Shown here: one piece after another, positions 1 through 33,516 of the stretch
How the letters are laid out: each line of letters starts with the position of its first letter
Numbering within the stretch: the first letter of the stretch is position 1
Virus record (IMG/VR): IMGVR_UViG_3300050120_000047
Span: 1-33,516 of that record
Strand: one strand, 5' to 3'
From: a virus
DNA: 33,516 nucleotides
Notes under the pieces: model-generated
What the model was told of the DNA's origin: nothing
The model's database searches: none
The model's input: the letters and a program-made list of their open reading frames with translations, nothing else
Made by a program: the position numbers and the translations under genes

Positions 1-339
1 CGCGCCTTCGCTCCCGAGTTGTCGATGGGCCTGCAGACGCAGGACGAGCTGCAGGACATCGGCGAGCTGAAGACGGTCAGCGTGACGCAAGCCTCGCGCA
101 CGCCGGAGACGCTGCAGCAGATCGAGCAGGAACTCACTGGCACGCCAACCGGCGACGAGCCGCAGCGCGCCGCCACCGGCCCGGACATCACTGCCCAGGA
201 GATCCACGACGCGATCGCCAACGCGACGGACAAGGACGCGCTAGACGCCGCGGTCGACCTGATCAGCCTGCTGCCGAAGGGCGAGCAGAAGCCGCTGTAT
301 GACCTCGGCACGGTCGCGGCCGGCAAGTTCAGCGCGTAA
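1..339 (+). CDS. recT: RecT-family single-strand annealing protein, C-terminal part
   Basis: Reading continues in frame from base 1, so the start lies outside the window and 112 residues remain. The visible start RAFAPELSMGLQTQDEL resembles the C-terminal end of the RecT core, where RFAPEL-M precedes an acidic D/E-rich stretch. The rest is a flexible linker and a short alpha-helical tail (about residues 60-112) rich in D, A and E. RecT proteins bind ssDNA and anneal homologous strands during phage recombination, normally together with a 5'-3' exonuclease. No intact exonuclease gene lies downstream here. A TTG codon at base 19 could mimic a start but falls inside the conserved segment. The family call rests on a short conserved segment, so it is good but not certain. 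Confidence 0.75.
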   Translation, partial: RAFAPELSMGLQTQDELQDIGELKTVSVTQASRTPETLQQIEQELTGTPTGDEPQRAATGPDITAQEIHDAIANATDKDALDAAVDLISLLPKGEQKPLYDLGTVAAGKFSA

Positions 340-381
340 CCCATTCCCACGCGAGTCGGCGCTTACCGGCAAGGAATCGAC

Positions 382-657
382 ATGCAAGGTTTTTGGTTGA
401 AATTCACTGACGGAAGCGCCGGCTATTGCGAGGGCTCCACTGCGTACGACGCCAAGATCATCGCAGAGAAGCTGACGGGGAAAACCGTTTCCGGCGAGAC
501 CTACAAGCCTGACGCGAAAACGCTGCCCTACCCGGCAAGCCCTGTCATCTGGCAGCTCGACCATCCGGTGAATGGCAAGTGTCCCGCTTTTTGCTTCAAA
601 CCCAACGAGTGCGCGGGGCACGGTTCCTGCCCACAGAACTATTCCTGCACCGAATAA
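382..657 (+). CDS. Hypothetical Cys-rich phage protein (91 aa)
   Basis: The ATG at 382 has an AAGGA ribosome site about 8 bases upstream and lies 42 bases after the recT stop, so it probably belongs to the same operon. The first 60 residues look like a compact alpha/beta domain. The tail carries five cysteines (67, 71, 77, 83 and 89) in a C-x3-C-x5-C-x5-C-x5-C pattern, with a sixth at residue 16. The spacing could suit metal binding, but no named zinc finger matches. There is no signal peptide. I do not recognise the family. Its neighbours suggest an accessory role in early phage DNA metabolism, which is inference only. Confidence 0.7.
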   Translation: MQGFWLKFTDGSAGYCEGSTAYDAKIIAEKLTGKTVSGETYKPDAKTLPYPASPVIWQLDHPVNGKCPAFCFKPNECAGHGSCPQNYSCTE

Positions 658-718
658 CCCATCCCAACCCGCCTCGCCGACGTAATCGGCCATCCCTTCC
701 CGACTGGAGCAGAGCCAC

Positions 719-1225
719 ATGTTCAGCCTCACCAATCAGCAGACCAAGATCACCAGCTTCACGCCCCGCATGGAAAAGCACGGCGACGAGAACGTCCTCG
801 CCGGCACGCTCAAGCTGGAATCGACCGTGCACAGCAGCGTGCTCGACAACTTCGACAAGTCGCTGCGCAAGCTGCTGTACCGCAAGCCCGCTGCCGGTGA
901 GCAAGCCGATCTGCCGCTGGGTGACAGCGATGGCCTCACCGCACGAAAGCTGCCGCACCTGGCGCCGCTGAAATGGGACGAGGACTTCCCTGGCTACAAG
1001 ATCGCCATCCAGTCCGGCCTCGCGCTCGACGAGGTGATCAAGCTCGACGACGTGGAGATTCACGGCTTCGCGTTCGAGGCGCTCGACGGCGGAAGCTGCA
1101 CAGTGCGCTGGTCGGCCAACTTCAATCAGGACGGCCGCACGTCCGGCAAGCTCTGCCAGCTGATCCAGGAGACCGTCGAGCTGTCGCTGATGCCGCCGGA
1201 GCGTAGCGAGGAGATGGCCGCATGA
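719..1225 (+). CDS. Hypothetical protein of the recT operon (168 aa)
   Basis: The ATG at 719 is preceded by GGAG. The 168-residue product is acidic, with beta-strand-like segments such as LAGTLKLESTVHSSVL and VEIHGFAFEALDGGSCTVRW, and has no signal peptide or membrane segment. The final ATGA overlaps the next start at 1222, implying translational coupling. Small proteins of this kind sit between recT and nuclease genes in GC-rich temperate phages, but I cannot name the function. A role beside the annealing protein is inferred from position alone. Confidence 0.75.
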   Translation: MFSLTNQQTKITSFTPRMEKHGDENVLAGTLKLESTVHSSVLDNFDKSLRKLLYRKPAAGEQADLPLGDSDGLTARKLPHLAPLKWDEDFPGYKIAIQSGLALDEVIKLDDVEIHGFAFEALDGGSCTVRWSANFNQDGRTSGKLCQLIQETVELSLMPPERSEEMAA

Positions 1226-1306
1226 GCATCCTCGTCTTCGATACCGAGACCACCGGCCTGCGCCGAGCTGTACTTCGCGATGAACCCGATTGCGGTGTCG
1301 GCATGA
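1222..1306 (+). pseudogene. Apparent remnant of a DnaQ-type 3'-5' exonuclease gene
   Basis: The ATG at 1222 opens with MSILVFDTETTGL. This is the Exo I motif of DEDD-family exonucleases, in which the D and E of DTETTG bind catalytic metal. The protein similarity stops abruptly after residue 13. In the next frame, bases 1262-1306 encode AELYFAMNPIAVSA followed by TGA, which reads like a natural C-terminus, and that stop overlaps the downstream ATG at 1303 as ATGA. The simplest reading is an internal deletion that removed almost the whole nuclease (about 200 residues in the family) and shifted the frame. Read through in frame 1, the remnant would instead add 27 residues to the next gene. No Exo II or Exo III motif is present. 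Confidence 0.5.
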
Positions 1307-2097
1307 AAGACAAGCTGAGGGAGTTGGCGAAGGAAATGCGCAACGAGCTGTGCGGCGACTTCGCGCAGAAGCTTGAGGCCATCCTCGACGCCGAGGGCGA
1401 TGGCGGGGCGGAGGGATTGCTACGTGACGCACATGCGGCACCTGGCCGGATGATCGCTAAGACGACACAGAACGGTAATTTCATTCTTGTCTGCGTCTCT
1501 ACTCTTGGCGATGCAATATCCAACACCCACCCCGCGCGATCTATCGTGGTGAGCGATGAGGATGTGCGTGATGCGATCGCGGCACGAGATAAGAAGCGCG
1601 AGTGGATGCAGGCCCAAGATGGCTGGAAAGATTTCATGGACTCTGATTTCGACAGCATGAAAGCCGCCCTGCAATCCGTCGCGCCACCAAAGGTGAGTGC
1701 GGACAGAGACGCTTACGAAGGTGCGCGAGAGGACTTGCTTGACTGGAAGCGTAGGGCGCAGCGTGCAGAAGCAATGCTTAGATCTTTGGGGTACACAGGC
1801 ATAGACGCAACTGAGCCGCCGGGTAATTCTCACGCCGCTGTTTGGGCGGTAACTGACCACCTTGGAAAGATTATCCCTTGCGGTAATCAGGCGTCTGCAA
1901 ATATCACTGCCGAAACGTATAGATGGGAAGTCACTCCGCTATTCACCCACCCGCCAGCACGGGCGGTGAGTGACGCGGACGTGGAGGTCGCGTGTTGCAA
2001 GTATTACAACTCTGGCAATCCCGTTTATCCGCCTGTATTTGAAGCCATGCGTGCCGCCCTAGAACACTTCGCCAAAGAAGAACGCCATGAGCGCTGA
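1303..2097 (+). CDS. Ea22-like mosaic phage protein (264 aa)
   Basis: I chose the ATG at 1303 because it overlaps the remnant stop (ATGA) and the preceding 27 residues look like an exonuclease fragment. The protein holds two copies of a module: HPAR-IVVSDEDV...MKAAL (about residues 76-123) and HPPAR-AVSDADV...MRAAL (about 216-253). They are separated by a basic helical stretch, AYEGAREDLLDWKRRAQRAE. The PLFTHPP-A-VSD-DV pattern is typical of Ea22/Ead-like early proteins, which are modular and variable and have no firm biochemical role. The DNA is visibly AT-richer than the recT and late genes, suggesting recent exchange. The stop overlaps the next gene by 11 bases. Confidence 0.65.
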   Translation: MKDKLRELAKEMRNELCGDFAQKLEAILDAEGDGGAEGLLRDAHAAPGRMIAKTTQNGNFILVCVSTLGDAISNTHPARSIVVSDEDVRDAIAARDKKREWMQAQDGWKDFMDSDFDSMKAALQSVAPPKVSADRDAYEGAREDLLDWKRRAQRAEAMLRSLGYTGIDATEPPGNSHAAVWAVTDHLGKIIPCGNQASANITAETYRWEVTPLFTHPPARAVSDADVEVACCKYYNSGNPVYPPVFEAMRAALEHFAKEERHER

Positions 2098-2281
2098 GTA
2101 TTCGGTGGAGGATGTGCGGGACGGATGGGTTCTCGTGCCCATCAAGCAGACCCCCGAAATGGAATCCGAAGGAGCTGAATCGCTCCTTTGTGGGCCGGGT
2201 GGCGCTGACGACTGGCGCCACGCTACGGCAGCCTTGGTGTGGTCGGCAATGGTTTCAAAGGCTCCGAGGTACACGCCGTGA
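2087..2281 (+). CDS. Hypothetical phage protein (64 aa)
   Basis: The ATG at 2087 lies inside the end of the Ea22-like gene, and the TGA overlaps the GTG of the next gene as GTGA, so coupling is likely on both sides. The 64-residue product begins MSAEYSVEDVRDGWVLVPIK and continues with a W-rich acidic segment. The VRDGWVLVPI pattern (aspartate-glycine-tryptophan with a hydrophobic strand) recurs in small accessory proteins of Ea22-like regions. No membrane segment or catalytic motif is visible. Function unknown. Confidence 0.6.
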   Translation: MSAEYSVEDVRDGWVLVPIKQTPEMESEGAESLLCGPGGADDWRHATAALVWSAMVSKAPRYTP

Positions 2282-2487
2282 AATTCAACATTCCTTTCGA
2301 GTGGACTGAGAGGTGGGCGCGAATTGAGCGGCTGATGCCTACCGTTTCATTCTCCGTACGCACTCCCAAGCGTGTCTGTCCGGCATGCCGTGGCTACGAT
2401 CTTGAGCGCCAATGGTGCGACGTTTGTAAGCGCAGTGGTTACGTAGACGATATTGCCGCCACCCAAGGAGAATCCCATGACCACTGA
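2278..2487 (+). CDS. Small putative zinc-ribbon protein (69 aa)
   Basis: The GTG at 2278 overlaps the preceding TGA as GTGA, and I prefer it to an in-frame ATG at 2239 that would overlap the upstream gene heavily. The product has two CxxC pairs, CPAC and CDVC, separated by 11 residues, with an aromatic-rich N-terminal half (FNIPFEWTERWARIERL). Paired CxxC motifs at this spacing commonly bind one zinc ion in ribbon folds, including DnaJ-type cysteine repeats. A nucleic-acid or protein-binding role is plausible but not shown. The last 11 bases overlap the next gene. Confidence 0.6.
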   Translation: MKFNIPFEWTERWARIERLMPTVSFSVRTPKRVCPACRGYDLERQWCDVCKRSGYVDDIAATQGESHDH

Positions 2488-2713
2488 AATCCCCGAGGCG
2501 CTGGCGGTGCTGGATGCAGGTATTGGCGCGTTACAAGTGTGCGGAGTGAAAACGGATGCGATAGAGCAAGCCCGCTCCGCGTTCACTGCCGAGCATGAGG
2601 CTTTGAAAGATGCACGTAGTGAACTAGCAAACCTCCCGCGTTCCCTTGCCTACGAATTCACGCATCTTCCGAAAATCGACAAAGCCCTCGCCGCCGTGGA
2701 GAAACTTCCGTGA
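2477..2713 (+). CDS. Hypothetical helical phage protein (78 aa)
   Basis: The ATG at 2477 follows an AAGGAG ribosome site at 2465-2470, which decides this start over an in-frame ATG at 2453. The 78 residues appear almost entirely alpha-helical, with heptad-like spacing in TDAIEQARSAFTAEHEALKD, and no cysteine cluster or membrane segment. The end overlaps the next small gene as GTGA. Function unknown; its context is the accessory Ea22-like segment of the early operon. Confidence 0.6.
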   Translation: MTTEIPEALAVLDAGIGALQVCGVKTDAIEQARSAFTAEHEALKDARSELANLPRSLAYEFTHLPKIDKALAAVEKLP

Positions 2714-2790
2714 ACTGGAACACCACAACCCGAAACGCATCAAGGCGTGCAATGTGGCGCGCCTTCTACCGGTACTGGGGAGTTATCTGA
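2710..2790 (+). CDS. Micro-ORF of 26 codons between coupled genes
   Basis: A GTG at 2710 overlaps the TGA of the upstream gene (GTGA), and the frame ends at TGA 2788-2790, which overlaps the next ATG as TGATG. It exactly bridges two otherwise separated genes. The product (NWNTTTRNASRRAMWRAFYR and six more residues) is basic and rich in Trp, Tyr and Arg. Either the peptide is functional, or its translation serves to carry ribosomes to the next gene. No homologue is recognised, and the small size limits confidence. Confidence 0.45.
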   Translation: MNWNTTTRNASRRAMWRAFYRYWGVI

Positions 2791-3590
2791 TGAACAAGAA
2801 CCCGATGGAGCAGATCAGGGAGTTGCGTAACAAGCTGGACCATTTCTCAAAGGTTCCGGTAAGTGGTGGCGCCGGGCGGCAAATGGAAGAGGGCACTAAG
2901 CTCAACGCAGCCATTACCGTTCAGGAGATCGACAAAATCCTTGCCGACAGCATCGAGGCGGACGAGGGGGTGGTACCAATTGGCTGGGTGTTTCAGCACG
3001 GTGATACAGGTCGAATGTCGTTCTGTGAAAACGACGGGATAAACAACCCTGAAAACTTCTCCGCGAATAACCCGCGCCATGTGCTATGCGGGCCAGCATA
3101 CGGCGCCCCGCCAGCACAGCCGGTGATGATTACTGATGCCCTAGCACATTGGATAATCGCAGCGGTGGGTGATATCCCATACAACGTGATGACGGTGGAG
3201 ATGGTCAAGGATGCGCTACAGGCAAACGTGCCAGATCAGGTGGCGAAGGTGGATGCCGAAGGCAACCCGCTGGCGCTAGTGGCGAAGCGCGATGCGGAGA
3301 ACTATTGCCGCATTCTGTCCCTACTCGGAATGAAAGAAGAAGGCGATCCAGTGTCAGAGGTCGAGCGATTGCTTACCGCTGCCGAGCCAGTAGCACAGGG
3401 TGAGGTGCAGACAGGAACGAAAGGACGCTTCATTACGGATCAGGGCTATGTGTTTCGCGCCGAGGTATGCGATGTGTTGCTACGCATTCTCAAGGAAGAC
3501 GGAAAGTTTTCGGTTATTGACCGGGACGAGTTCATGACTGAGAGCGAGTACGGGCTCGCCGCCGCCCCATCACCCGGAGAGTCGGCGTGA
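2790..3590 (+). CDS. Ea22-like mosaic phage protein (266 aa)
   Basis: I chose the ATG at 2790 because it overlaps the preceding stop; the open frame extends further upstream but would run over other genes. The N-terminal 60 residues are helical (MEQIRELRNKLDHFSKV). They are followed by a compact module around GWVFQHGDTGRMSFCEN and a linker ending GAPPAQPVMITDALAHW. The C-terminal part is another small alpha/beta segment, with RDAENYCRILSLLG inside a helix. The mix of a GW-containing module, a PPAQ linker and a D-x-hydrophobic helix is typical of Ea22-like early proteins. The DNA is again AT-richer than the flanks. Function unknown; it ends by overlapping the next gene as GTGA. Confidence 0.65.
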   Translation: MNKNPMEQIRELRNKLDHFSKVPVSGGAGRQMEEGTKLNAAITVQEIDKILADSIEADEGVVPIGWVFQHGDTGRMSFCENDGINNPENFSANNPRHVLCGPAYGAPPAQPVMITDALAHWIIAAVGDIPYNVMTVEMVKDALQANVPDQVAKVDAEGNPLALVAKRDAENYCRILSLLGMKEEGDPVSEVERLLTAAEPVAQGEVQTGTKGRFITDQGYVFRAEVCDVLLRILKEDGKFSVIDRDEFMTESEYGLAAAPSPGESA

Positions 3591-3856
3591 TCAATCGCCA
3601 CCGCCGCGGCCGTGCCCCCAAGAAGACCGCCGGCTTCAGCTGGGGCCGCGTCGTCGGCGACAGCTCGGTCACATACCGCCTGTTCCGTCGCGACCAGCGC
3701 GGTGCACTGCACTACTTCATGCAGTCATATAGCTTCGATGAACTGGCGAACGATCCGCGCATCCGCGTCCGGATCGCCCACGAAATCAACCGCGCGCGGC
3801 ATGCGCTGCGCGACCAGGTCGACGAGCTCGACCTGCGGCTGATGGGAGTGATGTGA
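3587..3856 (+). CDS. Hypothetical basic phage protein (89 aa)
   Basis: A GTG start at 3587 overlaps the upstream TGA. The N-terminus is strongly basic (MINRHRRGRAPKKTAGFSWGR), and the C-terminal half is a long amphipathic helix from about residue 45, with alternating R and E/D. Composition returns to high GC here, marking the right border of the AT-richer segment. It could bind nucleic acid through its basic tail, but no helix-turn-helix is evident. Function unknown. Confidence 0.6.
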   Translation: MINRHRRGRAPKKTAGFSWGRVVGDSSVTYRLFRRDQRGALHYFMQSYSFDELANDPRIRVRIAHEINRARHALRDQVDELDLRLMGVM

Positions 3857-4050
3857 TGACCGAACGTGCCTTCCAACTCCATTGCGCCCGCGTATATCTC
3901 GCCGAAGCCGGCAGACGCCGCCGTCACCCGCAGAACAAGGATTTTTACTGGACGCTGATGGGCATGGTTGCGGACTGTCGGCGGCGGTATGTCGAGATGC
4001 GCGATCCGGCTACCGGCGATCTATTCGAAGCACTGAGGAACGTTGCATGA
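3856..4050 (+). CDS. Hypothetical phage protein (64 aa)
   Basis: The ATG at 3856 overlaps the preceding TGA as TGATG; a GTG one codon earlier is also possible. The product is a short basic helical protein: TERAFQLHCARVYLAEAGRR, then a basic stretch and a second helix with YWTLMGMVADCRRRY. Small proteins of this type often lie upstream of phage recombinases, but I cannot assign a role. The stop overlaps the start of the J-domain gene as ATGA. Confidence 0.6.
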   Translation: MTERAFQLHCARVYLAEAGRRRRHPQNKDFYWTLMGMVADCRRRYVEMRDPATGDLFEALRNVA

Positions 4051-4634
4051 GCATGCGACCCGAAGAGCGCTACCCGCTCACTTGGCCCGCAGGCTGGCCG
4101 CGCACGCCGACGTGGCGCTGTGGCAGTAGCCCGTTCAAGACCGAGTCCACAGACAGTGCGATGCGCGAGCTGATGAGCGAGCTTGCCCGCCTCGGAGCCT
4201 CGCGCGTCATCGTGAGCAGCAACCTCAAACTGCGTCAGGATGGCATGCCGTACAGCCAGCAGCCGCAAACCGACGACGAAGGCATCGCCGTGTATTTCGT
4301 GCGTAAGGGCGTCGACATGGTGCTGGCCTGTGACAAGTTCGCGAAGTGCGAGGCGAACATGCGCGCGATCACGAAGACCATCGACGCGATCCGTGGCATC
4401 GAGCGCTGGGGTAGCTCCGACATGATGGAGCGCGCCTTCGCTGGCTTCACGGCCATCGAGCACGAGAGCGCGGCGCATTGGAGCGTCGTCCTCGGCGTGC
4501 CGCGAGCAGCGGCCCGGCTAGTGATCGACGAGGCGTACAAGCGCCTGCGCTCCCAGCATCACCCCGACAAGGGCGGCAGCCCGGACCAGTTCCAGCGAAT
4601 CCAGCAAGCGTACGCGGAGGCGACAGCAGCATGA
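4047..4634 (+). CDS. Phage J-domain (DnaJ-like) protein (195 aa)
   Basis: I chose the ATG at 4047, which overlaps the upstream stop. Residues about 144-192 form a J domain: WSVVLGVP, a basic helix AYKRLRSQ, then the HPD motif at 172-174 followed by KGG, and a helix ending IQQAYAEA. J domains stimulate the ATPase of Hsp70 (DnaK) through HPD. The 140-residue N-terminal part is a separate domain with DGMPYSQQPQTDDEGIAVYF and IERWGSSDMMERAFAGF segments, seen in phage and plasmid proteins with terminal J domains. It lacks the G/F and zinc regions of full DnaJ, so it probably recruits host DnaK to a phage-specific client, possibly a replication complex. That client is inference. Confidence 0.8.
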   Translation: MSMRPEERYPLTWPAGWPRTPTWRCGSSPFKTESTDSAMRELMSELARLGASRVIVSSNLKLRQDGMPYSQQPQTDDEGIAVYFVRKGVDMVLACDKFAKCEANMRAITKTIDAIRGIERWGSSDMMERAFAGFTAIEHESAAHWSVVLGVPRAAARLVIDEAYKRLRSQHHPDKGGSPDQFQRIQQAYAEATAA

Positions 4635-4801
4635 CCCAGCAGCCGCAGTCCGTACCTTCCCCGGTGATCCTGCGCTTGGTCGATGCTCTCGCACTGGCTG
4701 ATGCGGCGGATTATCTGCGGGAGCAAGCCGCACTGCGCAACGATTCTTCCGATGAGCGCACGAATCCCGTCCCGTTGCAGCAATCGGACAAGGCGGCATA
4801 G
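4631..4801 (+). CDS. Small protein directly upstream of the integrase (56 aa)
   Basis: The ATG at 4631 overlaps the J-domain gene stop as ATGA, and the frame ends eight bases before the integrase start. The product has a helical middle (VILRLVDALALADAADYLRE) and a polar tail. Its position next to a serine integrase would suit a recombination directionality factor, but those have no common sequence signature and nothing here proves it. The integrase has only a weak ribosome site, so translation of this gene may feed it. Function unknown. Confidence 0.6.
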   Translation: MTQQPQSVPSPVILRLVDALALADAADYLREQAALRNDSSDERTNPVPLQQSDKAA

Positions 4802-4809
4802 TCTCCGCC

Positions 4810-6396
4810 ATGCGAACCGCCGCCTATGCCAGGTACAGTTCAGACGCTCAGCGTGATGCCAGCCTGGACGACCAGCTGCGCAACTGTCGCGCCTACTGCG
4901 AGCGTCAGGGCTGGGCCGCGCCCGTGGCCTACACCGATGCAGCCATGAGCGGTGCGCGCAACGACCGGCCAGGCTATCTGCGCCTGATGGCGGAATCGAG
5001 CCAGTACGACGTGATCTTGGTCGACGACCTGAGCCGGCTATCGCGCGACAGCATCGAGGCGACGCAATCCACGCGGCGGCTGACCTTTGCCGGTGTGCGT
5101 GTGATCGGCGTCAGTGATGGGCTGGATACGGGCCGCAAAGGCCACAAGGCGGATGTCGGCCTGCGCGGCCTGATGGGCGAGCTGTATCTGGACGACTTGC
5201 GCGACAAGACCCATCGCGGTCTCACAGGACGCGCTCTGGCGGGCGCCAGTGCCGGAGGCCTGCCCTATGGCTACCGTGTGGCTGGCGTCGGCGAGCGGGT
5301 GATTGACGAGGCGCAGGCTGCCATCGTGCAACGCATCTTCGCCGAGTACATCGCCGGCAGCAGTCCCCGCGCAATCGTGTCGGGATTGAACCGGGACGGT
5401 GTGCCATCCGCCCGTGCCGATCTCGGCAAGGTGTGGAGCATGACCGCGGTCTATGGCGACATGCGTCGCGGCATCGGCATTCTCGTCAACCCGATCTACA
5501 TGGGGCGACAGGTGTGGAACCGTAGCCGCTGGGTAAAGCATCCAGAAACCGGTCGACGTGTGCGACAGGAACGCCACGCATCGGAGTGGATCACGACCGA
5601 GCGACCTGAGCTGGCCATCATCGACGCGACGACGTGGTCGGCGGCGCAGGCGCGCATGCGTGGCATGCAACCCTTTGCGGTCATGACCCCCGGTGCTGGG
5701 CCGGGGCGTCCGCCACGGCACCTGCTGAGCGGCATCCTGCGCTGTGCAGAGTGCGGCGGCCCGTTGGTGATCGTGGATCGCTACCGCTACGGCTGCTCGG
5801 CGCACAAGGATCGCGGGGATAGCGTCTGCTCGTCCCGGCTGCGCGTACCACGGCAAGCCGCAGAAACGGCGTTGCTGGCAGGAATTCAATCGGCGCTGCT
5901 GGTCGAGGCGCGGTTTATTCAGTACCAGCGCACCATGACTGCCGCCATCAAGGCGTCGGCGCCAGATCCAGCATGTGCGGAACGAAAGCTCGCTCATGCC
6001 GAACAGGTGCACGGCAACATCATGGCTGCATTGCGCGCCGGCATCATCACAGCCAGCACGAAGTCGGAACTGGTGTCGGCAGAGCGCAACGTGGATGCAG
6101 CGAAGGCGGAATTGATCGCGCTACGCAATCACCAGCCGGCGCAGATGGTGCCGAGAATGCGGGAGCGGTGGCGCGGAATTGTTGCTGGGCTGACTGATCG
6201 ACGCGATGTGCCGGCCGTGCGGCAGGCGTTGATCGCCCTGGTTGGATCGTCTGTCATCGTCAGGAATGAAAACGGCGCCCTCTTTGCAGAGATAGCGCCG
6301 TCGTCGCAGATAAACATGGTAGCGGGGGCACGCTCCGTGCTCTATCTGACAGAGCCCTTCCGCATACCTCTCCAACCCGCTTCAGATGGCGAATAG
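4810..6396 (+). CDS. int: Large serine recombinase, phage integrase (528 aa)
   Basis: The N-terminal resolvase domain (about residues 1-140) has YARYSSDAQ with the predicted nucleophile Ser10 and Arg8, and the VDDLSRLSRD segment (71-80) with conserved arginines. A recombinase DNA-binding domain follows, with GGLPYGYRV near 150 and NPIYMGRQVW near 227. A zinc ribbon follows with Cys312, Cys315, Cys329 and Cys340, then a long helical region that probably includes the coiled coil controlling directionality. The length is normal for large serine integrases of the phiC31/TP901-1 type. The enzyme recombines attP with attB through a Ser-DNA intermediate without host factors. It is the last early gene and faces the late operon tail to tail. 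The ribosome site is weak. Confidence 0.95.
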   Translation: MRTAAYARYSSDAQRDASLDDQLRNCRAYCERQGWAAPVAYTDAAMSGARNDRPGYLRLMAESSQYDVILVDDLSRLSRDSIEATQSTRRLTFAGVRVIGVSDGLDTGRKGHKADVGLRGLMGELYLDDLRDKTHRGLTGRALAGASAGGLPYGYRVAGVGERVIDEAQAAIVQRIFAEYIAGSSPRAIVSGLNRDGVPSARADLGKVWSMTAVYGDMRRGIGILVNPIYMGRQVWNRSRWVKHPETGRRVRQERHASEWITTERPELAIIDATTWSAAQARMRGMQPFAVMTPGAGPGRPPRHLLSGILRCAECGGPLVIVDRYRYGCSAHKDRGDSVCSSRLRVPRQAAETALLAGIQSALLVEARFIQYQRTMTAAIKASAPDPACAERKLAHAEQVHGNIMAALRAGIITASTKSELVSAERNVDAAKAELIALRNHQPAQMVPRMRERWRGIVAGLTDRRDVPAVRQALIALVGSSVIVRNENGALFAEIAPSSQINMVAGARSVLYLTEPFRIPLQPASDGE

Positions 6397-6441
6397 TACA
6401 CGGATGGCGTGCTGGCGTGCAACATCACGGCCGGCAGCCTT

Positions 6442-7152
6442 TCAGAACCGGTAGCTGACCAGCGCCACGAGATGATCCGTCCACAACGGCGGCCAGCCAC
6501 CCGGATGCCCGCTGAACTTCGCGCCATCCTTGACGTATTCCAGTGACAGCGCCACCGGCCAGTCGCGATGGCTCAGCGTGACGCCCACTATCGCGCCCAC
6601 GGCCCAGCGTTGATCGACGGTATGGATCGGCACGATCGGCCCGATGTGGTAGCCGCCGACGGTTTCGCGCGGCGTGTACCACGTCGGCACGCCCACCGGA
6701 TCAGACGGATACCAGTCCGGCACGTCCATGCGCCAGCTCTCGCGGTACAGGATCAGTCCACCCTTGACGCCCACCTGCCAGCGGTCGCCCCAACGGTGTT
6801 CAAGCAGCACCTGAAGTCCCCACAAGCGGCCCGAACCGACGTAGTGCGCCAGGGGCAGGCTGACGTGGGCGGCGTAGGCGGCATCGCTCGGATTATCCAG
6901 CGAGTCACTGCTGTAGCGTCCGAGATCCACCACGCCGGTGACCAGGTCGAGGTTCGGCTTGATCTGCCAGCGCAGATTGATTTCCAGTGCGGGCGACTCG
7001 GTTTTCAGTGTGTACGGGAGGCCTTGCTGATACCAAGTGCCATTGGATCGAATGCCGGCGTGGCTGACGCCCGCACCCAGCTCAAGCTGGACATGCGCCC
7101 ACGCAGAAACGGGCACTGCAAGGAGCAGCGCCATCAAGAGATAGCGAATCAT
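6442..7152 (-). CDS. Phage-encoded outer-membrane beta-barrel protein, Lom-like position
   Basis: The ATG at 7152 is preceded by AAGGAAT. The 236-residue product has a clear Sec signal peptide (MIRYLLMALLLAVPVSAWA, likely cut after Ala19). Alternating beta strands run throughout, and the C-terminal strand ends ALVSYRF; a terminal Phe is the usual beta-barrel assembly signal. It most likely sits in the host outer membrane as a barrel of about 8-10 strands. It lies after the tail-fibre genes and beside int, just as lom does in lambda, so a lysogenic-conversion or surface-modifying role is plausible. It could also be expressed late with the operon. No enzymatic residues are recognised, and the PagP-like alternative is not supported. 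Confidence 0.7.
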   Translation of the reverse strand: MIRYLLMALLLAVPVSAWAHVQLELGAGVSHAGIRSNGTWYQQGLPYTLKTESPALEINLRWQIKPNLDLVTGVVDLGRYSSDSLDNPSDAAYAAHVSLPLAHYVGSGRLWGLQVLLEHRWGDRWQVGVKGGLILYRESWRMDVPDWYPSDPVGVPTWYTPRETVGGYHIGPIVPIHTVDQRWAVGAIVGVTLSHRDWPVALSLEYVKDGAKFSGHPGGWPPLWTDHLVALVSYRF

Positions 7153-7206
7153 GGGGATTCCTTCGGGTCGCTCGCTAGGAGCGTGAGGTGGGTTCAGGCA
7201 GCAGGA

Positions 7207-7680
7207 TCAGGGAGTGGCGAACTGCGCCTGCACGAACGCCGGCAATTCCTTCCATGTCGCGGGCGTGGTGAGCATGGCGCTCGCCCGCGACGCCGTCAGC
7301 AGGCCACCCGTCACCAGTGCGTTGATGCCGCCTTCGGTCACCGGATCGGTGAGGTCAATGAAGGCGGCGAGGTGGATGCGATCCATCAGCCCTTGGATCG
7401 ACGTGCTGGAAGCTTGCGCCGAACGGATCGCGGACTCTTCCGCCGGCAGGAAACGATTGAGCAGTGCCAGCGGCGTGATGATGAGGCCGTAGGTCGGCAC
7501 GGGCGGCGTGTAGGTCGACCAGTCAAAGGCCTTGGTCACGCCGTCGCCCAGATAGAGTGCGCCGTCGTAGTCACCGACGAGTGCATTTGATTCGATCTGG
7601 GTGTTTTGCCAATCGGCTGGGGTGCCGGGGTATTGAATGGCGCCTACGGTGTTCGTCATGAGTGGCGTGGAGATTTTCAT
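7207..7680 (-). CDS. Tail-fibre-associated protein, possible fibre chaperone (157 aa)
   Basis: The ATG at 7680 follows a GGAG site that overlaps the end of the upstream fibre gene. The first half is strand- and turn-rich (VGAIQYPGTPADWQNTQ, then DGVTKAFDWSTYTPP). The second half is helical, with LLNRFLPAEESAIRSAQAS and ASRASAMLTTPATW. The helical half, with its FLPAEESAIR stretch, recalls proteins placed directly after phage tail fibres. The position suggests fibre assembly or attachment. It is not a clear member of the lambda Tfa family, so the function is inferred from context. Confidence 0.55.
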   Translation of the reverse strand: MKISTPLMTNTVGAIQYPGTPADWQNTQIESNALVGDYDGALYLGDGVTKAFDWSTYTPPVPTYGLIITPLALLNRFLPAEESAIRSAQASSTSIQGLMDRIHLAAFIDLTDPVTEGGINALVTGGLLTASRASAMLTTPATWKELPAFVQAQFATP

Positions 7681-7683
7681 GGA

Positions 7684-8745
7684 TCAGACTCCGAAGCGAC
7701 CGTTGTAATAGGAGTGAATCGAATTAATCAGGTTGTCAATATCGGATCGCAAATAGAGGTTCGGGTTTTTCGATGTGACGATGGTGCCGAGGGTGCTTGA
7801 ACTTGTCGATTGATAATACTGATTGGACTGACCGGAGATGTAGGCAAGATATTTTGTGCCGACAAGCACCGGAACCACGCCACTGCTGCGCGTCATGCTG
7901 AATCCGGCATTGGGGCCGGCGAATTCAGCCACGCCGATATGAAGCGCGCTGGAAATCAGTTCGTTGATGCTGCCGCCCGTCAGATTGGCGTAATTCGCGG
8001 TAGTGGGTACGGTCAACCCATCGGCAATCAATGCACCGCATCCAATCGTCCCATCAGCGGTGGTGTAGTAGGCCGCGTGGCCAGCTGGTGCTGACGCGAA
8101 CCAGCCCGATCCCTGACTCGTCCATGCGCCAGTGGTCGTGTCCACCGTGATCTGCGCGCTGCCGCCACCGAACACGCCCACGCCTCGAATGATGATGCTG
8201 GTGCCGGATTTGTAGGCAAAGCCTGCGCCCGTCGTATTCACGCCGCCGCCGTTCGTCGTGTTGACGCAGTTGCCGCGCTTGGCGTAACTGATGGGCCACG
8301 GCAGCGAACCGGCGGCGGCCGTGAGGGTCGTCACCGCCGTGACGGCATCAGCAGGGAAGGTGAATGTTTTCAGGATGACGGCGCTGGATGCGAGCGCGTC
8401 GCTGAGATTGTTATTCGTCGACCACGTATAAAGCAGGGGCGGCGACACTGACGTGTCAACATAGAAAATGTTCAGCCCCTGATAAGTCGATCCGGTCGGA
8501 TCACCATAATCCACGTCGGTATACGTTCTCAAAACGGTTCCAGTGGAATTGTCCACCAGCGTGATGTACTTCGACGCCGCCGCCTGATTCGCATCGGGGA
8601 GCTGGTAATAATACGACGTGCCGGGTACCGGGATAACCGTGTTTCCACTCGGGAACTTCTTGACGAATCCGGTCAGATACGCGGGCAAGACCTTGGCGAA
8701 AGGAAGCGTGCCGCCCGCGCCGAAAAACTGCGAAAAGTTGCTCAT
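7684..8745 (-). CDS. Putative tail fibre or receptor-binding protein (353 aa)
   Basis: The ATG at 8745 is preceded by a GGAG site shared with the upstream stop. The product is rich in Ser, Thr, Gly and Asn with many short beta strands, as in fibrous phage adhesins. The N-terminal part (PYLT-like turns, PVPGTSYYYQLPDANQAA) may attach it to the baseplate or to the preceding fibre. The centre has Gly-rich strands (GVGVFGGGSAQITVD), and the C-terminus ends in a helical tip (LYLRSDIDNLINSIHSYY). I see no glycosidase or lyase motif, so receptor binding rather than depolymerase activity is favoured. Its place between a fibre gene and a possible chaperone supports the call. Confidence 0.55.
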   Translation of the reverse strand: MSNFSQFFGAGGTLPFAKVLPAYLTGFVKKFPSGNTVIPVPGTSYYYQLPDANQAAASKYITLVDNSTGTVLRTYTDVDYGDPTGSTYQGLNIFYVDTSVSPPLLYTWSTNNNLSDALASSAVILKTFTFPADAVTAVTTLTAAAGSLPWPISYAKRGNCVNTTNGGGVNTTGAGFAYKSGTSIIIRGVGVFGGGSAQITVDTTTGAWTSQGSGWFASAPAGHAAYYTTADGTIGCGALIADGLTVPTTANYANLTGGSINELISSALHIGVAEFAGPNAGFSMTRSSGVVPVLVGTKYLAYISGQSNQYYQSTSSSTLGTIVTSKNPNLYLRSDIDNLINSIHSYYNGRFGV

Positions 8746-8748
8746 GGA

Positions 8749-9699
8749 TCAGACTCCGGAAATGGAAGTGGCGAACACGCGCCATGTGGTGGTGGCTGCA
8801 CGCCAGACCAGCGAACCGCCTTGATTGGGTGCGTCCAGCGTCATGTCCTCGGCAATGCCCATGATCGTGTTGCCGTTGCGCTGGAAGGTCACCGCATGCG
8901 TGTTGAAAGCCGTGGGGCCCTGACGCCACTCGACCGCGTCGCCATCGTTGGGCGTGGCCGGTAACACGTAGGAGACGGTACTGGCATCGTTCGGTGGGAT
9001 CACGCGGGCGCCAGGGATGAGCGTGGTGCCGCTAGGGGGCGCCGTCCAAGGCTGCACGCCACCAGGGGAAATCCACGTCGGGCCGACCGCACGCCGGATG
9101 TTCGCCTGAACCACGCTCACGGCGCCGTTGGCAATCGTCACGAACCAGAGCGGCGTCCACCCGGCATCCGGCGTCGGGTCAAGCTGCGTGCCGGTGGTAG
9201 CCGCAACGCCCGCTTTGACCTGATACGCGATGATGCCCTGACGCTCGGTGGCCTGCGCCACGCCATTGTTACCGGGGCCGGCGTAGGCGGCGGCGGGATT
9301 GGAGGCGTTGTAGTACGGCAGCACGACGGGGATCGCATCATTGTCCTGATACTGGCCCTCGATCAGGTAGACGACGGACTGTCCCGCGGTACCGGGTGCT
9401 GGCGTGGCTTCGGAGACCGTGCCCAGCTGAATGCCCTGCTTCACGATCTGATCGGCCGTGTCGGCCGCCAGCGTGCCGTAGGCGGTGGCGTCCACCGTTT
9501 GCAGGCTGTACATCTCGCCCAAGGCGACATTCACCGCCATGCCGGTACCGGGTGTGCAGTTCAGCCCGTTCACTGCGACGTTGCTGGCACCGAACATCGC
9601 GCCAGCCAGCTTGCCGAGCGCGATCATCACGCTGCGGTTGGTGTTGAGCACGTCCGAGTCGAGCGGGACTTGTGCGGGGTAGACGATCAGGCGATCCAT
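8749..9699 (-). CDS. Tail fibre protein (316 aa)
   Basis: This is the first gene after the baseplate set, with an ATG at 9699. The N-terminus (MDRLIVYPAQVPLDSDVLNT) is typical of Mu/P2-like fibre proteins that dock on the baseplate. The middle carries a strand-rich region with VVYLIEGQYQDNDAIPVVLPYY, and the last 90 residues form a beta domain with SYVLPATPNDGDAVEW, FQRNGNTIMGIAEDM and LVWRAATTTWRVF. This pattern of YxLP, GD, RNGxxI and a Trp-rich end strand is common at the tips of phage fibres. An intrinsic terminator separates it from the upstream baseplate gene, suggesting its level is set separately. Confidence 0.65.
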   Translation of the reverse strand: MDRLIVYPAQVPLDSDVLNTNRSVMIALGKLAGAMFGASNVAVNGLNCTPGTGMAVNVALGEMYSLQTVDATAYGTLAADTADQIVKQGIQLGTVSEATPAPGTAGQSVVYLIEGQYQDNDAIPVVLPYYNASNPAAAYAGPGNNGVAQATERQGIIAYQVKAGVAATTGTQLDPTPDAGWTPLWFVTIANGAVSVVQANIRRAVGPTWISPGGVQPWTAPPSGTTLIPGARVIPPNDASTVSYVLPATPNDGDAVEWRQGPTAFNTHAVTFQRNGNTIMGIAEDMTLDAPNQGGSLVWRAATTTWRVFATSISGV

Positions 9700-9715
9700 T
9701 CAAGTCTCCGGCATG

Positions 9716-9738
9716 AAAAAAAGCGCCCGTAGGCGCTT
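9716..9738 (-). terminator. Intrinsic terminator between baseplate and tail-fibre genes
   Basis: On the minus strand, AAGCGCC pairs perfectly with GGCGCTT across a four-base loop and is followed by seven T residues. It lies between the tail protein I-like gene and the tail fibre gene, inside an otherwise continuous operon. It would cut fibre expression unless transcription is antiterminated or partly reads through. The hairpin is directly visible; its efficiency is unknown. Confidence 0.8.
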
Positions 9739-9764
9739 GAAAGGGGGTTGCTGCTGGGTAGGTA

Positions 9765-10355
9765 TCAGGTGATGCGAACCCACGCCTCGATACCCGCCGC
9801 CTTGGTGGCATCCACGGCGGCGTACAGGTCGGCATCGGCGATACCGGGGAGCCCCGGCGCGGTCGTGATGAAGATCTGGCACGACAGCACGGTGCTGCCG
9901 TAATTTCCAGCCACGGCATAACCCATGATGCCGAACGCCGGTGTCGTGAGCGATCCATAGGCGCCGGTGTCGGCAGGTCGCCAGACCTCGATGATCGTGG
10001 GCACGACACCGGTCAGCTGGGTCAGGATCGCGGAGATGGCGGCTCGCGTCGCCTTCGCGCGGAACATATTGGCGAGGATCGCGGAACGGAAGCCCGCGTC
10101 AGACTGCCCTGCGCCGCGCTTCAGGGCGCCCCCAAAGTAGTCATAGGCAATCAGGTCGAGCCATGTATCCGTCGCCGTCAGGATGCGCGTCTGCAGCTTG
10201 GCGTAGGCGTAGAGCGAGTAGGCGAACGCCAGCAGCGAGGCGATGCCCCACAGCACGCTGTCGATCACCGGCACGCTGTCGGAGGTCAGCCCGAACCAGC
10301 GCAGCGGCAGCGCGTTCTTCAGGCGCGCGAAGATGTTTGCGGTATCGCCCGTCAT
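9765..10355 (-). CDS. Baseplate/tail protein I-like (Mu gp48 type, 196 aa)
   Basis: This gene follows the baseplate J-like gene by two bases and precedes the fibre genes, which is the position of gpI in P2 and gp48 in Mu. The N-terminal half is helical with a hydrophobic stretch (DSVLWGIASLLAFAYSLYAY). The centre has DYFGGALKRGAGQSD, the GR-Q-D-x-FR pattern shared with phage tail proteins of this place, and the C-terminal half is strand-rich. P2 gpI links the baseplate wedge to the tail fibre. Sequence support is moderate and synteny is strong. Confidence 0.65.
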   Translation of the reverse strand: MTGDTANIFARLKNALPLRWFGLTSDSVPVIDSVLWGIASLLAFAYSLYAYAKLQTRILTATDTWLDLIAYDYFGGALKRGAGQSDAGFRSAILANMFRAKATRAAISAILTQLTGVVPTIIEVWRPADTGAYGSLTTPAFGIMGYAVAGNYGSTVLSCQIFITTAPGLPGIADADLYAAVDATKAAGIEAWVRIT

Positions 10356-10357
10356 GG

Positions 10358-11488
10358 TCAGCTCACCGTCAGCGTGCCGAGCACGATCAATTGCTGTTGC
10401 GTGGCCGCGAGATCAGATGTTCCGCCATTCAGGGTCAGGCTGGTGACGTTGTTCACGCCCGCCGACGCGTCGTAGGCGATCTGCACCAGGCGCGTGTAGG
10501 ACAGCGTGGCACCGATATTCAGGGCGGCGATGTAGCTGGTGAGGGCCGTACTCACGGCCACGCGCGTGGCCGTCGGGTCATAGCCGGCGGCGATGCCCAC
10601 CGTCAGCGCGATGGTCGCCGTCACGTCCACCGGCGCATAGACGTTGAACCGAATGCCGGCCGCGCGCACCGCGTCGACCGCGTTGAACACCTTGGTCAGG
10701 AAGGTCGAGGAAGGCGCCCCGGTGCCGTCGTTCACCACCACATAGAAGTACCCCGGGTCGGTCGTGCCGCTGTAGTCGGTGTTATCCACCAGCACATAGG
10801 TCACGCCCGCCTGTACCGAGGTCACCGCGTAGCCGATGGCCGCTTTCGTGGCCTTGGACAGGTTGGCGATGTAGCTGACGAAACGCGCCCGCAGCGCCGT
10901 GTCGGTTTCCGCCGTGATGCCGGTGCTGAAGGCCAGCGCATTGGTCACCGTGTCCACGTACGGGATCGCCGAGGCCAGCAGCGAGATCGCGCCCGCGATC
11001 ACGTTACCGGTCGGCCCGGTGGTCGTGCATTGCACCGGGATCGTGATGCTGGAAGCGCCGGCCGCGATGACATAGGCGCTCAAGCTGACCGACCATGCGG
11101 CATTGGTCGTGTCAACCGTCACCGCAAACTGCAGCGAGCCATCGGAGGATTGCACCAGCACGCCCGGTGCGATCGTCGCCTGATTGGTAGGCGTGAAGCG
11201 CGAGAACGTGACTTGTCCAGTGGCGGCCACGGCGGCCAGTCGGCTCAGGCCGTAATCCAAAACCCAGCTGTCCAGATCGCCACCGCTGGACGTGGCGGCC
11301 CGCGTGGTCTGCAGCAGCAGCAGGATCAGGCTTTCGATCCACACGGTAACCGAGGCGGTCGCTTCGGAGATCGCGCGCAGGATCGAGCCGATGGTGAAGT
11401 CCGCCAGTGCGGAGGATCGCGACTGCACCGCCGTGGCGAAGTCCGAAACGAGCTGCGTGAAACTCTTGGAATTGACGGAAGCCATCAT
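10358..11488 (-). CDS. Baseplate J-like protein, wedge component (376 aa)
   Basis: The start is the first of two tandem ATG codons at 11488 and 11485; the first overlaps the upstream TGA. The N-terminal helical region (SFTQLVSDFATAVQSRSSAL, DFTIGSILRAISEATASV) is diagnostic of P2 gpJ/Mu gp47/T4 gp6-type baseplate proteins. The mid region has strand-rich inserts and the SYIANLSKATKAAIGYAV segment with the usual ALRARF just before it. The family forms the baseplate wedge that triggers sheath contraction. It sits between the gp25-like and gpI-like genes, as in P2. Confidence 0.88.
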   Translation of the reverse strand: MMASVNSKSFTQLVSDFATAVQSRSSALADFTIGSILRAISEATASVTVWIESLILLLLQTTRAATSSGGDLDSWVLDYGLSRLAAVAATGQVTFSRFTPTNQATIAPGVLVQSSDGSLQFAVTVDTTNAAWSVSLSAYVIAAGASSITIPVQCTTTGPTGNVIAGAISLLASAIPYVDTVTNALAFSTGITAETDTALRARFVSYIANLSKATKAAIGYAVTSVQAGVTYVLVDNTDYSGTTDPGYFYVVVNDGTGAPSSTFLTKVFNAVDAVRAAGIRFNVYAPVDVTATIALTVGIAAGYDPTATRVAVSTALTSYIAALNIGATLSYTRLVQIAYDASAGVNNVTSLTLNGGTSDLAATQQQLIVLGTLTVS

Positions 11489-11892
11489 GCACTCGCGGAA
11501 AAGGAAAGGGTGGTCGGGCCGCCGCTGGCGGCGTCGTTGTATTGCACACTCACGGCCACGCCACCGGGTAGCGGATTGACCATGATGACCGGTTCCGGGA
11601 TGCGTGAAACGGAGGCTTCCAGATAGAGCTGGCCACGAATCGCCGCGGTGATTTCCGACACGCTGGCGTTGGTGCCGATCATGCGCGGCAACCCTGCGCC
11701 GTACGTCGGCTGCCACGCATAGTCAGGCGGCAGGATCGTGCCGTCAGCCAGCACCTGTCGTGGATTGGTCAGCAGGCGACGCAGCACGCGCTGCTGGCCA
11801 CGCGCCGTTCCCTGAGCCGTCAGCACGTCACCGGCCGGGGTCGTGCTCAGATCGCCACCCCAGTAGTGATCGAGATCGTTCAAGTTCGCCAT
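11485..11892 (-). CDS. Baseplate protein of the gpW/gp25 region (Mu gp46-like, 135 aa)
   Basis: The ATG at 11892 lies four bases after the spike gene. The product starts MANLNDLDHYWGGDLSTTPA and continues GQQRVLRRLLTNPRQVL, with the basic R-x-LLTNPG/R pattern of gp25/gpW-type wedge proteins. The latter half has LPRMIG and a helix leading to strands. T4 gp25 and P2 gpW connect wedge and sheath. The order spike - gp25-like - gpJ-like is that of P2/Mu baseplates. The stop overlaps the J-like gene start as ATGATGA. Confidence 0.75.
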   Translation of the reverse strand: MANLNDLDHYWGGDLSTTPAGDVLTAQGTARGQQRVLRRLLTNPRQVLADGTILPPDYAWQPTYGAGLPRMIGTNASVSEITAAIRGQLYLEASVSRIPEPVIMVNPLPGGVAVSVQYNDAASGGPTTLSFSASA

Positions 11893-11896
11893 GTCA

Positions 11897-12580
11897 TCAG
11901 CCTATGGGTGTGCCGGAATTGCTGCTGCCCGAGGTCACGCCGCTGTGAACGTGCGTGCTCAGGTTGTGGCCCTTGCCGATCACGTCGCCGGTCGCGGTGA
12001 AGGTGCCGGTCAGGCTGACGTTGCCGGTGATCGACCACGACGAAGCCGACAGCGTGCCGGTGCCCGTCGCGGTGGCGGACAGCTTGCCGGCGATGGTCGC
12101 CGTCACGTCCGCTTGTGCCGTCAGCGTGACTGCCCCGGTCGCGGTGATCTGTGTCGTGCCGGCCACGGAAGCGGTCAGGTTCTTGGCGACGTGCATATCC
12201 ACACTGCCGTCGGTCAGGAACTTCAGGTAACTGCCGGTCTTGTGCATCATCCAGAATTCGCCCGAGGGCACAGCTGGCGGCACATCGACGTTATTGAACA
12301 GGCACCATGCCGCGACACCCGCTTCCGGATCGCTGTCCTGCATCAGCACCAGGATTTGATCGCCGATGCGCGGTGGCGTCAGGATGCCCCAGCCGTTGCC
12401 GACCGCTTGCGCAGCGACCGGAATCCAGCCGGACTCCACGTTATCGGGCTGCATGCTGACCTTGACGCTGTAGGTCGCCGGATCGTAGGACGTGACCAAG
12501 CCCAGCCGCATCGAGCCACGGCCCTGTCCGGCCATCTGCGAGTGCGCGCGCAGGCTGTTGAGCAAACGTGAGGCGGTCAT
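11897..12580 (-). CDS. Baseplate spike protein, gpV/gp45-like (227 aa)
   Basis: The N-terminal region about residues 20-110 forms the OB-fold domain (GSMRLGLVTSYDPATYSVKV, PPRIGDQILVLMQDSDP). A beta-helical shaft of repeating TATGAVTLTAQADVTATI-like strands follows. The extreme C-terminus carries HxH at His210 and His212 (STHVHSGVTSG), the metal-binding apex seen in P2 gpV and phage Mu gp45 spikes, where two such motifs per trimer axis bind iron. The protein is the trimeric membrane-piercing tip. It is encoded between the hub (gpD-like) and the wedge genes, as expected. Confidence 0.88.
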   Translation of the reverse strand: MTASRLLNSLRAHSQMAGQGRGSMRLGLVTSYDPATYSVKVSMQPDNVESGWIPVAAQAVGNGWGILTPPRIGDQILVLMQDSDPEAGVAAWCLFNNVDVPPAVPSGEFWMMHKTGSYLKFLTDGSVDMHVAKNLTASVAGTTQITATGAVTLTAQADVTATIAGKLSATATGTGTLSASSWSITGNVSLTGTFTATGDVIGKGHNLSTHVHSGVTSGSSNSGTPIG

Positions 12581-13719
12581 TGCATCAGGCTCGTATCGGT
12601 GGAGTGGTTCTTGGCGCTGATCTGCATCGTGTAGCCCTCGTCGATACCGAGTCGGCGTGTGATGCTCTGCGGGAAGTAGTTCTGGTCGAATGCGGTGCCC
12701 GTCCCTGTCACTGCGATCACGTTGGTGATGTCCAGCTGGTTGTCACCAGGCAACGAAGCGGACAGCTTCATCTCGTGCTTGATGATGTCGTTGTAGAGGG
12801 ATCGTGCTTGCTGCTGCGCCCGTTCCTGCGTCAGGTTGGCGATGTTCTTCACGTACACCTGCGCCGGCGCGGTGGCCGATCCGGGCTTGATGCCCTTCGC
12901 CTTGCCCGTCGGGTAGGTCGCGGTGAAGCCGGCCTTTTGTTTCGGGTTCCACGAATGCACCTGCACGACGACACCTTTGCCGACGGTGAGGGTGCGCTGA
13001 AAGCTCATCTGTATCGCGCTACTGGCGAAGTGGCCGACGCTCCCCTGCGGTTCGCGCCAGATCATCGGATAAGCCGGCGCGTTGGCGGGATCGGGTTGCG
13101 GCTCGAAATACAGGCTCTGGCCGCGCACGTACACGCGGAACTGCTCCATGTCGGCCATCCATGCCAGCAACTCCCATTCGGTGGAGTCCGAGGTCATGCG
13201 CACATGGTCGATCTGGTAATACCGGCCGATCGGCGTGGTGGTCGCCGTGACAACCGCCTTGAGCCCGTGCCTGCCGGCCAGCGTGGTCGCCACTTGCGAG
13301 GCCGTCTGGTTGGGAAACTTCTCGGTCGTCTTGGCGTCGATGAACAGCGAGGTCAGATCGCGACCGGACAGGCGCAACGTGCGGCCGACCGGATCGAAAT
13401 CCACGCTGTCCACCAGTCCATAAAGGTAACTCGTCAGGTCGCTGGCCCCGTAGTTTTCCGGGTTGGCCGGAAAGCCGAAAAAGACCTCGACATGCATCAC
13501 GGTCTGGCTGGCGAACCATGCCGGCGTCGCGGGCGCGATCAGTTTCGACAGCGCAAACGACACGCTGAAGGTGTCGGCCTCGCGGTAGGTGTTGTTATCC
13601 ACCTCCAACTCGATCCAGCCGCTCACCGGCTGATCGTTCACGCGCACCAGGCCGCGTGGCCGGCGTGCCGCGGCAAGGGGAAGGTCAGAGGCCAAGCATG
13701 CCACCCACAGAGTCGACAC
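12577..13719 (-). CDS. Phage late control D-like baseplate hub protein (380 aa)
   Basis: The GTG at 13719 overlaps the upstream LysM gene by 35 bases. A TTG at 13695 would reduce the overlap to 11 bases and remove only eight residues, so the start is uncertain. The body has hub-domain features: a VDNNTYREADTFSVSFALS segment, LYGLVDSVDFDPVGRTLRLS, and later ARSLYNDIIKHEMKLSASLP. It ends with GYTMQISAKNHSTD. This is the gpD/T4 gp27 fold that forms the ring between tail tube and spike. The neighbours (LysM protein upstream, spike downstream) agree. Confidence 0.85.
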   Translation of the reverse strand: MSTLWVACLASDLPLAAARRPRGLVRVNDQPVSGWIELEVDNNTYREADTFSVSFALSKLIAPATPAWFASQTVMHVEVFFGFPANPENYGASDLTSYLYGLVDSVDFDPVGRTLRLSGRDLTSLFIDAKTTEKFPNQTASQVATTLAGRHGLKAVVTATTTPIGRYYQIDHVRMTSDSTEWELLAWMADMEQFRVYVRGQSLYFEPQPDPANAPAYPMIWREPQGSVGHFASSAIQMSFQRTLTVGKGVVVQVHSWNPKQKAGFTATYPTGKAKGIKPGSATAPAQVYVKNIANLTQERAQQQARSLYNDIIKHEMKLSASLPGDNQLDITNVIAVTGTGTAFDQNYFPQSITRRLGIDEGYTMQISAKNHSTDTSLMQ

Positions 13720-14644
13720 CCGAGGGAATGTGCAACGTCTGCAGCCCGCTGATATTGGGATCGGTCAGGCCGTTGGCTTTGGCGATCCCTGTCCAGCTGC
13801 TGGCGTCGCCGTAGGCGTTGGCGGCGATGGCGTACAGATTGCCGCCTGCCACGCTCTGGCTCTGCGTGTTGCCCGCCACGCTGCCGAGGTTGGCATTCAT
13901 GCGCCCGAGCGTGTCCTGCAGCCCGTACAGCGGCGACAGCTGGCCGAAAGAGCTGACTTGCTGGCTGAGCGCGGCCACGGATTGCGAAATGGGAGAGTTC
14001 GGCAGCAAGCCGCCCAGCGTGCCGACGTTGCTGATCGTGTTCGATGCCGAGGCGATCAAAAGACCGACGCGTCCTTGGACGGCCTGAATCGGTGCGATCA
14101 CGGTATTGATCGTCGATTGCGCGGCATTGGCGAAACTGGACACGGTGCGAATGGCGGTGCCGAGCGTGCCGATCAGTCCGGACAGGGGGCCGTCGCCGAT
14201 CAGGCTGCCGAAGCCACTTACCAGACCCATGTCGCCGGCCATCAAGTCATCGACCGAGGGCTGCTCCACCGTCATCACCGGCCCAGTCTGATCCTCCACC
14301 ACCACGCACGAAATGCGGTACGGCACCTGATACGGCCGCTCGAATGAGGCTTCGAACTTCTGGATCACCACCCGATAGCGCAGCTCCGACCAGGTGAGCA
14401 GTAACGCCTGCCCGCTCACCCGTTGCGTATCCAGATAGCGGGCGCGTTCCAGCGCCGTGTCGCCGAGGAAATAGCCCGTCCATTCCAGTGGCATGTCCGA
14501 CCGACCCATGGCGTCGACCACGCGCACGCCACCGACCAGTTCATGCACGGTCAGGCGCTGTTCCCCGCCGAACGGGATGGATTCGGGCACTTCCATGTAG
14601 GCGAAGGTCAGATCGCCGAGGGTGACGCGAGTCGTCATGGTCAT
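13685..14644 (-). CDS. LysM-type tail protein connecting tube and baseplate (319 aa)
   Basis: The ATG at 14644 lies one base after the tape measure stop. The N-terminal 120 residues resemble the domain of Mu/lambda-type tail proteins that begins with a strand (LGDLTFAYMEVPESIPFGGE) and carries YRVVIQKFEASFERPYQVPY. A helical linker follows. Residues about 269-309 form a LysM-like motif (NLYAIAANAYGDASSWTGIA, then LQTLHIP), as in P2 gpX and T4 gp53-like proteins. It probably holds the end of the tail tube to the hub; peptidoglycan contact is an alternative reading of LysM. Confidence 0.75.
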   Translation of the reverse strand: MTMTTRVTLGDLTFAYMEVPESIPFGGEQRLTVHELVGGVRVVDAMGRSDMPLEWTGYFLGDTALERARYLDTQRVSGQALLLTWSELRYRVVIQKFEASFERPYQVPYRISCVVVEDQTGPVMTVEQPSVDDLMAGDMGLVSGFGSLIGDGPLSGLIGTLGTAIRTVSSFANAAQSTINTVIAPIQAVQGRVGLLIASASNTISNVGTLGGLLPNSPISQSVAALSQQVSSFGQLSPLYGLQDTLGRMNANLGSVAGNTQSQSVAGGNLYAIAANAYGDASSWTGIAKANGLTDPNISGLQTLHIPSGVDSVGGMLGL

Positions 14645-14645
14645 C

Positions 14646-16985
14646 TCAGAATGCGTAGCTCAGGCCGATAGGCGGCGCGGCGGCGGACGGGTCGAAACCG
14701 GAGCGGCCGGTCTGCGGGCGCGCAACCTCGTTGGCAACGTGCGTGGTGACCGCCTTGCCGACGGCGCGGCCGTCGAGGTTGACGGTCGAGTTGACCTGCA
14801 CGGTCTGACCCTTGCGGGGGGCGACGTAGGGTGATGACGCCGTGTGGGCGGATGCAGCTTGCTTCGGGCTGGGCGACGCTGCCACGCGCGGCACTGAGTG
14901 CACGGACTTGATCGTGGGGATGCGTGGCGGCGGCAGGCTTGCCACAGTGTTCATCGATCCTGCCGGCGGGGCGGTGATCCACTGGATAGGCGGTGGGGCG
15001 ACGCCGCCCCCCGCAAGCTTTCGATCTTCCCGCGTCGCCCATGCGTCGCCTGCATTGAGCGCAGCGTTCGCGCCCCTCGCGACAGCGTGTGCACCTTCGA
15101 CCGTTTTGTCCTTGACCCATCCAATCGCCTTGCCAACGCGCGAATTGGCGATGTATTCCCAAATCTTGGTGATGATGTTCGAGATGGCGTGGAACGCCTT
15201 TGAAACCCCATCTACGATGAAATCGAACACTGCCCCCATGATGTGCCCGAAAAGCTTGGCGAACGGCTCAAGGCGTTTCCAAACCGCTTGAATGGACGTC
15301 CATACCCATTGGATGCCCTCACGAAACGCCGTCGAGACGATGTGCCAGACCTTCATCACGTAGGGGCCAATGGTCGCCCAGTGCCGGTAGATGTAGATGC
15401 CGGCTGCAGCAACGGCCATGATGGCGAGGCCGATGGGGTTTGCGAGCAGCGCACGCCCGACCCACATCAGCGCGTTGCCGAGAAAGCCGAGGATCGTCGG
15501 GATCTTCGTGACGCCACTCACAACCAGCCCGCCGAAACGACCGGCAAGCGCACCGATAGAGCGCAGCAGACTACCGCCACCCAGCAGCAGACCGAGTCCC
15601 TGAAACCCGACCCGTACCAGGGTGAGCGCGCCGCCAAACGCCAGCGCCGCCGATAGCCCAGCAAAGCCCAGCGCCAGGTACTTCACGGTGGTCTGATTCT
15701 CGCGCGCCCAATCAGTGAACTTGGTCAGCCAGTCGGTCAGCTTGATCAGGGCCGGAATCAGCACCGGCACCACCGACATCAACGTGGCCGTCTTGAAGTT
15801 CTCCCACTGCGCCGAGAGTGCTTCGCCGGCAATCTTCGGGTCATGGCTGACCGCCGCCTTGTAGGCGTTCCCGACGCTCATCGTCTGCTGAATGTTGGCC
15901 GCGTCACGAATGAAGTTCTGCGGCTTGGCGGCGAACTCAGCCATCATCGCGGCGGCCGACTGATTGCCTCGCATGGCTTGGTTGATATGAGTCAGCAGCT
16001 GATCTTGCGTGATGTTCTTGCCGTATTTTTTGTAAATGGCAGGGATCAGCACCTTTTGTGACCACTCGAACGGGTTCGATGCCGCCAGGTTGGCATCCTT
16101 CATCGCGCCGACCGTCGTCTCTTGTGTGGTGGTGCTTAGCGCCGTATTGGCTTTCACCAGCCCCAGCGATTCCAGCAAAGGGAGCGATTTCTTGTTGATG
16201 TATCCCTGAATCGCCCAGCGGTAGAACGCCGCCTGCATCGGGCCAACACCGCGCGAGCCACCGCCACCGCCGCCACTCGATGCGTTCTCTTGAATCAGCG
16301 TCGGCAGGATCGTGTATTTGTAGGCATCGCTCAGCTGGAACTTGGCCTGTCGGGTGTACTGAAACACGCCCTTGAATGCCTCCGGTGTCACGCGGCCTTG
16401 CGTGGCAATGATGGCCTTCGCCATCATGCCGGCCTGCTTCTCGAAGTCCGGCATGTTTTTGGCGGCGCCGATGACATCCAATGCCTTGGTCATCGAATAA
16501 GCCAGATCCTTGGCGTTGCCGCTGACCTTGCCTTCCGACGATGACTGAAGCACCGCCTGCACGCGCGTCACAATCGGGAGCGCCTGCCGCGCCTCGTCCA
16601 GATTGCCCAGGATATTCTTCAGATCAAGCAATGAACTCAGGTTCTGGTTCACCGTGCTGGTGATCACCGTGTGCGTGTTCTTCCACGCATCGCTGACCGC
16701 GCCGGCAATCTCGACCTGATTCCAGCCGGCCATCTTCAACCGGTTCAGCGTCGAGGCGTACTCTTCGGCCGGCTTCAATGCATGGTCGAAGATTTTCAGC
16801 CCGAAGAAGCCGGTCGCCATCATGGCGCCACCGATCATCATCCGCTTCTGCATCAGCTCCATCGTGGATTGCAGACGCTTGGCGTCGCCATCCACCTTGG
16901 CAAACTGCCGCGACATGCCGAGCAAGCCACCGGATACGCCGTTGATCAGCGATACCCGTACCGCCACCTTGTAGGCTTCAAACAT
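14646..16985 (-). CDS. Tail tape measure protein (779 aa)
   Basis: This is the longest gene in the window, starting at ATG 16985. The N-terminus is coiled-coil-like (LLGMSRQFAKVDGDAKRLQS) with a membrane-like AMMATGFFGLKIF segment. A Gly run (SSGGGGGGSRGVG) lies near residue 235, and hydrophobic stretches (LALGFAGLSAALAFGGALTL, IGLAIMAVAAAGIYIY) lie in the second half; both are normal for tape measures. By the usual rule of about 1.5 angstrom per residue, 779 residues predict a tail near 115-120 nm. Its position between tail assembly chaperones and baseplate genes confirms the role. It shares its promoter-proximal edge with a plus-strand gene only 14 bases away. Confidence 0.92.
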   Translation of the reverse strand: MFEAYKVAVRVSLINGVSGGLLGMSRQFAKVDGDAKRLQSTMELMQKRMMIGGAMMATGFFGLKIFDHALKPAEEYASTLNRLKMAGWNQVEIAGAVSDAWKNTHTVITSTVNQNLSSLLDLKNILGNLDEARQALPIVTRVQAVLQSSSEGKVSGNAKDLAYSMTKALDVIGAAKNMPDFEKQAGMMAKAIIATQGRVTPEAFKGVFQYTRQAKFQLSDAYKYTILPTLIQENASSGGGGGGSRGVGPMQAAFYRWAIQGYINKKSLPLLESLGLVKANTALSTTTQETTVGAMKDANLAASNPFEWSQKVLIPAIYKKYGKNITQDQLLTHINQAMRGNQSAAAMMAEFAAKPQNFIRDAANIQQTMSVGNAYKAAVSHDPKIAGEALSAQWENFKTATLMSVVPVLIPALIKLTDWLTKFTDWARENQTTVKYLALGFAGLSAALAFGGALTLVRVGFQGLGLLLGGGSLLRSIGALAGRFGGLVVSGVTKIPTILGFLGNALMWVGRALLANPIGLAIMAVAAAGIYIYRHWATIGPYVMKVWHIVSTAFREGIQWVWTSIQAVWKRLEPFAKLFGHIMGAVFDFIVDGVSKAFHAISNIITKIWEYIANSRVGKAIGWVKDKTVEGAHAVARGANAALNAGDAWATREDRKLAGGGVAPPPIQWITAPPAGSMNTVASLPPPRIPTIKSVHSVPRVAASPSPKQAASAHTASSPYVAPRKGQTVQVNSTVNLDGRAVGKAVTTHVANEVARPQTGRSGFDPSAAAPPIGLSYAF

Positions 16986-16999
16986 GGTAAAAGGGCCTT

Positions 17000-17224
17000 A
17001 TGCGTCTACAGAATCGGGTTCAAGGGTGGCTGGCGGATCGCGTGCGGTGGGTGCAATACCCACCCGAGCGCGACGCCCGCTTTTCACGTCGTGCGCTGGC
17101 GCCGAAGAGCCGCGCGTTGCCGCTCGACATGCGGATTGCCATCGGAGCGTTGTCGCTCTTCTGGATGATCATTTTGTTTGCGGTGATAGCTGCGATGCTG
17201 GCTTTTCTGGTGGCGCTGCTGTGA
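17000..17224 (+). CDS. Small membrane protein of a reversed moron cassette (74 aa)
   Basis: The ATG at 17000 has an AAAAGGG site 8 bases upstream, and the frame ends at TGA 17222-17224 overlapping the next GTG. Residues about 1-43 are basic (RVQGWLADRVRWVQYPPERD), and residues about 47-73 form one strong transmembrane helix (IGALSLFWMIILFAVIAAML). It is transcribed against all surrounding late genes, which is typical of a moron expressed from a prophage. A single-span inner-membrane protein followed by a secreted one would suit superinfection exclusion or envelope modification, but no homologue is recognised. No convincing promoter was found upstream; it would have to lie inside the tape measure gene. 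Confidence 0.55.
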   Translation: MRLQNRVQGWLADRVRWVQYPPERDARFSRRALAPKSRALPLDMRIAIGALSLFWMIILFAVIAAMLAFLVALL

Positions 17225-17679
17225 ATCGCTTTCGATGGCTCGTTTTCGGACTCTTGCTTTGCGCGTCGCTCCCCGTGATGGCGGCCACCCCGGCTTACAA
17301 ACCGGGGACGTATGACAGCCCCGGCGACATCTTCGACGCCATGTATGGATTCCGCACCTTCAATCACGAGCCCATCGAAAAGCTTCTGCAGGAACACGGT
17401 CTACACATCACGCTCGTGGCCGTTGATACCGTTGAATTTCTTGGCCCTCAGGATGGGGAGAGGCCTGGTGACGTGGTTTACGACATATATGTTGAAGGGG
17501 TGGCGCCAAAGGACATGCCGTGCGGTATGAGTGGACTTATTGGGACGAGCGACGAACCCGATATCGAGGAGTTCATTCGCCGGAAGGGACGTTTCCCGGT
17601 TGCTGATGAAAATGGTCAGAATCCAACTGGGAAATTGATGTTCTGGGCTGCCACAGGGCGATGCTCGAAGGCGTACTGA
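17221..17679 (+). CDS. Secreted protein of a reversed moron cassette (152 aa)
   Basis: A GTG at 17221 overlaps the preceding TGA (GTGA). The N-terminus MNRFRWLVFGLLLCASLPVM is a Sec signal peptide with a likely cut after the Ala pair at 21-22. The mature part is acidic, begins TPAYKPGTYDSPGD and has two cysteines (Cys101 and Cys148) that could form a disulfide in the periplasm. The base composition is visibly lower in GC than that of the tail genes on both sides, consistent with transfer. It ends seven bases from the convergent tail gene at 17687. The function is unknown; it is unlikely to be a virion protein because it is secreted and reversed. Confidence 0.65.
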   Translation: MNRFRWLVFGLLLCASLPVMAATPAYKPGTYDSPGDIFDAMYGFRTFNHEPIEKLLQEHGLHITLVAVDTVEFLGPQDGERPGDVVYDIYVEGVAPKDMPCGMSGLIGTSDEPDIEEFIRRKGRFPVADENGQNPTGKLMFWAATGRCSKAY

Positions 17680-17686
17680 AGTGGCC

Positions 17687-18178
17687 TCACTTCGTCTCGA
17701 ACCCGTACCCGAGCCCCTCGTGGATGACATCGCCCTCCACAAGACCCGCCATCAAGGCAGCTCCCACGATCTTCTCGATTCGGTGTTTGTTGTGGATCGC
17801 TGCCGGCCCCAGTACGGGACGCGGCGGCATCTTGGTGGTGCCGAACTCGTGATAGACCATGACCTGGTCTTCCGAGCCGATGGCCGCTTCAAAACCTTCC
17901 ACTCGGTGTGTGATCGAGTCGCGCAAGTCGCCGGTTCGCAGCAACGGGGCATCTGGCTCGTACCCTAACCGGGCCTTTTCCGCCTCCGTGCTGTCCGCGA
18001 GCGCTTCCCATGCCGGGAACGGGCCGACCGATGCCTGGTACTGGCCGATCTCCGCCTTTGCACTGGTTTCGATGGCCTTGGCGACGTGGTGCAGCCCGGT
18101 CTGTAGCGCCACCACCGTCGCCACTTCACGTTCCATCAGATGCACCGCGAAAGCCCCGAAGCTGTCGAACGATCGCAT
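17687..18178 (-). CDS. Tail completion protein, HK97 gp10-like (163 aa)
   Basis: The ATG at 18178 lies just after the G-T extension. The sequence has the HK97 gp10/virion-morphogenesis signature: an N-terminal helix (TVVALQTGLHHVAKAIETSA), then LLRTGDLRDSITHRVEG and VMVYHEFGTTKMPPRPVLGP, matching the common G-L-R-S-I and EFGT--MP-RP-L motifs. Such proteins act at the neck or tail terminator. In this gene order it lies between the tail assembly chaperones and the tape measure, which is less usual than placement with the head connectors, so its precise role is open. The C-terminus borders the moron cassette. Confidence 0.75.
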   Translation of the reverse strand: MRSFDSFGAFAVHLMEREVATVVALQTGLHHVAKAIETSAKAEIGQYQASVGPFPAWEALADSTEAEKARLGYEPDAPLLRTGDLRDSITHRVEGFEAAIGSEDQVMVYHEFGTTKMPPRPVLGPAAIHNKHRIEKIVGAALMAGLVEGDVIHEGLGYGFETK

Positions 18179-18181
18179 GGC

Positions 18182-18723
18182 TCAGTCCTTCGCAAACTGC
18201 ATCGTTGACCAGTCAAACGTACTGCCTTCCATCTCGCTAAACACGATGCACCATGCGGCGCGCGTCACGTCGTCGAGTTGGAAGGCCACATCGAACGGGA
18301 TACCGCCGCGAACCAGCCACAGGCATTCGCGGATGGGCGCGGCGGTGGCTAGTTTTTTAACGCGGCCTTGTCCGCTTCCGGATCGGGTGCGCCGAAGTTT
18401 TCCTGCACGCCCTTCATCACCGCTTCGATGCCGGCCTCGTCCAGGCGCTGGATCAGTGCCTCAACCTCGCGCTTGGTGGACAGCGCCGGCAGCTTGTCGT
18501 CGTTGATGCCGGTCACGTACAGCAGCGGCAACACCATGCCCATGTAGACCTGATTTTTTGCCGACTCGCCCAGCATCTCGACCAGACGGTATTGCGCCAG
18601 CACGCCGGGCTTGCGCAGGGTGATGACGCGTCCGGAGGCATCCGTCACGACCTGTTCGGCTGCCGCCTTGGCAATCAGTTCTTCACTCGGCGTCAGGGTG
18701 AGCTTTACGGCTTGCTCATCCAT
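18182..18723 (-). CDS. Tail assembly chaperone G-T fusion made by -1 frameshift (180 aa)
   Basis: This is the extended product of the 18349-18723 gene. The slippery heptamer A AAA AAC sits at complement 18358-18352 in the zero frame, immediately before the TAG stop at 18351-18349. After a minus-1 slip, translation continues for 56 codons (LATAAPIRECLWLVRGGIPF, then DVAFQLDDVTRAAWCIVFSE) to a TGA at 18184-18182, filling the gap before the next gene. It lacks its own start and ribosome site, which fits a frameshift-only T domain. In lambda, gpG and gpG-T scaffold tail assembly around the tape measure and T recruits tail tube subunits. Order and site agree with that model; the fusion itself needs a proteomic check. 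Confidence 0.8.
18349..18723 (-). CDS. Tail assembly chaperone G (zero-frame product, 124 aa)
   Basis: I chose the ATG at 18723, with AAGGTG five bases upstream. A GTG one codon earlier at 18726 is possible but too close to that ribosome site. The product has beta-strand openings (VKLTLTPSEELIAKAAAEQV), a basic RVITLRKPGVLAQYRLVE segment and a helical end with EALIQRLDEAGIEAV. It follows the tail tube gene with a one-base overlap, the place of gpG or gp14-type chaperones. Translation normally stops at TAG right after the slippery heptamer; a fraction shifts to produce the G-T form. Confidence 0.8.
   Translation of the reverse strand: MDEQAVKLTLTPSEELIAKAAAEQVVTDASGRVITLRKPGVLAQYRLVEMLGESAKNQVYMGMVLPLLYVTGINDDKLPALSTKREVEALIQRLDEAGIEAVMKGVQENFGAPDPEADKAALKN
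18352..18358 (-). promoter_or_regulatory. Programmed -1 ribosomal frameshift site (A AAA AAC)
   Basis: The minus-strand codons TTA AAA AAC TAG place the ideal slippery heptamer A AAA AAC in the zero frame, followed directly by a stop. This heptamer is among the strongest minus-1 sites known in bacteria and is the usual way tailed phages make the G-T tail chaperone. A downstream stem-loop was not resolved by eye. Confidence 0.85.
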
Positions 18724-19160
18724 CACAGCACCTTCAGGCGCTTGGAGGCCGACCAGCCGATGGTCTGGGCTACCTTGTCATCGCCGCGTTTCTTGCCGGC
18801 CTCCTGAAACTTGAAGACCACGCCGATGTAGCGATACTGCGACACCGATCCATTGGCCTCGCTGATCGTCTCGGTGATCGTGGCCGGGTTGGTGATCTTG
18901 CCGGCGTAGTAGTCCGCTTCCATCTGCGCGAAGTAGTCGTCGATCACGCTGTCCGATCGGTCCATTTCGACCGAGCCTTTCCAGCCAGCCGGCAGTTCGG
19001 CGAAACGGTTCACGCCGTCCAGTCCGTGCGAGGTCAGTTCCTTGGTTTCCTGCTTGGCATCGAAGCCGGTGGTGGTCGTGGGCAGGCGCAGCGGCCCGGT
19101 GGAAAGGGTCAGGTCGATGAAAACATCGCGGCCGACGGTGAAGCCATTGGTGGCGGGCAT
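18723..19160 (-). CDS. Tail tube protein (145 aa)
   Basis: The ATG at 19160 starts a 145-residue product, MPATNGFTVGRDVFIDLTLS, with LPTTTTGFDAKQETKELTS and a DGVNRFAELPAGWKGSVEMD segment. The alternating strands and size match tail tube proteins of contractile phages, and it sits directly downstream of the sheath gene. It polymerises as stacked hexamers inside the sheath. Two terminator-like hairpins lie between sheath and tube. Expression of tube relative to sheath may therefore depend on read-through, which is inference. Confidence 0.82.
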   Translation of the reverse strand: MPATNGFTVGRDVFIDLTLSTGPLRLPTTTTGFDAKQETKELTSHGLDGVNRFAELPAGWKGSVEMDRSDSVIDDYFAQMEADYYAGKITNPATITETISEANGSVSQYRYIGVVFKFQEAGKKRGDDKVAQTIGWSASKRLKVL

Positions 19161-19176
19161 GAGCGATCTCCGAATG

Positions 19177-19200
19177 AAAACGGCTCCGCGAGGGAGCCGT
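19177..19200 (-). terminator. Terminator-like hairpin upstream of the tail tube gene
   Basis: The minus strand reads ACGGCTCC, a five-base loop, GGAGCCGT, then TTT. The eight-base stem is perfect, but the T run is short (four T counting the last stem base). It lies 16 bases upstream of the tube start codon, so it could act as an attenuator, a processed mRNA 5' hairpin or a weak terminator. Confidence 0.6.
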
Positions 19201-19208
19201 CAGGGCAT

Positions 19209-19231
19209 AAAAAAAGCCCCGGTGAAGGGGC
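19209..19231 (-). terminator. Intrinsic terminator after the tail sheath gene
   Basis: On the minus strand GCCCC pairs with GGGGC around a six-base loop, then seven T residues follow. It comes first in transcription order, just after the sheath stop, and forms a tandem pair with the hairpin at 19177-19200. Together they may lower transcription from sheath into tube unless antiterminated. Confidence 0.7.
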
Positions 19232-19258
19232 GTCAGGAAACGGGGTTGGGGGAGAGCG

Positions 19259-21043
19259 TCAGGCCGGGGTGGTCTGCTGGCGGGTGATCGTCACGGACTG
19301 GCCGCCTTCGATGTTGAGAAGGAACTTCTCGACCACGGACAGGTAGCGCACCTTCACGTCCGCCTGCAGGTAGCCGAGCGCGATCCGGTTCGGCGGGTTG
19401 TTGGTGAGGTCGCACTGCACGCTGAAGTCGTCCACCTGCCGCTGATCCTGCTGAGCCTGCAGGAACGCATCCAGCGTGGTCTTCACCTGCCGGCGCAGCG
19501 GGTCATTGGTCTGCGCCGATTGCAGTTTGCCGATAAACAAGCCCAAGCCCGCCGCGAACGTCGAGGCTTCGTAGTTGGTCATGCGGGTGTAGTTGTCGCC
19601 GCTGGTCGTCGAGTTCGAGCTGGTGTTGTGGCCGATGCGGACACCGAAGCTGTTGCCGGCCGGGATCGGGTTGGCGATCACGTCCAGACCCGCTTGCGCG
19701 AGCTGCTGCAGGTCGGCGGTCGAATAGACCAGGTTCTGGTAGCTCTTCTGGGTGCCAACCACGCCATACAGCGGCTTGTTCAAGCTCGATTCCTGCGGGG
19801 CGAGGTTCGCCAGACGGCCGGCGACGAAACCCTGCGGCGAAATCAGACGGGTGACGCCGTTGGTCACGTCGTTGAAGTACACCCAGTCGCCGAGCAGCAG
19901 CTTGCTGGCGTAGCTGTCGATGCCGGCCGATGCCTTGGCGGCAACCGCTGCAGCGATGGTGTCGCCAGCGGGACCGGTCAGCACCATGTAAGTGCCTTCG
20001 GACAAGCCGTAGGCGTTCTGTGCGCTCCAGGTGGTGGAATCGTCAGCATCGGCCAGCGCTGCCACGCTCGCGCCGGTGTTGCGCAGCGAGTACAGACCTT
20101 TGCGCGGTACGGTGTCCTGCCCGAGCAGCACGGACGCCGTGATGGTGGTCGCGCCATCGGTGCCCGCGGCGAACACTTGCGTCTGGCCGGCCGTGCCGAC
20201 AGCCGGCGCCGAGGTGCCCGCACCTGCCGTGGCCACCACGATCTGCGAGGGGCCACGCAGCCCGCTCAAGCCGTTGTTGACGGCATTGGCGATGGCAATC
20301 CACAACGCATTGCCGGACAGACCCGCGCCGATGTTGTCGAACACTTCGGGCACTTGGCCGGGAATGGCGACGGTGAGGCGGAACGTACCGGACTGACTGC
20401 CGTTGGCGAGCACCGCTTGCACGGAGTTGCCGAGCGTGCCGGTGTACTTCGCCGTCAGCACCGCGCCAGCCACGGACAGGGCTGCGGTTGCCGTGGCGCC
20501 GGTGCCCGCGGAAACGGGCGTGACGGTGGCGGTCGGTGCAACGGTGTAGCCGCTGCCGGGGTTGGTGATCGTGACGGTGGTCAGCGAGCCGATGCCATTG
20601 ACGATGGCCGTCGCCTGAACGCCGCCAGCCGGTGGCGCACCGAGCGCGATCGTGGCGCCCGTGGTGTAGCCGGTCAGGGTGCCGGCGAGGGTAATCGAGG
20701 CCACCGCGCCGTTGTTCAGCGTGGCGGTCGCCGCGACATCGGTGCCATCGGTGACACGCACGCAGCGGAAGTTGTTGGCGCCCTGCATCACGGCAGCAGC
20801 CACCGCGGTGCCGAGGTCATACTTGCGGTTCTGGATCGCGCCGAACTGACGCGCATAGTCGGCCATGTTGGCGACGGTGGTCGGTGCATTGGCCGGGCCC
20901 CATGCGGCGGTGCCGACAAGACCAAGGACGTTGCTGGGTACGCCGTTGAGCAACGCAACGGAGGGTGGCACGATCTGCACATACAGGTCGGGCACGATCA
21001 GCGCGGTGGTATTCAGTGCGCCCTGCTGGGTAATCTGGGACAT
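19259..21043 (-). CDS. Contractile tail sheath protein (594 aa)
   Basis: The ATG at 21043 follows GGAG. The N-terminus (VPDLYVQIVPPSVALLNGVP, then NVLGLVGTAAWGP) is the hallmark of phage sheath proteins. The C-terminal domain has INPIPAG-like ANPIPAGNSFGVRIGHN and the sheath-specific LLNIEGGQSVTI end. Residues about 107-195 look like an inserted, Gly-Thr-rich beta domain (VTITNPGSGYTVAPTATVTP) of a type found on many virion surfaces. The protein makes the contractile outer tube, which is the strongest evidence that this is a myovirus-type phage. Confidence 0.95.
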   Translation of the reverse strand: MSQITQQGALNTTALIVPDLYVQIVPPSVALLNGVPSNVLGLVGTAAWGPANAPTTVANMADYARQFGAIQNRKYDLGTAVAAAVMQGANNFRCVRVTDGTDVAATATLNNGAVASITLAGTLTGYTTGATIALGAPPAGGVQATAIVNGIGSLTTVTITNPGSGYTVAPTATVTPVSAGTGATATAALSVAGAVLTAKYTGTLGNSVQAVLANGSQSGTFRLTVAIPGQVPEVFDNIGAGLSGNALWIAIANAVNNGLSGLRGPSQIVVATAGAGTSAPAVGTAGQTQVFAAGTDGATTITASVLLGQDTVPRKGLYSLRNTGASVAALADADDSTTWSAQNAYGLSEGTYMVLTGPAGDTIAAAVAAKASAGIDSYASKLLLGDWVYFNDVTNGVTRLISPQGFVAGRLANLAPQESSLNKPLYGVVGTQKSYQNLVYSTADLQQLAQAGLDVIANPIPAGNSFGVRIGHNTSSNSTTSGDNYTRMTNYEASTFAAGLGLFIGKLQSAQTNDPLRRQVKTTLDAFLQAQQDQRQVDDFSVQCDLTNNPPNRIALGYLQADVKVRYLSVVEKFLLNIEGGQSVTITRQQTTPA

Positions 21044-21079
21044 GGTGTTACTCCGGGGTCAGAAGCCCGACAGGGCGGG

Positions 21080-21325
21080 TCAGGAAGGGTCGGCATCCGA
21101 AGCGGCGACATCGGCGGCCGGATCGGATGGCAGTGCGGGTTCGGTGGGCTCGGGAATCGGTTCCGGAACGGGCTCACTCTCGGCATCCGAAGCGGCAACA
21201 TCGGGTGCGCTCGACGACACCACGTTCGGGGCGCTTTCGGAGGCGAGGATGGCGGCCTCATCAGCAGCAGGAATCACGTCGCCGGGCTGGTAGGCGCCGA
21301 AGGGATGGATGACGGTCAGGGACAT
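21080..21325 (-). CDS. Small acidic Pro-rich protein of the tail region (81 aa)
   Basis: I chose the ATG at 21325. The first 35 residues (MSLTVIHPFGAYQPGDVIP, then an acidic helix AADEAAILASE) look like a small folded domain. The rest is low-complexity and contains a duplicated APDVAASDAES/AADVAASDADPS unit around EPVPEPIPEPTEPALP. HPFG-Y-PGD-I openings occur in short proteins next to tail sheath genes of Mu-like phages. Function unknown; the disordered tail could be a flexible linker to a partner. Confidence 0.6.
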   Translation of the reverse strand: MSLTVIHPFGAYQPGDVIPAADEAAILASESAPNVVSSSAPDVAASDAESEPVPEPIPEPTEPALPSDPAADVAASDADPS

Positions 21326-21350
21326 GGCGAGCCTCACTGGTAGTTGATGA

Positions 21351-21578
21351 TCATTGATACGTGGTGGTGACGAGGCGCGCACTGGCGCCTGCGTAGCCGG
21401 TGAAGTAGGTGAGCAGCGCATCGCCCTGAGGGCCGGAAAGCAGCGCCTCCACGGTGGTGCTGGCGGACGATTGCGAAGGATCCACCACGATCGAGCCGCT
21501 GAACGTGATCTCGCCCGCACAAGCTGCGGCGCATGCACAACTGCCGATCAGCAGCGCCCATACTTTTGCGCGGCGCAT
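21351..21578 (-). CDS. Small exported protein beside the fibre gene (75 aa)
   Basis: The ATG at 21578 overlaps the TGA of the fibre gene (TGATG). The first 22 residues (MRRAKVWALLIGSCACAAAC) form a signal peptide rich in cysteine, with a possible lipobox-like AAAC although an ideal L-x-x-C is missing. The mature part is one short strand-rich segment (GEITFSGSIVVDPSQSSAST, then VEALLSGPQGDALLTYFTGY). A secreted protein inside a virion structural operon is unusual; see findings. Function unknown. Confidence 0.6.
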   Translation of the reverse strand: MRRAKVWALLIGSCACAAACAGEITFSGSIVVDPSQSSASTTVEALLSGPQGDALLTYFTGYAGASARLVTTTYQ

Positions 21579-22666
21579 CAGTTGGTCACCTGCTTCCAAT
21601 CGGCGCTGCTGGTGGTGCCGACCGCCATGTAGCCAAGACCACCCGAAACAGCCAACTGCCCAAGCCGGGTCGGCGTGCCGGTAATGTCGGTGCCGCAGAG
21701 CTGACCTACCGTGGCGGCGTCAGTTGGGGCTGTGCCAGCTTTCACGCAGGTAATCGTCTTTGTCGCGGCTGGCGTGCCTACGGAAACGGAGTTGTTCTGC
21801 TGGGTTTGTGAGGCGTTGCCGAGCGCTACGGCGTTGTCATGGCTGACGTACGCACTGCTGCCGATCGCTGTGCCTCTTATGACTCCATCTACGTAAGCGC
21901 TTGGCCCCATGGCTACCGAATTGGATGAGTCGGAAACTCCGCCATTGATGATCGCGCCGAAACCTATGGCTATGGAATTATTGGCCGTCGCGCGGCTGAA
22001 TCGACCTACCGCGATCGTATCGGTAAATCCTGCCGTTCCTGACGCACCCGCGCCGATCACGATAGCGTTGGTAGCGCCGGCACCAATCGGCGGCGGCGTG
22101 CCACTGTAGCTGTCGATGATATATGGGCTTGCGCCCGATGCGGCAGGAGCCCATCCAGCCACGCCACCGGTGATCGTCCACACATATCCATTCGTGCTGA
22201 TCGCTACGCGTGTTGGAGCGCCAGCCGCGCCGCCTACGATCATGTCACCGGCAGTGGTCATCGGGTTGGTCATACCGCCCGCACCCGTGGCACCCGTATC
22301 TCCTTTGTAGTTCACGCCAGCAGGCCATGCACCGCCAGATTTCGGGCCATAGATCAATTGCGCGGCCGGATCAACGGCATAGTCGCCGTTGTTTCCCGTG
22401 CTACTGGAAGGGGCTCCCGTGGTGGATAGGATCGTGTTCCCATTTGCGCCATTGCCGCCGTTCGTTCCTGCGGCTCCGTCCGCTCCCTGCGAAGCCAGCA
22501 GCTGATAGTTCACCCCGTCATTCGCGGGAGTGACGCCAGTGATCGACTTGAGCGCCAGATAGCTGGATCCGCCGTAGGTGACGGCGTCCAAGAAGGCATA
22601 GGCGGCGGCGGAGTTGTACGCGCCGCGTGGGGTAATGGCGACCTTTCCGAGATTGGTAGCGGTCAT
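21578..22666 (-). CDS. Fibre protein with YadA-type adhesin head repeats (362 aa)
   Basis: The gene lies between connector and sheath genes, so it probably encodes a head, neck or collar fibre rather than a tail fibre. Residues 1-58 have a YNSAAAYAFLDAVTYGGSSY motif like carbohydrate-binding modules. Around 58-77 lie collagen-like G-x-y triplets, then GNNGDYAVDPAAQLIYG, KGDTGATGAG and an alanine/glycine-rich region. Residues about 199-297 contain successive YadA-head repeats (NSIAIGFGA, NSVAMGPSA, NAVALGNAS, NSVSVG) and end in the TATIAG-type neck motif (KTITCVKAGTAPTDAATVGQ, residues 303-322). Such repeats trimerise as left-handed beta-rolls in trimeric autotransporters. Trimeric fibre is a confident inference; the target receptor is unknown. 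Confidence 0.75.
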   Translation of the reverse strand: MTATNLGKVAITPRGAYNSAAAYAFLDAVTYGGSSYLALKSITGVTPANDGVNYQLLASQGADGAAGTNGGNGANGNTILSTTGAPSSSTGNNGDYAVDPAAQLIYGPKSGGAWPAGVNYKGDTGATGAGGMTNPMTTAGDMIVGGAAGAPTRVAISTNGYVWTITGGVAGWAPAASGASPYIIDSYSGTPPPIGAGATNAIVIGAGASGTAGFTDTIAVGRFSRATANNSIAIGFGAIINGGVSDSSNSVAMGPSAYVDGVIRGTAIGSSAYVSHDNAVALGNASQTQQNNSVSVGTPAATKTITCVKAGTAPTDAATVGQLCGTDITGTPTRLGQLAVSGGLGYMAVGTTSSADWKQVTN

Positions 22667-23595
22667 GGGGTGGTCATCTCAAGGTTGCCGTTTGCGTCGA
22701 TGAAGAATGTGGGCCCGGTGTAGCCGTCCGGGATGGTCACGGAAAGATCGCCAGTGATGGGAGAGATGGAGAAAGTTGCGGAAAGCTCGCCAGCGCCGGA
22801 CGACTCTTCGCCGACAATGACGGTGGTGGCAGTAACGGTCTGCGTGGTGCTGTACTCGACCGAATACAGCATGTCGCGCCGGTACAGATTGGCCTTGGAC
22901 TGGTCGTCGATCTGGTGACTAGCCTCGTACAGCAGGCGAGCTTGCGTCTGGTCAGGCATCGTCATCCGCTCGATGGCGGACAGGGCGACATCCACCGCGA
23001 CCGCCGTCGCATCGCGGTTGGCCGGTGTGTCAGCCCATACCGTGATTTGCATGCGGCGCGTCTGGCGCCTGATCTCACGCTGCATCGTGCCGCCAGCGCC
23101 GGTGCGGGCCGCGCGGATCGCCGCGCCTGCCGGGATGGTGATGACAGCCCCGGTGTTGCTCGCGCCGGCCACCAGGGCCGCCAGCGCAGTGGCAATCGTG
23201 GTCAGCGTGTCAGTCGGCTGCACGGCGTAGACATAGGCCGCGTTGTCGATAATCAGCGCCACGTTCTGCGGTGTCGCCACGGTGCCGCCGATGGTCACGG
23301 TCTGGCCGGTGATCGTCGCGGTCAGAGTGGGAGCGGTGACGGTCAACTCTTCCCATTGCGTGCGGTACGGCGGGTCGCGCTTTTCGGTCGGTGTCGGAAA
23401 CACGGTTACATGCAACCGGCCACCGAGCCCGTTGGAAAACCCGGCCAGATCAGCGTCCAGTTGCGAGGACGTCGGCCAGCCGGCGTAGATCACGGTCGGG
23501 TAGCCGGTCACCGATGGCTGCGCGGTACCGTTGGGGTACAGCGCTTGCGCAATCAGCCCGACGAGTGCGGCGGAAACATCGGAGACGTCAGACAT
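22663..23595 (-). CDS. Neck/tail completion protein with inserted beta domain (310 aa)
   Basis: The start at ATG 23595 overlaps the upstream stop. The N-terminal 80 residues (ALVGLIAQALYPNGTAQPSV, later GGRLHVTVFPTPTEKRD) and the RRQTRRMQITVWADTPANRD segment near residue 180 recall tail-completion proteins. Between them sits a Thr-rich inserted domain (TATITGQTVTIGGTVATPQN, then DTLTTIATALAALVAG) that recurs as a decoration in many Mu-like virion proteins. The last 40 residues (GDLSVTIPDGYTGPTFFIDA) resemble a fibre-docking domain, and the next gene encodes a fibre. The assignment to the neck is from gene order. Confidence 0.6.
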   Translation of the reverse strand: MSDVSDVSAALVGLIAQALYPNGTAQPSVTGYPTVIYAGWPTSSQLDADLAGFSNGLGGRLHVTVFPTPTEKRDPPYRTQWEELTVTAPTLTATITGQTVTIGGTVATPQNVALIIDNAAYVYAVQPTDTLTTIATALAALVAGASNTGAVITIPAGAAIRAARTGAGGTMQREIRRQTRRMQITVWADTPANRDATAVAVDVALSAIERMTMPDQTQARLLYEASHQIDDQSKANLYRRDMLYSVEYSTTQTVTATTVIVGEESSGAGELSATFSISPITGDLSVTIPDGYTGPTFFIDANGNLEMTTP

Positions 23596-24242
23596 CAGGT
23601 TTCCGCCTGCATAACGGTGAGGCGCCAGCCCAGATCGGTCTGCTCCGCGCTGGACAGCGTGTAGCGCTGGCCCGTTTCGTCCGTCATGACGTCATTCGTG
23701 CGCAGGGTGATCCCGCCGGGGATGTTGGGCAGCAGTGCCGACCACCACGGGTTACGCACGTCGCCGGGGAGCCTGGTGTCGCCATGCTCGCCCTTGGTGC
23801 CCTGCAACACCGACGCCGGGAAGCCGGACGCCAGCACGGTCTCGTTTGCCGCCGTGTTGCCGCCGTAGCCGACGGCGCCGACGCCAGTCTGTTGCTGCGG
23901 ACGGTAGAGCGTCACGGTGCGATTGCACTCCACCACCAGGATCGGCAGCAGCGGCTGCATCGCGGCGATGAAATAGGTCGAACCGTTGCCAGTCAGGTAG
24001 TCGCCGACCTGCAGCAGCGTGCCATCGGCGATGCAATACCACGTCGCCTTGCCGTACAGGTTCGGACGCCCGTACTTGAAATCCATCGCATTGAAGCTGG
24101 CCAGCAGCGAGCGCAGCAGGTACGGCGCCGTGATCGGAGCCGCTGCCGCGGTCGGTCGGTACTGGCTGAAGCTCAGCCCGATGCGCAGCGCCGCCTTCGC
24201 GTAGCCCGCGTAGATGCGAGCCTGCAGGGTGGCGCCGTCCAT
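23595..24242 (-). CDS. Head-tail connector-region protein (215 aa)
   Basis: The ATG at 24242 shares its first base with the upstream stop codon. The product has a helical start (ATLQARIYAGYAKAALRIGL), a strand-rich body with YGKATWYCIADGTLLQVGDY and PILVVECNRTVTLYRP, and a final RYTLSSAEQTDLGWRLTV segment. Its order after capsid and before the completion protein, and its size, suit a head-closure protein of the neck. I cannot match it to a named family, so the role is inferred from synteny. Confidence 0.6.
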   Translation of the reverse strand: MDGATLQARIYAGYAKAALRIGLSFSQYRPTAAAAPITAPYLLRSLLASFNAMDFKYGRPNLYGKATWYCIADGTLLQVGDYLTGNGSTYFIAAMQPLLPILVVECNRTVTLYRPQQQTGVGAVGYGGNTAANETVLASGFPASVLQGTKGEHGDTRLPGDVRNPWWSALLPNIPGGITLRTNDVMTDETGQRYTLSSAEQTDLGWRLTVMQAET

Positions 24243-24628
24243 CAGACCGTCATCACCAGCGTGCTACTGCTGCCGCCGAAGTTCGGCCCCGGTGGCACGC
24301 CGAGAAAGTCACACAGCCGCTTGCGCCAGCTATCGAACAACCGCTCACGATCACGCTGCTCGTTCTTGTTGTGCGTCCACACCGCCGCCTGATCGGTGTC
24401 GAGGTTCGCGCTGGCGGCAGGGATCGCTGTTTCCAGCGTGGCGAGATTGGCGAGGTACGTCGTGCGGATCACCGTCTCCTCGCCCGCCTGCAAATTGTTC
24501 AGTCGGAATTCCAGTGTGCCGTACCATTTGAAAAAGCGATGCCCGAACGCCTGCACGGGCTGACCACCGAAAACGGGGTAACCACAGAACCGGCGAATGT
24601 CGGTCTTTTCGGCGTCCGTGAAGGCCAT
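24242..24628 (-). CDS. Head-tail connector/adaptor-like protein (128 aa)
   Basis: The start at ATG 24628 coincides with the upstream stop. The product starts MAFTDAEKTDIRRFCGYPVF and is helical, with residues about 40-90 forming two long helices (EETVIRTTYLANLATLETAI, then DTDQAAVWTHNKNEQRDRER) and a Gly-rich tail. Helical adaptor proteins of about 110-130 residues directly after the capsid gene normally bind the portal (HK97 gp6/SPP1 gp15 type). The match is by fold pattern and place only. Confidence 0.6.
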   Translation of the reverse strand: MAFTDAEKTDIRRFCGYPVFGGQPVQAFGHRFFKWYGTLEFRLNNLQAGEETVIRTTYLANLATLETAIPAASANLDTDQAAVWTHNKNEQRDRERLFDSWRKRLCDFLGVPPGPNFGGSSSTLVMTV

Positions 24629-24822
24629 TACGGCAGTTCCTCAACCGGTGCGCCGCGATCGATCAGCAGGCGCGCGTCGTCACCCGATACCTTGTGTCCG
24701 GCATGCCAGAAACGCAGGTTGCCATCCTCGTCGTAGAAGCCGTGCGGCGCCGTCAGGCGCACCGTCACCTCTTTCGCCTTGGGCGTCTCGGCCTGCGGCG
24801 TCTCGTCGTTATTCTTTGCCAT
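24628..24822 (-). CDS. Small head protein (64 aa)
   Basis: The ATG at 24822 follows GGAGAC. The first 17 residues are a charged linker (MAKNNDETPQAETPKAKE). The rest (VTVRLTAPHGFYDEDGNLRF, then WHAGHKVSGDDARLLIDRGA) is a small alpha/beta unit. The V-A-H-F-x-D-G---W-G pattern is common in short proteins next to capsid genes of siphoviruses and myoviruses. A decoration or connector role is possible but unproven. Confidence 0.6.
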   Translation of the reverse strand: MAKNNDETPQAETPKAKEVTVRLTAPHGFYDEDGNLRFWHAGHKVSGDDARLLIDRGAPVEELP

Positions 24823-24840
24823 CAGTGTCTCCGATCACGG

Positions 24841-24878
24841 AACAAAGAGTGAGCGACAGCCTCAGCCGGCGCCCACTC
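24841..24878 (-). terminator. Hairpin with T-rich tail after the major capsid gene
   Basis: On the minus strand GAGTGGGCG pairs with CGCTCACTC, apart from one G-T mismatch or wobble position, around a 14-base loop, and TTTGTT follows. It lies between the capsid stop and the next start. It could limit downstream transcription or protect the 3' end of a processed capsid mRNA. The interrupted T run makes it weaker than the other sites. Confidence 0.4.
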
Positions 24879-24885
24879 GGGTGAC

Positions 24886-26193
24886 TTACAGGGACTCGAA
24901 CACCACGCCGCGCTTGTAGTAGCTATTGCTTGCGGTCGGGATCACGTTCGGGTTCGCGGTGGTATCGGTCGGCACGCTGAAGCCGCCGATCCAGTACCAG
25001 GACTGCGCGATGATCTGGCCCAGACGATCCAGTGGCTCACGCGTGACCATGCAAACCTCGTCGACGATGGTTTTCAGGCTGTCGCTGTCGCCCACGTCCG
25101 AATAGCCGACGGCTTCGAAATCACCCTCGACCAGCGCACCGGCACCGCACAGGATGCCGCGGCGAATCTTCTTGCCGGCCAGCGTCTGCTGCGGGGCGAG
25201 ATTGGTCGGGACGAAGCGGGCACCCAGCAGTTCGAACACCTGGCCATCGCGGTATTCCGCCGAGCCGTAGGCGCCGCGATACAGCGTCTGGAAGTTCGCA
25301 TCGGAAAACAGACCGAGGATCTGCGTGTTGTCGCCGTAGTAGTTGTAGGCACCGCCGACGTCCGGCACGCCGTTGTCACGCAACTGCGAGACGCCGGACA
25401 GGATGTCGAGCATCGCCAACTTGTCGCCGGTGGTGATCGCTGCCGTGGTGGCGCGGGCATTCGGTCGAATGACCGACGGTGCGACGGCCGCCTTCACGGC
25501 ATTGGCGGCCGTGGCATCGGCCACCGTGACGTTGCCGCTGAAGGTCAGCGTGCCGCTGATGCCGTTGGGCGCAGTGGAGACGTTGGAGCCGTCCGGCGTG
25601 GCACCGGTCAGGGTGTAGACGTCCGCGCCCACCGTGACCGACAGCGTATTGGAGCCACTGACCGCCACCAGCTGACCGTTGACAAAAACGGTCTGGAAGC
25701 CACGGATGTCGTCCACGGCGACAGTGACACCCGGCGCGCCCAACGTGGTCACCACGCGGGTATTGCCGCCCAGATACGCGTTGTACAGCGCATCACGGGC
25801 CAGCACGTCCAGCGTGCGCATCGCCTGCTCGCCGTTGACCTTGGCATTCTGCAGGAACTGCGAAGCGATGGCGACGCGCGAGGTCACCATGTTCAGGTCG
25901 ATCGAATCGCCGTACATGTTGATCGCGAGCTGGTACTGCTCGACGGTCCAGCCGGTGGGCGTCAGACCATTGTCGAGATTGGTGTTGGTCGACGGATTCA
26001 TCGGCGTACTGGCCGCCGCCTTGAGGCCGCGACGGGTCTTGGTGATGGTCTCGCCGATGCTGTTGGCAAACGACTCGCGGTCGGCGATGGCGCGGAAACC
26101 CAGCTTGGATTTCAGGCTCTCTTCGAACTCGCGATCGAGATAGCCCTGCTGGATGATGGGCTGCAGCGCAGCCGGGAAGTTCTGGATACCCAT
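24886..26193 (-). CDS. Major capsid protein (HK97-fold, N4 gp56-like, 435 aa)
   Basis: The ATG at 26193 has GGAG upstream. Residues 1-150 contain the N-arm and first lobe: IIQQGYLDREFEESLKSKLG, then RGLKAAASTPMNPSTNTNLD and SIDLNMVTSRVAIASQFLQN. After an apparent insertion of about 90 residues (155-245; VTVGADVYTLTGATPDGSNV), the second lobe resumes with KLAMLDILSGVSQLRDNGVP and ends WYWIGGFSVPTDT. The flanking core resembles N4 gp56-type capsid proteins of myoviruses and podoviruses. The Thr-rich insert is likely a surface domain. The order scaffold - capsid is canonical. Confidence 0.85.
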   Translation of the reverse strand: MGIQNFPAALQPIIQQGYLDREFEESLKSKLGFRAIADRESFANSIGETITKTRRGLKAAASTPMNPSTNTNLDNGLTPTGWTVEQYQLAINMYGDSIDLNMVTSRVAIASQFLQNAKVNGEQAMRTLDVLARDALYNAYLGGNTRVVTTLGAPGVTVAVDDIRGFQTVFVNGQLVAVSGSNTLSVTVGADVYTLTGATPDGSNVSTAPNGISGTLTFSGNVTVADATAANAVKAAVAPSVIRPNARATTAAITTGDKLAMLDILSGVSQLRDNGVPDVGGAYNYYGDNTQILGLFSDANFQTLYRGAYGSAEYRDGQVFELLGARFVPTNLAPQQTLAGKKIRRGILCGAGALVEGDFEAVGYSDVGDSDSLKTIVDEVCMVTREPLDRLGQIIAQSWYWIGGFSVPTDTTANPNVIPTASNSYYKRGVVFESL

Positions 26194-26267
26194 GGTGTGT
26201 GACTCCGATCAGGTGATGGTTGTTTTCATCCCCTGGGCGTCTGGCCCCGATGGGTAGTGCGATGCCG

Positions 26268-26822
26268 TTACCGCTTGCCGAGGAGCTTCGCCCGTTCGAC
26301 CGCGTATTCCTCTTTGGTCATTTCCGTGGCCTTTTTTGCAGCCGGTGGATCCTTGCCGGGTAGTGTCGCGGTGCTGCTGCTGCTGGGCGCGGCGAACAGG
26401 TACGGCTTGGCTTTCTTCAGCGTGTCGATCAGCGCATCCGCACCGATCACCTCGCCTTTGTCGTCCAGCTTCACATCGCCCAGCTCGACCAGCTTCAGGC
26501 CGTCCAGATCGACGATGCCGGCCTTCACGGCCAGCGCCTTCAATTCGGCGCGGATGATGCGTTGGTCGGACTTGCTGGTGTGCTCGGCGATGGACGCCTG
26601 CGCGTCGTCAGCCGCTTTCTTCGCGGACTCGGTGGCAGCCTTGGCAGCGGCCTCCTGTTCTGACGCCTTCAGGCGCCAGCCCTTGTTCTCCGCGCGCAGC
26701 TCGCGCACGTATTCCTTGCTGAAGGTTTCCGGCTCCGGGTTTTTACCGCCGCCACCCTGATTGCCCTCGCCGTCGTTTTCTTCAAGGCGCAATCGCGCGC
26801 CGCTGTATCTGCGGATCAGCAT
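26268..26822 (-). CDS. Phage scaffolding protein (184 aa)
   Basis: The ATG at 26822 lies between the portal and capsid genes. The product is charged and helical: FSKEYVRELRAENKGWRLKA begins a coiled coil continuing through KAATESAKKAADDAQASIAE. A small domain follows (KALAVKAGIVDLDGLKLVEL, then KPYLFA), with a basic C-terminal tail ending AVERAKLLGKR. This is the layout of minor structural GP20-like and SPP1-type scaffolds, in which the tail binds the capsid protein and the protein leaves before packaging. I see no protease domain. Confidence 0.85.
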   Translation of the reverse strand: MLIRRYSGARLRLEENDGEGNQGGGGKNPEPETFSKEYVRELRAENKGWRLKASEQEAAAKAATESAKKAADDAQASIAEHTSKSDQRIIRAELKALAVKAGIVDLDGLKLVELGDVKLDDKGEVIGADALIDTLKKAKPYLFAAPSSSSTATLPGKDPPAAKKATEMTKEEYAVERAKLLGKR

Positions 26823-26843
26823 CAGCTGGTCTCCATCGTGTAA

Positions 26844-26860
26844 GCCGGCATCACGCCGGC
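26844..26860. repeat. Perfect inverted repeat GCCGGC-N5-GCCGGC
   Basis: Two copies of the palindrome GCCGGC, separated by ATCAC, lie in the short gap between the portal stop and the scaffold start. The RNA would form a stable six-base stem, but no T run follows on the minus strand, so an intrinsic terminator is unlikely. It may be an mRNA stabiliser or processing point between portal and scaffold. The arrangement is exact; its function is unknown. Confidence 0.45.
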
Positions 26861-26891
26861 AGGGGATGCATCGAGCGTCTGCCCGGTGCGG

Positions 26892-28340
26892 TTATTCGGT
26901 GTCGGTGATCTTGCTTTGCGGCGCCGGCAGTTCGGCGATGCGTTGCTTGCGCTCGGCGTCGATCAATGCCAGCTCGGCCGCAACGTCCGGGATGTCGTAG
27001 TCGGCGGCTATCGTGGAGACGGCCGTCTGCGCGCTCATCGTGCCGCTTTCGACATGCGAGCTGATCGCCTGCGCGATGGTGTTGCGATCACCGGCGGTCG
27101 GCGGAAACCATGCCGGCCATGTCAGCGACAATGCAGCGGACGCGGTGAGCTTGCCGAATTCCACGCCATTGATGTGCAGCGGGTAGCGCTGGCTGCCGGC
27201 GACGATCATGCGATACACGTCGAGCAAGGCACCCTCGCCATAGCTGGCGCGCAGCTTGTCTGCCAGCCAGATCAGCGCCTGGTGCATCAGCTCCAGCGCC
27301 CGGCCCGACTGTGCGGCGCTCAGCTTGTCGGCGCTGCTGCGATTGCCGTGCAGACGCTCCAGCACAAACTCGCGCAGCTTCTCGACGTACTTGATGACCG
27401 CTTCGGAGGCGGTTCCGTTGATTTCCAGCAGCTTGCCGTCGCCGTCCTTGTCCACCACGATCGCGTTCGACGCGGTGCGCACCAGTTTGCCGTCGGTGCC
27501 CGATGGCTCCTTGAGCAGTAGTGTCGGGTCGGAGCTGTAACGCAACCCCCTGCCCGCCTGACTGAGCTGGTAATCAGCCTCCATCATGGTGTTGATCGCG
27601 TCATCTTGGAACGTCGGCTCGCCGTCGATGTCGTCGCCGCCCGGTAGATTCCTGACCCAGACCACGGGGACAAAGCCGAGACCATGGCGCACCGTGCGTA
27701 CCTTGTCGATGACCGGCTTGCTCTTGTCGTCCGCCACCTTCCATGGCTGGAACCATGTCTCGGCATCGGCGTCCCACACGCGCTGGAACCAGTACGTCTG
27801 CGCATCGGGCTTGACCGCGTAGCCTGCTGCTGCCAGCTGCTTGCCGTTGACCTTGCGCAGCTCCGTGACGCTCACGAGCTTGTCCGGTTCCTGCGGATTC
27901 CATGCCGGCGTCAGATAGCGGGTATCGAGCACCGACACGAACACGCGACGCGAGAGGAAGCGCAGCAGGATCGCCACGCTACCGACTGACCCGCGTGTCG
28001 CCGCATCGATCAGCGCGAGGTTCAGCTTGGCGTCCTTCGTGACCGCATTCAGTGCGTCTTTGACGTCATCGTCATCGCACTGGATCGACGGAAAATGTCC
28101 CTCGGAAAACAGCAGCGACACGCTGTCATCGACCACCGTGCGAATCAATCCCGTGCGCACCGACGGCTTGCGCTGGTGGATCGGCACGTACTCCTTGGCT
28201 TCGTTGTATTCGGTGTGGAATGGATACTGCAGTACGTTGTAGATCGTGCCATCAAGAACGCGCGACAGCACATCCAGACGCCACGCACGCATCGGCAGAT
28301 CGGTGTCGCGCGGGATCAGCGACTGAATCGTGTCGAACAT
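26892..28340 (-). CDS. Portal protein (SPP1 gp6-type, 482 aa)
   Basis: The ATG at 28340 lies three bases after the terminase stop with no strong ribosome site, so coupling is likely. The N-terminal wing contains FHTEYNEAKEYVPIHQRKPS. The stem region has GFVPVVWVRNLPGGDDIDGE, and the LSQAGRGLRYSSDPTLLLKE segment is characteristic of portals. A crown-like helical end runs VAAELALIDAERKQRIAELP. Dodecameric portals form the DNA channel and nucleate the capsid. The size and place between TerL and scaffold are standard. No Mu F-like minor head protein gene lies downstream, unlike in many relatives. Confidence 0.92.
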   Translation of the reverse strand: MFDTIQSLIPRDTDLPMRAWRLDVLSRVLDGTIYNVLQYPFHTEYNEAKEYVPIHQRKPSVRTGLIRTVVDDSVSLLFSEGHFPSIQCDDDDVKDALNAVTKDAKLNLALIDAATRGSVGSVAILLRFLSRRVFVSVLDTRYLTPAWNPQEPDKLVSVTELRKVNGKQLAAAGYAVKPDAQTYWFQRVWDADAETWFQPWKVADDKSKPVIDKVRTVRHGLGFVPVVWVRNLPGGDDIDGEPTFQDDAINTMMEADYQLSQAGRGLRYSSDPTLLLKEPSGTDGKLVRTASNAIVVDKDGDGKLLEINGTASEAVIKYVEKLREFVLERLHGNRSSADKLSAAQSGRALELMHQALIWLADKLRASYGEGALLDVYRMIVAGSQRYPLHINGVEFGKLTASAALSLTWPAWFPPTAGDRNTIAQAISSHVESGTMSAQTAVSTIAADYDIPDVAAELALIDAERKQRIAELPAPQSKITDTE

Positions 28341-28343
28341 GCG

Positions 28344-29768
28344 TTATCGGCCCATGTGGATCAGTGGAGTGGATCGTGCCGGCGCGGGTGGCCGGATCAG
28401 TTCGGCGAACGCGCGACTCAATGCGTCGACCTGGTCGTCGTGCGCGGCGTTGGGGAACATCCGCATCTCGGCGATCAGCGCGTCATTCCACGGCGCCCGT
28501 AGCATGCTCATGTTGCCCACGTTGATCTGCGCTGCCATCGGTTCCGCGCGCGTCACCTTGTCACCCGTTTCCGGGCTTGAGGTGACGCGGTAGCCGGCCA
28601 GATTTCGCGTCAGGTACAGCACCTGCGATTTACCCGCCTGCCCCGGGTCTTGCGGAAGAGATACTCGCGTGCCGATGCCGTCTCGACTTGCTGCGTTCTT
28701 GAGTGCCGCTTCGACCTCATCCGGGCCGCCGCGCAAACGCGTTATATCGGCGAGGTAGAACCTGCCCGACTTGCCACGGCCACACCTTGCGCCCACGGTC
28801 CAATCCGGATCACTTCCGACCCTGGGCACCGTCGACGCCAAATCCCAACCGCGCACCCATTCGATATGCTCGTCCACCGGCAGCGCATCAATGATCCCGA
28901 TCTGGTCGGGCTTGATGACGTTGCCTTCCAGCGGCGCCGGTGATTGCTGGTACTGTCCGGCGAAGGTGTAGGGCGACGCCGACCGCATCCGGCGCAACTC
29001 GCCGATGTCGTGCTTCTCCGGCCATAGCGCATCGCCCTGTTCGGTGATTGCCGGCAGGCAGACATGCTCCCAATGCTCGCCGTTGCCACCGCCCAGCAAC
29101 CACCCCGCCAGATCGTTCTCGTGCAGGCGCTGCATGATCACAATGATCGGGGTGTTCTGCGGATCGTTCTTGCGGCTCTCCAGCGTGTTTTGGAACCACT
29201 CGATGACGCCGCTGCGGATGACGTCGCTGCGGGCCTCATCGGCCTTGTGTGGGTCATCAATCAGGATCGCGCCACCGAAGCTCGGCCGGTGCTTGCCGGC
29301 GCCGTAGCCGGTGATCGTGCCGCCAGCGCCGACCGCATAGACGATGCCGCCCTCGGTGGTTCTCCATTCATCCTTCGCCGCGCTGTCGCCACGCAGCAGG
29401 GTGTTCGGGAACACTTCCCGGTATTCGTTGCTGCTGACCAGTTCGCGAGCCTGCCAAGCGTTATTGCTGGCGAGGCGACCCGAATAACTGGTGTGGATGA
29501 ACTCGGCATCCGGAACCTTGCCCAGACACCACGCGATGAAATTGACCACCGCCAATTCGGTCTTCGAATAGCGCGGCGGAATGTTGATGACCAGGCGCTT
29601 GCACTCGCCGTTGAACACGCGCATAAGCGCATCGCACAACACCTTGTGATGTTGACCGCGAATCCACTGATACCCGCGACGCTGCAGAAACATCCAGCGA
29701 CTGAAGAAATACAGATCCTCCTGCGCCATCGCTGCCGCGGCATAGCGTTCTTTCGCGCTGAACTCCAC
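28344..29768 (-). CDS. terL: Terminase large subunit (474 aa)
   Basis: I chose the GTG at 29768, right after the small-subunit stop. The ATPase domain has the phage Walker-A variant PPRYSKTE (residues 64-71), Walker B ILIDDP (168-173) and the coupling motif QRLHEND (213-219). The nuclease domain has RGWDLAST with Asp309 and HDDQVDAL with Asp445/446 and Asp449, as required for a metal-dependent RNase H-fold nuclease. The enzyme cuts concatemers and pumps DNA through the portal. At 474 residues it is a complete, typical TerL. Packaging style (cos or headful) cannot be decided by eye. Confidence 0.95.
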   Translation of the reverse strand: MEFSAKERYAAAAMAQEDLYFFSRWMFLQRRGYQWIRGQHHKVLCDALMRVFNGECKRLVINIPPRYSKTELAVVNFIAWCLGKVPDAEFIHTSYSGRLASNNAWQARELVSSNEYREVFPNTLLRGDSAAKDEWRTTEGGIVYAVGAGGTITGYGAGKHRPSFGGAILIDDPHKADEARSDVIRSGVIEWFQNTLESRKNDPQNTPIIVIMQRLHENDLAGWLLGGGNGEHWEHVCLPAITEQGDALWPEKHDIGELRRMRSASPYTFAGQYQQSPAPLEGNVIKPDQIGIIDALPVDEHIEWVRGWDLASTVPRVGSDPDWTVGARCGRGKSGRFYLADITRLRGGPDEVEAALKNAASRDGIGTRVSLPQDPGQAGKSQVLYLTRNLAGYRVTSSPETGDKVTRAEPMAAQINVGNMSMLRAPWNDALIAEMRMFPNAAHDDQVDALSRAFAELIRPPAPARSTPLIHMGR

Positions 29769-29770
29769 GG

Positions 29771-30253
29771 CTAGACCTTGTCGGTCATTCCTGCGGCGAT
29801 GGTGCGAAGTTCATCAGCGGACAACGGTGATGTGATGGATTGGATCGGGCCGCCACCGGGCCCCGTGTGTTCGAGCTGTTGCTTGTCGCCGTACCGCTTC
29901 GGATCCCACTTCGCCAGCAGCTTTAGGCGCGTCTCGATCTGCAGCTTGCGGTGGCCGAGCATGTCGCAAACCTTCCGCTCGATCAGCGCGCCGGAGGCGT
30001 CATATTTAGTTTCTTCGCCCTCGACTGGGGTGTTTGCGATAGCGATGCATTCCTGCGCCAGCACGTCGTATCCGTCGTCGCGAGCGTCCTGCATCTGCTC
30101 GGCGATCGCCTCGTCTTCTTCCCGCCACCGATTGACTGTGCGCCGGGAGATACCGATGTCGCGACAGATCGCGGCCAGCGGCTCGCCCTTGGCTATGCGC
30201 CCGCATATCAGCGGCACCAGCGCAGCACGATCAAGCACGACACCGCTGGTCAC
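29771..30253 (-). CDS. terS: Terminase small subunit (160 aa)
   Basis: A GTG at 30253 overlaps the preceding TGA. Residues about 27-47 form a helix-turn-helix (LAAICRDIGISRRTVNRWRE) preceded by VPLICGRIAKGEP, matching small terminases of the Sf6 gp1 type that recognise pac or cos DNA. The middle is helical (DDGYDVLAQECIAIANTPVE), and the tail (YGDKQQLEHTGPGGGPIQSI) has the common YGD-K----HTG pattern that contacts TerL. It directly precedes terL. Confidence 0.9.
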   Translation of the reverse strand: MTSGVVLDRAALVPLICGRIAKGEPLAAICRDIGISRRTVNRWREEDEAIAEQMQDARDDGYDVLAQECIAIANTPVEGEETKYDASGALIERKVCDMLGHRKLQIETRLKLLAKWDPKRYGDKQQLEHTGPGGGPIQSITSPLSADELRTIAAGMTDKV

Positions 30254-30417
30254 AGGTCGTTCCTCGGCGGCAACCGCTCATCGAATGGCCGAGTCAGCTC
30301 AGCCCATTCGTTGCGATCCTGCTCGGCGAGCCGGTCCATGCGGATCTCGTGCCATATCCACAGCAGCACGAAGATCGCCACCACCACGAACGCAGTGGTG
30401 AGGATCCAAGTCAGCAT
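30250..30417 (-). CDS. Small single-span membrane protein (55 aa)
   Basis: The ATG at 30417 starts a 55-residue frame whose TGA overlaps the terS GTG (GTGA), implying coupled translation. The sequence begins MLTWILTTAFVVVAIFVLLW, a clear membrane helix at about residues 3-22, followed by a basic-acidic tail (HEIRMDRLAEQDRNEWAE) that would be cytoplasmic or periplasmic depending on topology. It lies between lysis genes and the packaging genes. It could be a holin regulator or an unrelated membrane protein; function unknown. Confidence 0.65.
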   Translation of the reverse strand: MLTWILTTAFVVVAIFVLLWIWHEIRMDRLAEQDRNEWAELTRPFDERLPPRNDL

Positions 30418-30420
30418 GGC

Positions 30421-30723
30421 TTAGGCTGCGGCAGTCGGCGCTGCGGTCGCGGCAGCAGCCTTCGGGAACACGCCAGCGGCATTGAACGCGGCCACGGACG
30501 AATTCACCAGCGGCGCGATAATGGCAGACACGGTGCTCAGCGATTGCGAGTCGGTCAAGGCCACGGACAGGATCGTATTGATCTTCGCGGTGGCGGCGGC
30601 CAGCTTCTGGCTGCCACTGGCGGCGGGGAACGCAGCCTCGACGCTCAGCACGATCTGATCGATGAGCTTGATGATGCCGGGCAGCTGGGTGATGAAGCCG
30701 AGGATGAGGGCGAAAATCTGCAT
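30421..30723 (-). CDS. Small hydrophobic protein of the lysis-packaging border (100 aa)
   Basis: I chose the ATG at 30723 with GGAG nine bases upstream; the open frame runs further upstream but overlaps the spanin gene. The first 35 residues (MQIFALILGFITQLPGIIKL, then IDQIVLSVEAAFP) are hydrophobic or amphipathic helices. The rest is Ala/Ser-rich helix ending AAAATAAPTAAA. It could be a membrane-active or minor lysis component. No family is recognised. Confidence 0.6.
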   Translation of the reverse strand: MQIFALILGFITQLPGIIKLIDQIVLSVEAAFPAASGSQKLAAATAKINTILSVALTDSQSLSTVSAIIAPLVNSSVAAFNAAGVFPKAAAATAAPTAAA

Positions 30724-30739
30724 GGTGGTGGTCTCCGGG

Positions 30740-31051
30740 TCAGTAGATGAGGCCATCGGCGCGTAGTGCGTCGAGGCAGGTAGCCGTGGCGTTACGTTTG
30801 ATGCTGTTGCGCTGGACGATGCCGGCGACGGTGACGGCCCAGACCGATTGGGCGGCACTGTAGGCCTTGATTTCGGCGAGGTCGGCGGCGTGAACTGGTC
30901 CAGCGGGGTAGTGCGGAAGAGCCTCGAAAGGAACGCGCTCACCGCACGACACGGTTAGCTTCAGCGATGGCGGCGTTGACATCGACGGATTGCTGCTGCA
31001 GGCCATCAGGCTGATCAGCATCAGCGCGCACACGATCCACATCCGCTTCAT
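30740..31051 (-). CDS. Outer-membrane spanin lipoprotein (Rz1-like, 103 aa)
   Basis: I chose the ATG at 31051. The product opens with MKRMWIVCALMLISLMAC, a signal peptide with lipobox LMAC and lipidated Cys18. The mature start is the short, Pro/Ser-rich SSNPSMSTPPSLKLTVSCGE, a common o-spanin feature. Its start lies inside the i-spanin gene (113 bases overlap) in a different frame, the Rz/Rz1 architecture. The body of about 85 residues is longer than lambda Rz1 and ends CLDALRADGLIY. It would link the outer membrane to the inner spanin and fuse the membranes at lysis. Confidence 0.82.
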   Translation of the reverse strand: MKRMWIVCALMLISLMACSSNPSMSTPPSLKLTVSCGERVPFEALPHYPAGPVHAADLAEIKAYSAAQSVWAVTVAGIVQRNSIKRNATATCLDALRADGLIY

Positions 31052-31223
31052 TGGTCTGCCTCGCTTGTTCGACCTGTACCTGTGCCGCTTCCGCACCCTG
31101 CGATGCGCTGGCTTGCGCCTGCTGCTGGGTGGCTATCGCGCGCTGCGTCTTGCGACCTTCCAGCCATTTCACCAGCGGGCCGATCAGCGCGCCGAGCAGA
31201 GCTTCGAGCAGCGAGGTGAGCAT
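30939..31223 (-). CDS. Inner-membrane spanin (Rz-like, 94 aa)
   Basis: The ATG at 31223 overlaps the TGA of the membrane-protein gene (TGATG). Residues 1-20 (MLTSLLEALLGALIGPLVKW) form an N-terminal membrane anchor. A long Gln/Ala/Glu-rich coiled coil follows (TQQQAQASASQGAEAAQVQV) and continues to the C-terminus, as expected for the periplasmic rod of an i-spanin. It partners with the overlapping Rz1-like lipoprotein. It is shorter than lambda Rz but within the range of i-spanins. A membrane-anchored coiled coil of another kind is the alternative, but the overlapping lipoprotein argues for spanin. Confidence 0.75.
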   Translation of the reverse strand: MLTSLLEALLGALIGPLVKWLEGRKTQRAIATQQQAQASASQGAEAAQVQVEQARQTNEADVDRVRADADQPDGLQQQSVDVNAAIAEANRVVR

Positions 31224-31540
31224 CAGCGGTGCCTATGGGTCGCGAGATAGCGCAGCGTCTTGGCAGAGATCAGGTGATCTGTGCTGCGCCGGCGTAAATG
31301 ATGGTTGTGCATGATCATCACCGAGCAGATCGCAAAGCCGCCATGCAGCATCACGGCGTACCAGGCGACCGGGTGTCCGGTGAGGTCGTAGTTGATCCAC
31401 CCGAAGCTGCCGATGGTGATCAGCACGAAGCCGACGGTCTTCCATGGCGAGTCCATCGGGTTGAGCAGTCGCACGATTTCGAAGCCGCAGACCAGCACGG
31501 CAAACAGCATCACGATGTCGAGCAGGTTGAGTAGGTTCAT
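31223..31540 (-). CDS. Lysis-module membrane protein, possible second holin or antiholin (105 aa)
   Basis: I chose the ATG at 31540, which overlaps the upstream holin stop and has a strong AAAGGAGG site. It is 105 residues with three likely membrane helices (about 6-24, 34-50, 57-77; LLDIVMLFAVLVCGFEIVRL, then TVGFVLITIGSFGWINY). A His/Arg-rich tail follows (MIMHNHHLRRRSTDHLIS). Together with the preceding protein it may form a holin-antiholin pair. The tail is charged, as in holins. Pairing is inference. Confidence 0.65.
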   Translation of the reverse strand: MNLLNLLDIVMLFAVLVCGFEIVRLLNPMDSPWKTVGFVLITIGSFGWINYDLTGHPVAWYAVMLHGGFAICSVMIMHNHHLRRRSTDHLISAKTLRYLATHRHR

Positions 31541-31881
31541 TTGTCGCCTCCTTTCCCCTGTGTTGGATCGGATGACGCGTTGTAGTGGCCAGCAATCAGC
31601 GATGCGGCCGATGGGACGGCCTTCTTGATGATCGGGATGATCGACATGGCGCACAGGCCGATGACGAACGCTGCGCCGCTCTGCAGCTCCGGCGTGATGC
31701 TCAGTTTTTCCACCACCAGCGGCGTGAGATAGGCTGCGGTCAACATGCCGACCACGACAGCCATGACGCCCTGAACTCGTGAGAGGCCCTGAACGAATGC
31801 CAGCGACACGACACCGCCGGCGAAGCCCGCGATCGTGGTGCCCAGCTTCACCCCGAGGATGCTGGAGACGGGTTCGGTCAT
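31537..31881 (-). CDS. Putative holin (114 aa)
   Basis: The ATG at 31881 overlaps the endolysin stop as ATGA. Three membrane helices are visible, at about 14-31 (GTTIAGFAGGVVSLAFVQ), 38-57 (GVMAVVVGMLTAAYLTPLVV) and 68-85 (GAAFVIGLCAMSIIPIIK). The tail is polar and ends SSDPTQGKGGDK. Size, three-span topology and position beside the endolysin indicate a holin that opens the inner membrane to release the enzyme. The order endolysin before holin is the reverse of lambda but is common in other phages. Confidence 0.8.
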   Translation of the reverse strand: MTEPVSSILGVKLGTTIAGFAGGVVSLAFVQGLSRVQGVMAVVVGMLTAAYLTPLVVEKLSITPELQSGAAFVIGLCAMSIIPIIKKAVPSAASLIAGHYNASSDPTQGKGGDK

Positions 31882-32363
31882 GCCAATGCTCCGCCTGCTG
31901 TCACATAGGCACGTTGAAGATCAGCCATCTGGTTCTCGTGCTGGCCATAGCCGGCACCTGGCAGTGATGCCCAGATGTGCGCAACTGCTGTGATCGCTTC
32001 CGCGAAGTCGCCCGCATCGATCAGCGGTAGCGCTTTGCACTCACGGATCTGCTGAAGCGCCATCAAATCTTGGCTCAATGGCCCGAAGTCCTGCAGCTGC
32101 AGGATGTCCTTGTAGGCCAGCCAGTTGCGATAGAGCTCCTGATACCGACCTGCCGCCGTGCTGTTGAAACGACGATTGAACACGTTCGGGTGCTTGGCAT
32201 AGCTGTCGAACAGCAATGGTGCCGTAGCGGTCGACCCGACCAGGACGTCGTAGCCATCGTCCGAGTGCTGAAGCAATCCCTCGGTAAGCTCCGAGACCGC
32301 GATCGCGTCCAAGAATGCGCACCGGTTCGCACCACCTGCTTGGTCTGCGGTGATACGAGGCAT
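31878..32363 (-). CDS. Endolysin, lambda R-type lytic transglycosylase (161 aa)
   Basis: The ATG at 32363 has AGGAA upstream. The sequence aligns well by eye with lambda gpR: AFLDAIAVSELTEGL (lambda AFLDMLAWSEGT), GYDVLVGS, SYAKHPN, STAAGRYQ, LALQQI-type MALQQIRECKALPLIDAGDF and IWASLPGAGYGQHE. Glu25 corresponds to the catalytic Glu19 of lambda R. The enzyme cleaves the MurNAc-GlcNAc bond, forming 1,6-anhydro ends. There is no signal peptide, so it depends on the downstream holin. It is the first gene after the promoter-terminator leader. Confidence 0.95.
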   Translation of the reverse strand: MPRITADQAGGANRCAFLDAIAVSELTEGLLQHSDDGYDVLVGSTATAPLLFDSYAKHPNVFNRRFNSTAAGRYQELYRNWLAYKDILQLQDFGPLSQDLMALQQIRECKALPLIDAGDFAEAITAVAHIWASLPGAGYGQHENQMADLQRAYVTAGGALA

Positions 32364-32392
32364 GGAGTAATTCCTACAAAATTAAATGCCGC

Positions 32393-32423
32393 GCCGGATC
32401 GCCGCCAAGGGCCTTTGTCCGGC
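32393..32423. repeat. Inverted repeat in the late leader, upstream of the endolysin
   Basis: GCCGGA and TCCGGC lie 19 bases apart in the untranslated leader between the late terminator and the endolysin start. The RNA could form a hairpin beginning about 30 bases before the start codon. It may affect stability or translation of the first late gene. The pairing is exact but short. Confidence 0.35.
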
Positions 32424-32458
32424 ATTTGTCACCAAGAGCGATGCGGCAAGATGAAACG

Positions 32459-32487
32459 AAAAAGCCCCGCCGGTGAGGGCGAGGCTT
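32459..32487 (-). terminator. Intrinsic terminator in the late leader (tR'-like)
   Basis: The minus-strand RNA would read AAGCCTCGCC, loop CTCACC, GGCGGGGCTT, then TTT. The ten-base stem has one G-U pair, and the T run counting the end of the stem is five. It lies about 20-50 bases after the predicted start of transcription from the promoter at 32512-32539 and before the first lysis gene. Late expression therefore probably requires antitermination, as at lambda tR'. Confidence 0.82.
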
Positions 32488-32511
32488 TGGTGGCAATTCG
32501 TGGACAATCGC

Positions 32512-32539
32512 ACGCTATCACGCGTTTTCGCGTTGTCAA
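32512..32539 (-). promoter_or_regulatory. Predicted late promoter (pR'-like)
   Basis: The minus strand has a perfect -35 TTGACA (32539-32534), a 16-base spacer and an extended -10 TGATAGCGT, whose hexamer TAGCGT matches the consensus at the first two and last positions. The TGA stop of the 179-residue gene lies inside the -35. The spacer holds an inverted repeat, ACGCG-AAAA-CGCGT. The site sits just before an intrinsic terminator and the lysis genes. Function as a late promoter is inferred. Confidence 0.6.
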
Positions 32540-33075
32540 TAGGTCGAAACGGCGTCAGATGGCGTTTTCGTCTGGCGACGATCTGCAACCGACTCGTCCC
32601 GGTATGCGCGCTCCGCACGCTCAATCGTGGACTCGGCCTGCATCCACAACCAGCCTATGCCGATGTTGCGCAATTCGTCCCAGCACACCGGAAGTCGTGA
32701 CGGTAGTCGCGTCGCTTGCTTTCCGAACACGACCATCTCGTAGCAGTGCTGCGCGAGGATGTTGATGTGGTTCTGCGCCTTGCGTCCTTTCGGTCCGGCA
32801 TCGCGCAGGATCTTGATCGCCAGCCATGCCACGACCTGTTCGCGTCGATGCGGACAGCTGGTGGCGATGCTATAGACGATCTCCGGCCCTACGTCGCGCT
32901 TGTCAAGGCGAGCGAAAGATAGCGCCAAAGTCATGGCGTTGTCGGTGGTCATCATGCGGGCGCTGTAGGGCGATCCGCCGCCGCCCGGCTCGCGGTAAGT
33001 CGTTTTCCCAGCCAGCGAACCCAGACGCTCCAGAAACCCAGCCCGGTCGGCGTAGTTGAAAATATCGGGCGTCAT
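32536..33075 (-). CDS. Possible Q-like late antiterminator (179 aa)
   Basis: The ATG at 33075 overlaps the upstream stop. The protein is mostly helical with a Gly-rich start region (GKTTYREPGGGGSPYSARMM), a MTLALSFARLDKRDVGPEIV helix, two cysteines (SCPHRRE and LPVCWDE) and a basic C-terminal tail (AERAYRDESVADRRQTKTPS). I do not recognise it as a named Q family. Its position is that of Q in lambdoid phages: last gene before the late promoter and terminator, then lysis genes. The EQVVAWLAIKILRDAG helix could bind DNA. Late antiterminator is a hypothesis from context; the alternative is an unrelated early protein. Confidence 0.45.
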   Translation of the reverse strand: MTPDIFNYADRAGFLERLGSLAGKTTYREPGGGGSPYSARMMTTDNAMTLALSFARLDKRDVGPEIVYSIATSCPHRREQVVAWLAIKILRDAGPKGRKAQNHINILAQHCYEMVVFGKQATRLPSRLPVCWDELRNIGIGWLWMQAESTIERAERAYRDESVADRRQTKTPSDAVSTY

Positions 33076-33466
33076 GGCTTACCCCTGTTTAGCGTCGCGT
33101 GATCGGGCTCAAACTGAAGCCCCGGTGTGCTGGTGCAGCGTGGAAAGGTGCGGCCGAAGGTGGGGCATGTTGCCTTGTCGAAAGCCGTCTCGCGGTGCGT
33201 GCAGTGCGCGCATGGATCGCGATACACCTCGGCCAGTTTCCGACGTTCATCGCTCTCGCTCGTGATGTAGCTCTTGCGGTGACGCCGCAGAGCGACCGGT
33301 ACACACGCACGTCGTCGTCGATGACGATGTGCTGTCTTTTGAGACCCGGAGTGATCTCGCGCCAGTAGTGACCGCGATCACCGACGAATGGAATCAGCGC
33401 CCAGCCCTCCGCGAAGTCTTCGATCGGGCCGCCACTGAAAGAACCGGGTGGCTTAAGGTCACTCAC
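33072..33466 (-). pseudogene. Small phage protein, apparently frameshifted near 33280
   Basis: A GTG at 33466 overlaps the preceding TGA. The first part (MSDLKPPGSFSGGPIEDFAE, GWALIPFVGDRGHYWRE, VYRSLCGVTA) looks genuine. Past about 33280 that frame turns into Arg/Ala/His-rich shadow sequence ending at 33089. One frame away the sequence reads KSYITSESDERRKLAEVYRD, then a Cys/His-rich segment with PCAHCTHRETAFDKATCP and PGLQFEPDHATLNRGKP. It stops at TGA 33074-33072, which overlaps the next gene as ATGA. One base seems missing near GCAAG. The CAHC, TCP and RC residues may bind zinc. Mutation and sequencing error are both possible. Function unknown. Confidence 0.55.
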
Positions 33467-33516
33467 TCGTCGCGGTCTCCGGCTTCGCTTCGTGGTCCGC
33501 ACACCGGTGCCGTTCC
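33463..33516 (-). CDS. C-terminal end of an upstream phage gene (partial)
   Basis: The last 17 codons of a minus-strand gene (GTAPVCGPRSEAGDRDE) end in TGA overlapping the GTG of the next gene as GTGA. Its start lies beyond the window. Too little is visible to name it; the coupling shows it belongs to the same early or middle operon as the putative antiterminator. Confidence 0.5.
   Translation of the reverse strand, partial: GTAPVCGPRSEAGDRDE

Follow-up and report, generated by a model that had tools for sequence, protein, structure and literature searches.

The window, i.e. the complete stretch of 33,516 nucleotides analysed here (a 33.5-kb virus record), reads mostly on the minus strand, which carries genes for terminase, portal, a scaffold-type protein, capsid (phrog_1357) and connector-type proteins as well as sheath, tape measure, baseplate J, gpV, hub and tail fibre genes; a large serine recombinase (serine integrase) is encoded on the plus strand. 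Genes are arranged in the order capsid, two connector-type genes, tail terminator, fibre gene, small ORF, pre-sheath gene, and sheath (Table 1), confirming the initial annotation, which had placed the fibre gene between connector and tail sheath. The start codon of the fibre ORF overlaps the stop codon of the terminator gene (ATGA), and the fibre stop codon overlaps the start of the 75-aa ORF (TGATG), suggesting that the three genes are translationally coupled. The 75-aa product has a hydrophobic, signal-like N-terminus (MRRAKVWALLIGSCACAAACAGEITFSGS...) and could be a second part of an appendage or an exported protein; it did not match a pilin-like or otherwise known protein in Pfam, phages or the PDB.

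Table 1. Features of the fibre locus and of associated tail genes in the window
Feature	Coordinates	Strand	Evidence or remark
Tail terminator (phrog_13532), putative fibre carrier	22663..23595	-	AlphaFold fold match
C-terminal anchor peptide of terminator, residues 269-310 (~42)	22666..22791	-	not in 150 relatives
Putative neck-fibre gene, 362 aa, ATG start	21578..22666	-	phage-fibre and YadA-like modules
Fibre N-domain, residues 1-62, CBM5/12-like, putative docking domain	22481..22666	-	profile and homologues
Collagen-like triplets and GDYAVDP...YGPKSGGAWP linker module, residues 62-131	22274..22483	-	sequence
NPMTTAGDMIVGG module (NPMTTAGDMI), residues 129-178, widespread in phage fibres	22133..22282	-	
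About six YadA-head repeats, residues 197-298	21773..22078	-	Pfam YadA_head; PDB adhesins
YadA-type neck motif NSVSVG...KAGTAPTDAATVGQL, residues 293-324	21695..21790	-	Pfam; PDB alignments
C-terminal tip, residues 325-362	21581..21694	-	common to two other phage proteins
Small ORF, 75 aa, within inserted cassette	21351..21578	-	overlaps fibre stop
Remnant of the ancestral terminator 3' end, left stranded (CTACCAGTGAGGC, ...YQ stop and spacer)	21331..21343	-	
Small pre-sheath gene	21080..21328	-	kept at same place in relatives
Tail sheath	19259..21043	-	phrog_23 E 6e-46; Pfam sheath C-terminal domain
Baseplate-side tail fibre	8749..9699	-	N-terminal ~200 aa matched in 48 fetched loci

The fibre protein is a mosaic of modules. 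Its N-domain, the only one of its kind in the window, was recognized by a profile built without the window (E 1e-21) and is common to Dulem virus 33 (53-58% identity), marine podophage fibres and others. The initial annotation had read this N-terminal part as carbohydrate-binding-like and collagen-containing. A weak likeness of the first 60 residues to CBM5/12 modules was indeed found in a profile search (chitinase A1, 1ed7, E 0.004), PDB relatives being chitin-binding modules alone, plus the short tail fibre of phage A-1(L) at E 0.18; collagen-like triplets do exist, but are scarce (about 5 plus 3), so that the collagen content is small. Residues 79-122 share 64-66% identity with tail fibres of Burkholderia jumbo phages, and the succession of N-domain and NPMTTAGDMI module recurs in another locus (L033). 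The C-terminal tip also terminates a BppU-like baseplate protein (L204) and a pectate-lyase-like spike (L205), and the whole of residues 121-362 is found again, at ~55% identity and behind a different N-terminus, between the lysis and terminase genes of L002. Searching phages with the whole fibre protein gave only partial matches, to the N-domain or linker modules. An AlphaFold monomer of the fibre, for which a single good relative was available, was too poor (pLDDT 44) and was not used for a fold search.

The proposal that the fibre contains YadA-type repeats and a neck motif was borne out. The repeats TNAIVIG, TDTIAVG, NSIAIG, NSVAMG, GTAIG and NAVALG are followed by the neck NSVSVG...KTITCVKAGTAPTDAATVGQL. 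Pfam YadA_head matched four stretches with an E-value of 7.4e-10, above its curated cut-off, whereas the stalk/neck model YadA_stalk remained below its cut-off (E 0.012). In a sequence search of the PDB, the SadA construct 2yo0 (E 4e-10) and the YadA head 1p9h (E 4e-8), then BpaC and EibD, matched residues 195-329, the neck motif included, with alignments running through residues 323-329. The NCBIfam models YadA and BimA match the same residues, far under their full-length cut-offs. Taken together, the Pfam, PDB and NCBIfam matches indicate homology rather than chance resemblance, and a YadA-like head would imply a trimeric fibre. No YadA membrane-anchor domain was detected with Pfam up to E 1, the fibre ending instead in a spike/baseplate-type tip; inspection by eye did not reveal an apparent signal peptide, the N-terminus being a phage docking-type domain. 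Thus, the fibre does not appear to be an autotransporter.

YadA domains have been reported before in structural proteins of phages, namely pelagimyophages (PMC7029224). Only seven of 50,697 phage records matched the YadA part at E 0.01, indicating that such heads are rare in phage records; the seven include three prophage-borne eib genes and a gene of FLC9 which reads as a complete autotransporter. Several close relatives belong with the Rhodanobacteraceae (Dyella, Luteibacter). The genomes of the relatives' hosts did not contain the whole fibre; in Luteibacter, the YadA part alone matched an open frame of 2367 aa at ~40% identity, presumably a bacterial adhesin, suggesting that the YadA module may derive from a cellular adhesin.

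The protein encoded upstream of the fibre, assigned to a phrog annotated as of unknown function, is predicted to have a tail-terminator fold. Its AlphaFold model, built with 60 sequences (pLDDT 88.8), matched T5 p142 (Z 14.2, 143 residues, rmsd 3.2), lambda gpU (12.5), the R2 pyocin collar (12.5), and the corresponding proteins of Mu (12.1), XM1 (10.8, neck chain 7kjk_A5) and A-1(L) (9.9). The last ~42 residues, however, differ from those of every relative, and were modelled, with low to middling confidence, as a beta hairpin on a flexible linker. The C-terminal arm of tail terminators normally pairs with the sheath (PMC10491603).

For comparison, 150 other loci with a recognizable terminator gene and sheath were collected, some of them duplicates. 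Their terminator-sheath interval is mostly 0-300 bp and holds the small pre-sheath gene only, as compared to 1620 bp in the window, and none of the 150, including those with intervals >700 bp, has a fibre between terminator and sheath. In L145, this interval contains an Ig-like-looking ORF (485-982), so the site may accept different decorations. In ten of the 16 closest terminator genes, a ...YQ-stop end and a short spacer precede the pre-sheath ATG. In the window, the pre-sheath ATG is immediately preceded by CTACCAGTGAGGC, a sequence that corresponds to this ancestral end but lies beyond the fibre gene and the small ORF. Of 306 fetched loci, nine contain the 11-mer CTACCAGTGAG: the window itself, seven in which it forms a terminator gene end, and L072, where it is found elsewhere. 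The stranded terminator end together with the replaced C-terminus shows that a cassette entered the last terminator codons and brought its own anchor; as the ancestral end lies downstream of the insert, anchor peptide and fibre arrived together.

The protein encoded directly before the fibre of Dulem virus 33 ends in GDLLYATFAVDPLTGILTMYAPDDYNGPQFVLNGSYLEVVVYG, which is similar to the new tail of the terminator, GELSATFSISPITGDLSVTIPDGYTGPTFFIDANGNLEMTTP. This virus was also the best match (E 0.006) when the anchor peptide alone was searched against 2.3 Gb of phage records, and its best anchor match lies directly upstream of its best match to the fibre N-domain; a scan with the Dulem virus N-domain alone did not yield additional loci. 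The same arrangement, an N-domain fibre gene behind a gene whose product ends in a hairpin sequence of this type, was seen in marine podophages, the gut-type contig L200 and a crAss-like phage. An anchor profile was built from ten other carriers, excluding the window, and run on 13,983 C-termini. Among 151 terminators, that of the window was the sole one found (E 5e-9), and the further held-out matches L212, L211 and L033 each lie directly before an N-domain gene. Profiles of marine carriers only (E 0.005) or gut carriers only (E 6e-6) also found the window. In 77 of 79 test loci, which are mostly related marine phages with about six carrier types rather than 79 independent cases, the gene upstream of the N-domain gene bears the anchor, and the other two show no upstream gene. 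Of the remaining C-termini in these loci, 11 of 757 match the anchor, and ten of the 11 are also located directly before an N-domain gene. Two held-out anchor C-termini of Pelagibacter phage Hodr (L210; 899-1471 and 361-681) are not immediately followed by an N-domain gene in the gene order examined, and are possible exceptions to strict adjacency.

The window contains exactly one anchor and one N-domain; its baseplate and tail-fibre proteins are all devoid of the anchor peptide, which only the terminator bears. Owing to its genetic pairing with a peptide at the C-terminus of the upstream gene's product, the N-domain is more likely to dock than to bind glycans. The earlier proposal of an N-terminal glycan binder is thus not supported as stated, this part behaving as the partner of the upstream protein's C-terminal peptide.

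The window also encodes a conventional tail fibre with a conserved N-terminus, which in the loci examined among the 48 that match it occupies its usual place after the baseplate genes; the putative neck fibre would hence be additional, i.e. accessory. The two genes after the conventional fibre (7207-8745, minus strand; 353 and 157 aa) are without a counterpart among the fetched relatives, suggesting that they form a variable receptor-binding end. The tail fibre cluster ends with a gene (6442-7152, minus strand) whose product has a signal peptide and the look of an outer-membrane barrel but no family match, and is a candidate for surface modification or superinfection functions. The sheath contains, at about residues 105-197, an insertion of roughly 80-95 residues which is rich in GSGYTVAPTATV-type sequence and absent from L035 and phiKX1; sheaths are also longer in several relatives (L040-L042, L120), perhaps due to a surface decoration domain.

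We consider it likely, with a probability of about 0.72, that the fibre is an accessory neck fibre which was inserted as a cassette, docks with its N-domain on the terminator anchor, and acts as an extra adhesin. The phage, temperate and with a contractile tail, received a cassette of ~1.3 kb within the last codons of its tail-terminator gene; this exchanged the terminator's own C-terminal tail for the hairpin anchor on its flexible linker and added a fibre gene whose N-domain is of the kind that pairs with these anchors. Presumably hexameric, the terminator ring would expose as many as six anchors where head and tail meet. Fibres would dock on them via their N-domains with the YadA-like head and C-terminal tip facing outward, and the neck fibre would serve as an extra weak-binding adhesin alongside the normal tail fibres. 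Joint insertion of anchor and fibre on the terminator suggests that the fibre probably docks there, at the neck. Of the initial interpretation, which had proposed a trimeric, lollipop-shaped fibre near the head or neck that may bind host or mucus glycans, the location is thus strengthened, for the neck, by an independent line of sequence evidence, the docking peptide transplanted onto the tail terminator, while the glycan-binding role of the N-terminus is weakened, leaving it partly supported. Given the usual pairing with the sheath, exchange of the terminator's C-terminal end may come at a functional cost, which weighs against this reading.

The fibre is built of modules that belong to tail fibres and baseplate proteins, and the place of a gene alone does not determine where its product sits in the virion: in A-1(L), the genes for the neck fibres are remote from other structural genes (PMC10966104). 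The protein might therefore be an ordinary tail fibre on the baseplate, its gene merely residing in an unusual place. We regard this as unlikely, since in the window the anchor peptide is confined to the tail terminator and absent from the baseplate and tail-fibre proteins, the conventional tail fibre is already there, and anchor and fibre were inserted jointly. YadA-like genes in phage records include eibC, eibD, eibE and the full autotransporter gene in FLC9, and a serine integrase is encoded in the window. On these grounds, a role outside the virion was also considered, as an adhesin of lysogenic conversion that is exposed on the bacterial cell in the manner of the prophage-borne Eib proteins. 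This appears highly improbable, because a YadA membrane anchor was not found with Pfam, a signal peptide is not apparent, the N-terminus is that of phage fibres, and the gene is translationally coupled to the terminator gene within a structural operon.

A fibre at the neck could also serve assembly or stability instead of attachment, comparable to the T4 whiskers which handle tail fibres. The neck fibres of T4 and A-1(L) have been discussed in such terms, and neck fibres need not bind hosts, as host binding was not seen for the carbohydrate-binding module in the neck fibre of A-1(L) (PMC10966104). However, a YadA-like head and a C-terminal tip that can be swapped are modules of adhesins, and close relatives do without the fibre, making an assembly role rather unlikely.

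Neck fibres of phages are known from XM1, A-1(L), T4, and the lactococcal neck passage structure (NPS). Vibrio phage XM1, which has a contractile tail, carries six trimeric adhesin-like collar spikes of gp40 that touch the tail terminator and presumably sense the host (PMC10457771). The window fibre resembles gp40 in being a putative adhesin-like neck appendage at the tail terminator. However, gp40 binds gp4 and gp5 via an Ig-like N-domain and carries a tailspike (PMC10457771), whereas the window fibre has a CBM5/12-like N-domain, a YadA-like head, and, as the probable link, the C-terminal peptide of the terminator. The cyanophage A-1(L), a myophage, likewise has trimeric neck fibres (gp82-gp81-gp80), but these form a three-protein bead chain with a pilus-like N-domain on pentadecameric gp5, and are encoded distant from other structural genes (PMC10966104). 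The NPS of lactococcal 936 and TP901-1 phages are optional neck adhesin fibres besides the tail RBP, as proposed here; these phages are, however, siphophages, and their NPS have a BppU-like N-domain and a predicted collar ring of their own, YadA modules not having been reported (PMC6669499).

Secondary fibres of marine podophages (such as Pelagibacter phages HTVC031P and HTVC024P) share the N-domain and are encoded directly downstream of a gene with the same kind of C-terminal peptide, but there the peptide is borne by the tail fibre or by a linker protein of ~100 aa instead of a neck protein, and those examined lack a YadA-like head. The autotransporter adhesins YadA, SadA and EibD have head repeats and neck motif in common with the window fibre, which in contrast has no apparent signal peptide, no long stalk and no membrane anchor, but the N-domain of phage fibres. 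The "LbR YadA-like protein" of bajarodcaudo virus 2 (L306, 3413-4636) has YadA-like repeats, and its gene adjoins the portal gene in the head region; its N-terminus, reminiscent of head fibres, differs from the N-domain, and the portal is without an anchor, so that it represents an independent head-region case. The YadA-like genes of both bajarodcaudo virus 2 and FLC9 were rejected as members of the same system, having neither anchor nor N-domain.

More generally, it seems fairly probable that the pair acts as plug and socket, a C-terminal hairpin on any virion protein recruiting fibres with CBM5/12-like N-domains encoded downstream, across unrelated phages; in the window, the pair would have moved with a YadA-headed fibre onto the tail terminator, a single insertion event giving rise to a neck fibre. 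Neck and head fibres are usually noticed by microscopy only. If the peptide and N-domain do dock, sequence alone would reveal which virion protein bears an accessory fibre, the gain of appendages at new sites by single insertions would be explained, and many fibre domains annotated as "carbohydrate-binding" in phages would become docking domains.
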